This document shows, in pieces, positions 1 to 64,000 of a stretch of DNA of 64,000 bases. The notes under the pieces are model-generated. The model saw only the letters and a program-made list of their open reading frames with translations, was not told the origin of the DNA and made no database searches. A program made the translations under genes and the position numbers. Source of the DNA: Synechococcus sp. CCY 9618 (GTDB lineage Bacteria > Cyanobacteriota > Cyanobacteriia > PCC-6307 > Cyanobiaceae); assembly GCF_019038415.1 (NCBI RefSeq), contig NZ_JAFKRG010000009.1:124001-188000 (forward strand), given 5' to 3'. Position 1 is the first letter of the stretch, and every line of letters starts with the position of its first letter.

Positions 1-598
1 CGTCGAGCTGCTGGCGCTCCGTGCCCTCGATGCGATGTTCCGCCTCGGGGGCCGCGTCCGCATCGGCGGTGTGGATCCAGCGCCCGGCGCCGAAGCGATC
101 GGCCCAGGCGCTGTGGTCAGCCACGTCGTCGCGGTGGCTGAGCAGAATCCGGCTCACCCCGCCCTGGGCCTCGATCCGCCGGGCCAGGGCGGCGCTCCAG
201 CGGGGGGAATCGATCAGCACGTTGTCGGGGCGGCCATCCGCTCGCCGCCGGGTGATCAGCCAGCTGCTCGCCCCGAAGCTCTTGCGCGACGCCCAGCCGC
301 AGTAGTGCACCTCGCCTTGCGGCAGGGCCGTCACCAGGGCCGGGAAGCCATCGGCCGGCGTCTGGGCCAGCAGCTGCTTCGGGGCGCCGATCGCCGCCAC
401 CGGGCAGGCCTGCAGGGCCAGCAGCGCCTGGCGGGTGGCCGCGTCGTCCTCCGGCTGGGCCCACACATGTGACGTGCTGCCGGTGGGGGCGAAGTGGGCC
501 GGATCGAACTGCCAGCAGGTGCCGCAGTCGATGCAGCTGCCATCCACGTAGAACGCCCCTGGCACGTTGGCGGCCAGGCGCTGGTCGGGACGGGCCAT
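1..598 (-). CDS. Ferredoxin-like / metallo-beta-lactamase-fold protein (C-terminus beyond window)
   Basis: Read on the minus strand from ATG at 598; the frame is open to base 1, so about 199 residues are visible and the C-terminus is missing. Residues 22-28 carry C-x2-C-x2-C and C65 is followed by Pro, the pattern of one 4Fe-4S ferredoxin-type cluster. From about residue 80 the protein looks like the start of a metallo-beta-lactamase fold, with a His/Asp-rich stretch (SHRDDVADH) where such enzymes bind metal. This suggests a redox-linked hydrolase, but the substrate is unknown. The metal motif is not the canonical HxHxDH, so activity is uncertain. It is divergent from the next gene, with 87 bases between the starts. 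Confidence 0.7.
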   Translation of the reverse strand, partial: MARPDQRLAANVPGAFYVDGSCIDCGTCWQFDPAHFAPTGSTSHVWAQPEDDAATRQALLALQACPVAAIGAPKQLLAQTPADGFPALVTALPQGEVHYCGWASRKSFGASSWLITRRRADGRPDNVLIDSPRWSAALARRIEAQGGVSRILLSHRDDVADHSAWADRFGAGRWIHTADADAAPEAEHRIEGTERQQLD

Positions 599-685
599 GG
601 AAGGGCGGCGGCGACACCCCCCAGCCTGGGCGAACATTCGCCCTGTCGTTCAGATCCTCCCTGCACAGTCCTAGCCTCAGCAGTG

Positions 686-1990
686 ATGGCCCATGCCCTG
701 GTGCTGCTGGCGAGCGCATCGCGCGTCGAGGCGCTGCTCGACTGGCTCGATCGGCAGGCCCTGGCTGTGGCCGGCCTGCCCCTGCTCGTCACCGCCGACC
801 TGGCCCGCCGGCTGCAGGAAAATGCGCGCACGGCGGCCCTGCCGGTCACGGCCGTGGCGGCCCTCGCCGAGGGCGGCGACATCCAGATCGCCGCCCGCGT
901 GCTCGACGGCCAGGCGGCCCTGGTGGTGGCCTTTCTCGATCCGCAGGCTCTCCCCGGGCCGCCACCCGACCTGCGGCTGCTGCTGCGCGCCTGTGAGCAG
1001 GCCGCAGTGCCCCTGGCTCTCACTGCCGCCAGCGCCGACCTGGCCCTGCGCGGCCTGGCCCACGGCCGTTCCGCCTACCTGCTGTTCAATCCCGTGGCCG
1101 GCCAGGGGGATGCCAACAGCGACCTGGCCCTGATCCGCTCGATCCTCGAGCCCCAGCTGCAGCTCACCGTGCTGGTGACCCGGCCCGAGGGCGATCCGGC
1201 CCAGCAGACCCGGGAGCTGGTCGCCCTGCTGCAGGCGCGCGCCCTCGGCGAAGCGGGCACGGTGATGATCATCGCCTGTGGTGGCGACGGCACCGTGTCG
1301 GCCGTGGCGGGGGCAGTGGCCGGCACCGGCATTCCCTTCGGGGTGATTCCCCGCGGCACCGCCAACGCCTTCGCCGCGGCGCTTGCCATCCCCTCCGACC
1401 TGGTCGGCGCCTGCGAAACCATCCTCGCCGGCCACACCGTGGTGGTGGATGCGGCCCGCTGCAACGACGTGCCCATGACCCTGCTGGCCGGCCTCGGCTT
1501 CGAGGCGGGCATGGTGGATCGGGCCACGCGGGAGCTCAAGTCCATGCTCGGCCTGCTGGCCTACATGCTCGCCGGCGCCCAGCAGCTCGTGGCCCAGCAG
1601 CCGTTCCAGGCCCGCATCGAGATCGATGGGGCCGTCACCGAGCTGCAGGCCGCCGCCATCACCGTGGCCAACGTGGCCCCCGCCTCCTCCGTGCTGGCCC
1701 AGGGATTCGGGCGGGTGATCCCCGACGACGGCCTGCTCGAGGTCACCATCGCCTCCCCTGCCTCCCGGCTGGCGGGGCTCAACGCCCTCGCCTCCCTGCT
1801 GGCCTCCGCCGTGGTTCAGTCCCCCACCAACCGTCCCGACCTGCTCTGCCTGCGGGCCAGGCACCTCACGATCAGCACCGACCCGCCCCAGGAGCTGGTG
1901 ATCGACGGCGAGATGGTGGCAGCCAACCCCGTGACCTTCACCTGCCTGCCCGGCGCCCTGACGGTGTTCGCACCGCTGCCGCCGCTGTGA
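686..1990 (+). CDS. Methylglyoxal synthase-like domain fused to a diacylglycerol/lipid kinase
   Basis: 434 aa. Residues about 1-125 resemble methylglyoxal synthase (MgsA fold): the GGD motif (D65) and the F-L-D-P aspartate (D85) match catalytic Asp71 and Asp101 of E. coli MgsA, but the active-site His near the N-terminus is not evident. Residues about 130-434 are a YegS/BmrU-type lipid kinase with the nucleotide-binding GGDGT at 199-203 and the PRGTANAFA motif downstream. The frame is open further upstream, but ATG at 686 was chosen because the MGS-like fold begins there. The next gene starts inside its stop codon, so the two are probably co-transcribed. The kinase half is the firmer call; whether the MGS half is active or regulatory is not known. 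Confidence 0.82.
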   Translation: MAHALVLLASASRVEALLDWLDRQALAVAGLPLLVTADLARRLQENARTAALPVTAVAALAEGGDIQIAARVLDGQAALVVAFLDPQALPGPPPDLRLLLRACEQAAVPLALTAASADLALRGLAHGRSAYLLFNPVAGQGDANSDLALIRSILEPQLQLTVLVTRPEGDPAQQTRELVALLQARALGEAGTVMIIACGGDGTVSAVAGAVAGTGIPFGVIPRGTANAFAAALAIPSDLVGACETILAGHTVVVDAARCNDVPMTLLAGLGFEAGMVDRATRELKSMLGLLAYMLAGAQQLVAQQPFQARIEIDGAVTELQAAAITVANVAPASSVLAQGFGRVIPDDGLLEVTIASPASRLAGLNALASLLASAVVQSPTNRPDLLCLRARHLTISTDPPQELVIDGEMVAANPVTFTCLPGALTVFAPLPPL

Positions 1991-3516
1991 ACCTCGCCTC
2001 CGAGGCGGGTGTCGCCACCAAGATCCGCCGCATGGAGGAGCGGGTGCGCTGGGGCCACCCCGCCCTGGCCCGCCGCGGTATCGACCCCTGCCGCCTGGCG
2101 ATCGAGGGGGATCCGGGAGAGCCGGAGGCCTTCGCGTTCCTCGTGCTCGGCGACAGCGGCACCGGTCGCCATCGCCGCGATCGCCCCCAGCGGCGGGTGG
2201 CCGAGCAGCTGCTCGCCCATGGCGGCGATGCCCGTTTCCTGCTCCACACCGGCGACGTCGTCTACCAGGTGGGCTCCAGCGAGCAGTACAGCAACAACTT
2301 CATCCGTCCCTACCGGGAGTGGATCGTCGGCGGTGAGGACTGGCGCCGGCTCCGCTACGACCAGCTGGTGTTCCGGGTGCCGTTCCTGCCGGTGCCCGGC
2401 AACCACGACTACTACGACCTGCCTTTGCCGCTGGGCCTGCTCTCCGGCCTCACGGCGCCGCTGCGCCGGTTGATGCGCTCCTGGATCGACCTCGACGTGG
2501 GCTGGCACGGGTCCTACGTGGGCGAGGCCTGGGCCCGTGCCTTCCTCGACATGCTCGCCGACGTGCCCGAGGACCGCCTCGGCGACCATCTGGATGCCAC
2601 CCGCACCGCCACGGCCGACGGGACCCGCTGCCTCGGCTACCGGCCCGGGCGCTTCACCCGGCTGCCCCACCGCCACTACAGCTTCCGCTGGGCTGGGGTC
2701 GACGTGTTCGCCCTCGACTCCAACACCATCAACCAGCCCCTGCCGGCGGGGCCCCGGGAGGACGACGGGCTGCGCCACCGCCGCCGCGTCCTCGACGCCG
2801 AGCGGGCGGCCCTGCTGCGCTCCCTCGACGAGTGGGGGGCCGACGAGGACACCCTCGACGATCGGGCCGCCAAGGCCGAGCAGCTGGATGAGCAGATCCG
2901 CGACATCGACAAGCAGCTCGCCGGCGGTCCCGTGGTGGTCGACCAGGCCCAGCTCGACTGGTTCGCCGACGCCCTGATCGCCTCCTGGCGCAACCCGGCC
3001 GTGCGGGGCCGGCTGCTGGTGCTGCACCACCCCCCCTACGTCACCGAGGCGAGCAAGTGGGACCAGGGCCAGACCCTCGCCGTGCGAGCCCGGCTGCGCC
3101 AGGCGCTGGATCGGGTGGCCGCGGCCCTCGGCGACCTCCCGGCCGGCCGCCCTCTGATCGATCTGGCCTTCAGCGGCCATGCCCACTGCCTGGAGGTGCT
3201 GCGCACCGCCGACACCGGCCACGGCGATGCTGGCATCCCCTGGGTGATCTGCGGCGGCAGCGGCTACAGCCTGCGCCGCCAGCGGCCGGAGGGCCCCGAA
3301 CTGCGCGAGGGGCCGCCCGGCGACCAGCGCGTCGTGGCCCGCTCCCGTCTGTTTCTTGGCCGCAGCGGCCGGGGCTCCTCCCTGCGCCGTGCCTACTCCG
3401 CCCTGCGGGTCGAGGTGGCCGCCGGCACGCCGCTGCGGATCACGCTCACCCCCCTGGTGGCAGAGAAGGCGGGCGGCCGCTGGCAGGCCCACCAGCTGCC
3501 GGGGATCCCGCCCTGA
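1987..3516 (+). CDS. Calcineurin-like metallophosphoesterase
   Basis: 509 aa, starting with GTG at 1987 overlapping the stop of the upstream lipid kinase. Metallophosphoesterase signatures are in order: GDSGTG near residue 53, HTGDVVY near residue 88, GNHDYY near residue 138, a LHHPPY block about two-thirds along and SGHAH near residue 397. These provide the usual Asp/His/Asn ligands for a two-metal centre. A charged, probably helical insertion lies around residues 260-310. No signal peptide is seen, so it is probably cytoplasmic. Substrate unknown; the tight coupling to a lipid kinase suggests, as inference only, a phospho-lipid or phospho-metabolite substrate. Confidence 0.85.
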   Translation: MNLASEAGVATKIRRMEERVRWGHPALARRGIDPCRLAIEGDPGEPEAFAFLVLGDSGTGRHRRDRPQRRVAEQLLAHGGDARFLLHTGDVVYQVGSSEQYSNNFIRPYREWIVGGEDWRRLRYDQLVFRVPFLPVPGNHDYYDLPLPLGLLSGLTAPLRRLMRSWIDLDVGWHGSYVGEAWARAFLDMLADVPEDRLGDHLDATRTATADGTRCLGYRPGRFTRLPHRHYSFRWAGVDVFALDSNTINQPLPAGPREDDGLRHRRRVLDAERAALLRSLDEWGADEDTLDDRAAKAEQLDEQIRDIDKQLAGGPVVVDQAQLDWFADALIASWRNPAVRGRLLVLHHPPYVTEASKWDQGQTLAVRARLRQALDRVAAALGDLPAGRPLIDLAFSGHAHCLEVLRTADTGHGDAGIPWVICGGSGYSLRRQRPEGPELREGPPGDQRVVARSRLFLGRSGRGSSLRRAYSALRVEVAAGTPLRITLTPLVAEKAGGRWQAHQLPGIPP

Positions 3517-3560
3517 TCCGGCGGGCCCTTCACAATGGCGAGGCCGCCGTTGCCCCGGTC

Positions 3561-4061
3561 TTGAGCCTCGCCATCGCCCTGCTCACGGTGTCCGACACCC
3601 GCACCCTCGCCGAGGATCCCTCCGGTGATGCCCTGCAGCAGCGGCTGGACGTCGCCGGCCACCGGCTGCTGGAGCGCACCCTGGTGCCCGACGACCGCTA
3701 CCGCATCCGGGCCGAGATCAGCCGCTGGATCGCCGATCCGGCCGTGCAGGTGGTGATCAGCTCCGGCGGCACCGGCCTCACCGGCCGGGACGGCACCCCC
3801 GAGGCGGTGGCGCCCCTGCTCGACAAGACGATCGAGGGCTTCGGCGAGCTGTTCCGGGTGCTCTCCTTCGAGACCATCGGCACCAGCACCCTGCAGAGCC
3901 GAGCCCTGGCCGGGGTGGCCAACGGCACGGTGGTGTTCGTGCTGCCCGGCTCCCTCGATGCGGTGACCACCGCCTGGGACCGGCTGATCCGCGCCCAGCT
4001 CGATACCAGCACCCGCCCCTGCAACCTGGTGCAGCTGCTGCCAAGGCTGATGGAGCACTGA
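3561..4061 (+). CDS. moaB: Molybdenum cofactor biosynthesis protein B (MoaB/MogA family)
   Basis: 166 aa. Conserved MoaB/MogA features are the N-terminal TVSDTRT strand, the molybdopterin-binding SSGGTGLTGRD motif near residue 65, and the downstream S-R-A-L-A-G and LPGSLDAV segments. In the pathway these proteins adenylylate or bind molybdopterin before molybdenum insertion. The likely start is TTG at 3561, which places the first strand at the N-terminus as in homologues; there is no in-frame ATG nearby. The stop overlaps the ATG of the MscS gene by one base. Other cofactor genes (moaA, mobA) are at 40.7-42.4 kb. Confidence 0.88.
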   Translation: MSLAIALLTVSDTRTLAEDPSGDALQQRLDVAGHRLLERTLVPDDRYRIRAEISRWIADPAVQVVISSGGTGLTGRDGTPEAVAPLLDKTIEGFGELFRVLSFETIGTSTLQSRALAGVANGTVVFVLPGSLDAVTTAWDRLIRAQLDTSTRPCNLVQLLPRLMEH

Positions 4062-5764
4062 TGGCGGCCTCCCTCCTGCGGCGGCTGCGGTCCTTGCTGC
4101 TGGGGGTGGGTGCCCTGTTGCTGGCGGCCCTGCTGGCCCTGCCCGCCCGGCCGGCGGTGAGCCCCGCTGCATTGGAGGGATCCACGCCGGCAGGGGCCGA
4201 CCGGGACGCCCCCGGGCAGCGCTTCTCCGCGGGCAGCTACGAGCAGGCCAAGGTGCGGATCCTCGGGATCCCCGCCCTCACGGTGGCGGCCCCGGTGGTG
4301 GGCGATCAGGGCGATGCCCCCGATGCCAGCCGTCGCGCTCAGGTGATCGAGGGCAATCTCGACCTCCTCTACGACCCCACCGCCCTGTGCAGCGACGGCG
4401 AGTGGATCGCGGAGGGGATTCTGCTGCGGGTGCTGGGGGATCGGCAGGACCGGGCCTGCGTGAATTCCCCCCTTCAGGAACGCCGCGGCAGCCATCCCGA
4501 GGTGACGGTGAACCGGCGCCGCCTGCCCGGTGGCGAGGTGGTGCTGGAGGCGGTGGTGCCGGAGCGCAGCGAGCCCCTGTCCCTGCTCACGGTCACCTAT
4601 GCCGATGCGGCCCTCAACGGAACCAACGCCTGGGATCTGGCCGAACGCTGGCGCCGCCGTCTCGAGAGCCGTCTGCTCTATGCCCGCAAGGCGACGGGGC
4701 CTGAGGCCCTCGTCCGGCGCTGGCGCACCCTGCTGCTGCTCGAGCTGCTGCTGCTCGCGCTCACGGCGGTCAGCTTCTGCCTCTGGCGCCGCAACCGGCT
4801 GCGGGTGTCCGCCGACCCCTCGCGGCAACGCTGGCGCCTGCTCGGGCAGCTGCTGCTGCTGCTGGTGCTGGTCGAACTCACGGCCGTCGTCGCCCTGGCG
4901 GTGATGGCCGTTCCCGGGGAGGTGCCCCTGGGCCTGGAGCTCCTCTTCCAGCCGCTGCTGGGGGGGCTCAAGCTCCTCGTATTCGCCGCGGTGGCCCTGA
5001 TCGGCCGCTCCCTGGCCAATTTCCTGCTCAACCAGTGGGCCGACGGCGCCCGGGCGGCGGTGGAGGAGCAGGCGCGGCGGGAGCAGCGGCATCGCAACCT
5101 GGTGCGGGTGATCCATCGCCTGATCGACCTCACCAGCCTGAACCTGGCGGTGCTCTGGATCCTGGTCGACATCCCCGGGGTGCGGGAGGCCTCCGCCTCC
5201 CTGCTGCTGGCCGGCGGTGCCCTGCTGGGTGGCCTGGCCCTGGTGTTCCAGGGGCTGCTGCGCGACTTCGCCGCCGGCCTCGCCGTGCTGATCGAAGACC
5301 GCTACGCCATCGGCGACTGGGTGGAGATCGGCGGCCTCGAGGGCGACGTGGTGGACGTGGGGGTGCTCAGCACCCAGCTGCGCTGCCTCGACCAGCGGGT
5401 GGCGGTGATCCAGAACAGTGCCTTCGACCGGGTGGTGAACCACACCAAGCTGCGCTCCGGCAAGGAGGTGACGCTGCTGCTCTCCCACCGCGGCCCCGGC
5501 ATCGACCGGGCGCTGGCGGTGGTGGCCGAGGTGCTCGAGGCCTTCCGTTGTGACGCCACCTGGGCTCCCCGCCTGCTGGCGCCGCCCCTGCTGCGGGGCG
5601 TGAGCGCCACCGGCCCCCTCGGCATCACCGTCAGCGTGCTGCTCACCACCGTGGCGGGTGAGCAGTGGGCCGCCTCCCGGGAGCTGCGCCGGCGGCTGGT
5701 GGCCCGCCTCCAGCAGGAAGGGATCCCCCTGGCCGACGGACTGGAGCTGGCGGCCCTGCGTTGA
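4061..5764 (+). CDS. MscS-family mechanosensitive channel
   Basis: 567 aa. A signal-peptide-like N-terminus (about residues 1-33) is followed by a soluble periplasmic region of about 190 residues, then hydrophobic helices near residues 225-245, 262-290 and 300-325, and the MscS pore helix at about 370-410 (rich in Gly/Ala/Leu). The beta domain follows, with the typical Y-A-I-G-D-W-V-E-I segment at about 415-423. MscS channels open under membrane tension to release solutes on hypo-osmotic shock. The gene starts inside the stop of moaB and ends one base before the convergent gene's stop. Confidence 0.85.
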   Translation: MAASLLRRLRSLLLGVGALLLAALLALPARPAVSPAALEGSTPAGADRDAPGQRFSAGSYEQAKVRILGIPALTVAAPVVGDQGDAPDASRRAQVIEGNLDLLYDPTALCSDGEWIAEGILLRVLGDRQDRACVNSPLQERRGSHPEVTVNRRRLPGGEVVLEAVVPERSEPLSLLTVTYADAALNGTNAWDLAERWRRRLESRLLYARKATGPEALVRRWRTLLLLELLLLALTAVSFCLWRRNRLRVSADPSRQRWRLLGQLLLLLVLVELTAVVALAVMAVPGEVPLGLELLFQPLLGGLKLLVFAAVALIGRSLANFLLNQWADGARAAVEEQARREQRHRNLVRVIHRLIDLTSLNLAVLWILVDIPGVREASASLLLAGGALLGGLALVFQGLLRDFAAGLAVLIEDRYAIGDWVEIGGLEGDVVDVGVLSTQLRCLDQRVAVIQNSAFDRVVNHTKLRSGKEVTLLLSHRGPGIDRALAVVAEVLEAFRCDATWAPRLLAPPLLRGVSATGPLGITVSVLLTTVAGEQWAASRELRRRLVARLQQEGIPLADGLELAALR

Positions 5765-6211
5765 TCAGCGCGGCGCCTGCGGGCCCTGGCCCCGCGGGTC
5801 GCGCCACAGCAGCAGGCCCTGGGAGCGCACGGCATGGAAGTCGGCTGCCCGGCCATCCCCTCGCCCGGTCAGGCCCCCGTCCGGGGCGCCGATCACCGTG
5901 CCCTGGTCATCGAGCAGCACGCTGTACTGGTCGCAGCACTGGGGCGGCAGGTAATACACCACCCGACCCCGGTACACGTAGCGCCACACCGACTGGGGTG
6001 GGTTGCCCAGTGGCTGGGCCGCCAGCTGAGCGATCCGCCGCTCCAGCCAGGCCGGCAGGGGTGCTGCCACCGGCGCCATCGTCGCCGCTGCCGCCCCAGG
6101 GGAACCGGCAGTGGCGGGGGCTGCCGCGAAGGCGCTGGGTCCGATCAGGAGGGCTGCGGCGAGGGCCATCCCCACCGCTTCGGTGCTGGGCTGGAGTGGG
6201 CTTGGCATCAC
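5765..6211 (-). CDS. Secreted DUF6970-like protein
   Basis: 148 aa. A hydrophobic stretch at about residues 13-31 ending in Ala-rich sequence looks like a signal peptide. The C-terminal half has a compact domain with VWRYVYRGRVVYY, a Cys pair (PPQCCDQY) and a Gly/Asp-rich APDGGLTGRGDG stretch, which resembles the small DUF6970 family of exported bacterial proteins. No function is established. A second Met is at residue 15. It is convergent with the MscS gene with no bases between the stops. Confidence 0.65.
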   Translation of the reverse strand: MMPSPLQPSTEAVGMALAAALLIGPSAFAAAPATAGSPGAAAATMAPVAAPLPAWLERRIAQLAAQPLGNPPQSVWRYVYRGRVVYYLPPQCCDQYSVLLDDQGTVIGAPDGGLTGRGDGRAADFHAVRSQGLLLWRDPRGQGPQAPR

Positions 6212-6274
6212 CAGCGACGGTACGGTGAAACGGCGCGAGCCATGGCTTCCGCACCATCAAAGGAGAGAGAAGGC

Positions 6275-6766
6275 ATGGCTGCATCAACGGCGAATCACGA
6301 AACGTTCATCCGCCAGGCCATCGAACTCTCCCGCAAAGCGGCCCTGGAGTACGGCACCGGTGGGGCGTTCGGTGCGGTGATCGTCAGGGATGGCCAGGTG
6401 ATCGCCACCGGCATGAACCGGGTGGTGGCCAGCCACGATCCCACCTGGCACGGGGAGATGGAGGCGATCCGGCTGGCCTGCATCACCCTGCAGAGCTTCA
6501 AGCTGCCCGGCTGCATTCTCTACACCTCCGCCGAGCCCTGCCCGATGTGCATGGCCACCTGCTACTGGGCCGGCATCGATGAGGTGTATTACGCCGCCAG
6601 CGTGGAGGATGCCTTCGAATACGGCGACTTCGACGATCGCCCCATCTACGAGCAGCTGGCCCTGCCCAAGGAACAGCGCTCCATCAAGCTGACCCAGGTG
6701 CTGCGCGAGGAGGCGGTGGACGTTTGGAAGGCCTACCAGGCCAAGCCCGACCGGGTCCGCTACTGA
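6275..6766 (+). CDS. Nucleoside/guanine deaminase (CDA superfamily)
   Basis: 163 aa. The zinc-binding signature is present: WHGEMEAI near residue 55 and EPCPMC near residue 89 followed by YWAGI, which together with the C-terminal helices is most like bacterial guanine deaminases (GuaD) and related tRNA or cytosine deaminases. ATG 6275 was chosen over an in-frame ATG at 6242 because AAAGGAGAGA sits at ribosome-binding distance before it. The usual HAE triplet reads HGE; the His ligand and catalytic Glu are kept. Likely role: purine-base salvage by hydrolytic deamination in the cytoplasm, perhaps linked to nitrogen recycling. The exact base deaminated cannot be read from the sequence. Confidence 0.82.
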   Translation: MAASTANHETFIRQAIELSRKAALEYGTGGAFGAVIVRDGQVIATGMNRVVASHDPTWHGEMEAIRLACITLQSFKLPGCILYTSAEPCPMCMATCYWAGIDEVYYAASVEDAFEYGDFDDRPIYEQLALPKEQRSIKLTQVLREEAVDVWKAYQAKPDRVRY

Positions 6767-6808
6767 TCCCGGGCGTCCGGCTCCCCACTGCCGCTGTCGC
6801 CCAGGCTC

Positions 6809-7477
6809 TCAGGCGACGCGGGTGGCCGGCAGGGTCCGGAACAGCTGCAGCATCAGGACCAGCGCCAGCAGGATCCCGGCCAGGGTGAGGGAGCGGCCGC
6901 GCCGGCCGAGGCTTCCCTCCAGCCAGGGCTGCAGCAGCCGGCTGGCCCAGGGCACCAGCAGCCAGCCCGTGAGGGCCACGCTGCAGACGTTGCCCAGCAG
7001 CAGAGCGGTGGGGAAATCGAGGGGCAGGGGTTTCAGCAGCACCCCCAGCACCATCACGCTGGGATAAAGCACCAGCAGCACGATCAGGTTCACCTTCCAG
7101 GCCGGCAGCTCCCCGTCCACGCTGCCCTGGAGCCACTGGGCATAGCCGTCCCAGTCGCTGCTGCCCTCATAGCGGTAGCCGCCTTGCTCGGCCGGACTGA
7201 GCAGGGCCCGCCGCTCCCGGGAATCCATCCAGCCCATGAAAGCGTCCGGGGAGGCGAAGCTCAGCTCCGACTGGTAGAGCAGCCGTTGCCCGTGCGACTC
7301 CCGTCCCAGGGGGGTGGGAACGGTTTCCGCCACGAAGCCGGGGTAGCGGTGAGCGGCACTCATCAGCCTCTCCTGCACCGCCAGGAACCGCTCCACCCCC
7401 GCCGGCTCGATGCGATGCAGGAAGCGATAGGTGAAGGCGGGTGCGCCCTCACCGGGGTTGGAGGGGGCTGGAGGCAT
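6809..7477 (-). CDS. Antibiotic-biosynthesis-monooxygenase domain protein with membrane tail
   Basis: 222 aa. Residues about 14-110 resemble the ABM ferredoxin-like fold (YRFLHRIEPAGVERFLAVQ, then a W-shaped segment ending in the second half of the fold). Residues about 127-215 contain three hydrophobic helices (VNLIVLLVLYPSVMVLGVL, ALLLGNVCSVALTGWLLVPW and LTLAGILLALVLMLQLF). This ABM plus membrane-tail architecture occurs widely in bacteria; the function is not established and no substrate can be assigned. It is followed on the same strand, but in the opposite order of transcription, by the ABC permease whose stop lies upstream at 7512. Confidence 0.75.
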   Translation of the reverse strand: MPPAPSNPGEGAPAFTYRFLHRIEPAGVERFLAVQERLMSAAHRYPGFVAETVPTPLGRESHGQRLLYQSELSFASPDAFMGWMDSRERRALLSPAEQGGYRYEGSSDWDGYAQWLQGSVDGELPAWKVNLIVLLVLYPSVMVLGVLLKPLPLDFPTALLLGNVCSVALTGWLLVPWASRLLQPWLEGSLGRRGRSLTLAGILLALVLMLQLFRTLPATRVA

Positions 7478-7511
7478 CCGGGCGTCGCGGCGGCGGTCTC
7501 ACCATGGGCCA

Positions 7512-9056
7512 TCAGGCCACGGCGAGCCAGCGGCGCCGGGCCCGGTCGCTCAGGTCCTCACCGAGCAGGGTGAGAACGGCGTAGGCCGCCACCAGGGCCA
7601 GCAGCTGGTCCCAGGCGAAGGAGCTCAGACTCTCCAGCAGCTGGCTGCCCAGGCCGGTGGCTCCGGCCAGGCCCACCACCACCGATTCCCGCAGGATCAC
7701 ATCGGCCCGGTAGGCGCCGTAGGCCAGGTAGGGGCGGGCCAGGCCGCTGAAGCGCCCATAGAGCAGGGCCAGCCGGGGCCCGCTGCCGCCGCAGGCCAGG
7801 GCCTCCTCGGCAGCCGGGTCGGCATCGTCGGTGCTCTCCAGCAGCAGCCGCCCCAGCACGCCCAGGTTGTGGAAGCCGAGGGCCAGCGCGGCCGTCACCA
7901 CCCCGGGCTGCAGCACGAACAGCAGCAGCAGGGCGCTCAGCGGAGGCGGCCACAGGCGCGCCAGGGCCCACACCAGCTGCAGCCCCCGCCGCGCCCAGGC
8001 CCGGGGCGCCACCAGCAGCAGCAGCAGCGGCGCCAGGCCCACCGCCAGGGTGGCCGCCAGGACAGTGAGCAGCAGGGTGCCCCCCACCAGCCGGGGCCAG
8101 GGCAGGGCCAGGGTGGTGGCCCAGTCGCCCTGCCCCAGTCCCGGCAGGGGCTGCCAGGCCAGCAGGGCCGAAGGATCCACCCCCAGCCGGTGGCCCACGA
8201 GGGCGCAGAGGGGCAGCAGGGCCGCCGTGGCCAGCAGCATCTCCCGGCTGCGCTCGCCCACGCCCCGGCGGGCCAGCACGAAGCGGCCGGGGGCCAGCCA
8301 GCGGCGGCGCAGCAGGCTCACGCTCCCCTCCAGGGCCAGCATCACCGCGAGCAGCAGCCACAGGCCGCTCCAGAGTTCATGGAATTCCAGCGACTGCAGG
8401 CTCAGCTTCAGGTCGGTGCCCAGGCCCCCCAGGCCGAACACCCCCAGCAGGGTGGCGCTGCGCAGGGCGCACTCCAGCCGGTAGCCGCCGTAGCTGAGCA
8501 CCCCGGGCAGCAGGGCCGGCCCCAGGGCGGTGAGCAGGGCCGCCGGCGCCGGTGCGCCAGATGCCCGCAGGGCCTCCAGGCTGGCGGTGGACAGCGCATC
8601 CAGCAGATCACTGAGCACCCGCGCCACCAGGGCGCCGAAGGGCAGGGCGATGGCCAGCACCGCCACCGCCGGCTGCAGCCCCACCAGCTGCAGCAGCAGC
8701 AGGCCCCAGATCAGTTCATGGATGGAGCGGGGGATGGCCAGCAGTCGCCGGATCAGCGAGGCCGGCAGGGCGGTGCCGGTGAGGGTGCGCCACACCGTGC
8801 GGGAGCTGGCCACACCGAGCAGCAGACCCAGCACCAGGCTGGCTGCCCAGCCCAGCAGGGCCATGCCGGCGGTCACCCCCAGGCCACGGACCAGCGAGCC
8901 CAGCACCAGCGGATCCAGCGACGGTGTCACCGCCGCTGCGGCGAAGGAGCCGATCAGATCCCAGCCACCGCCGTGGGTCAGGCCCGGCAGCAGCACGGCC
9001 AGGGGCACCGGCACAAGGGCCGGCAGCAGCATCAGCAGTGGTGCGGCCGGTTTCAC
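7512..9056 (-). CDS. Two-domain ABC transporter permease (PhnE-like), candidate selenium oxyanion importer
   Basis: 514 aa, hydrophobic throughout, with two tandem permease halves. Each half has the EAA-type cytoplasmic loop: around residues 175-205 in the first (D-A-L-S-T-A-S-L-E-A-L-R-A-S-G-A) and near residues 410-430 in the second (AEEALACGGSGPRL). The helix pattern and loop sequences are like PhnE/phosphonate-type permeases. Its ATG overlaps the stop of the ATPase by four bases, so the two form one transcription unit. A PhnD-like binding protein next to the tRNA selenouridine synthase lies at 15448-16404, which is why a selenate/selenite role is proposed. Phosphonate, phosphite or another oxyanion remain possible. 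Confidence 0.75.
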   Translation of the reverse strand: MKPAAPLLMLLPALVPVPLAVLLPGLTHGGGWDLIGSFAAAAVTPSLDPLVLGSLVRGLGVTAGMALLGWAASLVLGLLLGVASSRTVWRTLTGTALPASLIRRLLAIPRSIHELIWGLLLLQLVGLQPAVAVLAIALPFGALVARVLSDLLDALSTASLEALRASGAPAPAALLTALGPALLPGVLSYGGYRLECALRSATLLGVFGLGGLGTDLKLSLQSLEFHELWSGLWLLLAVMLALEGSVSLLRRRWLAPGRFVLARRGVGERSREMLLATAALLPLCALVGHRLGVDPSALLAWQPLPGLGQGDWATTLALPWPRLVGGTLLLTVLAATLAVGLAPLLLLLVAPRAWARRGLQLVWALARLWPPPLSALLLLFVLQPGVVTAALALGFHNLGVLGRLLLESTDDADPAAEEALACGGSGPRLALLYGRFSGLARPYLAYGAYRADVILRESVVVGLAGATGLGSQLLESLSSFAWDQLLALVAAYAVLTLLGEDLSDRARRRWLAVA

Positions 9057-9811
9057 GGCGGCGCGCCGCCGTAGAGGTCCGCCAGCCGGGCTTCGTCCAG
9101 CTGGTCCACGGGCCCGTCGAACACCACCCGTCCGCCCTTGAGAGCCACGGCCCGATCGAAACCGGCCAGCAGGTCGGGCCGGTGCAGGCTCAGCAGCAGG
9201 GCCCGGGGCGCTTTGGCCTGGGCCAGCAGCAGGGCCAGCAGTTCGCTGGCCAGGCGGGGGTCGAGGCTGGCCAGGGGTTCATCGGCCAGCAGCAGGGTGG
9301 CCTCCTGGCGCAGCAGCCGGGCCATGGCCACCCGCTGGCGCTGGCCGCCGGAGAGGGCCGTCACCGGCTGGTCGAGCAGGGCCGGATCCAGGTCCATCGC
9401 CCGCAGGGCCGCGGCGCAGGCCTCCGTTTCCAGCGGCAGCAGCAGGTTGAGCAGCGCTTTGGGCCAGCCCCAGCGGGCCAGGCGGGCGGCATTGAGGTTC
9501 TGCTGCACGGTCAGCTCCTCAATCAGGCGCAGGTCCTGCCAGAGGGTGCCGATGCGTGCCTGCTGGAGGCGCCGGCCGCGGCGCGAGCGGGCGGGGGGCC
9601 TGCCCTCCCACAGCACCGTGCCTGCCGCCGGCGCCAGCAGGCCGTTGGCCACCGCCAACAATGTGCTCTTGCCGGCACCGCTGGCCCCCAGCAGGGCCAC
9701 CCTCTCCCCGGGGGCCAGGCTCAGATCGACGTCCTCCACCCGGGGCCGCTCGCGGCCGGGCACCCGGATCCCCCGCAGGGCGAGCACGGCGGTGGGCGGG
9801 CCGGCGGCCAT
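9053..9811 (-). CDS. ABC transporter ATP-binding protein (PhnC-like)
   Basis: 252 aa. Walker A is GASGAGKS, the Q-loop sits in TLWQDLRL, the signature is LSGGQRQRVAMARLL, Walker B is LLLADEPLASLD, and the H-loop is in LSLHRPDL. This is a complete nucleotide-binding domain of an importer, peripheral to the inner membrane. ATG 9811 starts just ahead of the first beta strand; the frame is open upstream to 10081, but that part is low-complexity and overlaps the divergent DoxX gene. The stop overlaps the permease start (ATGA). See the permease for the proposed substrate. Confidence 0.87.
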   Translation of the reverse strand: MAAGPPTAVLALRGIRVPGRERPRVEDVDLSLAPGERVALLGASGAGKSTLLAVANGLLAPAAGTVLWEGRPPARSRRGRRLQQARIGTLWQDLRLIEELTVQQNLNAARLARWGWPKALLNLLLPLETEACAAALRAMDLDPALLDQPVTALSGGQRQRVAMARLLRQEATLLLADEPLASLDPRLASELLALLLAQAKAPRALLLSLHRPDLLAGFDRAVALKGGRVVFDGPVDQLDEARLADLYGGAPP

Positions 9812-9908
9812 GGCAGGTGGTGGCAGCAGAGCGTCGACCCACGATGGCAGCCGTCTGCCCCCAGCCTCGCCGGCGGCCACCAGAATCCAGTCATCCGCGA
9901 CTTCGCCG

Positions 9909-10283
9909 ATGACATCCCTTCCCCGGCTCCGGCCCTCCCTGCTCACCCGCATCGCCCGGGTGCTGCTCTGCCTGGTGTTCGTCCATGCCGTGATCGGCAA
10001 GCTGAGCGGCTTCGCCGGGGTGGCCGGGATGATGGCGGCCCGCGGGCTGCCGTTCGCACCGCTGCTGCTGGCGGCGGCCATGGCGCTGATGGCGGTGGGT
10101 TCGGCGCTGGTGATCAGCGGCTACTGGACCCGGCTGGGGGCGCTGCTGCTGCTGCTGTTCCTGGTGCCCACAACCCTGCTCTTCCACAACGATGTGGCGG
10201 ACCCGCAGGAGCGCATTGCGCTGTTCAAGAACCTCTCGATCATGGGGGGCCTGCTGCTCGTGGTCGAACGGAACGACGGCTGA
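9909..10283 (+). CDS. DoxX-family membrane protein
   Basis: 124 aa with four hydrophobic helices, matching the DoxX fold: R-I-A-R-V-L-L-C-L-V-F near the N-terminus, the conserved K-L-S-G-F-A-G-V segment after helix 1, then Ala/Leu-rich helices and F-K-N-L-S-I-M-G-G-L-L-L near the C-terminus. DoxX proteins are inner-membrane proteins of loosely defined redox or quinone-linked function. It is divergent from the ABC ATPase (97 bases between the starts) and 17 bases upstream of the CDF transporter, so it may be co-transcribed with it. Confidence 0.82.
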   Translation: MTSLPRLRPSLLTRIARVLLCLVFVHAVIGKLSGFAGVAGMMAARGLPFAPLLLAAAMALMAVGSALVISGYWTRLGALLLLLFLVPTTLLFHNDVADPQERIALFKNLSIMGGLLLVVERNDG

Positions 10284-10300
10284 CAGCCGATCCCATCCCG

Positions 10301-11209
10301 ATGGCCTTCGCGTCTCCCCGCTCCTTCATTCTGCTGTCGGTGGCGGCGGCCGTGGCCACGATCGTGCTGAAGACGGCGGCCTGGCGGTTCACCGGATCGG
10401 TGGGCCTTCTGTCCGATGCGATGGAATCGGTGGTGAACCTGGTGGCGGCCCTTGGGGCCTTCTGGGCACTGAGTCTGGCCGCCAAACCGGCCGACCGGAC
10501 CCACCACTACGGCCATTTCAAGGCCGAATACTTCTCCAGCGGTCTGGAGAGTGTGCTGATCGTGCTGGCGGCCCTGGCGATCATCTTTGCCGCCGTGGGC
10601 CGGCTGCTGCAGCCGCAGCCGCTGGAGCAGCTGGGGATCGGCCTGGCCCTCTCCCTGGTGGCCACGGCCCTCAACGGCCTGGTGGCCTGGGTGCTGCTGC
10701 GGGCCTCCCGCCACTTCCACTCGATCACCCTGCGGGCTGACGCCCACCACCTGCTCACCGACGTCTGGACCTCCTTCGGCGTGGTGCTGGGGATCGGGCT
10801 GGTGAAGGTCACCGGTCTGACGATCCTCGATCCGTTGATCGCCATCGCCATGGCTCTCAATATCATCGTCACCGGCTGGAAACTGCTGCACGAAACGGCC
10901 TCCGGCCTGCTCGACCGATCCCTGCCGGATGACGAGCACGGTCGGCTGGAGGCGCTGCTCGCCGCCCATGAAACGGAGGAGATCCGCTTCCATGCCCTGC
11001 GCACCCGGGTGGCGGGTTCGCGCCGTTTCGTGGCCTTCCACGTGCTGGTGCCGGGCCGCTGGACGGTGCAGGCCGGCCACGACTTCTGTGAACGGCTGGA
11101 GCGGGAGATCGCGGCGGCCCTGCCCCGCAGTGATGTGCTCACCCACCTCGAACCGATCGAGGATCCGAAGGCCTGGGACGACCAGGGCTTTCGCTGGGAG
11201 GAGGGTTGA
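10301..11209 (+). CDS. Cation diffusion facilitator (CDF) metal efflux transporter
   Basis: 302 aa. Six hydrophobic helices over about residues 10-205. Helix 2 has the metal-binding pair in L-L-S-D-A-M-E-S (here with Glu after Met), the loop has H-H-Y-G-H-F-K-A-E-Y, and helix 5 has R-A-D-A-H-H-L-L-T-D, the HxxxD binding pair. A C-terminal cytoplasmic domain of about 85 residues has the CDF beta-alpha-beta pattern and several His residues. It probably exports Zn2+, Co2+, Mn2+ or Fe2+ in exchange for protons; the residues do not settle the metal. Start ATG 10301 follows DoxX closely. Confidence 0.9.
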   Translation: MAFASPRSFILLSVAAAVATIVLKTAAWRFTGSVGLLSDAMESVVNLVAALGAFWALSLAAKPADRTHHYGHFKAEYFSSGLESVLIVLAALAIIFAAVGRLLQPQPLEQLGIGLALSLVATALNGLVAWVLLRASRHFHSITLRADAHHLLTDVWTSFGVVLGIGLVKVTGLTILDPLIAIAMALNIIVTGWKLLHETASGLLDRSLPDDEHGRLEALLAAHETEEIRFHALRTRVAGSRRFVAFHVLVPGRWTVQAGHDFCERLEREIAAALPRSDVLTHLEPIEDPKAWDDQGFRWEEG

Positions 11210-11219
11210 GACTGTTCCT

Positions 11220-11885
11220 ATGGCCACTTATCTGATCACCGGCGCCAACCGCGGCATCGGCCTCGAATACTGCCGCCAGCTCCAGGCCCGGGGCGACACG
11301 GTGTTGGCCGTGTGCCGCACCCCGTCGCCGGAGCTGGAGGCCCTGGGGGTGCGCATCGAGGCGGGGGTCGACCTCACCTCCGAGGCCGCCGTGGCCGGCC
11401 TGGTGGAGCGGCTCGACGGCCTGACCATCGACGTGCTGATCCACAACGCCGGCATCCTGGAGCGCACCGGCCTGGAGGATCTCGACACCGAGAGCCTGCG
11501 CCGCCAGTTCGAGGTCAACGCCATCGCCCCCCTGGCGCTCACCCGGGCCCTGCTGGGCCAGCTGCCGGCCGGTGCCAGGGTGATCCTGATGACCAGCCGC
11601 ATGGGCTCGATCGCCGACAACAGCTCCGGCGGCTCCTACGGCTACCGGATGTCGAAGGTGGCGCTCTGCATGGCCGGCAGGTCGCTGGCCATCGACCTGG
11701 CGCCCCGCGGCATCGCCGTGGCCCTGCTCCACCCCGGCCTGGTGCGCACCCGCATGACCGGCTTCAGCGAGCGGGGCATCAGCCCCCAGGAGGCGGTGGC
11801 TGGCCTGCTGGCCCGCATCGACGCCCTCAGCCTTGAGACGTCCGGCAGCTTCTGGCACGCCAACGGTCAGCTGCTGCCCTGGTGA
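11220..11885 (+). CDS. Short-chain dehydrogenase/reductase
   Basis: 221 aa. Rossmann glycine motif TGANRGIG at residues 7-14, NAG motif in IHNAGIL near residue 79, catalytic Ser in LMTSRMGS, and YxxxK as YRMSK near residue 142. A classical NAD(P)H-dependent oxidoreductase of the C-factor/carbonyl-reductase-like group; substrate unknown. It starts 10 bases after the CDF gene. Its last 59 bases overlap the 3' end of the convergent racemase gene. Confidence 0.88.
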   Translation: MATYLITGANRGIGLEYCRQLQARGDTVLAVCRTPSPELEALGVRIEAGVDLTSEAAVAGLVERLDGLTIDVLIHNAGILERTGLEDLDTESLRRQFEVNAIAPLALTRALLGQLPAGARVILMTSRMGSIADNSSGGSYGYRMSKVALCMAGRSLAIDLAPRGIAVALLHPGLVRTRMTGFSERGISPQEAVAGLLARIDALSLETSGSFWHANGQLLPW

Positions 11886-12960
11886 GCCACCGGTCGCCGC
11901 CGCTGTATCTCTTGACCACAAAGGGGCTGGTCATGGCCCGCAGCAGGGCGCTGTAGCCGGGCCGGAAGTGCAGTTCCTCGCCCACCCGCAGCGGCCGCTC
12001 CGCCTCCACCACCAGGTGATCGCTGCTGGCCCCCACGATCGACACGCCCGCCGGCGGCTCCAGATCCGCCGGATCCATGTCCTGGACACCCAGCGCCAGC
12101 AGACCCCGCTGCCGCAGGCCCCGGTCCGGCGCCGGCGGTGGGGCCGAGGCCTGAAAGCTGGTGAGACCCTGTTTCCCCCAGGGGGAGCTGGGTTTGCGTT
12201 TCACCTCGATCAGCTCCCCCACCAGGGTGAAGGCATCGGTGTGCAGGCCGGGGATGGCCGTGCGGGCCAGGGGTTCCCGCCCCAGCAGCAGGGCCTCCCC
12301 CAACCGCAGATGGTTGATCCGCCCCGGGGTGCCCCCCTGGGCCAGCCAGGGGAGATTGGCCGAATTGCCACCGGACACCAGCTCGAGCCCGATGCCCAGG
12401 CGGGCTTCGAGGGCGTTCGCCAGGGCCGAGAGCTCCGCCATGTTGGCCGCATCGGGGACCACCCCGTGCTGGCAGCCCAGGTTGGTGCCGATCCCCACCA
12501 GTCGCAGCGACGGCAGGCTCAGGGTGAGCCTGGCGGCGGCCTCCAGATCACGGGGCAGGAGGCCCTCGCGGCAATCGCCCAGTTCCACCATCAGCAGCAC
12601 GCCGTGGCGCCGCTGTTGACGCTGGGCCGCCGCCGCCAGCGCCTGGATCAGCAGCGGTTCGCTGTTGCAGCTGCTGGTGGCATGGGCCACCACCTGCTCC
12701 ACCTGGCTGAGCATCGGGGTACGGATCAGCAGCGTCGGCGCCGTCAGGCCGCCGCGGGCCAGTCCCTCCAGCGTTTCGATGCGGGAGTCGCCGATCGAGG
12801 TCACGCCGGCCGCCAGCCAGGTGCCCACGATCTCCGGCCTGCCGAGGCAGGCCTTGCTGACCGCCGTGACCGTGATCCCATGGCGTGACAGGTGACCCAC
12901 CAGCGTGACGGCGTTGTGGCGCAGGCGGTCGAGAGCGATCTCGAGCCGCGGGGCGCTCAC
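11827..12960 (-). CDS. PLP-dependent alanine/ornithine-type amino-acid racemase
   Basis: 377 aa, with a TIM-barrel N-terminal domain as in fold-III racemases: the PLP lysine is in V-T-A-V-S-K-A-C (about residue 37), followed by I-G-D-S-R and M-V-E-L-G-D-C-R-E-G-L further along. The C-terminal domain (R-I-N-H-L-R-L-G-E-A-L-L onward) matches the Orr/YhfX-like alanine/ornithine racemase group rather than classical Alr. It probably interconverts L- and D- forms of a small amino acid in the cytoplasm. It starts inside the end of the DUF1611 gene (4-base overlap), so the two are almost certainly one operon. The tail past about residue 355 overlaps the convergent SDR gene. Confidence 0.82.
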   Translation of the reverse strand: MSAPRLEIALDRLRHNAVTLVGHLSRHGITVTAVSKACLGRPEIVGTWLAAGVTSIGDSRIETLEGLARGGLTAPTLLIRTPMLSQVEQVVAHATSSCNSEPLLIQALAAAAQRQQRRHGVLLMVELGDCREGLLPRDLEAAARLTLSLPSLRLVGIGTNLGCQHGVVPDAANMAELSALANALEARLGIGLELVSGGNSANLPWLAQGGTPGRINHLRLGEALLLGREPLARTAIPGLHTDAFTLVGELIEVKRKPSSPWGKQGLTSFQASAPPPAPDRGLRQRGLLALGVQDMDPADLEPPAGVSIVGASSDHLVVEAERPLRVGEELHFRPGYSALLRAMTSPFVVKRYSGGDRWLTRAAADRWRARSCRTSQG

Positions 12961-14123
12961 GCCATCGCCGCCAGTTCCGAGCCGAGTTCGGGGAAGGCCC
13001 TGACCACCATCTGCACCAGGCCTTCGGGGGAGCCGCTGAGTGGATCGGTGACGGGGATGTGCAGTTCCGCCTCGTAAAGGGCAATCGCAGCGGAGATCTG
13101 GGCCGCGGTCATGCCCTCGTGGTTGAGCGTGAGGCCGATCACCCGGGTGGGCGCAAAGGCCTCGATCAGGGTGATCTCGCTGTGGGGCGTGGGCATGGCC
13201 ACGCCGGGGAAATCGCAGCGTTGGCGACGTCTTGGCGCATGCTGCAGGATCACGGCCTGGGGCTGGGCGCCCCGCAGGATGAAGGTGGAGGAGAGATAGG
13301 CCGGATGGCTGAGCGCTCCTTGACCTTCGATCACGATCACCTGGGGATGCTCGCTGTTGAAGGCGTCCACCACGGCGGCCTCCACTTCACCGGAGCAGAA
13401 CTGGGAGGGAATCGCATCGAGCGGCAGGCCGTAGCGGCCGCCCTGGATGATGCCGGTCTGCCCCGTCGACACCAGCGCCGCATGGATGCCGTGATCATTG
13501 AGGGTCTGCACCAGGAGCGTGGCGGTGGTGCGTTTGCCGATGGCGCCATCGGTGCCCAGCACAGCGATGCGCCGGCAGGTGACGCCACCGATCGCGCCGC
13601 TGAACAGCCGCAGATCCTGCAGGGCCGGCGGCCGGCGCACGTCCTGAATCGTCACCCGGTGCCGGGCCGCGCAGGCGGCGAAGAAAGGGTCATCGGCAAG
13701 AAACTCGCGCATGCCGCTGACCAGGGACAGACCAGCCGCCATGGCGGCCAGAAGCACCTGCCGGTCGCTGGGGCTGTAGAGGCCATTGGCAGGAGCCATG
13801 CCATAGATCAGTGTTCGCGGGGCCGGGCCGCCGAGGCGGAACGCGGCCGCCAGATCGGCCACGATCGGGATGCCACTGCACTGGCCATCCAGCAGCTCAC
13901 CGGCGTCGTGGCCGGCAGCCTGACTGTCGATCACGGCCAAAATTTGGTAATCGGCGCTGTGACGCACCAGTCCGTGGGCGGTCTTGCCGTCGGCGCTGGC
14001 GAACTGTCCTTCGCAGTAGACCACCGCTGCCATGGGTGCGGTCAGCGGGGCGGGCGTCGCCTGCGGCTGGGCCAGGACGCGCCCCGATGGGCGCGCGCCG
14101 ATAGCCCGGGGCGGAACGGTCAA
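12957..14123 (-). CDS. DUF1611 protein (DgcN-like, possible D-amino-acid N-acetyltransferase)
   Basis: 388 aa. The first domain (from about residue 33, VVYCEGQFASADGKTA) is typical DUF1611; the second holds a P-loop-like V-L-G-T-D-G-A-I-G-K-R-T-T-A and later E-G-Q-G-A-L-S-H-P-A-Y. DUF1611 includes DgcN, reported as an N-acetyltransferase acting on D-glutamate in a marine bacterium; the assignment here is by family only. The frame opens with TTG at 14123, with AAAGGA about 10 bases before it; ATG at 14033 is an alternative. It overlaps the downstream racemase gene by four bases, which supports a role in D-amino-acid metabolism. Confidence 0.75.
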   Translation of the reverse strand: MTVPPRAIGARPSGRVLAQPQATPAPLTAPMAAVVYCEGQFASADGKTAHGLVRHSADYQILAVIDSQAAGHDAGELLDGQCSGIPIVADLAAAFRLGGPAPRTLIYGMAPANGLYSPSDRQVLLAAMAAGLSLVSGMREFLADDPFFAACAARHRVTIQDVRRPPALQDLRLFSGAIGGVTCRRIAVLGTDGAIGKRTTATLLVQTLNDHGIHAALVSTGQTGIIQGGRYGLPLDAIPSQFCSGEVEAAVVDAFNSEHPQVIVIEGQGALSHPAYLSSTFILRGAQPQAVILQHAPRRRQRCDFPGVAMPTPHSEITLIEAFAPTRVIGLTLNHEGMTAAQISAAIALYEAELHIPVTDPLSGSPEGLVQMVVRAFPELGSELAAMA

Positions 14124-14236
14124 GGGGTTCGGATCCTTTCTGTGGGCTCAGGGGAGGCGGCCGCATGGTCTGCCGGTCGCCGAACCGAGCAGGGATAACC
14201 ACTGGCCCCCACGGAGCGGGAGTGTATAAATCGATA

Positions 14237-15448
14237 CTAGGAGGTTGGGAGGCTTGCCGGGGCCGTCGGCTGCCGTCCTGGCGATGGCAGGACCATCTCC
14301 CTCCGTTCGCCCCGCCCGTTGCGGCTGATCGTCAGGACAAGGGGCAGCCCCCGGGGATGGGCGGCCACGGCGTCGATCACCTGGCGGGCGCTGGTGGCCG
14401 GGCGGCCATCGATCGCGGTGATCACGTCGCCCACCAGCAGGCCGGAGCGATCGGCCAGCGACCCCGGGGCCACCTGATGGATCTCCACCCGGCCCCGGTG
14501 GGTTTCCAGGTACACCCCCAGCGTCAGACCCGCCGGTGGGCCGGGGTCAATGCCGAACACCGCCGTGGCCAGCCCTGGCCGGAGCGTGTCGCAGTTCAGG
14601 GAGGCGTCCCAGGGCAGGAACCAGGCCGGCTCAGCGATGCCCAGGGCCCGCAGCTGGTGGGGCACCCCGAAGCCTCCCGCCAGATGGCCGTTGCCCATCA
14701 GCGCCACCACCAGCGCCCCGGGCCGGCGCCTTCGCTGGTCGGCGATGGCCTGGGCCATGGCCCGGTCCCACAGCTGCTGGCTCTCCACGAAGCGCCGGAA
14801 GGAGGGATCCTCCACCCCGGGCAGCCGGTGGCCCGGGGTGGGCACGAAGGGATGGTGCTGCCAGAGCCGGTGCAGCAGAGCCACGTAGGCCTCGCTGGCG
14901 GGCGCCGGCCGCCCCACCCCCTCCCGCTCGGACGGCGGCACCGCCTCGAAGCCCTCCAGGCGCACCCGGCGCACCAGCTGCCGGTCCACGTTGAGGGCCA
15001 GCAGGGGGATGCGCCGGTCGCGGGCGAAGCGCAGGATCGGCAGGTAGAGCTCCACGTCGTAGCCCCAGATCGCCGGCCAGTCGAGGGCCGCCAGGAACGC
15101 GGCCTCGTCGAGCTCCCCGGCCGACCACTGATCGAGCACCGGCTGCCGCCGCCGGGGCACCATCTCCAGGCCGAGGCTGAGGTCGGGTCGCCGCTTGAGC
15201 AGCGCCTGCAGCGTCGCCAGCTGCCAGCGGTGGTGGTCGGCGCTGTCGTGGCGTTCCCCCAGCAGCAGTACTGATCCCGCCGCCGCCTGATCCAGCAGGG
15301 TCCCTGCAGCGCGCGGTCGGGGCCCCGCGGCGCTGGGCTCCACCCAGGCGCCCCCGGGGACGCAGGGCCCGGGGGCGGCCGACAGGGGCGCTCCCGCCCC
15401 CAGCAGGGCAGCCAGGGCCAGACCCGCCGCCCGCCGGCCCGCGGCCAT
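14237..15448 (-). CDS. ChaN-family haem-binding-type protein with C-terminal PDZ domain
   Basis: 403 aa. Signal-peptide-like N-terminus (about residues 1-25, ending in S-A-A-P). Residues about 50-290 are a ChaN-like domain (L-L-L-G-E-R-H-D-S-A-D-H-H-R-W, then V-A-L-M-G-N-G-H-L) of the type that binds haem or metal at the cell surface. Residues about 320-395 form a PDZ domain (V-A-P-G-S-L-A-D-R-S-G-L-L-V-G-D-V-I-T). The ATG at 15448 overlaps the stop of the upstream binding-protein gene (TGATG), so it is co-transcribed with it. Exported; function not established. Confidence 0.8.
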   Translation of the reverse strand: MAAGRRAAGLALAALLGAGAPLSAAPGPCVPGGAWVEPSAAGPRPRAAGTLLDQAAAGSVLLLGERHDSADHHRWQLATLQALLKRRPDLSLGLEMVPRRRQPVLDQWSAGELDEAAFLAALDWPAIWGYDVELYLPILRFARDRRIPLLALNVDRQLVRRVRLEGFEAVPPSEREGVGRPAPASEAYVALLHRLWQHHPFVPTPGHRLPGVEDPSFRRFVESQQLWDRAMAQAIADQRRRRPGALVVALMGNGHLAGGFGVPHQLRALGIAEPAWFLPWDASLNCDTLRPGLATAVFGIDPGPPAGLTLGVYLETHRGRVEIHQVAPGSLADRSGLLVGDVITAIDGRPATSARQVIDAVAAHPRGLPLVLTISRNGRGERREMVLPSPGRQPTAPASLPTS

Positions 15449-16404
15449 CAGCGGATCTTGCCGATCTGCCGTCCCACCTGCTCGATCTTCCCGTAGGCCG
15501 CCGCGTCGGCGCCGGTGAACTGCTGGGCGCCGAACAGGGCCAGGATCTGCTTCTGGGTGGGGTCGTTGCTGCGCCAGCTCAGGATCGCCTTCTGCACCTT
15601 GCTGGTGAAGCCCTTGCCGAAGCGCCTGTCGAGGTCGGGCTGGGCGATCCAGTGGTAATCGGGGTAGCCGGGACTCTTCCAGATGGGGATCACCTTGGCC
15701 CGGTTGGCCTTGCCGTCGCGCAGGCTGGCGCGCCACACCTGTTCGTTCACGGCACCGGCGTCATAGGCGCCGCTCTGCACCAGGGCGATGGTGGCGTCGT
15801 GACTGCCGCTGAAGCCCGGCGCCCCGCCGGCGAAGTCGGAGGGTTTCACCCCAGCCTGGCCGAGGAAGTACTGGGGCATCAGCCGGCCGGAGGTGGAGCT
15901 CTCCGAGCCGAAGGTGAAGCGCTTGCCCTTCAGTTCCGTCAGCCCCTTCTGGGAGTTCAGGGGCTTGAGGCCGCTGCGGGTGCTGGCGATGAAGATGGTG
16001 CGGAAGGCCACGTCGATGTCCCGCTGAGCGATCACCTTCGCGCCGGGCTTCTGCAGTCGGGCCTGCACGCCGGTGAGGCCGCCGAACCAGACCAGATCCA
16101 GGCCACCGGTCCGGAAGGCGCTCACGGCGGCGGCGTAATCCACCACCGGCACGTAGACCACCTTCACCCCCAGCTGCCGGCTGAGTTCATCGGCCACCAG
16201 GGGATAGAGGCGGTTGAGTTTCTCAGGCTTCTGGTCGGGGATGGCACCGATGCGCAGCACCTTCTGGCTCTGCTGGGCCGCGGCCGGGGTCAGCAGCGCC
16301 GCCAGGGGCGAGGCGGGTGGCGCCAGCAGGGGAAGCAGAGCCAGAGAAGCGCCCACCAGGGTGGCGGCGACACGGAGCCGAAAGGTCATGGAAAGGCTTG
16401 GCAA
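15448..16404 (-). CDS. PhnD-like periplasmic binding protein, putative selenate ABC transporter
   Basis: 318 aa. An N-terminal signal peptide (hydrophobic segment to about residue 45) is followed by a type-2 periplasmic binding fold: L-R-I-G-A-I-P-D-Q-K-P near residue 50, V-D-Y-A-A-A-V-S-A-F, D-L-V-W-F-G-G-L-T-G near residue 100, and the S-G-R-L-M-P and S-H-D-A-T ligand-loop segments. The sequence matches the phosphonate/phosphite-type binding proteins that are annotated in cyanobacteria as putative selenate-binding because they sit beside selenouridine synthase. Here it is divergent from mnmH (95 bases between the starts), which supports that reading. ATG at 16389 is an alternative start. 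Confidence 0.78.
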   Translation of the reverse strand: MPSLSMTFRLRVAATLVGASLALLPLLAPPASPLAALLTPAAAQQSQKVLRIGAIPDQKPEKLNRLYPLVADELSRQLGVKVVYVPVVDYAAAVSAFRTGGLDLVWFGGLTGVQARLQKPGAKVIAQRDIDVAFRTIFIASTRSGLKPLNSQKGLTELKGKRFTFGSESSTSGRLMPQYFLGQAGVKPSDFAGGAPGFSGSHDATIALVQSGAYDAGAVNEQVWRASLRDGKANRAKVIPIWKSPGYPDYHWIAQPDLDRRFGKGFTSKVQKAILSWRSNDPTQKQILALFGAQQFTGADAAAYGKIEQVGRQIGKIR

Positions 16405-16499
16405 GCAGGGTCGTCCTCTGGCCCACTATGGCTTTGCGGTCCGCGGCCATCCGCGCGACCCTCCCCGTCGTCCGGCGCCCCCTCCCGTTGCCCAGCGCC

Positions 16500-17540
16500 A
16501 TGGTGGTTTCCCTCCCCATTGATGCCTTCCTGGCGGGCGGCGGCGCCCTGATCGATGTGCGCACGCCCGCCGAGTTCCGCCAGGGCCACATCCCCGGTGC
16601 CCGCAACCTTCCCCTGTTCAGTGACGCGGAACGGGCCGAGGTGGGCACCCTCTACAAGCAGCAGGGGCGCCAGGCCGCCGTGCTGCGGGGCCTGGCCCTG
16701 GTGGGGCCCCGGATGCACGCCATGGCGGCGGAGCTGGCCGCCTGGAGCGAGCGCACGGCAGGTGCGCCCCTGCGGCTGCACTGCTGGCGCGGCGGCATGC
16801 GCTCCGCCAGCGTGGCCTGGCTGGCGGGGCAGCTGGAGCTGCCGGTGGTGCTGCTGGAGGGGGGATACAAGAGTTACCGGCACTGGGTGCTGGAGCTGTT
16901 CGAGCGGCCCTGGCCCCTGCGGCTGCTGGGGGGGCGCACCGGCACCGGCAAGACCGAGCTGCTGCTGGCCCTGCGGGAGCTGGGGGCGGCCGTGGTCGAC
17001 CTGGAGGGGCTGGCCCACCACCGGGGCAGCAGCTTCGGCGGCCTGGGTCTGCCGGAGCAGCCCACCAGCGAGCACTACGAGAACAGCCTGGCCACCGTGC
17101 TGGCCCCCATGGCCGGCGCCGGCCAGATCTGGCTGGAGGCTGAAAGCGCCATGGTGGGGCGCTGCCGCATCCCCGCCGGCCTCTGGCGCCAGATGAAGGC
17201 CGCGCCGGTGCTGGCGGTGGAGCGCCCTCTGGCGGAGCGGGTGACTCACCTGGTGACCATCTACGGCGCCCAGGACCCCCTCGCCCTGGCGGAGGCCACC
17301 CAGCGCATCGCCCGGCGGCTGGGGCCCCAGCGCACGGCGGCAGCCCTGGAGGCGATCGGGCAGCGCGACTGGGCCTCCGCCTGCCGGCAGATGCTCGATT
17401 ACTACGACCGCTGCTACGACCACGGCCTGGATGGCCATGCCTGCCGCGCCGTCGACCTGGGCGGTCTGGGGGCGGCGGCGGCGGCCCTGGAGCTGGTCAG
17501 CCGGGGGCTGGTGGTCCTGAACCATCCGGCTGCCGCCTGA
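16500..17540 (+). CDS. mnmH: tRNA 2-selenouridine synthase
   Basis: 346 aa. N-terminal rhodanese domain with D-V-R-T-P-A-E-F near residue 19 and catalytic Cys95 in H-C-W-R-G-G-M-R-S, then a P-loop G-G-R-T-G-T-G-K-T at 144-152 and the conserved L-E-G-L-A-H-H-R-G-S-S-F-G stretch. MnmH (SelU/YbbB) replaces sulfur by selenium in 2-thiouridine at the wobble position of tRNAs, via a geranylated intermediate, using selenophosphate. The selenophosphate would come from SelD at 20662-22830. Length is as usual for the family. ATG 16500 starts just before the first domain. Confidence 0.93.
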   Translation: MVVSLPIDAFLAGGGALIDVRTPAEFRQGHIPGARNLPLFSDAERAEVGTLYKQQGRQAAVLRGLALVGPRMHAMAAELAAWSERTAGAPLRLHCWRGGMRSASVAWLAGQLELPVVLLEGGYKSYRHWVLELFERPWPLRLLGGRTGTGKTELLLALRELGAAVVDLEGLAHHRGSSFGGLGLPEQPTSEHYENSLATVLAPMAGAGQIWLEAESAMVGRCRIPAGLWRQMKAAPVLAVERPLAERVTHLVTIYGAQDPLALAEATQRIARRLGPQRTAAALEAIGQRDWASACRQMLDYYDRCYDHGLDGHACRAVDLGGLGAAAAALELVSRGLVVLNHPAAA

Positions 17541-17621
17541 GCACCCGTCCGATCAGGGCCGCCCAGGCGAACCCGGCCGTCTGCTGGTGAAACCCTCCCC
17601 CTGAAGCTCCAGAGCGCCAGG

Positions 17622-17912
17622 GTGGGCTTCGCTCTCGGCCGCTCCCGTGAGGATCAGACCCAGGCCTCGCTGTGGATCGGCTTTCTGCCTGCCAATGGTC
17701 TGATCACTCTTGCGGATTCTCCTGCGGTGCTGGTGGCCATCTGCGCCTTCCTGCTGGTGGTCAGCCTGGCTTTCCAGCGAAACCCCAGGGCTCTGGATGA
17801 TGAAGAAGGATGGCTTCAGTTGGGATGGCGTAAGATTTCCTCAGAGGCAGTATTAACTGCGTTTATCGATCATATCCGCCAGCATGGCGAAGATGAAGAT
17901 ATTCAAGCTTGA
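17622..17912 (+). CDS. Short membrane ORF, possible truncated transporter remnant
   Basis: 96 aa from GTG at 17622. One clear hydrophobic helix (A-V-L-V-A-I-C-A-F-L-L-V-V-S-L-A-F, about residues 35-51) and an acidic C-terminal tail. The first half (G-F-A-L-G-R-S-R-E-D-Q-T) vaguely recalls the end of bile-acid:Na+ symporter-type proteins, but this is weak. Its 3' end overlaps the convergent glycosyltransferase by 60 bases. Could be a genuine small protein, a decayed gene, or chance. Confidence 0.3.
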   Translation: MGFALGRSREDQTQASLWIGFLPANGLITLADSPAVLVAICAFLLVVSLAFQRNPRALDDEEGWLQLGWRKISSEAVLTAFIDHIRQHGEDEDIQA

Positions 17913-18755
17913 GATGGCGAAAAGAATCGTCTTGTCCGTGAGGTTGCCGAGTACCAGAGCGTCATAGAAGCCGCTGGCCAGGAACAGAAAGGCCAGCAGG
18001 ACGGCGATGGGAACGAGTAGCCGCATGGGTGCGAAGTACATCCCTGTGCGAGCAATCAGCTGCACGAATCGAAGCGTGTCTCGGATCGGTTTGATGTGGC
18101 TCTTGCCGATTCTCTTGGTATAACTGATCGGCACGAATGCCACATCGTGGCGATTCCGTAGAAAGCAGATCGTGATGGTCGTGGTGAAACTGAATCCATC
18201 GGGGAGGAGTTTCAGGAATTTCAGCGCGAGGTCGCGCCGGAAGACGCGCAGCCCTGAATTCATGTCAGGAACGTGCTCTCCACACAGAAAGGACACCCAT
18301 GGCACGAGGATCATCTTGGGGATTGAGCGCGTCCTGGAGTAGGTCACGTCCTCCCCGATGCGCGCTCCTACCACCATGTCGTGCTCCGCAGTCAGGCGGA
18401 TCAATTCCGGAATGCGGTGGTTCGGATAGGTGCCGTCGGCATCCGTGATGGCGATGTACTCAGCATTGGATCGCATGATTCCACTCTTCAGAGCTGCTCC
18501 GTAGCCGAGGTTGCGGCGATGGTGAACCACCCTCAGGCGCTGGTCCGGGTGGGCGACGAGCAGCTGATTGAGCGTACGTTCCGACCCGTCCGAGGATCCA
18601 TCATTGACGACGATGATTTCAACATCATCCAGACCATGCTCATTGAGGTGACCCAGGAGGTCCTCAACCGTTCGCGCAATGGCACCTTCTTCGTTGTAAC
18701 ATGGTATGACGATGTTGGCCAGCATGGCAGTGGATTCATCCCGCAATAGCCTCAC
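17853..18755 (-). CDS. GT2 glycosyltransferase (dolichol-phosphate-mannose-synthase type) with membrane tail
   Basis: 300 aa. GT2 fold: N-I-V-I-P-C-Y-N-E-E near the N-terminus, V-V-N-D-G-S-S-D-G-S, and the metal/nucleotide-sugar motif T-D-A-D-G-T-Y-P near residue 104. The C-terminus has two hydrophobic helices (about residues 240-265 and 275-292). Such enzymes transfer a sugar from a nucleotide donor to an undecaprenyl- or polyprenyl-phosphate carrier at the inner membrane. ATG at 18725 is an equally plausible start, nearer to the fold. Base composition is visibly lower in GC than the neighbours. It is divergent from the next gene. Confidence 0.85.
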   Translation of the reverse strand: MRLLRDESTAMLANIVIPCYNEEGAIARTVEDLLGHLNEHGLDDVEIIVVNDGSSDGSERTLNQLLVAHPDQRLRVVHHRRNLGYGAALKSGIMRSNAEYIAITDADGTYPNHRIPELIRLTAEHDMVVGARIGEDVTYSRTRSIPKMILVPWVSFLCGEHVPDMNSGLRVFRRDLALKFLKLLPDGFSFTTTITICFLRNRHDVAFVPISYTKRIGKSHIKPIRDTLRFVQLIARTGMYFAPMRLLVPIAVLLAFLFLASGFYDALVLGNLTDKTILFAISSLNIFIFAMLADMIDKRS

Positions 18756-18891
18756 CTTAGATGTTGAGGAATGGTTCTGGCCTGATCGCTGAGCCTTTCC
18801 CGTCTCTGCCGCGACCTTGATGGTTTCCGGTGTTGGCTGCCGGTGGGAGCTTCAGCTGCTCACGTCTGGCCTTCGCTGGGGATTTTGTACA

Positions 18892-20424
18892 ATGTTACAT
18901 CCATGGGGTTTGTCTGAGGTGAGGCATTTTGCGAGGTCCCCCTCACGGCATCGCTTCCTGCATGGGTTGGCCGTTCTGCTGCCGCTCCTTGTGCTGGGAC
19001 TCAGCCTGTTTCTTGTGTGGCAAGGCTGGATCAGTCTGCGGGTGGATTCCATTGGAGGTGACGCCAGCCAGAACCTGCGCAGTGCAATGAACCTGTGGCA
19101 GCACGGAGTGTATGGGGAGTCCCTGAATCCCGTTGAGGCGGGGTATCGCCGCGAACCCTTGCCCAACTGGATATTGGCGGCCCATCTGAAGTGGCTGGTG
19201 CGAGCACCGGTGGGTCTTCCGTATGCAGACCTTGTGGCGGATCCAGACCTGCTGACCAGGACGATGCAGGTGAATCTCGTCTATCTTCTGGCGCTATTTC
19301 TCTCGCTCTGGGGATTGTGTGTGCGCCTTATCCGTCCTGGATGGCTGGCCCATCTGGTCGCTGTCGTAGTGATCTACTTCAGTGATAACGCATTCGCCGC
19401 AGATCAACTCACCACACTCAACACCGAGCTGCCGGCGGCCTTGATGATGACTCTCACGGCCCTGGCCTTCGTGCTGCTCCGGCAGCGTCACCACAGTGGT
19501 TGGGCCATTCTGGCCGGCCTTGTTTTCGGAGGCCTGGTGCTTACCAAGGCCTCGGGCAGCTACCTGGCGCTGGTGTTGCTGCCCCTGATCCCGTTCCTGC
19601 TGAATCACTCCAGGCGCAGGTCTTTGGCCCTTGGTCTCTGTGTTGCTCTTGGCTTCGCTCTGGCCGTTCTCCCCTGGGTGGCACGCAACTTGATTGAGTT
19701 CGGAAAACCTGCCATCGCCAGAGGAGGGGCCGACGTCCTGATGATCCGATCCGTTTACAATCAAATGACACCTCATGAGTTTCGGGGAGCCTTTTATTTC
19801 TTCGCACCGGAACGATTACAAAAGGACTTCTTCGAGCCTTATCTGGGCTTTTCGGAAACGCAGCGCGAGTGCGGGGGGTCACTGGAGCGTCTGTCCCGGA
19901 GCTTGCCGTGCGATGAGCGCGCGTTCGCCGAGGGGCGTGAAGGAGATGTGAAAAGTTTCTACCAGATCGGCAAGCGTGTTCTCCCTGCCCAGATCCGTGC
20001 CCAGACCGTCATGAGTGGCATCAAGACTCCCGGTGATGTCGTTCAGCAGGGCGTGGCCCTCGATCGCATTCGGGCCGCTCCCCTTAAGCATGTGCTCGTG
20101 AGCCTGCCGCTGTCCTGGCAAGCCTTATGGACCTTCAGGAACCAGATGACCTGGTTCGGTGTCATTGCCAATGGCCTGGCCATGACCAGTCTGCTGGCGA
20201 TGCCTGCGCTCGGAGTCATGTGGCGAAAACCCGAATGGGTGCTGATTTCCATTGTTCCCGTGGGCTATTTCCTCTTTTATGGGCTGTTCTCTCACTTCAT
20301 CCCTCGCTACAGCGAACCGCTCATCCCGCTCTCTCTGGTCTGCCTGAGCCTGCTGCTGCTGGAAGTCATCCGCAGGGTCGGAGCACCTCTTGCCGACCGG
20401 TACGCTCGCGGCGGTGGCCGCTGA
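18892..20424 (+). CDS. Integral membrane PMT/ArnT-like (GT39/GT83-type) glycosyltransferase candidate
   Basis: 510 aa from ATG 18892. Hydrophobic, about ten to eleven membrane helices. After the first helix comes a loop with D-S-I-G-G-D-A-S-Q-N-L-R, the acidic D/E position typical of polyprenyl-phosphate-sugar transferases (GT-C fold), then a long periplasmic loop around residues 285-385. Such enzymes move sugars from polyprenyl-phosphate onto glycans or proteins on the outer face of the inner membrane, which fits the neighbouring DPM-like gene as donor maker. An in-frame ATG at 18817 would add 25 residues. No exact family could be fixed. Confidence 0.72.
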   Translation: MLHPWGLSEVRHFARSPSRHRFLHGLAVLLPLLVLGLSLFLVWQGWISLRVDSIGGDASQNLRSAMNLWQHGVYGESLNPVEAGYRREPLPNWILAAHLKWLVRAPVGLPYADLVADPDLLTRTMQVNLVYLLALFLSLWGLCVRLIRPGWLAHLVAVVVIYFSDNAFAADQLTTLNTELPAALMMTLTALAFVLLRQRHHSGWAILAGLVFGGLVLTKASGSYLALVLLPLIPFLLNHSRRRSLALGLCVALGFALAVLPWVARNLIEFGKPAIARGGADVLMIRSVYNQMTPHEFRGAFYFFAPERLQKDFFEPYLGFSETQRECGGSLERLSRSLPCDERAFAEGREGDVKSFYQIGKRVLPAQIRAQTVMSGIKTPGDVVQQGVALDRIRAAPLKHVLVSLPLSWQALWTFRNQMTWFGVIANGLAMTSLLAMPALGVMWRKPEWVLISIVPVGYFLFYGLFSHFIPRYSEPLIPLSLVCLSLLLLEVIRRVGAPLADRYARGGGR

Positions 20425-20661
20425 GACCTCTCCTTTTTGCGCTGCATGGTGAGGAAGGAGGAGAACAGCCGCTCCACCAGCCTGCGTCCTGAGGCGGCCC
20501 GTGCCCCGATCGATCCCCTGGGCTGATGTCCTCCCAACGCCATGACGCCTGGGGGCTGTTCCTGACGGTGGAGATGATCGGAACGTTGACCCTACGGCTG
20601 CGGGACTTCCCCACCGGTTCCCTCCGCTATGGCTTCCGGGCCTCGGTACCGCTGCTGTCCT

Positions 20662-22830
20662 TCACCCATTCCTTCGGCTTGCTCTTCGGGTGCGTGGCGG
20701 TGGCCCTTCCGCGTCCTGCCGCCGCCTGCGCACCCGAGCGATCAGGACGGCCCCGGTGAACCCGGCCGCCTGCAGTGCCGCCAGGGCGGCCGGCGCTCGC
20801 TCCGCCGGCAGGGCCGCCAGCAGCGGCCCGCAGGTCTGGGGGTCGATCAGCAGCCCCCGCAGCGCGGCCTCCCGGGCGTTGTTGCCCGCGGCCCCCTGCA
20901 GCCGCACCGGCCCCTCCAGCAGGGCCAGGGCGGTGGCGTTGGCCGGGGCCAGGCTGCTGGCGAACCCCTGCCCCAGCAGGTCCAGGGCGCCGGGGTGCGC
21001 GGGAACGGCGGCACCGTCGAGCACCACGTCCAGGTCCCCGGGACCGGCGGCGAGCATCTCCCCCAGGTGGCCCAGCAGGCCGAAGCCGGTCACGTCGGTG
21101 CAGACACCGCAGCCGTGGGCCCCCAGCAGATCCACCAGGGGCGCCTGGGACTGCTGCAGCGTTTCGAGCACCGCCTCGATCCACTCGGGGGCGGCGGCGC
21201 CGGCCATGGCCGCGGCGAACAGCACGCCGCTGCCGAGGGGCCTGCTCAGCACCAGCACATCGCCGTCTTGCAGGGGGCCCTTGCGCCAGTGGCCGGCCGG
21301 GGCCACCCGCCCGTTCACGGTCAGGGCCAGGGCCAGGCCCGCCCCGTCGCGGCCCTCCAGGGTGTGGCCGCCGACCAGGGCCGCCCCCAGGGGCTCCAGC
21401 ACCGACTGCACACCGGCCAGGGTCTGCAGCAGCAGCTCCTCCTGGAGCTCCGCGCCGGCTTCCGGCACCGTCACCAGGGCCTGCACGCTCTCCACCGCCG
21501 CGCCGCTGGCCCACAGGTCGCTGCAGGCGTGCAGGGTGGTGAGGCGGCCGTTCAGCCAGGGGTCATCCACCAGGGCCGGGAAGCCGTCCACGCTCTGCAG
21601 CAGCAGATCACCCCCGGCGCTGAGGCCCACCGGGGCGGCATCGTCCGCCAGCGGCGCGAGGCCATCCGGGGCGAGCCGGGCCAGGGCGGCATGCAAGGGG
21701 GCGGCGCCCAGCTTGGCGGCGCAGCCCCGACAGGCCATGGCGGCCGGGGCCATCGGCCGCAGCTGGGTGAAGCGGGCCATGAAGGCCCGATCGATGCGCT
21801 GTTTCCAGGCCCAGATCCAGCCGGCGGGCCCCAGGGCCAGCGGGCCGAAGAAGGCCAGGGCCCGGGGGCCGCCGGGGTGCCAGCCACCGTCGCCCAGCAG
21901 CTGCAGGGCGCGGGGCTGGGGCCGCCAGGACCGCAGGGGCCGCGGCGGCTCGGCCAGGCAGCGGCGCAGGTTTTCCGCAAGCACCGGCGCCGCCCGCACG
22001 GCCCAGACTCCTGAGGGGGGCCGAGGATCGTCGGCGATCAGGCCGCAGTCGCCGGCGGCGAACAGATCCCGATGGCCGATCACCTCCAGGCTGGGCTGGG
22101 TCAGCACCCGGCCGCTCTCCGGCTGCACCGGCAGGCCGGCGGCCGCCAGCCAGGCGGGCGCGCGGCTGCCGGTGCAGGCCAGATCGGCACGGGCTCCGGC
22201 CGGGGCCTGGCGCTGGATGGGGATGCCGGCCTGGGCCAGCAGCTGTTCCCCGGCCCGGTTCGCCGCCGCCGAGCCCAGGTGCAGCGTTTCGCCCCGCAAC
22301 AGCAGGCGGCAGGCCAGCCCCCGGGCCCGGAAGGCCAGGGCCAGCTCCACGGCGGCGGCGCCACCGCCCCGGATCACCAGCGGTTCGCCGGCGTGGCGCC
22401 GCTCCGCCCAGGCCAGGAAGGGCTCCAGGGGCTTCACCGCCATCGCCTCCCCAGGCGCCATCGGCTCCGGCATGGCGGTGACGGCACCCACATCGAGGCT
22501 GAGCCGGTCGAAGCGCAGGGGCGGCCGGCCTGCCAGGTGCAGCTCCCGGCCCGCCGGGTCGAGCCCGGTGATCTCCGCCTGCAGGAAGGCGACGCCGGCC
22601 AGGCCGCAGAGGCGGCGTAGGTCGATGGCGGCGGCCTCGCGGGGCTCGAGCCCCGCCACCACCGCCGGCAGCAGGCCCGAGTAGAGGGCGGTGCCGTGGC
22701 GGTTCACCAGACTGATGCGGGTGTTCGCGGGCCTGGAGGCCGGCCGCATCAGCCAGCGCCGCAGCACCAGCACGTGGCTGTGGCCGCCCCCGGCCAGCAC
22801 CAGCTGGTGCCGCTGCGCCGCGGTTCTCAT
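20662..22830 (-). CDS. selD: Selenide, water dikinase fused to an N-terminal FAD/NAD(P) oxidoreductase
   Basis: 722 aa. Residues 1 to about 350 form a pyridine-nucleotide-disulfide-oxidoreductase-like flavoprotein: G-G-G-H-S-H at 14-19, a second glycine motif I-R-G-G-G-A-A-A-V-E at 153-162, and F-A-A-G-D-C-G-L-I near 257-265. Residues from about 365 form SelD, with C370 and K373 matching catalytic Cys17 and Lys20 of the E. coli enzyme, then V-D-G-F-P-A-L-V-D-D and H-T-L-E-G-R-D-G. SelD makes selenophosphate from selenide and ATP; the flavoprotein half may reduce the selenium donor, which is inference. It starts inside the stop of the SulP gene (ATGA). It is a Cys, not selenocysteine, form. 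Confidence 0.92.
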   Translation of the reverse strand: MRTAAQRHQLVLAGGGHSHVLVLRRWLMRPASRPANTRISLVNRHGTALYSGLLPAVVAGLEPREAAAIDLRRLCGLAGVAFLQAEITGLDPAGRELHLAGRPPLRFDRLSLDVGAVTAMPEPMAPGEAMAVKPLEPFLAWAERRHAGEPLVIRGGGAAAVELALAFRARGLACRLLLRGETLHLGSAAANRAGEQLLAQAGIPIQRQAPAGARADLACTGSRAPAWLAAAGLPVQPESGRVLTQPSLEVIGHRDLFAAGDCGLIADDPRPPSGVWAVRAAPVLAENLRRCLAEPPRPLRSWRPQPRALQLLGDGGWHPGGPRALAFFGPLALGPAGWIWAWKQRIDRAFMARFTQLRPMAPAAMACRGCAAKLGAAPLHAALARLAPDGLAPLADDAAPVGLSAGGDLLLQSVDGFPALVDDPWLNGRLTTLHACSDLWASGAAVESVQALVTVPEAGAELQEELLLQTLAGVQSVLEPLGAALVGGHTLEGRDGAGLALALTVNGRVAPAGHWRKGPLQDGDVLVLSRPLGSGVLFAAAMAGAAAPEWIEAVLETLQQSQAPLVDLLGAHGCGVCTDVTGFGLLGHLGEMLAAGPGDLDVVLDGAAVPAHPGALDLLGQGFASSLAPANATALALLEGPVRLQGAAGNNAREAALRGLLIDPQTCGPLLAALPAERAPAALAALQAAGFTGAVLIARVRRRRQDAEGPPPRTRRASRRNG

Positions 22831-24536
22831 GGGGTAGGCGCCGGCGTCGCCCGCCCCTGGAAGGCCGCGATCGCCGTCGGCAGGGTGGGAAAGAACAGCC
22901 GCTCCCCGATCCGCTCCACCAGGCCGGCCCGCTCCAGCTGGGCGTAGAGGTCCTGCTTGACCCGCACCATCCCGAAGGTGATGCCACGGGCCGTCAGCTC
23001 CCGGTGCAGTTCCTCGAGCACGTCGGCGGCAGTGATGTCGATCTCCACGATCGCTTCGGCGTTGAGCACGAACCAGGCCACCGGCTGGGGCTCGGCGGCC
23101 ACCGTTTCCAGCACCCGCTGGCGGAAGTGCTCGGCGTTGGCGAAGCACAGGGGAGCATCGAAGCGGAACAGCACCAGGCCCGGGATGGTGCGGGCTCCTT
23201 CCCAGTCGTTCACGTCGTGCAGCCCGGCCAGCTGGGGCACCCTGCCCATCACCGCGTCATGGGGCCGCACCAGCCGGGCGAACAGATCGATCACCGACAG
23301 CCCCACCGCCACGCCCACCCCCGTCAGCAGGTCGGTGAGCAGCACCCCGGCCAGGGTGATCAGGGCCAGCCGGAACTCGCTGGGCCGGAAGCGGTGCAGC
23401 CGCAGGAATTCCGGGATGTCGATCAGCCGCAGGGCGGCGTAGATCACGATCGCCCCCAGGGCCGCAGTGGGAAACAGGGCCAGCAGCGGCCGCAGCCACA
23501 GCAGCACCGCCAGCACGACGACGAAGGCCGTCAGGGAGAAGAGCTGGGAGCGGCTGCCGAGGGAGTCGCCGATGGCGGTGCGGCTGCCGCTGCTGCTCAC
23601 CGGAAAGCCCTGCAGCAGCCCGGTGCCGAGGTTCAGGGCCCCCAGGGCCAGCAGCTCCCGGTTGGCGTCGATGCGGTAGCCGCCCCGGGCGGCGAAGGCC
23701 CGGGCTGTGAGCACGTTGTCGGAGTAGCCCACCAGGGCGATGCCCACCGCCGCCGTGAGCAGATAGCGGAGCTGGGGGGGCGCGGGGGCCTGGGGCAGCG
23801 TCGGGTGGGGCAGACCGGCCGGAATGGCGCCGATCACAGCCACGCCCCGCTGCTCCAGATGGGCCGCCGCCACCACCGCCATGGCCAGCAGCACCGCCAG
23901 CAGGGGGCCCGGGGCCCGGGGGAAGCGGCGCTGCACCAGCAGCAGGAAGGCCAGCACCCCCAGGGCCAGCAGCAGGGTCGGCCCGTGGATCTCCCCCAGC
24001 CGGCCGGCCACTTCGCGCAGCTGACCCGGGATCGAGCTGGCCTCCAGGCTCAGGCCGCAGATCCGCCCCAGCTGGCCGCCGATCATGATCAGGGCCACCC
24101 CGCCCAGGTAGCCCACCAGGATCGGCCGGGAGAGCAGATCGGCCAGGAAGCCCAGCCGGCTCCAGGCCCCGGCACAGCACACCAGTCCCACCAGCAGGGC
24201 CAGCAGGCTGCTGAGGCCGGCATAGGCCACCGGATCCCCCGCCGCCAGCGGCCCGATCGCCGCGGCCGTCATCACCGCCGTGGTGGATTCGGGCCCCACC
24301 GAGAGCTGGGGGGAGGAGCCCAGCAGGGCATAGAGCAGCAGGGGGGGCAGGATCGCCCAGAGGCCGGTGATCGGGGCCAGCCCGGCCACCTCGGCGTAGG
24401 CCATGCACTGGGGCACCAGGTAAGCGGCCACGGTGAGGCCCGCCAGCAGATCGGGCCGCAGCCAGTCCCGCCGGTAGCCCAGCAGTCGCTCCAGGCCAGG
24501 CATCAGCCCCACGAGAACCCGCCGCAGCTCCATCAC
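22827..24536 (-). CDS. SulP-family inorganic anion transporter with STAS domain
   Basis: 569 aa. Hydrophobic core of about 12-14 helices, starting with A-G-L-T-V-A-A-Y-L-V-P-Q-C-M-A-Y-A-E near residue 32 and S-V-G-P-E-S-T-T near residue 80, typical of SulP carriers; a cytoplasmic STAS domain occupies about residues 440-545. SulP proteins carry sulfate, bicarbonate, molybdate or related oxyanions. It overlaps selD by four bases on the same strand, so selenite/selenate or sulfate transport serving selenium metabolism is the attractive inference. It is not like BicA in its first helices. Exact substrate unknown. Confidence 0.85.
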   Translation of the reverse strand: MMELRRVLVGLMPGLERLLGYRRDWLRPDLLAGLTVAAYLVPQCMAYAEVAGLAPITGLWAILPPLLLYALLGSSPQLSVGPESTTAVMTAAAIGPLAAGDPVAYAGLSSLLALLVGLVCCAGAWSRLGFLADLLSRPILVGYLGGVALIMIGGQLGRICGLSLEASSIPGQLREVAGRLGEIHGPTLLLALGVLAFLLLVQRRFPRAPGPLLAVLLAMAVVAAAHLEQRGVAVIGAIPAGLPHPTLPQAPAPPQLRYLLTAAVGIALVGYSDNVLTARAFAARGGYRIDANRELLALGALNLGTGLLQGFPVSSSGSRTAIGDSLGSRSQLFSLTAFVVVLAVLLWLRPLLALFPTAALGAIVIYAALRLIDIPEFLRLHRFRPSEFRLALITLAGVLLTDLLTGVGVAVGLSVIDLFARLVRPHDAVMGRVPQLAGLHDVNDWEGARTIPGLVLFRFDAPLCFANAEHFRQRVLETVAAEPQPVAWFVLNAEAIVEIDITAADVLEELHRELTARGITFGMVRVKQDLYAQLERAGLVERIGERLFFPTLPTAIAAFQGRATPAPTP

Positions 24537-24614
24537 CCTGCCGCTCGGCCCCGGCCCATGCCGGTGGCTGGTGGATACGGTGGCCGGGGTTCACGCCATC
24601 GTCCGGGATTGTCC

Positions 24615-25034
24615 ATGGGTTTCAGGATCTCCTCCCTGTTCACCGCCGTCAGCATGGCGGCAGCGGTCACTCTGGGCGCAGGTTGCCAGGCGAATCCAGC
24701 CGCCCGGGTGCCGTCGGCCGGCGAGCTGAAGGGAACCTGGGCCCAGACGGGCACCGGCTACGAGCAGGGCCGACCGGTCAGCTGGGAGAACCAGACGCTG
24801 GTCGTCGAGGAAGCGGAGGGCCAGGGCTTCACCGGCTACAAGACCTACCAACGGGAAGGCGAGCCGGCCCAGAAGGAGGTGCTGAACGGCGTGATCGCCC
24901 CCAACGGCGACATCCTGATCACCGACGAGGATGGGGTGTTCCGCGGCCGGTTCCTGGATGACACGATCCAGGGCCAGTACGCCGAAGTCGGCGCTGACAG
25001 CGCAGCCATCAACGTTCAGCTGACCCGGAAGTAG
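24615..25034 (+). CDS. Putative lipoprotein of unknown function
   Basis: 139 aa. The N-terminal hydrophobic stretch ends in L-G-A-G-C (about residues 20-24), a lipobox-like site for lipid attachment. The rest is a beta-rich small domain (L-K-G-T-W-A-Q-T-G-T-G-Y-E, then L-V-V-E-E-A and I-A-P-N-G-D-I-L-I-T) that recalls lipocalin-like or cyanobacterial stress lipoproteins in pattern only. Start ATG 24615. Divergent from the SulP gene with 78 bases between. No function assigned. Confidence 0.65.
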   Translation: MGFRISSLFTAVSMAAAVTLGAGCQANPAARVPSAGELKGTWAQTGTGYEQGRPVSWENQTLVVEEAEGQGFTGYKTYQREGEPAQKEVLNGVIAPNGDILITDEDGVFRGRFLDDTIQGQYAEVGADSAAINVQLTRK

Positions 25035-25058
25035 CGGCCGGGCGGAGGTGATGGCGGC

Positions 25059-26003
25059 TCAGCCGTGGGGCACCCGGCCGTGCACGATCGCCGCCAGGTA
25101 GCCGCCATAGAGCGTCAGCAGCAGCCAGCCGCGCCAGCGTGCCAGGAAGCCCGAGCCGTTGGGAAGGATCAGCAGCAGCAGGGCGCCGATGCCGAAGCCG
25201 AGCACCAGCTCCACCTCCCGTCCGGGCACGCGGATCGGGGTGATGGTGGCGGCCACGCCCACCACCCAGAGGCTGTTGAAGATGTTGCTGCCGAGGATCG
25301 TGCCCAGGCCCACTTCGTCGTGGCCCCGCAGTTTCGACACCACCGAAGTGGCCAGCTCCGGCATGGAGGTGCCGATCGCCACGAGGGTGGCACCGATCAG
25401 GAAGGCATCGATGCCGAAGGACAGGGCGATGCCCCGGGCCCCCGCCACCACCAGCCTGCCGGCCACCAGCAGCAGCACCATGCCGGCGCCGCTGAGCAGC
25501 ACGGCCACCCCGCCGCGCGGCTCCCCCAGGATCTGCTCGGCGGCGCTGCGCTGCTGGCGCACCTCCACCACCACCCGCAGCATCCAGAGAAAGAAGACCC
25601 CCAGCAGCACCAGGCCGTCGAAGCGGGAGAGGGTGCCATCCAGCAGCAGCAGCCCGGTCAGGATCGGGCCCGCCAGGGCCACCGGCAGGTCGCGGCGGGT
25701 CGTTTCCGAGGGCATCCGCAGCCCCGCGATCACCACCGTGAGGGCCAGGATCAGGGCCACGTTGACCACGTTGCTGCCCAGGGCGTCGCCGAGGGCGATC
25801 TGGGGCTTGCCCTGCAGGGCCGCGGTGGTGGCCACCGACAGCTCCGGGCTGGAGGTGGCGAAGGCTGCCACGGTGGCGCCGATGATCCCCGGCGAGAGCC
25901 GCGCCCAGTGGGCGATTCCCACCGATCCGCGCACGAACAGTTCGCCGCCCACGCCGGCGGCCAGGGCACCGAGGCCGAGGCTGAGGTAATCGGCGATCGC
26001 CAT
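25059..26003 (-). CDS. Ca2+/cation antiporter (CaCA family)
   Basis: 314 aa, about ten hydrophobic helices in two inverted halves. The two alpha-repeats are A-T-V-A-A-F-A-T-S-S-P-E-L-S-V (about residues 43-57) and A-T-L-V-A-I-G-T-S-M-P-E-L-A-T (about residues 205-219), each followed by G-D-A-L-G-S-N-V or G-T-I-L-G-S-N-I. The Glu in each repeat binds the cation. YrbG-like Na+/Ca2+ or H+/Ca2+ exchanger of the inner membrane; which ion is exchanged cannot be told. It lies 11 bases after the upstream same-strand gene's stop at 26015. Confidence 0.9.
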   Translation of the reverse strand: MAIADYLSLGLGALAAGVGGELFVRGSVGIAHWARLSPGIIGATVAAFATSSPELSVATTAALQGKPQIALGDALGSNVVNVALILALTVVIAGLRMPSETTRRDLPVALAGPILTGLLLLDGTLSRFDGLVLLGVFFLWMLRVVVEVRQQRSAAEQILGEPRGGVAVLLSGAGMVLLLVAGRLVVAGARGIALSFGIDAFLIGATLVAIGTSMPELATSVVSKLRGHDEVGLGTILGSNIFNSLWVVGVAATITPIRVPGREVELVLGFGIGALLLLILPNGSGFLARWRGWLLLTLYGGYLAAIVHGRVPHG

Positions 26004-26014
26004 GGGTGGCGGGC

Positions 26015-27436
26015 TCAGGCTTCCTGGTACACCGACACGTAGACCGTACCTTTTTCCACCAGGGGCAGCAGCTTGTCGCGCAGGTCCTGGTTGTGGAGCC
26101 GCACGCAGCCGAGGGTGGGATGCAGGGGCTGGCGCGGGGCCCAGGCGCCGGGCCAGCCGCAGGCTGTGCCGCCGCCGTGCACCATGATCCCGGAGCGGCC
26201 GAAGCGTCGTTCCTGCATCTCCAGATCTTCGAGATCGAAGCTGTACCAGCCGTAGCTGCAGCGATCAGCCGAGAAGGTGGGGCTGGGATCCTGCTCGTAA
26301 TCCCGGTACACCTTCCTGCCGATGCGGTAGACGCCCGGCGGCGTGTCGGTGGCGTTCTCCTTGTACTGGGTCTCCCGGCCCTGGCCGCGGGCCAGGGCCG
26401 GGACCTCCCAGAGCAGCCGGCCCTCCACGTCGAAGGCCCTGGCGGTCTCGCTGCCGTCGTTGACCACCACATGGGAATCAGCGCCGCTGAAGCCGAAGTC
26501 GTGGGGCGTCCTGCTGGGGCCCACCATGCCGGGCAGCACCGGCGGGCGGTCGCCGGAGGCGGCGGGAGCAGGCACCGCGACGGTCTTCGCGGCCGGAGCC
26601 GCCGACGCCTGCTTGAGCCGCTGTTCCCAGGCCTCGCAGTCCGCCGGACTGGTGATCTCCCGCTCCGCCCGGGCGCAGGCGGCGACGGGTTCCATGCCGG
26701 TCCACACCAGCCCTTCGGCCCGGCGGCGGCGACCCAGGCCCACCTCCACCTTCTTGCCGGGATTGCGATACATCATCAGGGCCCCGGGAACGGCCTCCCA
26801 GCGACGCGCGCGCAGGTGGCGATCCAGGGTGTCGTGGTGACCGTCGCCATGGAAGCGGGCACCGTTGTTGTAGGCGAAGCTGCAGAGAGCGGCCCGCTGG
26901 CGATCATCCATCTCCCCCCAGAAGGGGATCGTGGCCTCCAGCACCTTCCAGAACGACTCCCGGCAGTTGTGGGCGTAGAGCGCATCGGCCTGCTCCTGGG
27001 TGATCAAATCCCCCAGCCGGACGGGGGAGCCGTCCTCGTAGAACGTGCTGCCCCAGCCGATCGTGATCGGCTCGCCCCCCGTGAGGGGGTCGGGATAGGC
27101 CTGCAGGCGGCAGCCCTCGTAGTGGTGGTTGAGCTGGGCCACCTCGGGGGGCAGCGGGTCCGGGCCGGGAACGGCGGAGGGCTGCCGCAACCAGGCGTCG
27201 TCGGGAATGCTGAAGCGGTCGGGATTGAAGTAGCGCTGTTCGCCATCCAGCAAGGGCTCCGTGCCGCCGGGGCAGGTGTAGTTGCCCGCCAGTCGCAGGA
27301 TGGCCAGCTCCGCAGCGGCTGCCGGCCGCACCCAGGCCACGGCGATGCGGCTGCCGGAAGCCACGTAGGAATCGGCATCGGCGGCGGCGGGGCTGGGGCT
27401 GAGGCCCGCGTCCTCCCGGGCGGTGATGAAAGGCAT
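26015..27436 (-). CDS. GH24 lysozyme fused to an L,D-transpeptidase (YkuD) domain
   Basis: 473 aa. Residues about 95-250 are a phage-type lysozyme: catalytic triad E107 (Y-E-G-C-R), D116 (A-Y-P-D-P) and T125 (I-T-I-G-W-G), in the T4-lysozyme arrangement. Residues about 320-470 are a YkuD domain with His420 (V-H-G-G-G) and nucleophile Cys444 in P-T-L-G-C-V-R-L; the usual His before Gly-Cys is Leu. One enzyme would cut glycan strands and the other cross-link or anchor peptides in peptidoglycan. There is no clear signal peptide; the N-terminus M-P-F-I-T-A-R is like other cyanobacterial lysozyme-type proteins. The upstream 2-helix membrane protein gene ends 13 bases before it. Confidence 0.85.
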   Translation of the reverse strand: MPFITAREDAGLSPSPAAADADSYVASGSRIAVAWVRPAAAAELAILRLAGNYTCPGGTEPLLDGEQRYFNPDRFSIPDDAWLRQPSAVPGPDPLPPEVAQLNHHYEGCRLQAYPDPLTGGEPITIGWGSTFYEDGSPVRLGDLITQEQADALYAHNCRESFWKVLEATIPFWGEMDDRQRAALCSFAYNNGARFHGDGHHDTLDRHLRARRWEAVPGALMMYRNPGKKVEVGLGRRRRAEGLVWTGMEPVAACARAEREITSPADCEAWEQRLKQASAAPAAKTVAVPAPAASGDRPPVLPGMVGPSRTPHDFGFSGADSHVVVNDGSETARAFDVEGRLLWEVPALARGQGRETQYKENATDTPPGVYRIGRKVYRDYEQDPSPTFSADRCSYGWYSFDLEDLEMQERRFGRSGIMVHGGGTACGWPGAWAPRQPLHPTLGCVRLHNQDLRDKLLPLVEKGTVYVSVYQEA

Positions 27437-27449
27437 CAGCGGCAGCTCA

Positions 27450-27992
27450 TCAGAGGCTTCCCCCCAGCCGGATCCGCTCCAGTGGGCTCAGGGCCTGGGC
27501 CGGCGCGGCGACGGGGGCGGCCGGGGTCACCTGGATCGGGGTGCGGCTGCGGCCGATCTCGGCCCGCAGTCGCTCCAGCTCTTGCCGCAGCTGGCCCAGG
27601 CGGGGATCCTCCGCCGGGGAGCTGGCCTGGGTGGGGGCCTCGGCCGCTGGGCCGCCGCCGGAGCCCAGAAAAAGCTCCCGCAGGCTGCTGCCCTTGAGGC
27701 CGCCGAGCCGCTGCTCGGCGAATTTCTGCACCACCTTGGGGGCGAAGGCCGCCAGCAGGAAGGCGAAGGTGAGGGTGAGGCCGGTCTCGTCCCGGGGCGG
27801 ATAGGTGAGAGTCGCCTGACCGCCGGCATCCCGGCTCACGATCGGCGCGCTCCTTGCCATGGTGATGGCCCCGAAGGCGATCGAGGCCAGCAGGGCCAGT
27901 ACGCACATCAGCCGCATGGCGGAACGGTTGCCCGGCGATTCCTCCAGGAACCCGGTCGTGGGACCGGCGGCGGCGCGGACAGGGGCGTTCAT
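27450..27992 (-). CDS. Membrane protein of unknown function
   Basis: 180 aa from ATG 27992 (an in-frame ATG at 28025 also exists). One hydrophobic helix near residues 28-48 and another near 72-90, followed by a soluble Pro/Ala/Glu-rich C-terminal tail with a predicted coiled stretch (R-L-G-Q-L-R-Q-E-L-E-R-L-R-A-E-I). Its stop is 13 bases before the lysozyme-transpeptidase start on the same strand, so co-transcription and a role in exporting or localising that enzyme is possible, but nothing in the sequence proves a holin. No family recognised. Confidence 0.6.
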   Translation of the reverse strand: MNAPVRAAAGPTTGFLEESPGNRSAMRLMCVLALLASIAFGAITMARSAPIVSRDAGGQATLTYPPRDETGLTLTFAFLLAAFAPKVVQKFAEQRLGGLKGSSLRELFLGSGGGPAAEAPTQASSPAEDPRLGQLRQELERLRAEIGRSRTPIQVTPAAPVAAPAQALSPLERIRLGGSL

Positions 27993-28123
27993 GGGGACAG
28001 CGCGGGACTCAGGCCAGGCCGGCATCGCTCGGGCGAAGAGCAGGTGCCAGCGGTCCCCATTCTGAAAGGACCGGTTGCCGGCGCCGTCGACCCGGCACCT
28101 TCTTCACCATCAGGTCTTCACCC

Positions 28124-28270
28124 TCAGGGACCCGGATGCTCGCGGCAGGGCATCCACTGGTCACCCATCCGGTGAGCACCTTTGCAGTTGAAATGCTTCG
28201 CTGCGGCCTCCGCTTCGGCCGTGGTGGCGAACACCGCCGCCAGAACGGCGTCGGGGAGGGGGTCGGCCAT
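28124..28270 (-). CDS. DUF3721 mini-protein
   Basis: 48 aa, ATG at 28270 and TGA at 28126-28124. The C-terminal half contains A-A-K-H-F-N-C-K-G-A-H-R-M-G-D-Q-W-M-P-C, which is the conserved core of the short cyanobacterial DUF3721 family, including the two Cys and two His. The small size is usual for the family. Function unknown. It is divergent from katG, with 71 bases between the starts. No signal peptide in this copy. Confidence 0.85.
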   Translation of the reverse strand: MADPLPDAVLAAVFATTAEAEAAAKHFNCKGAHRMGDQWMPCREHPGP

Positions 28271-28272
28271 GA

Positions 28273-30564
<2,292 letters not shown>

Positions 30565-30577
30565 ACCGATCGGTGCC

Positions 30578-31087
30578 TCAGGGGCAGAAGAGCTCCCCCC
30601 ATGGCGGCCATGCGTCCGATGTGCCGATCTCAAGGCAGATCCCCCGCAGCACTGCGCCATCGGCGCCCCGGAACAGGGTCGAGGCCTCGTCCGTTTCAGC
30701 GATGGTGAAGGTCACCTCCACCAGCTGCGGGCAGGCGGCGAAAAGATCCCTGGTCATGGCGCCCTGGAAGGCGGCGTCGGTCAGCACCGCCACCGAGCGT
30801 CGTTGCACCGGCAAAGGCGCCTGGGTCGACCCCAGCCGGATCACCAGCGCGTCTCTGCCCGGATGAGGGTTGTGGGGGGAGCCATTCGATCCGCGCTCCA
30901 TCTCCACCAGCGCCCCGCGGGCCACCAGCGAGGCCTGGGCCCCGGCCACGGCCTCCGGGCAGGCGTTTCCTGCGGGGGCGGCGGCGACCCCACCTCCCTG
31001 CAGAGCCAGCAGCAGCATCGCGAGCATCGCGGGAAGCCGGCCGGGGCCTGGCAGGAGGAGGGGGTTCGGATAGTGTCGCAGCGCCAT
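30578..31087 (-). CDS. Secreted protein of unknown function
   Basis: 169 aa from ATG 31087. A hydrophobic segment (A-M-L-A-M-L-L-L-A-L, about residues 20-35) ending in A-A-A-P-A-G suggests a signal peptide; ATG 31027 would give a shorter form with the same signal. The mature part has four Cys residues and no motif I recognise. It ends 13 bases from the convergent katG stop. Exported; function unknown. Confidence 0.6.
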   Translation of the reverse strand: MALRHYPNPLLLPGPGRLPAMLAMLLLALQGGGVAAAPAGNACPEAVAGAQASLVARGALVEMERGSNGSPHNPHPGRDALVIRLGSTQAPLPVQRRSVAVLTDAAFQGAMTRDLFAACPQLVEVTFTIAETDEASTLFRGADGAVLRGICLEIGTSDAWPPWGELFCP

Positions 31088-31204
31088 CCGTCCCCGGCAG
31101 GCACCGGCGGCGGCTCCGCAGGGTCCAGCGGCGGCGCGGCAGGGCCCTTCCGCCCGGCCGATCCCGTTGGTTAGCGTTGGATCCATGCGTTGGAGAGGCC
31201 CGTC

Positions 31205-31462
31205 ATGAAGAAGCCGATCGCTGTTGTTCTCCCCCTGCTGGTGCTGGGGTTCCCCCTGTTCGCCCCGGCCCTTGCCCAGACCACCGAAGCCGAACGACGG
31301 GCCCAGGAAGCCAACCGGGACCGCTGCCGCAACGGGTTGGTGCTCGGAGGCCTCACCGGCGCCGTGGTCAGTGGCCGGGGTCTGGGCAACAAGCTCGGCG
31401 GGGCGGCCATCGGCGCCACCGCCGGCTGCATCCTCAACAAGGAGCTGAACAAGGGGAAGTGA
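31205..31462 (+). CDS. Small exported glycine-zipper protein
   Basis: 85 aa. The signal peptide covers residues 1-25 (K-K-P-I-A-V-V-L then A-L-A-Q). The mature part is short: a charged helix (E-A-E-R-R-A-Q-E-A-N-R-D-R-C) then G-L-V-L-G-G-L-T-G-A-V-V-S-G-R-G-L-G, a Gly-zipper pair of helices with one more Cys. The C-terminus is Lys-rich. Glycine-zipper proteins of this size are often membrane-associated; function unknown. Its end overlaps the convergent DUF1971 gene by 29 bases. Confidence 0.65.
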   Translation: MKKPIAVVLPLLVLGFPLFAPALAQTTEAERRAQEANRDRCRNGLVLGGLTGAVVSGRGLGNKLGGAAIGATAGCILNKELNKGK

Positions 31463-31712
31463 GTTGCGGCGGCGCCTCCGCCCGGTGCATCCGGGTGGGC
31501 TCCACGATCCCGGGCCGTTCGGGGCTGAGCATCACCAGTTCCTCCTGGGGCTCCAGGAACCGGAACGGCAGGGTGCCCTCAAGCACCACCACCCGCGACC
31601 AGACGCCCTCCTTGGTGCGGTGGTTCGCCAGCAGACCCGCCGGCACCGTGGCGGCGTCGAAGCTGGGAGTGCGCCTGTAGACCGTCAGGCCGGGGGGCAG
31701 TCCATCACGCAT
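31434..31712 (-). CDS. DUF1971 (TehB-associated-type) domain protein
   Basis: 92 aa, starting at ATG 31712. It shows the DUF1971 pattern L-P-P-G-L-T-V-Y-R-R-T-P-S-F, V-P-A-G-L-L-A-N-H-R-T-K, and E-P-T-R-M-H-R. The family is a small cupin-like fold, sometimes fused to TehB tellurite methyltransferase or annotated as tellurite resistance; no role is proved. The frame continues upstream, but the domain begins near this Met. Its 3' end overlaps the glycine-zipper gene by 29 bases. Confidence 0.75.
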   Translation of the reverse strand: MRDGLPPGLTVYRRTPSFDAATVPAGLLANHRTKEGVWSRVVVLEGTLPFRFLEPQEELVMLSPERPGIVEPTRMHRAEAPPQLTSPCSAPC

Positions 31713-31779
31713 GGGGGTTCTCCCAGGGGCGTCCGACTCGCCAGAATCAAAGCATTCCGCCCCCCATCCGGTGCCGCCC

Positions 31780-32046
31780 ATGCCCAAGGTCGAGATCTAC
31801 ACCTGGCGCTTCTGCCCGTTCTGCATCCGGGCCAAGCACCTGCTCGATCGCAAGGGCGTGGCCTACGAGGAGTACGTCATCGATGGCGACGAGGAAGCCC
31901 GCGACGCCATGGCGGCCCGGGGCTCTGACGGCCGGCGCTCCGTGCCTCAGGTCTTCATCGACGATGCCCACGTCGGTGGCTGCGAAGACCTCTACGGTCT
32001 GGAGCGCCAGGGCCGGCTGGATGCCCTGCTGGCCGGCGCCTCCTAG
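31780..32046 (+). CDS. grxC: Glutaredoxin 3
   Basis: 88 aa. Redox motif C-P-F-C near residues 12-15 in T-W-R-F-C-P-F-C, then S-V-P-Q-V-F-I (cis-Pro) and G-G-C-E-D-L, the glutathione-binding Gly pair. A dithiol glutaredoxin that reduces disulfides with glutathione in the cytoplasm. Divergent from the DUF1971 gene with 67 bases between. Start ATG 31780. Confidence 0.93.
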   Translation: MPKVEIYTWRFCPFCIRAKHLLDRKGVAYEEYVIDGDEEARDAMAARGSDGRRSVPQVFIDDAHVGGCEDLYGLERQGRLDALLAGAS

Positions 32047-32098
32047 GGGTGCGGTCTGGCTGGGGAGGCCATGCCGCTGGGCTGTCAGCCACAACACC

Positions 32099-32569
32099 TC
32101 ATAGCTTCTGGCGCATCTTTCTGCCGCCCACAGGATCAAGGCCATTGGTTCTGTAGAACTGCAGGGTTCGCTCGAATTCCGGCAAGGGCGGCGTGCACAG
32201 CTCGATGCATGACCAATGGCGTGTGCGTCCGTGCTCACGGACCGCCGCCAGCAAGGCCGTTCCGACGCGGGACGAGCGAATCTCTGGAACCACATAGAAT
32301 TCCTGGATGATGCCGACCCTGCCTCCCGCATAGAGAGCATGGGTTTCCGTGAATGTCGCCACGGCGATGGGACGCTCGTCGGACCAGCCAAGAATGGCGG
32401 AATACAGGTCGTTGGCCATCCATTCTTTGCAGCGCTGGATGGTTTCATCCAGATCGAGGCCGAAGGGGTCGGCCTGCATTCGAGTGCCGATCTCTTCGGT
32501 CAGCGCCATCACCAGAGCGGCCACGATCTTCGCTTCCGGAGCAGTCGCTTGCCGGAACGTGATGCTCAT
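32099..32569 (-). CDS. GNAT-family N-acetyltransferase
   Basis: 156 aa. GNAT pattern: an N-terminal R-Q-A-T-A-P-E helix start, I-A-V-A-T-F-T-E-T-H, then I-I-Q-E-F-Y-V-V-P-E-I-R-S-S-R-V-G-T-A-L-L near residue 90, the acetyl-CoA binding R-x-x-x-G-T/A stretch, and a later F-Y-R-T-N-G-L. Substrate unknown. It overlaps the VOC-like gene by four bases (ATGA), so the pair is one transcription unit. Confidence 0.8.
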   Translation of the reverse strand: MSITFRQATAPEAKIVAALVMALTEEIGTRMQADPFGLDLDETIQRCKEWMANDLYSAILGWSDERPIAVATFTETHALYAGGRVGIIQEFYVVPEIRSSRVGTALLAAVREHGRTRHWSCIELCTPPLPEFERTLQFYRTNGLDPVGGRKMRQKL

Positions 32570-32844
32570 GCGGCTACCGGCGTCAGCAAGCCGATGATGG
32601 TGCCCTCCGGAGCCTGCACGTAGGCCACCGTTTGCCCCCAGGGCATCAGTCGGGGTGGGGTGAGCGCCGTTGCGCCCGCTGCGTGGGAGGCGATCGCCAC
32701 CGACTGGTCGGCGCCCAGGAGCGCGAATCCGGGTTCGCGGTCGTGGAGCGTGGGCTCGATGCCGGTGATCTGGACGTAGAACGCCAGGGTTGCTGCCACG
32801 TCATCGGTGTAGATCACTGCGGTCGCGAACTTCATGGGCCTCAT
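32566..32844 (-). CDS. VOC/glyoxalase-like protein with apparent internal deletion
   Basis: 92 aa from ATG 32844 (ATG 32835 also in frame). It starts like a typical VOC protein (K-F-A-T-A-V-I-Y-T-D-D-V-A-A-T-L-A-F-Y) and ends like one (L-M-P-W-G-Q-T-V-A-Y-V, then E-G-T-I-I-G-L-L-T-P-V). Full-length relatives are about 120-130 residues, with a middle section between the A-S-H strand and the A-G-A-T-A-L helix. Here that section is missing in frame, so a metal-binding half is probably lost. Co-transcribed with the GNAT gene. Confidence 0.6.
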   Translation of the reverse strand: MRPMKFATAVIYTDDVAATLAFYVQITGIEPTLHDREPGFALLGADQSVAIASHAAGATALTPPRLMPWGQTVAYVQAPEGTIIGLLTPVAA

Positions 32845-33276
32845 GTTCCGATCACTCTCCGGGATGGCTGCCCATAAAGTTGCAGATTCGAGCAAGATCC
32901 GTGGGATTCTGCTCCTCTGGACAGCCTGCCGGACGGGCTGGCGGTCACCCATCACCATTTCCAGCTGGAGTTGTTTCGTTTTCTTACAGCGCGAGAAGTG
33001 TTGTTGCCCAGGAGATGAAGCCATCCTCTGGACACCTTGAAGAGACATGACCAGATCAGAGATCAGACTTGTCCTTCTGCGAAGGCTATGTTCGCGAAGC
33101 TTTGTGGATTTCGGGCTGAGTTCCCGGGGCCCTTTCAGGCCTCTCCCTGATCCTGCAACGGAGCGTCGGCGCCGCCTGAGGGTGGCCATCAGGGGCCGCT
33201 GTCGGTGGGACAGGAGCGCAAGCGTTGCTCTGCAGGCGACGGATAGGCCACAATTCCGTTGCTGTCCCTGGCAATC
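32845..33276. other. Intergenic region without a convincing gene
   Basis: About 430 bases between the VOC-like start and the SnoaL-like stop. GC is lower than in neighbouring genes. Open frames exist on both strands but show no family motif and no good ribosome-binding site. I see no tRNA or terminator with a clear T-run. Confidence 0.5.
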
Positions 33277-33639
33277 TCATGGGCCTGCGGTGCAGACGCT
33301 TCCAGCAATGACTTGCCACCCCTCACCTGAGCGGAGCCAGGTGCGGATGTAGCGAAAGCAGCCTTCGAATGGCTGCCCTTTGAACACCCCGGCCATCTCC
33401 GTCCTCACCACGGCAACGGCCGTTGCGTCATGCAGCGCGACCTGGATGTCGATGAGGTCGATTCTGGTGAGCGTCTCCTGTCCCGAACGATGGAGCGCAA
33501 GATCATCGGCTTTGCTGTAGACGCCGCCATCTGGACCGACGAACAGAAGCCGGTCATGGATGAGGACATCCAGTTCCTTGACGTCGCTGGCGAGCATGGC
33601 AACCCGCAGGCGTTCTTCCAGCTGGCGAACGTCGTGCAT
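33277..33639 (-). CDS. SnoaL-like / nuclear-transport-factor-2-fold protein
   Basis: 120 aa from ATG 33639. The cone-shaped NTF2-like fold is suggested by L-E-E-R-L-R-V-A-M, D-V-K-E-L-D-V-L-I-H-D-R-L-L-F-V, D-G-G-V-Y-S-K-A-D, and the C-terminal G-C-F-R-Y-I-R-T-W-L and G-W-Q-V-I-A-G-S-V. It resembles DUF4440-type proteins; many are binding domains or small enzymes of unknown substrate. The frame also continues upstream to 33750, but this would overlap the sbtAB terminator. Confidence 0.72.
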   Translation of the reverse strand: MHDVRQLEERLRVAMLASDVKELDVLIHDRLLFVGPDGGVYSKADDLALHRSGQETLTRIDLIDIQVALHDATAVAVVRTEMAGVFKGQPFEGCFRYIRTWLRSGEGWQVIAGSVCTAGP

Positions 33640-33702
33640 CGCCAAACAGCCGTTGGGCTCACAGCCTAAACGGCACCATGGAGAGCCAAGACACCCGGAA
33701 AC

Positions 33703-33737
33703 AAAAAATCCCAGCCATGTGCAGGCACACAGCCGGG
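33703..33737 (-). terminator. Rho-independent terminator of sbtA-sbtB
   Basis: On the minus strand a 12-bp stem (arms 33726-33737 and 33710-33721, with three G-U pairs, loop CCTG) is followed by ATTTTTTG (A-run 33703-33708 on the plus strand). It lies 27 bases after the sbtB stop and is the clearest terminator in the window. Confidence 0.85.
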
Positions 33738-33763
33738 AACAAGAAGTCACGGATCAGATCCGA

Positions 33764-34078
33764 TCAGAATTTGTGGGCGCGCAGAGCCTCCACCATGGTG
33801 ATATAAGTGATGCAGGAATAGTTGTCAAAATACTTCTCCACCACTTTGTCCTGAATGGCGTCCGCCAGCTCGCGGCTGGACGTCAACACTTCGAATTTGA
33901 TGTTGGAGAAGTTATGGGAAACGCTGGGTTCGCCGGTGGAGCGAACATTGCGGCTGCCTTCGCCAGCAGCCGCCAGAACCGTGTATCCGGAAGCGCCGGC
34001 CTCTTTGATCAGCTTGGCGATCTTCTTCAACAGAATCTCTTCTGTGATGATGACGAGTTTGCAGATTTGCTGGCTCAT
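33764..34078 (-). CDS. sbtB: SbtB, PII-like regulator of bicarbonate uptake
   Basis: 104 aa. PII-like fold with [15 protein letters not shown] near the N-terminus, [14 protein letters not shown] in the T-loop position, and F-E-V-L-T-S. SbtB binds adenyl nucleotides and associates with SbtA to control transport. Many family members end in a short Cys-containing C-terminal loop (CGPxGC); this protein stops at A-L-R-A-H-K-F with no such loop, so redox control through that loop would be absent. The gene lies 48 bases after sbtA in the same operon. Good purine-rich ribosome-binding site before ATG 34078. Confidence 0.95.
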
Positions 34079-34126
34079 GGGAATGACCTCAGATGGGGAG
34101 TGTTGTGAACAGCCTTGTCACGAAGG

Positions 34127-35125
34127 CTACATACCAAGGATTGACTCAGCAAGCCCCATGAACAGGGGGATGCCGATGGCGATCGCCACAGGGGTTCCGA
34201 TGGCGGTGGAAGCGCCGATGTAGGCAGAGGGATTCGCAGATGGAATGCCGGCGCGCAGGGTCGGGGGACCGGAGATATCCGAACTGGAAGCGGCGATCAC
34301 GGCCAGGACCACAGCACCACCGATGCTGAAGCCAGTGATCTTGTGAATCACAAGGCCGAGTCCAAAAGCGAGAAAACCGTGCAGCAGGGGGGCGATGAAC
34401 GCATAGATGGCAAACCATTGCGCCACTTTCCGCAGTTCATTCATGCGCTGTGCTGCCTCCATCCCCATGATGATCATCAGGATGGCGAGAAAGCCGCGGA
34501 ACAACGGATTGAAAAAGCTCTCATAAACGGGTTCGGGTTTGGTGGCAATGCCAAGGGCGACACCAAGCAGCAGCGCAGTGACGGCAGAGCTCTGCAGGCT
34601 TTCCTTCACAATTGGCCAGATCTCAACGCGTTCCGATGCTTTGCCTGCCATTCGACTGGTGTAGACGCTGGCCACCACGATCGCGGTCACCAGAGCCGGG
34701 ATATCCATGAAGGGGTACAGGGCAGCGGTCCAGGCCTCGTACTTGATGCCTGCGGCATCCAGCTGGGGCAGAACGGCTGCAAGGGTGGAGCCGCTCACGG
34801 CACCGAACAGACCACCGGTTGCCACGGCATCAACGACTTTGATTCCCGGCAGTCTCGCCAGGGTGAATCGGCTGATCAGGACGATCAGGATGCCAAGCGC
34901 CACGGCAGCCAGGGCCGGGAGAATGATCTCAGAAAGGTTGGAATTACGAATGGCGATGCCACCGCTCAACCCAATCTTCATCAGCAGGAAGAAAGTGATG
35001 AATTTGTAGATCGAATCCGGGATGGCCAGTTGGCTGCCGAATGTGGCAACAACGATGCCACCGATCAGGAAGCCAAGGGTTGGAGACTGGAGCTGCTGGA
35101 GAAATAGCGTGATGAAATCGGACAA
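34127..35125 (-). CDS. sbtA: SbtA, Na+-dependent bicarbonate transporter
   Basis: 332 aa, about ten hydrophobic helices in two inverted halves, with G-L-F-G-A-V-S-G-S-T and A-A-S-S-S-D-I-S-G-P-P near helix ends where SbtA binds bicarbonate and Na+. It brings bicarbonate into the cell for carboxysome CO2 fixation. The start is TTG at 35125, with AGAGGA upstream at good distance, because no ATG gives the typical N-terminus. sbtB follows, then a strong terminator. Induction by low CO2 is expected for this pair, but no operator was identified. Confidence 0.95.
   Translation of the reverse strand: MSDFITLFLQQLQSPTLGFLIGGIVVATFGSQLAIPDSIYKFITFFLLMKIGLSGGIAIRNSNLSEIILPALAAVALGILIVLISRFTLARLPGIKVVDAVATGGLFGAVSGSTLAAVLPQLDAAGIKYEAWTAALYPFMDIPALVTAIVVASVYTSRMAGKASERVEIWPIVKESLQSSAVTALLLGVALGIATKPEPVYESFFNPLFRGFLAILMIIMGMEAAQRMNELRKVAQWFAIYAFIAPLLHGFLAFGLGLVIHKITGFSIGGAVVLAVIAASSSDISGPPTLRAGIPSANPSAYIGASTAIGTPVAIAIGIPLFMGLAESILGM
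34179..34186. repeat. HIP1 octamer GCGATCGC (one of several)
   Basis: HIP1 is a palindrome over-represented in many cyanobacterial genomes. Other copies I located begin at 2177, 22867, 25993, 32690, 36114, 47312 and 50750. The count may be incomplete. Confidence 0.7.
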
Positions 35126-35690
35126 GTCAAATCCTCTGGTTGTGGTATCGATTCAGGGCAAAGAGAATATCAGAGAAGCTCATCGATCGTGTCGGACTCA
35201 GGGCCAGAGAGGTCAGGCACAACGTCCGGATCTTCAGTTCTCATCTTTCGGCCGGCATGGGTTTGCCGTGCACGGGATGGGGCGGCGATGGTGATGGCCA
35301 GCCCGCCGACGGGCGTGGGTCCAGATGACAGCGGCACCTCTGTTCTGGCCGGCTCCGGATAACAGGTTGAGGGCCGGATCCCCCGATGGCTCAAGGGATC
35401 TCAACAGCGAGGCATGGTGGGTATTGGTAAAGCAGCGGAGACCTTAATTCCACCCAAATCGTGTTGGGTGCCGCGTAAGGAAAGAGTCGCATATCTTGGT
35501 GATAAGCCTGGATTATCTGGCGCCCCTTTGATTGGCCCTTGCCAGGCCTTTGCCTGGCCCATTGCCTGGCCTGGTGATGGACCCTTTGCCTTGGGGCCGC
35601 CGCAGCACTTGCCAGGGGCCAGCCCAGGCCCCCAGCTCCCCCACCGACCGGCAGAGCCGCCAGAGTGAAGGGCATCTCCTGCCCGGCCCG
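35126..35690. promoter_or_regulatory. Long divergent intergenic region between sbtA and the YdeP-like gene
   Basis: About 565 bases with no convincing gene. It must hold the sbtA promoter on one side and the promoter of the molybdopterin oxidoreductase on the other. Two inverted repeats are visible: CACCCAA/TTGGGTG (35451-35457 and 35464-35470) and GCCAGGC/GCCTGGC (35541-35547 and 35552-35558), the latter followed by another copy of TTGCCTGGCC. No T-run follows either, so they are not simple terminators. I could not fix promoter elements. Confidence 0.5.
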
Positions 35691-37962
35691 ATGAGCGACG
35701 ACGCCAGCGCCACCGGCCCCAGCGCCACCGATCCCGGCACCCCCGGGGTGGGCGGCGGCTGGCCCCTGATCGAGGGCTGGGCCCGGGCCACCCTCTCGCC
35801 CCGGGGCCCAACGCTCTGGCAGACCCTCAACCACCGCAGCGCCTGTCTCTCCTGCGCCTGGGGCACCGGCGGCCAGCACGGCGGCTTCAGAGATGAACTG
35901 GGCGAGCCCCTGCAGCGCTGCCTCAAGAGCGTCGAGGCGATCATGGCCGAGCTGCAGCCGGCGGTGGGCGAAGGGGTGTTCGGCCGCCGCAGCCTGGCCG
36001 AGCTGCAGCAGCTCTCCTCGCTGGAGGCCGACCGGCTGGGCCGGCTCAGCCACCCGATGCTGCTGCGTGAGGGCGGCAGCCACTACGAACCGATCGGCTG
36101 GGACGACGTGTTCGCGATCGCCGAGGCCGCCTTCCGGGCGCCGCCGGAGCGGGTGGCTTCCTACAGCTCCGGCCGCTCCTCCAACGAGGCCGCCTATCTG
36201 CTGCAGCTGCTGCTGCGGGCCATGGGCTCCAACAACCTGGCCGACTGTTCCGACCTCTGCCACGCCCCCTCCACCGTCGGCCTCAACGCCGTTTTCGGCT
36301 CCGGCACCTCGATGGTGAGCCTGGCAAGCCTGCAGCAGGCCGACTGTGTGGTGCTGGTGGGCTCCAACGCCCCGGCCAACCATCCGCGCCTGATGAACGA
36401 ACTCATCAAGCTGCGCCAGCGGGGCGGCACGGTGATCGTGATCAACCCGGTGCTCGAGGTGGGGCTGCTGAGGTTCGGCTCCCCCGCCTTCCCGCTGCGC
36501 TCGATGCCGCGGGGATCGGAGATCGCCTCCCTCTTCCTGCAGCCCGTGCCGGGCAGTGACACGGCCGTGTTCCTGGGCCTGCAGAAGGCCCTGCTGGAGG
36601 CCGGCGCCGTGCGGCGCGACTTCCTTGCCGCCCACGCCGAGGGCTGGGAGCCGCTGCTGGAGCAGCTGGAGGCCACCGGCTGGGAGGCGATCACCGCCAC
36701 CTGCGGCCTGAGCCGCGAGGAGCTGGAGCACGCCGCCGCCGTGATCGCCCGCTCCCGCGCGGTGGTGTTCGCCTGGGCCATGGGCATCACCCACCACGCC
36801 AACGGCACCGACAACGTGCAGGCCATCGCCAACACCGCCCTGCTCAGCGGCAACGTGGGCCGCCCTGGCGCCGGCACCATGCCGATCCGGGGCCACTCCA
36901 ACGTGCAGGGCTTCGGCTCGATGGGGGTCACCGTCAAGCTGCGCGCGGAGATGCAGCAGGCCCTCGAGCAGCTGCTGGGCCGCCCCCTCAGCCGGGTGCC
37001 GGGTTACGACACCCGCGCCCTGATCGAGGCTGCCGCAGACGGCCGGGTGGAGAGCCTGCTGTGCCTGGGCGGCAACCTCTGGGGCGCCAACCCCGATGCC
37101 GCCGAGGCCAGGCGGGCCCTGGGCCGCATCGACACGATCCTGTATCTGGCCACCAAGCCCAATCAGGGTCACTTCCACGGCCTGGCCGCCCGCCAGACCC
37201 TGGTGCTGCCGGTGTTCAACCGCTTCGAGACGCCCCACCGCACCACCACCGAATCCGGCAACAACTACGTGCGCCTCAACGAGCCGGGCAGCACCCACCT
37301 GCGCGGTGCCGATCTGATCAGCGAGGTGGCCTTCCTGGCCGAGCTGGCCCGGCGGCTGATGGGCAGCGACCCCATCGACTGGGGCCGGCTGCAGGATCCG
37401 GCCTACGTGCGGGAACTGATCGGCCGCACCGTGCCCGGCTACGGCCCGATCGCCACCATCGACGCCACCCGGGAAGAGTTCAGCGTCGAGGGGCGCCTGT
37501 TCGACGCCCCCCGTTTCCCCACATCCACCGGCAAGGCCCGGATCGCCGTCACTCCCCTGCCCGCGCTCTCCCTGCCGGAGCCGGAGCACTTCGGTGGCCT
37601 GCCGGCGGGGGAGGCAGGTCTGGTGCTGGCCCTGATCACGGCCCGCAGCTACGGCCAGCACAACACCGTCGTCTACAAGCCCGGCGATGCCTACCGGGGC
37701 ATGCCCCACCGCCAGACGATCCTGATGAACCGGACCGACCTGCGCCGCGCCGGGCTGGTGGCCCACCAGCGGGTGACGGTGCAGGGGGAAGCCGGCGCCC
37801 TGGAGCAGGTGGAGATCATCCCCGGCGAGATCCGCGAGGGTGCGGCGCTGATGTTCTATCCGGAGGTGAACGCAATCATGAAGGCCGTGATCGACCCCCG
37901 CTGCGGCACCCCCGCTTTCAAGCGGGTGCCGGTGCTGGTGCGGGGCCCGCTGGCTGCAGGCC

Positions 37963-37973
<11 letters not shown>
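35691..37973 (+). CDS. FdhF/YdeP-family molybdopterin oxidoreductase
   Basis: 760 aa from ATG 35691. N-terminal [14 protein letters not shown] gives a reduced Cys pair at the position of the Fe-S cluster. Then comes the molybdopterin domain: [44 protein letters not shown], and the C-terminal molydopterin-dinucleotide domain around T-A-R-S-Y-G-Q-H-N. This is the YdeP-like branch of the DMSO-reductase superfamily, cytoplasmic, substrate not known; it is not a typical formate dehydrogenase. Its last 11 bases overlap the GH63-like gene. Cofactor genes moaA and mobA are nearby. Confidence 0.85.
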
Positions 37974-40718
<2,745 letters not shown>

Positions 40719-40734
<16 letters not shown>

Positions 40735-41777
40735 GCCATCTCCGCCGGCGACGGCCTCGCCTCGGCACCCTGGGCCTCGTGGCGCTCCTCGCTCCAGCGG
40801 TCGCGTCGGGTGCGCCACAGCCCCTCCAGGGCCTGCCGCAGCCGGGCTGGGTCAGGCCGGGGCCGCAGCCAGGGGCGCAGGTCGGTGCCGCTGCCGGCGA
40901 ACAGGCAGCGGTAGGCCACCCCGTCGGCGGTGACCCGCAGCCGGTTGCAGTCGCCGCAGAAGGGGGCCGTGATCGAGGCCACCACCGCCAGGTGGACATC
41001 GGGCCGATCGCGATAGCGCCAGCGGCTGGCGGTGCCGTGGGGCGCCCGCCCCACCGGCTCCAGGGGCCAGGCGGCGCCGATGCGGGCCACCATCTCCGCC
41101 GCCGGCAGCACCTGCTCCGGGTTCCAGCCGTTGCGGTTGCCCACATCCATGAATTCGATCAGGCGCAGCTCCAGCCCCCGCTCCCGGGCCAGCTCCGCCA
41201 GGGGCAGCAGCTGGTCGGCGTTGCCGCTGCGGGTGATCACCGCATTCAGCTTCAGCTCGCCCCGGGCCGGATCGAAGCCCGCGTCACGGGCGTGGCCGAT
41301 GGCCGCCAGCACCTTCTCCAGCACGGCGCCGCCGGCGGCCGCTCCCCCCAGGCCCCCCATGCGGGCCACCGTGGGGCCATCGGTGCCATCCAGGCTGAGG
41401 GTGATCCGGTCGAGCCCCGCCGCCTTCAGCTGGCGGGCCCGTTCGGCGCCCAGCAGCACGCCGTTGCTGGTGAGGGCGATCTCCCGCAGGGCACCGCGGG
41501 GATCATCTGCCTGCCGCTGCCGCAGGGGCTGCAGGGCGGCGATCAGCTCCTCCAGGGGCCGGTGCAGCAGGGGCTCGCCGCCGGTGAGCCGCAGGGTGTG
41601 CGCCCCCAGGCCCACGGACGCCTCCACCAGGGCCAGGCGTTCCGCCAGCGTCAGCAGCCCGGGCGGCTCCTCCGTGTCGGGACAGCAGTAGGGGCAGGCC
41701 AGGTTGCAGCGGGCCGTGAGCGACAGGCGCAGCACCCCCAGGGGCCGGCCGTGCAGATCCAGGGGACGCTCCGCCAT
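40719..41777 (-). CDS. moaA: GTP 3',8-cyclase, radical-SAM MoaA
   Basis: 352 aa. Radical-SAM cluster Cys24, Cys28 and Cys31 in [11 protein letters not shown], and the C-terminal second cluster in F-C-G-D-C-N-R-L-R followed by Y-R-C-L. MoaA starts molybdenum cofactor synthesis by rearranging GTP to 3',8-cyclo-GTP. It is 10 bases after mobA on the same strand. The C-terminal 40 residues are longer and more charged than usual. The usual C-terminal Gly-Gly appears as the last two residues, Y-L-G-G. Confidence 0.94.
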
Positions 41778-41787
41778 GGCAGGCAAG

Positions 41788-42396
41788 CTAGGGCCACAGG
41801 CCGGTGGCGTCGTCGGGCCGGTTGGCGTTGCGCAGCCCCCCGGCCGGCAGAAGCACGTCCACCGCCTCCACCTCCTGGAGCCAGTCCTGCAGCCGCCGGC
41901 CGCCGGCGGCGGTGAAGGCGGCCAGCCCCCGGCGGAGGCCGGCCCGGGCCGGATAGATCCCCAACAACGGCTGCAGGCGCTGGCCGTCATGGGCCAGGTG
42001 GATGATGTCGGGGGCGGTGGCAGCGGCCCTGTCGGCCGCGGCGACCAGGGCCTCAAGGGCGGCGGTCTCCAGCCAGGGCATGTCCACCGGACAGAGCAGC
42101 AGCCTCTGGTCCGGGTGATGGTCCATCAGCCGCTGCAGGGCCAGCAGCGGCCCCTGCCGCGGAGCCGGCTCCTCCAGCAGCTCGATCGGGTCTCCCAGCC
42201 CGTCGCGGTGGCGGGCCGCCAGATCCCGATGGGCCCGATGGTGGCTCAGCAGGGTGATCGGCACCGGCAAGGCCGCCAGCCGGCCGAGGCTGAATTCCAG
42301 CCAGGTGCCCCCGGCGGGATGGGGCAGCAGGGCCTTGTCGCGGCCCATGCGGCGGCTGGCGCCACCGCTGAGCAGGCAGGCCCGCAGGCCGTTCAT
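41788..42396 (-). CDS. mobA: Molybdenum cofactor guanylyltransferase
   Basis: 202 aa. Nucleotide-binding L-S-G-G-A-S-R-R-M-G-R-D-K-A-L-L at the N-terminus and the metal-binding C-P-V-D-M-P-W motif near residue 102. MobA links GMP to the molybdenum cofactor to give the MGD form used by enzymes of the DMSO-reductase family, including nitrate reductase and the YdeP-like gene nearby. The start overlaps narM by four bases and moaA follows. Confidence 0.92.
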   Translation of the reverse strand: MNGLRACLLSGGASRRMGRDKALLPHPAGGTWLEFSLGRLAALPVPITLLSHHRAHRDLAARHRDGLGDPIELLEEPAPRQGPLLALQRLMDHHPDQRLLLCPVDMPWLETAALEALVAAADRAAATAPDIIHLAHDGQRLQPLLGIYPARAGLRRGLAAFTAAGGRRLQDWLQEVEAVDVLLPAGGLRNANRPDDATGLWP

Positions 42397-42878
42397 ACCG
42401 GCGACCCGGCCCCCTCGGGGTCTGCCAGGCCGAATTCGGCCAGGGCCCGCGGCAGGTTGCGGTGCTCATGGCCCGGATGGCTGAGCTTCACCAGGGCGAA
42501 GCGCTGCAGCTCGTCGAGGCGCCCCCAGGCGTGGGGGGGCAGGACCAGCCCCAGCTGGCGGCAGGAGGCGAGCAGCACCTCAGGCGCCGCTTCGGCCTGC
42601 TGCCAGGACGCGTGACTGGCGGGCTCCAGCCGGCCCGCGGCGCCCTCGGCCATCGCGGCCGTGCGCTGCTTCAGCCACTGGTCCAGGGCCTCCAGGGCGC
42701 CATCGTCATCGGGCCAGGCCAGCAGCCGCTGGCGTTCGGCCTCGCCCAGCTGGCTCCAGTGGCTCAGCTTCAGCTTCACCCCCACCAGATCCAGCTTGCG
42801 CCGCACGGCCATGGGGATGCAGCGCAGGTCGCCGACGAAGTCGGCCTCGAAGCCGAAACTGTGGTCGTGGCGGGCCAT
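42393..42878 (-). CDS. narM: NarM, nitrate reductase-associated protein
   Basis: 161 aa from ATG 42878. F-E-A-D-F-V-G-D-L-R-C-I-P-M-A-V-R-R-K-L-D near the N-terminus followed by G-V-K-L-K-L-S-H-W is the conserved core of cyanobacterial NarM proteins. NarM is needed for active nitrate reductase (NarB) in cyanobacteria; narB itself is not in the window. Overlaps mobA by four bases, so narM-mobA-moaA is one operon. Expression is likely under nitrogen control, though no NtcA site could be confirmed in the short upstream region. Confidence 0.92.
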   Translation of the reverse strand: MARHDHSFGFEADFVGDLRCIPMAVRRKLDLVGVKLKLSHWSQLGEAERQRLLAWPDDDGALEALDQWLKQRTAAMAEGAAGRLEPASHASWQQAEAAPEVLLASCRQLGLVLPPHAWGRLDELQRFALVKLSHPGHEHRNLPRALAEFGLADPEGAGSPV

Positions 42879-42910
42879 GGCGCCGACCCCCTCAGGCCCC
42901 GTCACCCTAG

Positions 42911-43099
42911 GCAGCCTTCCTTGCCGCAGACAGGGCCCCTGACCAGATCGGCACGGCCGCCGTGGCCTGGCGCATGGGCGTGAACCACGGCGCCCTCTTC
43001 CGCCACTGCCCCAGCCGCGATGCCCCAAGACCGCAGCGGTGCCCAAGGACGGCCTTGTGGGGAGTGCTTGCTCTGGGCCGTTCCCGGTCCTTCGGCTGA
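42911..43099 (+). pseudogene. Remnant of a TetR-family regulator
   Basis: In the frame after a TAG at 42908 the translation reads I-G-T-A-A-V-A-W-R-M-G-V-N-H-G-A-L-F-R-H-C-P-S-R-D-A in order, which matches the TetR DNA-binding helix-turn-helix (compare GVS.GALYRHFPSK). There is no N-terminal start before it and after it the frame runs only about 25 more residues to a TGA. An insert of nine codons with a duplicated GCC separates A from L-W. The rest of the ligand-binding domain is absent. It is the only visible content of the narM-CsgG gap. Confidence 0.65.
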
Positions 43100-43123
43100 A
43101 TGATCCGGCCAGGGGCCGGAGGC

Positions 43124-43981
43124 TCAGTCCAGCTGCAGCACCCCACGGGTGCGCTGGCGGCGTTCCCGGTCCTGCTGTTCGTAGCGGGCCAGGCAGTCGC
43201 CCTGGGGCACCAGCACACAGCTGACGTAGTCGGAGGCATCCACCAGAGCGGCCCGGATCGCCTTGGCGGCCGGAGTGCGCTGGACCTGGGCCTGGTTGCC
43301 GCCGAAGTTGAGGGTGCCGGCGGCGCCGGTGAGGGCCTGGCCGGTACGCCCCATGTTGGGTGCCAGCCAGAGGGCCAGGCCGGCCGCCGGCAGCAGACTC
43401 ACCCCGCTGCTGCTGGCGCTGGCGGTGCTGGTGGCGCGTCCCTCCACCGTGCGGTAGCCGACCACCTCGCCGGTGGTGCTGTCCACCACCCGGATGTCGA
43501 TCGCCACGTAATCCTTGGTCTCCACTTCCTCGTTCCGCTTGCCGAACCCCAGCAGGCCGAAGCTGTTGCCCGACTGCTTCTGCTCCACGTTGGTGTCGTA
43601 GGAGGTGATCGTTCCCAGCACGATGTAGCGGGCGCCGCGCATCTGCCCCTTGCGGGCGGCATCGGGGCCTTTCCTGACGATGCCGAGCTCGGCCAGCTCC
43701 TGTTCCGAGAGAACGTCATTGAGCTGGCGCCGCTCCACCACCTGCAGGGTTCCGGTGCCCTGCAGTTCGTTGGCCAGGGCGGCGGCCAGATCATCCGCCA
43801 CCGGTCCCTGCCACCACCATGTGGGCTGGGTCACGGTGTTTTTGAAGGCGGGCACCGACACGGTGGGCCGGCCCACAGGCTGCCGGTTCTGGGCAAGGGC
43901 GGCGAAGGGGGCGGCAGCCAGGCCGGAAGGCAGAACAAGTCCAGCCAGCACCAGCCGCAGCCAGGTCACCGGGATGGGCAT
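43124..43981 (-). CDS. CsgG/HfaB-like exported protein
   Basis: 285 aa from ATG 43981 (an upstream ATG at 44041 also in frame). Signal peptide about residues 1-31. CsgG-like features are V-S-V-P-A-F-K-N-T, L-A-A-A-L-A-N-E-L near residue 70, V-V-E-R-R-Q-L-N-D-V-L-S-E-Q, A-R-Y-I-V-L-G-T-I, and V-A-I-D-I-R-V-V-D-S-T-T-G-E-V-V. CsgG-type proteins form outer-membrane secretion pores, but cyanobacterial paralogues of this type are uncharacterised. No lipobox Cys. The C-terminus is rich in Arg and Gln. Confidence 0.78.
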   Translation of the reverse strand: MPIPVTWLRLVLAGLVLPSGLAAAPFAALAQNRQPVGRPTVSVPAFKNTVTQPTWWWQGPVADDLAAALANELQGTGTLQVVERRQLNDVLSEQELAELGIVRKGPDAARKGQMRGARYIVLGTITSYDTNVEQKQSGNSFGLLGFGKRNEEVETKDYVAIDIRVVDSTTGEVVGYRTVEGRATSTASASSSGVSLLPAAGLALWLAPNMGRTGQALTGAAGTLNFGGNQAQVQRTPAAKAIRAALVDASDYVSCVLVPQGDCLARYEQQDRERRQRTRGVLQLD

Positions 43982-44189
43982 GGTGCATGTCTGGATGATG
44001 TTCACCAACCATTCAAGCAACCCTGGGATTCGCCTTCCCATCGGCTGTTGCAGGTTGCTGAGGAAGGCCCCTCTCCACCGACCGAACTGGCCTACGGCCG
44101 GGAGGGTTTCGTATCCGATCTCACGGTGGGATCAGTGCAGGTTTAGGTTCACTGGGCTGAACGCAGAGGCTTCTCTTGAAGCCGCTTCC

Positions 44190-44753
44190 ATGACCGCCAC
44201 CGTTCCGCCGAGAGAAGAGCTGCAGGAGAGCCTGCACCCGGCACCCCCCCATGGACATGGTCCCCGCCCGGCGCCCATGTTCGAGCTGATCCCATACCAG
44301 AAGTTCCGTGACACCCCCTCGGTGCGGTTCTTCGACATCACGGTGCCCGGCTCGAACGCCAGGGATCTGGTGGTCCATTCCGGCCCGGCGGTGAGCCCCC
44401 CCGACTGCCCGGAGACCGGCAGCTGGCAGTTCTATCTCCACCCCCACCAGGAAGACAACCTGTTGGCCATGCACGGTGGCCGCACCTTCTTTCTGGTCAA
44501 CCTGGGCTGGAATTACCCGTACCACATCGTTCGCCTCGACTGCGGCGGCGACATCCTCCGCATTCCACCCGGCACCTTCCACCGGTCCGTCTCCGATCCC
44601 GATGGCTCCCTGGTGCTCAACCAGGCGGTGCGAGAGGAAGGGGCCAGCGTGGTGCGTGAATTCCGTGTGTACAACAGCCACAGCATCCCCCGGCTCTTCG
44701 CCGTCACCTCCAAGACCGCTCCCCTGCCCAAGCTCCACGGCGTGAGCTGGTAG
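44190..44753 (+). CDS. Cupin-fold protein of unknown function
   Basis: 187 aa from ATG 44190. A single cupin barrel is suggested by H-P-H-Q-E-D-N-L-L-A-M-H-G-G-R-T near residue 85, a His-His-Glu-His-type metal site, and I-P-P-G-T-F-H-R-S later. The first 35 residues are Pro/His-rich and probably disordered. It could be an enzyme or a sugar-binding cupin; no family is recognised. It ends 13 bases from the convergent GGDEF gene stop. Start by first in-frame ATG; the upstream sequence is not strongly purine-rich. Confidence 0.65.
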   Translation: MTATVPPREELQESLHPAPPHGHGPRPAPMFELIPYQKFRDTPSVRFFDITVPGSNARDLVVHSGPAVSPPDCPETGSWQFYLHPHQEDNLLAMHGGRTFFLVNLGWNYPYHIVRLDCGGDILRIPPGTFHRSVSDPDGSLVLNQAVREEGASVVREFRVYNSHSIPRLFAVTSKTAPLPKLHGVSW

Positions 44754-44766
44754 GTCCCCATCCCTT

Positions 44767-46899
44767 TCAAACCGCGCTCTCCCGCAGCAGGGTGGCAAAC
44801 GAGGAGGCCGACATCGGCCGCCCCAGCAGATGTCCCTGAAACTGATCGCAGCCGAGCTCCTGGAGCTTCATCAGCTGGTCGCGGGTTTCCACCCCTTCGG
44901 CCAGGGTCATCAGGCCCAGCTCCTTGGCCATCACGATGGTGGCCTTGACGATGGCCAGGTCGGCGTGGTCGTTGCCGAGGCGGTCAACGAAGAACCGGTC
45001 GATCTTCAGCTTGTCGAGCGGCAGGGAGTGGAGCAGTGCCAGGGAGGAATAGCCCGTGCCGAAATCGTCGATCGCCAGGCTGAAGCCCCTGTCAGCGAGT
45101 TCCCTGAGCTGTTCGCCGGCCCGATCGGGATCGTTGAGCAGGGCCGTTTCCGTGATCTCCAGCTCGAGACTCTGGGGATCCAGGCCATGGGTGTTCAGGG
45201 ACCTGGACAGCAGCTCACTGAGTGAGGGATTCTCCGCTCCCAGCTGCAGGGCGGAGATGTTGATCGCCAGCTTGCCTGGCCGCAGTCCCTGGCACCGCCA
45301 GTCGCGAAGCTGACGGCACGCCTCCTGGATCACCCACAGCCCGAGGGTGTGGATCTGGCCCGTCTGCTCCGCCAGGGGAATGAACACGTTCGGGGACACC
45401 ATCCGGCCGTTCTGATCCCGCCAGCGGAGCAGGGCCTCAGCACCGGCAATCCGGCGCCCCCCCCGATCGACCTGGGGTTGGTAATGCAACTGCAACTGCT
45501 CCCGGTCGATCGCCCGGGCCAGGCGCAGCTCGAGCTCGAGCCGCTCCCGCAGCTGCAGGCTGATCTCCGGGGTGTAAAAGCGCAGCTGGTTCTTGCCGTT
45601 CTGCTTGGCCTCCATCAGGGCCGTGTTGGCGCAGCGCAGCAGCGTGTCAGGGTCGGAGCCGTGGTCCGGTGCCAGGGCCACTCCGAGGGAGGCGCTGGGT
45701 TGGACCGCCAGGCCGGTGCCCATCCCGGGGGTGTTGCCCAGGGTGCGGCGGATGTCCTCCGCCCACTCCAGGGCCTCCCGCCGGTCGGCCCTGGCCATGG
45801 GCCGCAGCAGCAGGAATTCGTCGCTGCCCAGCCGGGCCAGCCAGTCGTCCGGTTGCATCAGGTGCCGCAGCCGGGAGCCGCTGGCCCGCAGCACCCGGTT
45901 GCCGATGTCATGGCCCAGGCTGTTGTTGATCGACTGGAAATGGTCGAGGTCGAGGTTGATCAGGGCGATGCCGTTCGTCTTGCCGGCGGTGCGCAGCAGG
46001 CGTCCCAGCTGGCGAACGGCGGCAGCCTTGTTGGGCAGCTTGGTGAGGGGATCAACGAAGGCGATCCTCTCCAGCCGCTGCTGGATCTCGTGCTGTTCGC
46101 TGATGTCCTGAACGGTGCCCACGGTGCAGAGGGGTTCACCGTCGTCGCCCAGGCTGGTGCGCCCCCGTTCGAGCACCACCTTGAGACGCCCTTCGCCGAG
46201 CAGCAGCCGATGTTGGATCCGGTAAGGCCTGCCGCTGCGGAACGACTCCCGGAAGGTGGCATCCACCAGGGAGCGATCCTCCGGATGCACCTTCTCGAGA
46301 AACGCCTCATAGGAGGGGGCGGTCACCTCCCGGGCCGTGTCGAAGATGTTGAAGGCCTCGTTCGACCAGAGCAGTTCTCCCGTGCGGTGGTTCAGCTCCC
46401 AGCTGCCGACATGGGTGAGCCGTTCGGCTTCGTTGAGCAACGAGCCCAGCCGATCGCTTTCCCGCAGGGCACTGTCCAGTTCGGTGCGGTCGCGGTGACT
46501 CACCAGCGCCACCAGCCGGCCCTTCAGTTCCAGCACCTGGTAGCTCACGGACACGTCCCTGCAGAGTCCGGACCGGGCCCGGTGACGGGTGGCGAAGCTG
46601 CCCCGCGGCTGCTGATGCATCACCCGGAGCTGGTCCTGCATCAGGTCGTGGGCCAGCTCCTCGTCCGCCTGAATCGCGGCGGGATTCAGCGTGAGAAAGT
46701 CCTCCCGCCCATAGCCGAGACGCTCGTGGGCCGAACGGTTGCAATCGATGAAATGACCCTTGCTCAGATCAATGACGACCAGATCATCGCTGCCGAGATC
46801 AGCGGCAAAACGCAGGGCATCGCCAATGCTGTCGACGCAAGGAATCAGCCCCAGTTCCGATGGGGTGCTGAACCAGAAGGGTTGCACTGATGCGTCCAT
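44767..46899 (-). CDS. PAS-PAS-GGDEF-EAL cyclic-di-GMP protein
   Basis: 710 aa. Two PAS domains lie over about residues 28-130 and 145-270 (E-L-L-W-S-N-E-A-F-N-I-F). The GGDEF domain has R-L-G-S-D-E-F-L-L-L, with Ser in place of the second Gly. The EAL domain keeps A-E-A-L-L-R-W, E-L-E-I-T-E-T, D-D-F-G-T-G-Y-S-S-L, K-I-D-R-F-F-V and E-G-V-E-T, so cyclic-di-GMP hydrolysis looks intact while synthesis is doubtful. Cytoplasmic: no membrane helix or signal peptide. Likely a PAS-sensed phosphodiesterase. Confidence 0.9.
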   Translation of the reverse strand: MDASVQPFWFSTPSELGLIPCVDSIGDALRFAADLGSDDLVVIDLSKGHFIDCNRSAHERLGYGREDFLTLNPAAIQADEELAHDLMQDQLRVMHQQPRGSFATRHRARSGLCRDVSVSYQVLELKGRLVALVSHRDRTELDSALRESDRLGSLLNEAERLTHVGSWELNHRTGELLWSNEAFNIFDTAREVTAPSYEAFLEKVHPEDRSLVDATFRESFRSGRPYRIQHRLLLGEGRLKVVLERGRTSLGDDGEPLCTVGTVQDISEQHEIQQRLERIAFVDPLTKLPNKAAAVRQLGRLLRTAGKTNGIALINLDLDHFQSINNSLGHDIGNRVLRASGSRLRHLMQPDDWLARLGSDEFLLLRPMARADRREALEWAEDIRRTLGNTPGMGTGLAVQPSASLGVALAPDHGSDPDTLLRCANTALMEAKQNGKNQLRFYTPEISLQLRERLELELRLARAIDREQLQLHYQPQVDRGGRRIAGAEALLRWRDQNGRMVSPNVFIPLAEQTGQIHTLGLWVIQEACRQLRDWRCQGLRPGKLAINISALQLGAENPSLSELLSRSLNTHGLDPQSLELEITETALLNDPDRAGEQLRELADRGFSLAIDDFGTGYSSLALLHSLPLDKLKIDRFFVDRLGNDHADLAIVKATIVMAKELGLMTLAEGVETRDQLMKLQELGCDQFQGHLLGRPMSASSFATLLRESAV

Positions 46900-47127
46900 T
46901 GACCGTTGAGTTTAGTTGCCCCTTCGAGTGATGACCATAAGGAAGAACGGATGTTCCCGCCTCGACTCAGTCCTTCACCGATATCTCCCTCTGGCTGAGG
47001 ATTTGCCTGGGATCGTATGTGTCTGTAGGCCGAAAAGTGAGGGGATGTGAAAGGCCCATGCAGGCCATCTCCCTCCTTGCCTGATGCTTCCCGGTCGTCA
47101 GGTCTGCGCTCTCAGCGTCGGTGGGCC

Positions 47128-49227
47128 TCAACCGATCCGCAGGTCGATGGTGCGATCCCCGGACCGGCGGCGCCCCTGCCAGGGCACCGCCCCATGGGAT
47201 GGCCCGGACTCCTGAGCCGGAGAGGCTTCGAAGCTGTGTCCGTCCTCATGCAGGCGGAAGCCGAAGTCCCCGTCGGGGGTCTGAAGCACGAGCTCCAGCG
47301 GCATCTGGGGGGCGATCGCCGGATGCAGACAGGGGTAGAGCCGCTGGTAACGGAAGCGCACCGCTTGGACCGGTGACTCCACCCCGTCGGCGGGGGGCAG
47401 CGGCAGGGGCCGACCGTTGATCAGCAGCCGGCAGTCCCGGCGGAAGGACGGGTTGGCCTCCACCTCGAACCGGCGCAGGGAGCCATCGATGAACCGGCTG
47501 GTGAAACCACCCTGCACGGGGGTGTCGCAGATCAGGGGCCAGGGTTCGGGGGCCGGGCGCAGCACAAGGGCCGCCGCTTCCTCGCCGGTCTCGCCGCTGT
47601 CCTGCGCCTGCCAGCGCAGCAGGGGAGGGAAGCGCCATTCCCAGATGGCGCGGTAGGGCGCTGGATCCAGGATCAGGCCATCGGCGGCCAGGGCCGCCAG
47701 GATTCCCTCCAGATCGGCCCACAGCTGGCTGGGCAGCAACTGGCGGTCGTGGAGGGCCGAGCCCCAGTCGTGCAGCTGGGACGGCCGGTGGCCAGGCTCG
47801 AGCAGGTGGGCCGCCAGGGCACTCCAGAGCAGGGCGATGGCGCTGCTCCAGGCCATGTGGGGCAGGCTCTCCAGGGCCCGGAACTCCACCAGCCCCAGGC
47901 AGCCGGCCGGGGCCCCGGGGTTCCAGAACTTGTCGAAGCTGATCTCACTGCGGTGGTTGTTGCCGCTGCGGTCGGCATGCAGATGGCGCAGGGTCTCGCC
48001 GATCAGGCCCCGATGGTCGCCGGAGGGCTCGTCCGAAGGCCTCCCTTCAGCCTGTTCGATAGCGCGGTAGGCGAGCTCCAGGTCGAAGCAGTCGCCGATC
48101 GCCTCGTCGGGCCGTGGTGACTGGGAAGCGGGCCCCACTCCGGGGCCGCAGAACAGATAGGCCAGGCACGGGTGGTGCTGCCAGTAGCGCAGGATCCCCA
48201 TCAGCCAGCCCGGCCTGGAGAAGAAGGGATGGCGGGCCAGGTCAGGGCCGCCCCAGAGCAGATGGTTGCCGCCGCCGGTGCCCTCCTGGCGGCCGTCGGC
48301 CAGTGCCTTCCAGCTGCGCAGTCCCACCCGCGCGCCGGCCTCCTCCAGCCGTTGCAGCCACTGGTGGTAGTCACCCCAGCCATGGCAGACGGGCAGGTTG
48401 ATCTCCAGCACACCCGGGTCGGCGGTCAGACCCAGCACCTGCCAGCGCTCGCCCGCGTCATGGGGCAGCACACCACTGAGCCGCGGCGCGGCCAGCCTGC
48501 CCAGGCTGTCGGCCACCGCCTGCAGCAGCACCCGCAGGGGTTCCCGCTCAAGGGGAGGCAGGAACAGCTCCCAGCCCTGGGGATCGACCTCCAGGGTGAG
48601 CACCTGGCGGGGCAAGTCCTCCGGCAGGTGCTCCAGCGGCAGGCGCAGGCCGGCGGGCCCGGGAGCGCCGCTGAGTTCCCGCAGCCCAGGCTCCAGGGGC
48701 CAGGGGGCCGCCAGCCAGTCGATCGCCGACTCCTCCTCGGTCTCATCCCGCGGGGCGACACTCAGGGGAGCGGCCCAGGCGCGGCGTTCGGGATCCAGGG
48801 GGTCCCGCAGGGGCACCGGCTGCAGGGCGACGCCCAGCAGGCCGCTCAGCCGCCCCAGCCAGGCCAGGGCTTCGGTCGTTCTCAGCGGCCTGCCCTCGGT
48901 TCCAGGCTGGCAGGGGCCGGGCCAGTGCACTGCGGGGGCGCCGTCGATGCCCAGGAACAGGCGCAGAGCCCAGCGGGGATTGACTTCCCCGTCGTAGCGC
49001 TTGCCCGGGCAGTACAGGAGGGTGCTGCCGGGCCAGACCCGCTCCTGCAGATCCCTGGCCAGGGCCCGGGCAACGGGGAGCTTGGTGGGACCGTCAGCGG
49101 TGACGCTCCATTCGGGCCCTTCCGGCTGGAGGGGCACCAGGGTGGGCTCACCGCCGAGGGTGAGCTGGATGCCGGCGGCGGTGAGGCGGGATTCGGCTGC
49201 CTCGGCCACCTTCTCCATCCAGCTCAT
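47128..49227 (-). CDS. DUF2126 putative amidoligase
   Basis: 699 aa. The sequence opens with L-T-L-G-G-E-P-T-L-V-P and contains W-P-G-S-T-L-L-Y-C-P-G-K-R-Y-D-G-E, G-G-G-N-H-L-L-W-G-G, H-R-S-E-I-S-F-D-K-F-W-N and L-V-E-F-R-A-L-E-S-L-P-H, all typical of DUF2126, which is described as a putative amidoligase of the glutamine-synthetase-like fold. In many bacteria this region is the C-terminal part of a protein of about 1100 residues beginning with transglutaminase; here that first domain is lacking and a transglutaminase gene is separate at 51811-52722. Last gene of the cluster, 39 bases after glgP. Role: predicted peptide-bond ligation; product unknown. Confidence 0.85.
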   Translation of the reverse strand: MSWMEKVAEAAESRLTAAGIQLTLGGEPTLVPLQPEGPEWSVTADGPTKLPVARALARDLQERVWPGSTLLYCPGKRYDGEVNPRWALRLFLGIDGAPAVHWPGPCQPGTEGRPLRTTEALAWLGRLSGLLGVALQPVPLRDPLDPERRAWAAPLSVAPRDETEEESAIDWLAAPWPLEPGLRELSGAPGPAGLRLPLEHLPEDLPRQVLTLEVDPQGWELFLPPLEREPLRVLLQAVADSLGRLAAPRLSGVLPHDAGERWQVLGLTADPGVLEINLPVCHGWGDYHQWLQRLEEAGARVGLRSWKALADGRQEGTGGGNHLLWGGPDLARHPFFSRPGWLMGILRYWQHHPCLAYLFCGPGVGPASQSPRPDEAIGDCFDLELAYRAIEQAEGRPSDEPSGDHRGLIGETLRHLHADRSGNNHRSEISFDKFWNPGAPAGCLGLVEFRALESLPHMAWSSAIALLWSALAAHLLEPGHRPSQLHDWGSALHDRQLLPSQLWADLEGILAALAADGLILDPAPYRAIWEWRFPPLLRWQAQDSGETGEEAAALVLRPAPEPWPLICDTPVQGGFTSRFIDGSLRRFEVEANPSFRRDCRLLINGRPLPLPPADGVESPVQAVRFRYQRLYPCLHPAIAPQMPLELVLQTPDGDFGFRLHEDGHSFEASPAQESGPSHGAVPWQGRRRSGDRTIDLRIG

Positions 49228-49266
49228 GAGGGCCAGCTCATGCGTGTTGCGGGAGGCTCATGGGGA

Positions 49267-51684
<2,418 letters not shown>

Positions 51685-51737
51685 GGGCAGGTGCCGAAGT
51701 GGGCGGAGTGGAACCAGTCCTGGCCTGGGGAGTGACC

Positions 51738-51768
51738 CTGCCGCTGCACCATCGGCTACAAGCGGCAG
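51738..51768. repeat. Inverted repeat in the transglutaminase-glgP gap
   Basis: Perfect 8-bp arms CTGCCGCT (51738-51745) and AGCGGCAG (51761-51768) with a 15-base loop. No T-run follows on either strand, so it is not an obvious terminator; it would form a hairpin in the glgP leader. Confidence 0.5.
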
Positions 51769-51810
51769 CAGCTTAAGGGAGGCTTCGTTTCGGCACGCGG
51801 GCCGTCAGGG

Positions 51811-52722
51811 TCAGCTCTGCAGGGCCTCGAGCGAGGCGGCGGGGCTGGCGGGGGCGATGGTGGTGGGATCGAGCAGTTCCGCCTGGATGTTCCAGGCCAG
51901 TTCGCTCTCGACCACCGAGGGTCCCGAGAAGCTGCCGTTCACCGCGGCCGTGAGCATGGGCTTGGAGGAGGTGGCCAGGGTGATGTACCGGTCGTCGACG
52001 GCGCCCATGCCGCTGGGGTCGAATCCCCGCCAGCCGGCCCCCGGCAGGTAGACCTCCGCCCAGGCATGCAGGTCGTATTGCTTCGGCCGGGGCTCCACCA
52101 GGTGGTACCCGCTCACGAACCGGGCCGGCAGGCCGACGCACCGGCAGGCCTCGATCATCAGCATGGCCAGGTCGCGGCAGGAGCCCACCCGCTCCTTCAG
52201 GGTGCGGCCCGCCGGCCAGGCCGGCCCCACGTGCCGCTGGGTGTACTTCACCCGGTCCTTGATGATCTCCACCAGCTGCTCCAGGAACATCAGGCCGCGC
52301 TGGTCGCTGCCCATCAGCGCCTCCTGGGCGAGGTCCACCGCGGCCGGGTCGTGCTGACCATTGGGCAGCCAGCCCTCGAGGGAGCCCATCAGGTCGCCGT
52401 TCAGATGGCCCACCGGGTAGGGCAGCTGCGGCTCCTGGTCCTCCAGGCAGGTGGCCAGGGCCGGGGGCATCTGGGTCTCCACCTCGCTGATTGCCTGCAC
52501 ATGGAAGAGGTCGGTGCCACCATCGAAACGGGCCCGCAGGATTTCGTCACCGCTGGCGGCCACGAGGGGATAGAGCCGGGACGGCTCCGGAGTGATGGCG
52601 AGCTGGAAATGGAGCAGGCGCTGGAAACCGTGGCCCCGGGGCTTCAGGCAGAAACGGTGGGGGCCCAGAAACACCGGCGCGCTGTAGCGATAGTCGAAGG
52701 TGTGAGTTATGCGGGCTCGCAT
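51811..52722 (-). CDS. Bacterial transglutaminase-like protein
   Basis: 303 aa. Transglutaminase-like catalytic triad: Cys in V-G-S-C-R-D-L-A, His in L-H-A-W-A-E-V-Y, Asp in G-F-D-P-S-G. N-terminal about 150 residues form the usual bacterial transglutaminase N-terminal region (I-T-H-T-F-D-Y-R-Y). Such enzymes may be proteases or peptide transferases. It overlaps the alpha-E gene by 16 bases on the same strand, and with the ATP-grasp gene it forms the core of a predicted peptide-ligation system. No signal peptide. Confidence 0.9.
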   Translation of the reverse strand: MRARITHTFDYRYSAPVFLGPHRFCLKPRGHGFQRLLHFQLAITPEPSRLYPLVAASGDEILRARFDGGTDLFHVQAISEVETQMPPALATCLEDQEPQLPYPVGHLNGDLMGSLEGWLPNGQHDPAAVDLAQEALMGSDQRGLMFLEQLVEIIKDRVKYTQRHVGPAWPAGRTLKERVGSCRDLAMLMIEACRCVGLPARFVSGYHLVEPRPKQYDLHAWAEVYLPGAGWRGFDPSGMGAVDDRYITLATSSKPMLTAAVNGSFSGPSVVESELAWNIQAELLDPTTIAPASPAASLEALQS

Positions 52723-53687
52723 GCCGGCTCGTGACTGGAGGTGGCGCTCGTCGGGGCGATGAAGTAGCGGGCTTCGATCAGCTCATGAAGGCGATTCAGA
52801 TTGGACTGGAAGTTGTCGATGGCTTCGTGCAGCCCAGTGGAGACGAGCTCGTCGATTCTGGTGAAACTCCAGTGGGCGAGAGTGAGGCCGATCAGGCATT
52901 CCAGATCATCGGCGGGCCTGGGAACGGAGCTGCCGCGGATGATACGCAGGGTTTCGTTGATCCTCTCGAGGCAGTAACGGACCGAGCGGGGAAAGATCGG
53001 ATCGAGCAGCAGGAAGGCAGCCACTGCCTTCGGTTCGATGGCCTGCTGATTGGATTGGCGGAACATCTGGTAGGCGCCGGCGGAGCGCAACAGAGAAATC
53101 CACTGCAGCTCATCGAGGACCCCTCCCACCTCCTCGGGAGAGGGAAGCAGCAGGAAGTACTTCACATCCAGGATGCGGGTGGTCTTGTCGGCCCTCTCCA
53201 GCAGCCTCCCCAGGCGGCTGAACTGCCAGGAGAGGTCCCGGCTGAGGGTGGCATCGGTGATGCCGTAGAAGAGCTGGCAGGCGCGGCGGATCTCCCGCAG
53301 CTGCTCCTGGGGAGGCTGTTGCCAGAAACTCTCCTCCTGCAGGTTCCAGTAGATGTCGTTGATCTGCTCCCACATCTCGGTGGTGATGACCTCCCGGATC
53401 TGGCGAGCGTTCTCCCGGGCGCTGCCGATGCAATTCAGCACGCTGCTCGGATTCTCCGCCTCCCGCACCAGGAAATGGATCACGGCCTCGGGGGTGACCA
53501 CCGGGCAGAGCCTGTCGAACAGCTGGCGATCCCCGCTGGCCTCGATCAGAGGCAGCCAGGGCTCGGCGCTGCCCGGGGGGCAGTCCAGGGCCATCGCCTC
53601 GCTCACCTCCACGAAGCGGGAGATGTTCTCGGCCCGCTCCACGTTGCGGTTGATCCAGTAGAGGGAGTCGGCGACGCGGCTCAGCAT
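52707..53687 (-). CDS. Alpha-E domain protein
   Basis: 326 aa, all-helical. It starts M-L-S-R-V-A-D-S-L-Y-W-I-N-R-N-V-E-R-A-E-N-I-S-R, the signature of the alpha-E (DUF403) family, which almost always neighbours circularly permuted ATP-grasp proteins. Function is unknown; a helper of the ligase is predicted from gene context. It overlaps both neighbours (7 and 16 bases), indicating tight translational coupling. Confidence 0.92.
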   Translation of the reverse strand: MLSRVADSLYWINRNVERAENISRFVEVSEAMALDCPPGSAEPWLPLIEASGDRQLFDRLCPVVTPEAVIHFLVREAENPSSVLNCIGSARENARQIREVITTEMWEQINDIYWNLQEESFWQQPPQEQLREIRRACQLFYGITDATLSRDLSWQFSRLGRLLERADKTTRILDVKYFLLLPSPEEVGGVLDELQWISLLRSAGAYQMFRQSNQQAIEPKAVAAFLLLDPIFPRSVRYCLERINETLRIIRGSSVPRPADDLECLIGLTLAHWSFTRIDELVSTGLHEAIDNFQSNLNRLHELIEARYFIAPTSATSSHEPACEPA

Positions 53688-55120
53688 GGGGCTTCATCCA
53701 CGATCCAGGTGTCCTTGCAGCCTCCGCCCTGGGAGGAGTTGACCACCAGCGAACCACGCCGCAGGGCCACACGGGTGAGACCGCCGGGGCTCACCCAGGC
53801 CCCCTTGCCCCGCAGCACGTAGGGCCTCAGGTCCACATGGCAGGGGTAGAGCTCCCCTTCGCTGAGGGAGGGCACGGTGGAGAGCTCCAGGGTGGGCTGG
53901 GCGATGAAGTTGCGAGGATCGGCCTGGATCTTGATGGCGAACTCGTCAATCTCCGCCTGGGCGGCATGGGGGCCGATGAGCATGCCGTACCCCCCCGCCT
54001 CGGCCACCGACTTCACCACCAGCTCCGCCAGGTGCTCCAGCACGTAGACCTGCTCGTCGGGGCGGGAGCACAGGTAGGTGGGCACGTTCTCGATGATCGG
54101 CTCCTCGCCCAGGTAGTAGCGGATCATGTCGCCCACGTAGGCGTAGATGAGTTTGTCGTCGGCCACGCCGGTGCCCGGGGCGTTGGCGATGGCCACCCGG
54201 CCTGCCGCGTAGGCCGCCATCAGGCCCCGCACCCCGAGCAGCGAGTCGCTGCGGAACACGGCCGGGTCGAGGAAGTCGTCGTCGATCCTCCGGTAGATCA
54301 CGTCCACCGCCTCCAGGCCGGCGGTGCTGCGCATCCAGACCCGATCGCCTTCACAGACCAGGTCGCGGCCCTCGACCAGCTGGATCCCCATCTGCTGGGC
54401 CAGGTAGCTGTGCTCGAAATAGGCGCTGTTGAAGACCCCGGGGGTGAGCAGCACCACCTTGGGCGCATCGGTCCAGGGGGCGAGTTCCCGCAGGGTCTGG
54501 AGCAGGTGGGAGGGGTAGTCGTCGATGGGCTGGACCGTGCGGCCGGCGAACAGGCTCGGGAACATGCGTTTCATCACCCGCCGGTTCTCGAGGAAGTACG
54601 CCACCCCTGAAGGACAGCGGAGGTTGTCCTCCAGCACCCGCCAGGTGCCGGCACCGTCGCGCACGAGATCGAGACCGGAGATGTGACACCACCGGCCCAG
54701 GGGTGGCCGGAAGCCCTGCATCTGGGGCCGCCACCCCTGGGAACTCTCCACGTCGGACCTGGGCACCACGCCGTCGGCCAGGATCTTCTGATCGCCGTAC
54801 ACGTCGGCCAGGAATTGGTCGATCGCCTCGAGACGCTGGACCAGGCCCCGCTCCAGCCGCTCCCACTCCCGCGCCCCGATCAGTCGCGGCAGGGGATCGA
54901 AGGGGAGAATCCGCTCCACCCCCTTGCTGTCGGAATCGTTGAGCCGGAAGGTGGCGCCGAGCCTCTTGAGCAGCATGCCGGCGGCCACGTGGTTCCGGTT
55001 CAGCTGATCGAGCCCCATCTGGCCCAGGGAGGAGAGCAGGGGCTTCAGAGCTGCCCGGGGCTGGTCGGTGGCGCTGAAGTACTCGTCATACCCTTGGCTT
55101 GGTTTGTACTCAGTGAACAT
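53681..55120 (-). CDS. Circularly permuted type 2 ATP-grasp protein
   Basis: 479 aa from ATG 55120 (an in-frame ATG at 55141 would add seven residues). Family features are Y-D-E-Y-F near the N-terminus, V-A-A-G-M-L-L-K-R-L-G, R-D-G-A-G-T-W-R-V-L-E-D-N-L-R-C-P-S-G, then V-Y-R-R-I-D-D-D-F and I-A-N-A-P-G-T-G-V-A-D-D-K. These are predicted ATP-dependent carboxylate-amine ligases. First gene of the operon with alpha-E and transglutaminase; the metabolite or peptide product is unknown. Confidence 0.92.
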   Translation of the reverse strand: MFTEYKPSQGYDEYFSATDQPRAALKPLLSSLGQMGLDQLNRNHVAAGMLLKRLGATFRLNDSDSKGVERILPFDPLPRLIGAREWERLERGLVQRLEAIDQFLADVYGDQKILADGVVPRSDVESSQGWRPQMQGFRPPLGRWCHISGLDLVRDGAGTWRVLEDNLRCPSGVAYFLENRRVMKRMFPSLFAGRTVQPIDDYPSHLLQTLRELAPWTDAPKVVLLTPGVFNSAYFEHSYLAQQMGIQLVEGRDLVCEGDRVWMRSTAGLEAVDVIYRRIDDDFLDPAVFRSDSLLGVRGLMAAYAAGRVAIANAPGTGVADDKLIYAYVGDMIRYYLGEEPIIENVPTYLCSRPDEQVYVLEHLAELVVKSVAEAGGYGMLIGPHAAQAEIDEFAIKIQADPRNFIAQPTLELSTVPSLSEGELYPCHVDLRPYVLRGKGAWVSPGGLTRVALRRGSLVVNSSQGGGCKDTWIVDEAPC

Positions 55121-55282
55121 TCCAGACCCTGCCGCGCGCATGGATACTGCAGTGCCGCCGGGGGCCTCACCCGTTGCCGTTGTTACGAAACCAGGGGGGC
55201 TGGCCGGCGAACTCCTTCTGAAACTGTAATTTCCTCCGGCGATTCAGCGGAAACCCGACCACCCCGGCGCCCGCACGTCAAG

Positions 55283-55777
55283 ATGGAGAGGCAGGGAAAC
55301 GTGCTCATGACCCCCATGGAGACCAGCCCCCTGCCGGCGACGGTTGCTTTCGAATCCGCCACCCTCCTCAGGGCCGAGGAGGATGAAGCGTCAGGCCAGG
55401 AGCATCGGGCCTTTGAGCGTCACGCTGTTGAATGCTGCCGCCCCATCGCCATCCGCCGGCTCGATGCCGACCGCCAGCCCTCCGGCCGCTGGTTTCTTGC
55501 CGACATCCTGGATCTGAGTGAGGGCGGCTTCTGTCTGCTCGCATCCGATGACCAGAGCATGGAGGCGGGCCAGTGGCTGCAGCTCGACCTCCGCTCCCAT
55601 CCGGGTTTCAGGCAGATCCGCATGCAGGCCCAGCTGCGCTGGTTCGTCAGAGCCCACTTCGCTCTCACCTTCGGGGTGGCTTTCGCCGCGCCCCTGTCGG
55701 AGGTGCCCACCCTGGCGGTGGAGCGCCGCGGCTTGCGCCGGGATCCGAATCTGGAGGATTGGGCGCTGGAGGAGTGA
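55283..55777 (+). CDS. PilZ-domain protein
   Basis: 164 aa from ATG 55283; in-frame ATGs at 55307 and 55316 are also possible starts. PilZ pattern: R-A-F-E-R-H-A-V near residue 42 (an atypical RxxxR-like region), then D-I-L-D-L-S-E-G-G-F (matching D/NxSxxG), and L-R-W-F-V. PilZ domains bind cyclic-di-GMP; the second motif is intact while the first arginine motif is imperfect. It may be an effector for the GGDEF-EAL protein. It ends with a double stop, TGA TAA. Confidence 0.75.
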   Translation: MERQGNVLMTPMETSPLPATVAFESATLLRAEEDEASGQEHRAFERHAVECCRPIAIRRLDADRQPSGRWFLADILDLSEGGFCLLASDDQSMEAGQWLQLDLRSHPGFRQIRMQAQLRWFVRAHFALTFGVAFAAPLSEVPTLAVERRGLRRDPNLEDWALEE

Positions 55778-55965
55778 TAAAAAACTCCTGATACCGGCAG
55801 CTATTGCTGGTCGGTTGGCCCTGTCACCCCGCTTGATCCAACCGTGTGGCAGGTCTCTGCGAGTTGTGAAGCCTCGTACCGTGATCGCTGACCTCTGCAA
55901 CGGTGAAGCGGCCGCATCCGGCTGATGCGGTGGCCTGTGGCCCTTCGAACCATGCGCCAGCGGCG

Positions 55966-57690
<1,725 letters not shown>

Positions 57691-57733
57691 GGACGGAAGG
57701 ACGAGGACGGAGGGACGAAGGAGCGGGGCTGGC

Positions 57734-58051
57734 CTAGTCGAGGGGGCCGTTGACCAGGCCGTTGAAGCCGAACACCCGGCGGTCGCCGGCGTAAGGAATC
57801 AGGTTCACGTCGCGGGTGTCGCCGGGCTCGAAGCGAATGGCCGTGCCGGCGGGGATGTCGAGCCGCAGCCCCCGGGCCGCGTCGCGGTCGAAGCGGAGGG
57901 CGTCGTTCGCCTCGTGGAAGTGGAAGTGGGAACCCACCTGCACGGGCCGGTCGCCGCTGTTGGACACCGAGAGGGTGGTCACGGGCCGGCCGGCGTTGAG
58001 TTCGAGGGTTCCGGGTTCGGGGATCAGCTCGCCGGGGATGATCGGGGCCAT
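57734..58051 (-). CDS. ureB: Urease beta subunit
   Basis: 105 aa. It has the UreB pattern [26 protein letters not shown] and [13 protein letters not shown] structural subunit of urease. It starts 12 bases after ureA and is followed by ureC. Confidence 0.97.
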
Positions 58052-58063
58052 GGGGGAGGGGGG

Positions 58064-58366
58064 CTAACGGATCGGATCGTGGAGGGTCACGAGCTTGGTG
58101 CCGTCGGGGAAGACCGCCTCGATCTGGACCTCCCGGACCAGCTCCGGCACCCCTTCCATCACCTGCTCCCTGCTGAGCCAGGTGGTGCCCTCCTGCATCA
58201 GTGCGGCGACGGTGCGGCCATCCCGTGCTCCCTCGAGCACCTGGAAGCTGAGCCAGGCCACCGATTCGGGGTGGTTGAGCCGCAGGCCTCGGTTCAGTCG
58301 CCGTTCGGCCAGCAGGGCGGCGGTGACGATCAGGAGTTTGTCCTTCTCCTGAGGTGTCAGGTGCAT
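58064..58366 (-). CDS. ureA: Urease gamma subunit
   Basis: 100 aa. [11 protein letters not shown] at the start, [11 protein letters not shown], and [14 protein letters not shown] near the end, the full length of UreA. First gene of ureABC. A 177-base gap separates its start from the divergent membrane protein gene. Confidence 0.97.
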
Positions 58367-58543
58367 GGACCAGGCGGCAACGGGGGCATCCTGTCAGGGA
58401 CGGGCGCGGCGACCGGTTCCTCGCGCACTTTTTTCTGGGATCAGCCAGCGACGCCCTTTCAGGCCGCGCGGGCGGAGGATGATCTCTGGGTACGACCGGC
58501 TGAGCATGGGAAGGGGCCGACGACCCTGCATAAGGTTCAGGTC

Positions 58544-59572
58544 ATGGGGTTCGGGAGTCCGTTGGTCGTGTCAGCCTCTGTGACGGATGGAACCGCCTGG
58601 ATCCGCAGGGCTCCCCTGACCCTGGAGGAGCTGAAGATCCTCGCCGTGGGCACTCTGCCGGTGGCTGTGCTGGCGCTGGGGCACGGCCTCTTCGAGCTGG
58701 TCGGTCAGACCTTCCACGAGATCTACAGCGTCGTCATCCAGTCGCCCTCAGCCGATCTCTCGCGGCACGCCGTCACCCAGGCGGGGCAGGCCTGGGCTGC
58801 CACGGCGTTGATCTATCTGGTGGTGGGCTCCGCCGCCCTTGGCCTCCTGATCCAGCAGCTGCGCAGCCGGGTGCGTGGTGCTGCCCAGGTTCCGTTTCTG
58901 GCTCTGGCGACCCTGCTCAGCGTGCTCGGGGTGGGGCACCTGGTGATCGTGGACATGCAGCGTCATCCCCTCAGCGCGATCTTCTATCTGACCTTCGAAA
59001 GCCTCAGCCGCAGCGGACTGCTGGACGTCGGACGCCTCGACGGGGTCCATCGGGTGCTGGACGTCATCAATGTGATGAGCGTGGTGGTTCCGGCCTCGGT
59101 CTGTGCCGTCATGCCCCTCTGCATCCTGGCTCCTCCCCGGGGCTGGACCGAAGCCTCCCTGGCCGCCCGGATCAAGGACGCCCGGCAGTTGGGAGTGGTG
59201 GCCTCGGCTTTCCTGGTGGCCGGTTTGCTGCACATGTTCTCCTGGATGCAATGGTCAAGCGCCCTGCTGATGGAGAAGCCGCTGGAAGCCCTGGCCTCCA
59301 GCGTCACGCTCTTCTGGAGCTGCGTCTTCACCCTGATGCTGGCCGCGGTCTACATCCCCCTGCTGCTGGTGCTGCACCACAGGGCCGAAACGGTGATGGA
59401 TCAGCTGGAGGTGCCGCCCAGGGAGCGGGCGGACTGGCTGAAACAGCGGGGCCTCTCCTACGACGCCCTGTCCCAGCTGCCGCAGCTTGCCGCCATCTCT
59501 GCCCCGCTGCTGGCGAATCAGATCGGGGACGTGCTGCTGCGCACCCCACCCCTACCGCTCGCCATCGGCTGA
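58544..59572 (+). CDS. Multi-helix membrane protein of unknown function
   Basis: 342 aa from ATG 58544. About five to six hydrophobic segments, in T-L-P-V-A-V-L-A-L-G-H, A-L-I-Y-L-V-V-G-S-A-A, V-P-F-L-A-L-A-T-L, I-N-V-M-S-V-V-V-P-A-S-V-C-A, and V-A-S-A-F-L-V-A-G-L-L and later L-F-W-S-C-V-F-T-L-M-L. I recognise no family. It lies between ureA and ureD on the opposite strand, and its last 21 bases overlap the 3' end of ureD. Nothing in the sequence links it to urease. Confidence 0.65.
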   Translation: MGFGSPLVVSASVTDGTAWIRRAPLTLEELKILAVGTLPVAVLALGHGLFELVGQTFHEIYSVVIQSPSADLSRHAVTQAGQAWAATALIYLVVGSAALGLLIQQLRSRVRGAAQVPFLALATLLSVLGVGHLVIVDMQRHPLSAIFYLTFESLSRSGLLDVGRLDGVHRVLDVINVMSVVVPASVCAVMPLCILAPPRGWTEASLAARIKDARQLGVVASAFLVAGLLHMFSWMQWSSALLMEKPLEALASSVTLFWSCVFTLMLAAVYIPLLLVLHHRAETVMDQLEVPPRERADWLKQRGLSYDALSQLPQLAAISAPLLANQIGDVLLRTPPLPLAIG

Positions 59573-60517
59573 GGTCCCGCAGACAGCCTGCGCCAGCGGC
59601 TCCTCCTGGAAGGGCCACACCCGGGGCAGGACCGGAGCCGCCAGCCCCTGTTCCGCACGGATGCGGGCCCAGAGGCGCACGAACCAGAAGCGCGCGGCCG
59701 TGCTGGAAGGGCCCCGGTAGCGCGCCACCAGCCCCTGGTCGAGGGCGCCGCAGGCCATCTCACCCTCCAGGCCCGCGCGATCGGAACGGCACAGCTCCAG
59801 CAGCCGCTGCATCCGCTCCGCCGGCAGGGGATGGGGTGCCGCCCACACCAGGGATCCGAACACCGGCTGGCCCGCCATCCCATGGGCCTCCTCCAGAGCG
59901 TCTCCGGACAGCTCGAGCCGGTCCACCAGCTCCCAGCGGTCGGGCCCGTCGGCCGTCGCCCCAAGCCGGCGGACCTCCAGCAGGGAGCGCCAGCGCCCCT
60001 GGCCCAGTTCCTCACCGGCCGCGGTCCGGCCCAGGCGCACCACCTCCCCCCCCAGCCAGCCCGCCCCCGGGGCGAGCGTCACCCGGGCGCGCTGCTCGTA
60101 CAGGGCCCCCGCGTAGAGCACCAGTTCCTGGGGCAGCCATTCCAGATCGGCTCCGGCCTCCACCGCGAAGGTCAGCTGCTGGCGGGCCCAGCTCCCCGCC
60201 GGCGCCCGGCGGGAGCGGCCGATCGAGCCGTACACCTTCTGGGCAGCCACGCTGGTGAGCAGGACCCGGCAGCCGGCCTCCAGGGTGGCTGAGATGTGGA
60301 GCCGGTCGCCTCCCACCAGCCCCCCGGCGGTGTGCAGGACCGGCAGCTCGCAGCGGCCGTCGGCCCCCTGGAAGGCCCGCTGCACCTTCAGCGGCGCGGT
60401 GCCGCCCCCCTGGTGCCGGGTGCCCCGGGCCCCGCGGGCGAACCGCAGGCTGGCTGTGCCGGACCAGCCGTTCGCTGTGTCGCCCATGGACCTGCGGATC
60501 CCCGATCGAAGGGTCAC
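59552..60517 (-). CDS. ureD: Urease accessory protein UreD
   Basis: 321 aa (ATG at 60487 is an alternative start). Conserved UreD stretches: A-P-L-K-V-Q-R-A-F, H-T-A-G-G-L-V-G-G-D and T-S-V-A-A-Q-K-V-Y near residue 88, W-L-P-Q-E-L-V-L-Y, and G-E-V-V-R-L-G-R-T-A-A-G-E. UreD is the scaffold for UreF-UreG loading of nickel into urease. It is divergent from ureE with 35 bases between the starts, and separated from ureA by the membrane-protein gene. Confidence 0.95.
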   Translation of the reverse strand: MTLRSGIRRSMGDTANGWSGTASLRFARGARGTRHQGGGTAPLKVQRAFQGADGRCELPVLHTAGGLVGGDRLHISATLEAGCRVLLTSVAAQKVYGSIGRSRRAPAGSWARQQLTFAVEAGADLEWLPQELVLYAGALYEQRARVTLAPGAGWLGGEVVRLGRTAAGEELGQGRWRSLLEVRRLGATADGPDRWELVDRLELSGDALEEAHGMAGQPVFGSLVWAAPHPLPAERMQRLLELCRSDRAGLEGEMACGALDQGLVARYRGPSSTAARFWFVRLWARIRAEQGLAAPVLPRVWPFQEEPLAQAVCGTSADGER

Positions 60518-60552
60518 ACTCTGGGGGTTGAACTGCCGCCGAACCGCAGGCC

Positions 60553-61101
60553 ATGGCCGAAACGGAACCGGACCCCCTCCTGCTCATCGGCCGGCTGCCG
60601 CCGGGACAGGCCACCGGTGAGCAGGATGCTCCTGAGCCGCTGCGGCTGGAGCTCAGTGCCGATGAGCGCACCCGGCTGCGGGGCCACCGCCGCAGCCGCT
60701 GCGGCCAGGACCTGCTGCTGCAGCTCCCCAGGGGTGCGGCCCTCGAGCCGGGGGAGTGGCTCGCCGATGCCGCCGGCCGGCTTCGGGTGCGGGTGGAGGC
60801 GGCTGCGGAGCCCCTGTTGCTGGTGAGCGGCCGCGATCCCCTGGCCCTGCTGCGGGCCGCTTATCACCTCGGCAACCGTCACGTGGCGCTGCAGGTGGGG
60901 GAGGACGGCCTGCGGCTGCTGGAGGATCCGGTGCTGGAGGCTCTGCTGCAGCAGCTGCCGGGCCTGCGGCTGGAGCGCCGCCTGGAGCCCTTCCTGCCGG
61001 AGGCCGGTGCCTACGGGGGGAGCCATTCCCAGGGCCATGACCACGGCCACGACGGCCATCCCCACGCCCACGCCCGGGCGCTCTCGCAGCAGCAGCCATG
61101 A
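60553..61101 (+). CDS. ureE: Urease accessory protein UreE
   Basis: 182 aa. The UreE fold has R-T-R-L-R-G-H-R-R-S-R-C-G near residue 38, then Y-H-L-G-N-R-H-V-A-L-Q-V near residue 102, and a His-rich C-terminus (S-H-S-Q-G-H-D-H-G-H-D-G-H-P-H-A-H). It binds nickel and hands it on for urease activation. It overlaps ureF by four bases. Confidence 0.95.
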   Translation: MAETEPDPLLLIGRLPPGQATGEQDAPEPLRLELSADERTRLRGHRRSRCGQDLLLQLPRGAALEPGEWLADAAGRLRVRVEAAAEPLLLVSGRDPLALLRAAYHLGNRHVALQVGEDGLRLLEDPVLEALLQQLPGLRLERRLEPFLPEAGAYGGSHSQGHDHGHDGHPHAHARALSQQQP

Positions 61102-61802
61102 GCCTCAGCAGGCTGCGTCTGTTCCAGCTGGTGAGTCCCGCCCTGCCGGTGGGGGCGTTCAGCTACTCCGAGGGCCTGGAGGTGCTGGTGCAGGCGGGCA
61201 GCCTGCGCGACGCCGACGGGGTGGGCCGCTGGCTCGGGGCGGAGCTGGCACGGGGGGGGCTGGCCCTGGAGGCCTCCAGCCTGCCGCGGCTGATGGACGC
61301 CCTGGCCCGCTGGCGCGACGTTCCCGACGGCGAGGGCTGGGAGGCCGTGCGCCAGCTCGATGGCTGGTTGCTGGCCCAGAGGGAGGCGGCCGAGCTGCGG
61401 GCCCAGCTGCGCCAGATGGGCCGCTCCCTGCTGCAGTTGCTGTCCGACCTGGATCTGCCCCTGCCGCCGCTCCCGCCGGCGGCCGCGGCCGGCCCGGCTC
61501 CCCGTCTGGCCTGGCCCGCGGCCTGGGCCTGGGCGGGGCTGGCCCTGGGGATCGACCCGTTGGAGGTGGTGGAGGCCTACCTCTACGGGTGGGTGGCCAC
61601 CCAGCTCAGCGCCGCCGTCCGGCTCGTGCCGCTGGGCCCCACCGAGGCTCAGCGGCTGCAGCTGGCCCTGGCTCCCTCCATCGCTGCCCGGGCCGCCGAT
61701 CTGGCTGCCGCCGATCCCCAGGCCCTGTGGAACGGCGGCGTCGGTGCCGGCCTGGCCCAGCTGGGTCACGCGGAGCTCTACTCCCGCCTGTTTCGCAGCT
61801 GA
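61098..61802 (+). CDS. ureF: Urease accessory protein UreF
   Basis: 234 aa, helical. It begins with L-F-Q-L-V-S-P-A-L-P-V-G-A-F-S-Y-S-E-G-L-E, the hallmark UreF segment. UreF works with UreD and UreG in GTP-dependent nickel insertion. ATG 61098 overlaps ureE; ureG follows after 41 bases. Confidence 0.96.
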   Translation: MSLSRLRLFQLVSPALPVGAFSYSEGLEVLVQAGSLRDADGVGRWLGAELARGGLALEASSLPRLMDALARWRDVPDGEGWEAVRQLDGWLLAQREAAELRAQLRQMGRSLLQLLSDLDLPLPPLPPAAAAGPAPRLAWPAAWAWAGLALGIDPLEVVEAYLYGWVATQLSAAVRLVPLGPTEAQRLQLALAPSIAARAADLAAADPQALWNGGVGAGLAQLGHAELYSRLFRS

Positions 61803-61843
61803 GGGCGCCGGCGGCAGGATGGCAGCCATCCTGAGATCGGGCG

Positions 61844-62458
61844 ATGGGCAGCAAACTGCGGGTGGGCGTGGCCGGGCCGGTGGGGTCGGGCAAGACGGCC
61901 CTGGTGGAGGCCCTCTGCCGGCGGCTGCGGGAACGGCTGCAGCTGGCGGTGGTCACCAATGACATCTATACCCAGGAGGATGCCCAGTTCCTCACCCGCG
62001 CCGGGGCCCTGGCCCCCGAGCGGATCCGCGGCGTGGAGACCGGCGGCTGCCCCCACACCGCCATCCGGGAGGACTGTTCGATCAACCGGGCGGCGGTGCA
62101 GGAACTGGAGGAGACCTTCCCGGGCCTTGACCTGGTTCTGGTGGAAAGCGGCGGCGACAACCTGGCGGCCAGTTTCAGTCCCGAACTGGTGGATCTCTGC
62201 ATCTATGTGATCGATGTGGCCGCTGGCGACAAGATCCCCAGGAAGGGCGGGCCTGGCATCACCCGCTCTGATCTGCTGGTGATCAACAAGATCGACCTCG
62301 CCCCCATGGTGGGAGCCAGCCTGGCGGTGATGGAAGCGGACACCGAACGCATGCGGTCGGGCCGTCCCTGGTGCTTCACCAATCTGCGCACCGGCGAAGG
62401 CCTCGATCGTGTCGAGAGCTTTCTGTTGCGGCAGTTGCCTGAGCTCGCCGTCGCCTGA
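61844..62458 (+). CDS. ureG: Urease accessory GTPase UreG
   Basis: 204 aa. P-loop [10 protein letters not shown] near the N-terminus, the Cys-Pro-His triad in [15 protein letters not shown], and the guanine motif N-K-I-D-L. UreG hydrolyses GTP to drive nickel insertion into urease. Last of ureEFG. Confidence 0.98.
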
Positions 62459-62645
62459 ACTCCGGCCATCCCCCTCGTCGCCGGCTTACTTCCATTACGA
62501 AGAAACGTCAGCATTGCAACAAATCGACAGAGGCCCGGCGTGCAAATCCGCACCGCCGCAATCCCTGAGGCGCTTTTTGTCTCATTGGATACCAGGGTTA
62601 AGCACGTCCTTCCGTACCTTTCACCTTGCCGTCGGTTACGGCGAC

Positions 62646-62651
62646 TACAAT
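62646..62651 (+). promoter_or_regulatory. Possible -10 element for urtA
   Basis: TACAAT ends 19 bases before the urtA start. A -35 hexamer is not clear at the right spacing. A GTT-N8-TAC sequence overlapping it (62635-62648) is near the NtcA consensus but sits too close to the start codon for a normal activator site. Confidence 0.3.
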
Positions 62652-62670
62652 TCAACTTGAATAGGCTTCA

Positions 62671-63966
62671 ATGTCTCTGCATCTTTCAAGGCGACTGGCA
62701 GCTGCTCTCGCCGTAACTGCCGTGAGCGTGACCATCGTTTCCTGTGGAGGTGAGTCTGGATCCGGCGGCAATTTCGACGGTGAAGTGAAGGTCGGTATCC
62801 TTCACTCCCTCAGCGGAACGATGGCCATCTCCGAAACGACTTTGAAAGAAGTCGAGGAAATGGCCATCAAGGAGATCAATGATGCCGGCGGCGTCAAGGT
62901 TGGCGGCAAGTCCTACAAGATCGTCGCCATCACCGAAGACGGCGCCTCCGACTGGCCCACCTTCGCCGAGAAATCGCAGAAGCTGATCGATTCCGACAAA
63001 GTTGCTGTCGTCTTCGGTGGCTGGACCTCCGCCAGCCGTAAGGCGATGTTGCCGGTGTATGAGTCGAAGAACCACATCCTCTTCTACCCGATCCAGTACG
63101 AAGGTCAGGAATGTTCCAAGAACATCTTCTACACCGGTGCTGTTCCCAACCAGCAGGCTGAACCGGCGGTTCAGTGGCTGATGGACAAGTTCTCCGACAA
63201 GCTCGGCAAGAAGGTCTATCTGGTGGGCTCCGACTACGTGTATCCACGTACCGCCAACACCATCATCAAGGAGCAGATGAAGGCTCTTGGTGGAGAAACC
63301 GTCGGCGAGGATTACATCCCTCTCGGCAACACTGAGGTGGCGCCGATCATCGCCAAGATCAAGAAAGCCTTCCCCGATGGTGGCATCATCATCAACACCT
63401 TGAACGGTGACTCCAACGTTGCCCTCTTCAAGCAGTTCAAGGCTTCGGGTATCGACCCTGCCAAGTATCCGATCATGTCCTTCTCCATCGCGGAAGAAGA
63501 GATTCGTCAGATCGGTCCTGAGTACACCACCGGCACCTACGCCGCCTGGAACTTCTTCATGAGCCTGGATACCCCGGCGTCCAAGAAGTTCACCGAAGAC
63601 TTCCAGAAGATGTATGGCGCTGATCGGGTCACCGGTGACCCGGCGGAATCGGCCTACAACATGGTGTACCTCTGGAAGAATGCCGTCGAGAAGGCTGGAA
63701 CCTTCGAGGATCTCGACAAGGTCCGTACGGACATGATCGGGATCACCTTCGCCGCTCCCCAGGGCGAGATCAAGATGTTCCCCAACCACCACACCTCCGA
63801 GCGCGTGCTCATCGGTGAGGCGGAGCCCACCGGCCAGTTCAAGATCCTGTACGACAGCGTCAAGGCGATCCCCCCGATCCCTTGGAACCAGTTCGTTCCT
63901 GAGACCAAGGGCTTCACCTGCGACTGGACCCTCGATCGTCCTGACGCCGGCAAGTTCAAGATGTGA
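62671..63966 (+). CDS. urtA: Urea ABC transporter substrate-binding protein
   Basis: 431 aa. Signal peptide and lipobox T-I-V-S-C with lipidated Cys25, then V-G-I-L-H-S-L-S-G-T-M-A-I-S-E-T, F-G-G-W-T-S-A-S-R-K, Y-P-I-Q-Y-E-G-Q-E-C-S, and G-D-P-A-E-S-A-Y-N near the end, which are UrtA-specific. It binds urea outside the inner membrane and delivers it to UrtBCDE, which would lie beyond the window. It follows the ureEFG operon with a 212-base gap, so urea uptake and hydrolysis are adjacent. GC is lower and codons are more biased than in the ure genes, as expected for an abundant protein. Confidence 0.98.
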   Translation: MSLHLSRRLAAALAVTAVSVTIVSCGGESGSGGNFDGEVKVGILHSLSGTMAISETTLKEVEEMAIKEINDAGGVKVGGKSYKIVAITEDGASDWPTFAEKSQKLIDSDKVAVVFGGWTSASRKAMLPVYESKNHILFYPIQYEGQECSKNIFYTGAVPNQQAEPAVQWLMDKFSDKLGKKVYLVGSDYVYPRTANTIIKEQMKALGGETVGEDYIPLGNTEVAPIIAKIKKAFPDGGIIINTLNGDSNVALFKQFKASGIDPAKYPIMSFSIAEEEIRQIGPEYTTGTYAAWNFFMSLDTPASKKFTEDFQKMYGADRVTGDPAESAYNMVYLWKNAVEKAGTFEDLDKVRTDMIGITFAAPQGEIKMFPNHHTSERVLIGEAEPTGQFKILYDSVKAIPPIPWNQFVPETKGFTCDWTLDRPDAGKFKM

Positions 63967-64000
63967 TCTCGGCCCAGGCCGCCCATCCGTGAAGCAACGG

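Follow-up and report, generated by a model that had tools for sequence, protein, structure and literature searches.

What use would a cyanobacterium make of a protein that joins a phage-type lysozyme to a YkuD domain, and where would such a gene have come from? Two-activity endolysins usually combine glycan cutting with amidases or endopeptidases. The gene considered here lies on the chromosome of Synechococcus sp. CCY 9618, in a stretch of 64,000 nucleotides that is called the window below. We consider it probable that the gene belongs to a host-resident, phage-derived operon of the lysis type, in which a lysin without signal peptide is encoded along with its membrane partner. As far as sequences can tell, this reading builds on the fusion with its intact catalytic residues, the gene pair, a single locus kept within one clade, purifying selection and a tie between YkuD and muramidases in viruses.

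The fusion protein and its two domains

The features of the fusion gene are as follows.
26015..27436, minus strand: GH24-YkuD fusion protein, 473 aa (ORF call, Pfam, orthologue searches and alignment)
27152..27436, minus strand: N-terminal module, residues 1-95, common to the variant proteins of genomes G040 and G025
26714..27124, minus strand: GH24 muramidase domain, residues 105-241 (PF00959; catalytic E107, D116, T125)
26018..26536, minus strand: YkuD domain, residues 301-473 (Pfam match, fold)
26473..26045, minus strand: YkuD Pfam match, residues 322-464 (PF03734)
26179..26177 and 26107..26105, minus strand: codons of YkuD H420 and C444

The reading frame begins with ATG, holds no internal stop and has no earlier in-frame ATG, GTG or TTG. 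A preliminary description of the sequence had placed a lysozyme and a YkuD domain within one protein, and both Pfam matches exceed their curated cut-offs (PF00959 Phage_lysozyme, E 5.4e-21, 75.7 bits against 22.3; PF03734 YkuD, E 1.7e-9, 38.8 bits against 23.4). PHROG endolysin families also match the fusion, e.g. phrog_7 at E 1.2e-32. The catalytic residues that had been named, C444 together with E107, D116 and T125, which we take to be the Glu/Asp/Thr catalytic triad of GH24, are unchanged across 12/12 aligned orthologues, as is H420. Residues 1-95 matched no Pfam family (E up to 10) and nothing in phages (E up to 1), the latter counting against a phage-derived lysis operon.

In a panel of 99 genomes, 42 of them from the genus of the source, 43 gave some match to the fusion. 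The full-length, unbroken fusion was found in 14, all of the source genus and including its own genome, with 81–84% identity to the 13 other carriers. A second collection, overlapping in part with the genomes of this panel, yielded 12 loci from Cyanobium, Synechococcus, Aphanothece and a strain labelled Microcystis elabens; 11 are full length, and the twelfth (L042) matches the GH24 part only. It had been considered that a sequence error might have created a false fusion of two adjacent genes. This is ruled out by the identical ORF layout in the 14 genomes of the panel and in 11 of the 12 loci of the second collection, and since the full-length ORF recurs in 14 of the 42 genomes of the genus, the GH24-YkuD fusion is confirmed as genuine.

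A Kyte-Doolittle scan gave no hydrophobic peak in the fusion protein, and neither a signal peptide nor a membrane helix was seen, in line with what the preliminary description had stated. Its guess that export needs another route we judge to be right, the mode of export proposed below being one that we infer. The genome contains two further full-length YkuD matches and one fragment, and one of these other YkuD proteins, unlike the fusion, begins with a hydrophobic leader (read by eye).

Structure prediction had been suggested as a check of both domains. Because the model of the whole fusion reached a pLDDT of 75.7 and a pTM of 0.47, its domain arrangement is unreliable. In a fold search with this model, the GH24 part aligned to 9kbq with Z 19.2 (rmsd 1.9, 147 residues aligned). 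VIA-align with the whole model listed lysozyme folds only, and the YkuD domain was therefore folded alone (pLDDT 91.9, pTM 0.89); a fold search was used for it because no solved relative was found by sequence profile at E 0.01. The matches were Pgp2 (Z 13.6), Csd6 (13.4), B. subtilis YkuD (13.0), Bd1075 (12.9) and Tlde1a (11.9), where differences in Z under 1 are ties, and mycobacterial enzymes followed at about 10–11. The prediction bears out both domains, and the YkuD fold of the C-terminal one is well supported by its model. Assignment of the domain to the Tlde1 family was rejected, a single noise match (E 0.16, on locus L140) being all that was obtained.

The chemistry of the YkuD domain was considered by comparing the window sequence with 54 viral ones. 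Equivalents of H420 and C444 are present in 55/55 sequences, and all 55 carry an Arg two residues after the catalytic Cys (Arg446 in the window), as described for most L,D-transpeptidases in the available part of PMC8938487. The marks described for L,D-carboxypeptidases are a Trp two residues before the catalytic His and Ala or Val at Cys+2 (PMC10653827, PMC4599014, PMC8938487). By sequence position, 54/55 have Met, not Trp, at His-2. Because of this Met and the Arg at Cys+2, the domain was not filed with Csd6, Pgp2 and Bd1075, which are described as L,D-carboxypeptidases (PMC10653827, PMC8938487); for Tlde1a both carboxypeptidase and exchange activity are reported (PMC9638812). The preliminary description had this domain form or exchange peptide cross-links, which may hold: the modelled fold and Arg446 would fit a transpeptidase, yet of the nearest solved structures three belong to L,D-carboxypeptidases. 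The spacing between His and Cys is 23 residues, and all 55 sequences read H-G-X22-C with two invariant Trp inside, which is longer by three than the published H(S/G/D)X14-19C (PMC4599014, as excerpted). We therefore treat the domain as a divergent YkuD-fold subfamily.

The chromosomal locus and its variants

The surroundings of the fusion gene comprise the following features.
27450..27992, minus strand: membrane protein with two helices and a charged C-terminal part ("TM191"), 13 nt before the fusion
27453..27491, minus strand: conserved C-terminal tail of the membrane protein (LSPLERIRLGGSL), resembling the ends of the G040 and G025 membrane proteins
28342..30564, plus strand: katG-type peroxidase, divergent neighbour, locus flank outside the system (Pfam, locus comparison)
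22827..24536, minus strand: SulP-type transporter, locus flank outside the system (Pfam, locus comparison)

The name TM191 comes from the longest ORF, 28025..27450, the ORF tool setting the start at 28025. The gene order katG, membrane gene, fusion, sulP is found at one chromosomal locus. In all 11 named loci of full length the fusion has the membrane gene before it and sulP after it; katG is divergent in 10 (the contig of L033 is without katG), and in seven a cation exchanger lies between fusion and sulP. Among the 99 genomes the membrane gene is present in exactly the 14 that carry the fusion. A hydropathy scan of the product of 27450-27992 gave two hydrophobic peaks, which agrees with the two-helix membrane protein noticed earlier. 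Membrane helices beside a lysin gene are what is looked for in a holin, and the two peaks and the adjacency in 11/11 named full-length loci conform to this. Two results count against the lysis reading: the gene matched no Pfam, PHROG or NCBIfam family, and so no holin family, and nothing alike was found in phages.

The four neighbours scanned with Pfam are of host families, a katG-type peroxidase on one side and the cation exchanger, sulP and a selD-type ORF on the other, with no phage gene among them. The window ORF at 20662-23148 combines AIR-synthase-type domains with a pyridine nucleotide-disulphide oxidoreductase match, a selD-like fusion. An endolysin is encoded by a phage or prophage; the present gene sits at a conserved chromosomal locus among host-family neighbours, and for this reason we call it phage-derived and not a phage gene. 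Among plasmids, 23 records matched, none with 80% of the query covered.

Within the fusion, dN/dS (median of 66 pairs per segment) came to 0.12 in GH24, 0.16 in YkuD, 0.23 at the N-terminus and 0.32 across the linker. The membrane partner, with 45 pairs from 10 of the 12 loci (L036 and L038 being left out), gave medians of 0.29 for its membrane part, 0.60 for the middle and 0.18 for the final 26 residues. By these ratios the fusion locus is under purifying selection.

Two genomes, G040 and G025, carry katG and sulP of the window type (84–88%), and between them a protein of 619/621 aa whose N-terminal module is 55–56% and whose GH24 domain is 66–68% identical to that of the window. In place of YkuD, the G040 protein has a PG_binding_1 stretch (22.8 bits when the protein is scanned whole and 24 for the part alone, at a cut-off of 23), together with a region that matches both phrog_3000 and an endolysin PHROG. 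The upstream gene encodes a 473-aa protein unrelated to the membrane partner of the window, with four hydrophobic peaks in G040. These family and hydropathy scans were made on the G040 proteins, and the G025 counterparts were read by eye. Directly after the new stop, G040 retains a piece of the YkuD tail, 36 residues long (64% identity, E 1.4e-9), which we read as a likely fossil; no such remnant was seen in G025. In a tree of katG and sulP, from which L033 was left out for its missing katG, G040 and G025 fall within a nine-member group (100/99) whose seven other members bear the fusion. The nested position and the YkuD tail together would most simply make the YkuD form ancestral at the locus and later replaced in G040 and G025. 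The two unrelated membrane proteins share a C-terminal ending of the pattern PLxxIxxxGxL, which may be a docking tail or the edge of a recombination.

An ordinary host autolysin for growth or division, with parts borrowed from phages long ago and a membrane protein that is merely a wall anchor, would also account for the purifying selection and for a single chromosomal locus that is flanked on either side by host genes, with no phage genes among the four neighbours scanned. We regard it as unlikely, given that the fusion occurs in just a third of the genomes of the genus, that both the domain and the membrane partner are exchangeable, as in G040 and G025, and that the protein is without a visible signal peptide where another YkuD protein of the same genome has a leader.

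Relatives in phages and viral contigs

The preferred reading, a phage-derived lysis operon, leads to the question of where related parts occur in viruses. Of 50,697 phage records, 303 held some match to the fusion; 79 of these go by the name Synechococcus phage and 10 by that of cyanophage, and the 20 best phage matches listed are Synechococcus phages throughout. S-CRM01 encodes GH24 and YkuD in the domain order of the fusion (52.5% over 80% of the query), on two overlapping ORFs, the last part of the lysozyme domain standing at the head of the second. In other viruses the genes are separate, or GH73 or GH19 is fused to YkuD, as in the GH73-YkuD protein of S-CBS4 and the YkuD-GH19 protein of B23, whose GH19 is under the Pfam cut-off yet matches PHROG endolysins. 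An in-frame GH24-YkuD ORF was not found in a virus, which counts against the phage-derived lysis reading. Scanning viral contigs with the orthologue alignment gave 35 loci, chiefly for the GH24 part, at 26–45%. In S-CRM01 (L044, 3821-5130) the lysozyme domain stretches across the two overlapping ORFs, the second running into YkuD, by error or in reality.

Relatives of the domains also occur elsewhere in cellular genomes. A 1185-aa protein of G025:C9 (L049, 7937-11494) holds a GH24 domain 79% identical to that of the window, between an unassigned N-terminal region and an FGE-sulfatase domain, and looks like a second host use of the same lysozyme. In other genomes of the genus GH24 is fused to a Peptidase_C39-like domain (L052, 9168-10562; L062, 8677-9990, where C39 only just reaches its cut-off), which gives this lysozyme a further second partner. 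A YkuD copy in G012 is joined to a region that has a match to an endolysin PHROG and better ones to two PHROGs of unknown function, and a tail-sheath gene lies on the same contig.

It is very improbable that the locus is a lysis module by which a phage-tail-like particle or a gene transfer agent, with its genes at another place in the genome, would be released. A gene-transfer-agent endolysin model does match the lysozyme part weakly, at 56.1 of 315 bits and far below its cut-off. Phage_sheath_1, however, matched in 3/14 carriers (G012, G014, G026) and not in the genome studied, and Phage_portal, one portal family in drafts that can miss genes, in 0/42 genomes; together these lend the release of tail-like particles little support.

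A profile search of IMG/VR returned 417 YkuD stretches, of which the best 80 were kept, and a second query added 62 loci; the viral counts thus describe a sample chosen by likeness to the window query. With identical YkuD sequences counted once, 80 ORFs reduce to 54 and 139 loci to 78. A muramidase-type domain (GH24, GH73 or GH19) is fused to YkuD or lies within 0.75 kb in 64/78 distinct loci, the close-spacing class of this count being fused or 150 nt or less. The nearest type is GH73 in 29, GH24 in 20, a distant GH24 type in 7 and GH19 in 8, always on the same strand as YkuD. In loci of at least 10 kb, not made distinct, the pairing holds for 34/39 YkuD genes against 13/528 other ORFs, the YkuD and muramidase genes themselves being excluded from the latter. 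No muramidase was obtained in 14/78 loci, three of which had flanks of some 10 kb to one side or both; this counts against the lysis reading.

In 8/54 distinct viral ORFs a small one-helix membrane-like ORF overlaps the YkuD start by 4 nt (hydropathy scans covered two of the eight). An XhlA-type holin was rejected for these small ORFs, the matches being at noise level only. Several contigs with such a small ORF over the YkuD start had shown no muramidase, which raised the idea that YkuD is the only lysin of some viruses. This was likewise rejected for the seven distinct loci of this type with wider flanks, because some 0.7 kb downstream they have a GH24 gene of a more distant type. The viral contigs L160 (7362-9304), L163 and L168 carry, in this order, a small membrane-like ORF, YkuD, a further ORF and a distant GH24 gene.

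The domain might instead strengthen or seal the wall by new 3-3 cross-links, the viral copies protecting the infected cell or delaying lysis. The transpeptidase-type Arg at Cys+2 in 55/55 sequences would suit this, and cross-linking is described as a common role of the YkuD fold in bacteria in the accessible text of a review (PMC12729407). We hold this to be quite unlikely, in view of the fusion or tight pairing of YkuD with three types of glycan-cutting domain and of the membrane-like ORFs that overlap its start.

At E 1e-25, cellular members of the YkuD subfamily were found in 2/292 genomes drawn from the phylum, both of the source genus. Judged by these searches, the domain is a member of a divergent subfamily that is mainly viral, with the source genus in addition. 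In a quick, midpoint-rooted YkuD tree of 97 rows, the 12 chromosomal fusions group as a single clade (SH-aLRT 99), which S-CRM01 and two viral contigs join with a support of 85. Transfer from phage to host would be the direction suggested, as far as the midpoint root and a support of 85 carry it. Kinship with phages, the constant locus, the strict tie to the membrane gene and the viral pairing of YkuD with muramidases are points that the preliminary description did not have.

A proposed lysis-type operon compared with known systems

In the operon that we propose, the membrane protein would let the lysin reach the periplasm, either acting in the manner of a holin or serving as a docking partner. 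In the periplasm the GH24 domain would cut glycan strands, and YkuD, through a thioester at Cys444, would attack the mDAP-D-Ala bond of stem peptides and then exchange, hydrolyse or re-link the stem. Wall cutting and peptide editing would thus occur at the same spot; that both domains act on the same wall is most likely. The cellular use, the least certain step, may be controlled release, wall opening or self-lysis. The contrast with the leader of the other YkuD protein and the strict partnership with the membrane gene would fit export as in phage lysis or type 10 secretion.

More tentatively, and with somewhat less confidence than in the operon itself, we speculate that a muramidase paired with a YkuD-fold editor of peptides is a common lysis module of two chemistries in cyanobacterial viruses, and that freshwater picocyanobacteria captured this module as a permanent operon, its second domain and membrane partner exchanged in place, for programmed lysis or a secretion resembling type 10. 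YkuD as a rare lytic domain of phages is already in print (PMC8310338, PMC13284279, PMC5017753, in the parts available), and the PhaLP table, as excerpted, has 10 entries for YkuD against 1834 for GH24. In the available portions of the open-licence literature we found no report of a muramidase-YkuD pairing in cyanobacterial viruses, or of a domesticated copy. The repeated tie of a muramidase to an enzyme of L,D-transpeptidase fold suggests that peptide editing helps these viruses to open their hosts, and points to a route through cyanobacterial cell walls that has seen little study. The chromosomal copy, kept by a clade and with modules exchanged in place, would be a natural record of a host re-tooling a phage lysis module.

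Among known proteins, the putative lysin of S-PM2 and g113 of S-CRM01 have GH24 domains about 50–53% identical to that of the fusion and likewise no visible signal peptide; they differ in being without an in-frame YkuD, in having another N-terminal module and in that the window gene is chromosomal. The YkuD domains of S-CBS4 gp063, B23 gp319 and S-CRM01 g112 are 61–63% identical and joined to or beside a glycan-cutting domain. Their partners are, however, GH73, GH19-like or a split GH24, and they are viral whereas the fusion is chromosomal. Pgp2, Csd6, Bd1075 and Tlde1a are among the best solved folds for the YkuD domain (Z 11.9–13.6), but the window domain shares 12–21% identity with them, is without the carboxypeptidase-type residues or an NTF2-like domain, and matches B. 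subtilis YkuD in a tie with them. By analogy, the nearest working precedent for coupling a muramidase to a YkuD enzyme would be TtsA, a muramidase that recognises peptidoglycan edited by the L,D-transpeptidase YcbB (PMC6996933, available text). TtsA-YcbB and type 10 secretion resemble the fusion in outline, with a muramidase coupled to an L,D-transpeptidase and a holin-like partner in such systems, whereas in the window both enzyme domains lie on a single polypeptide.
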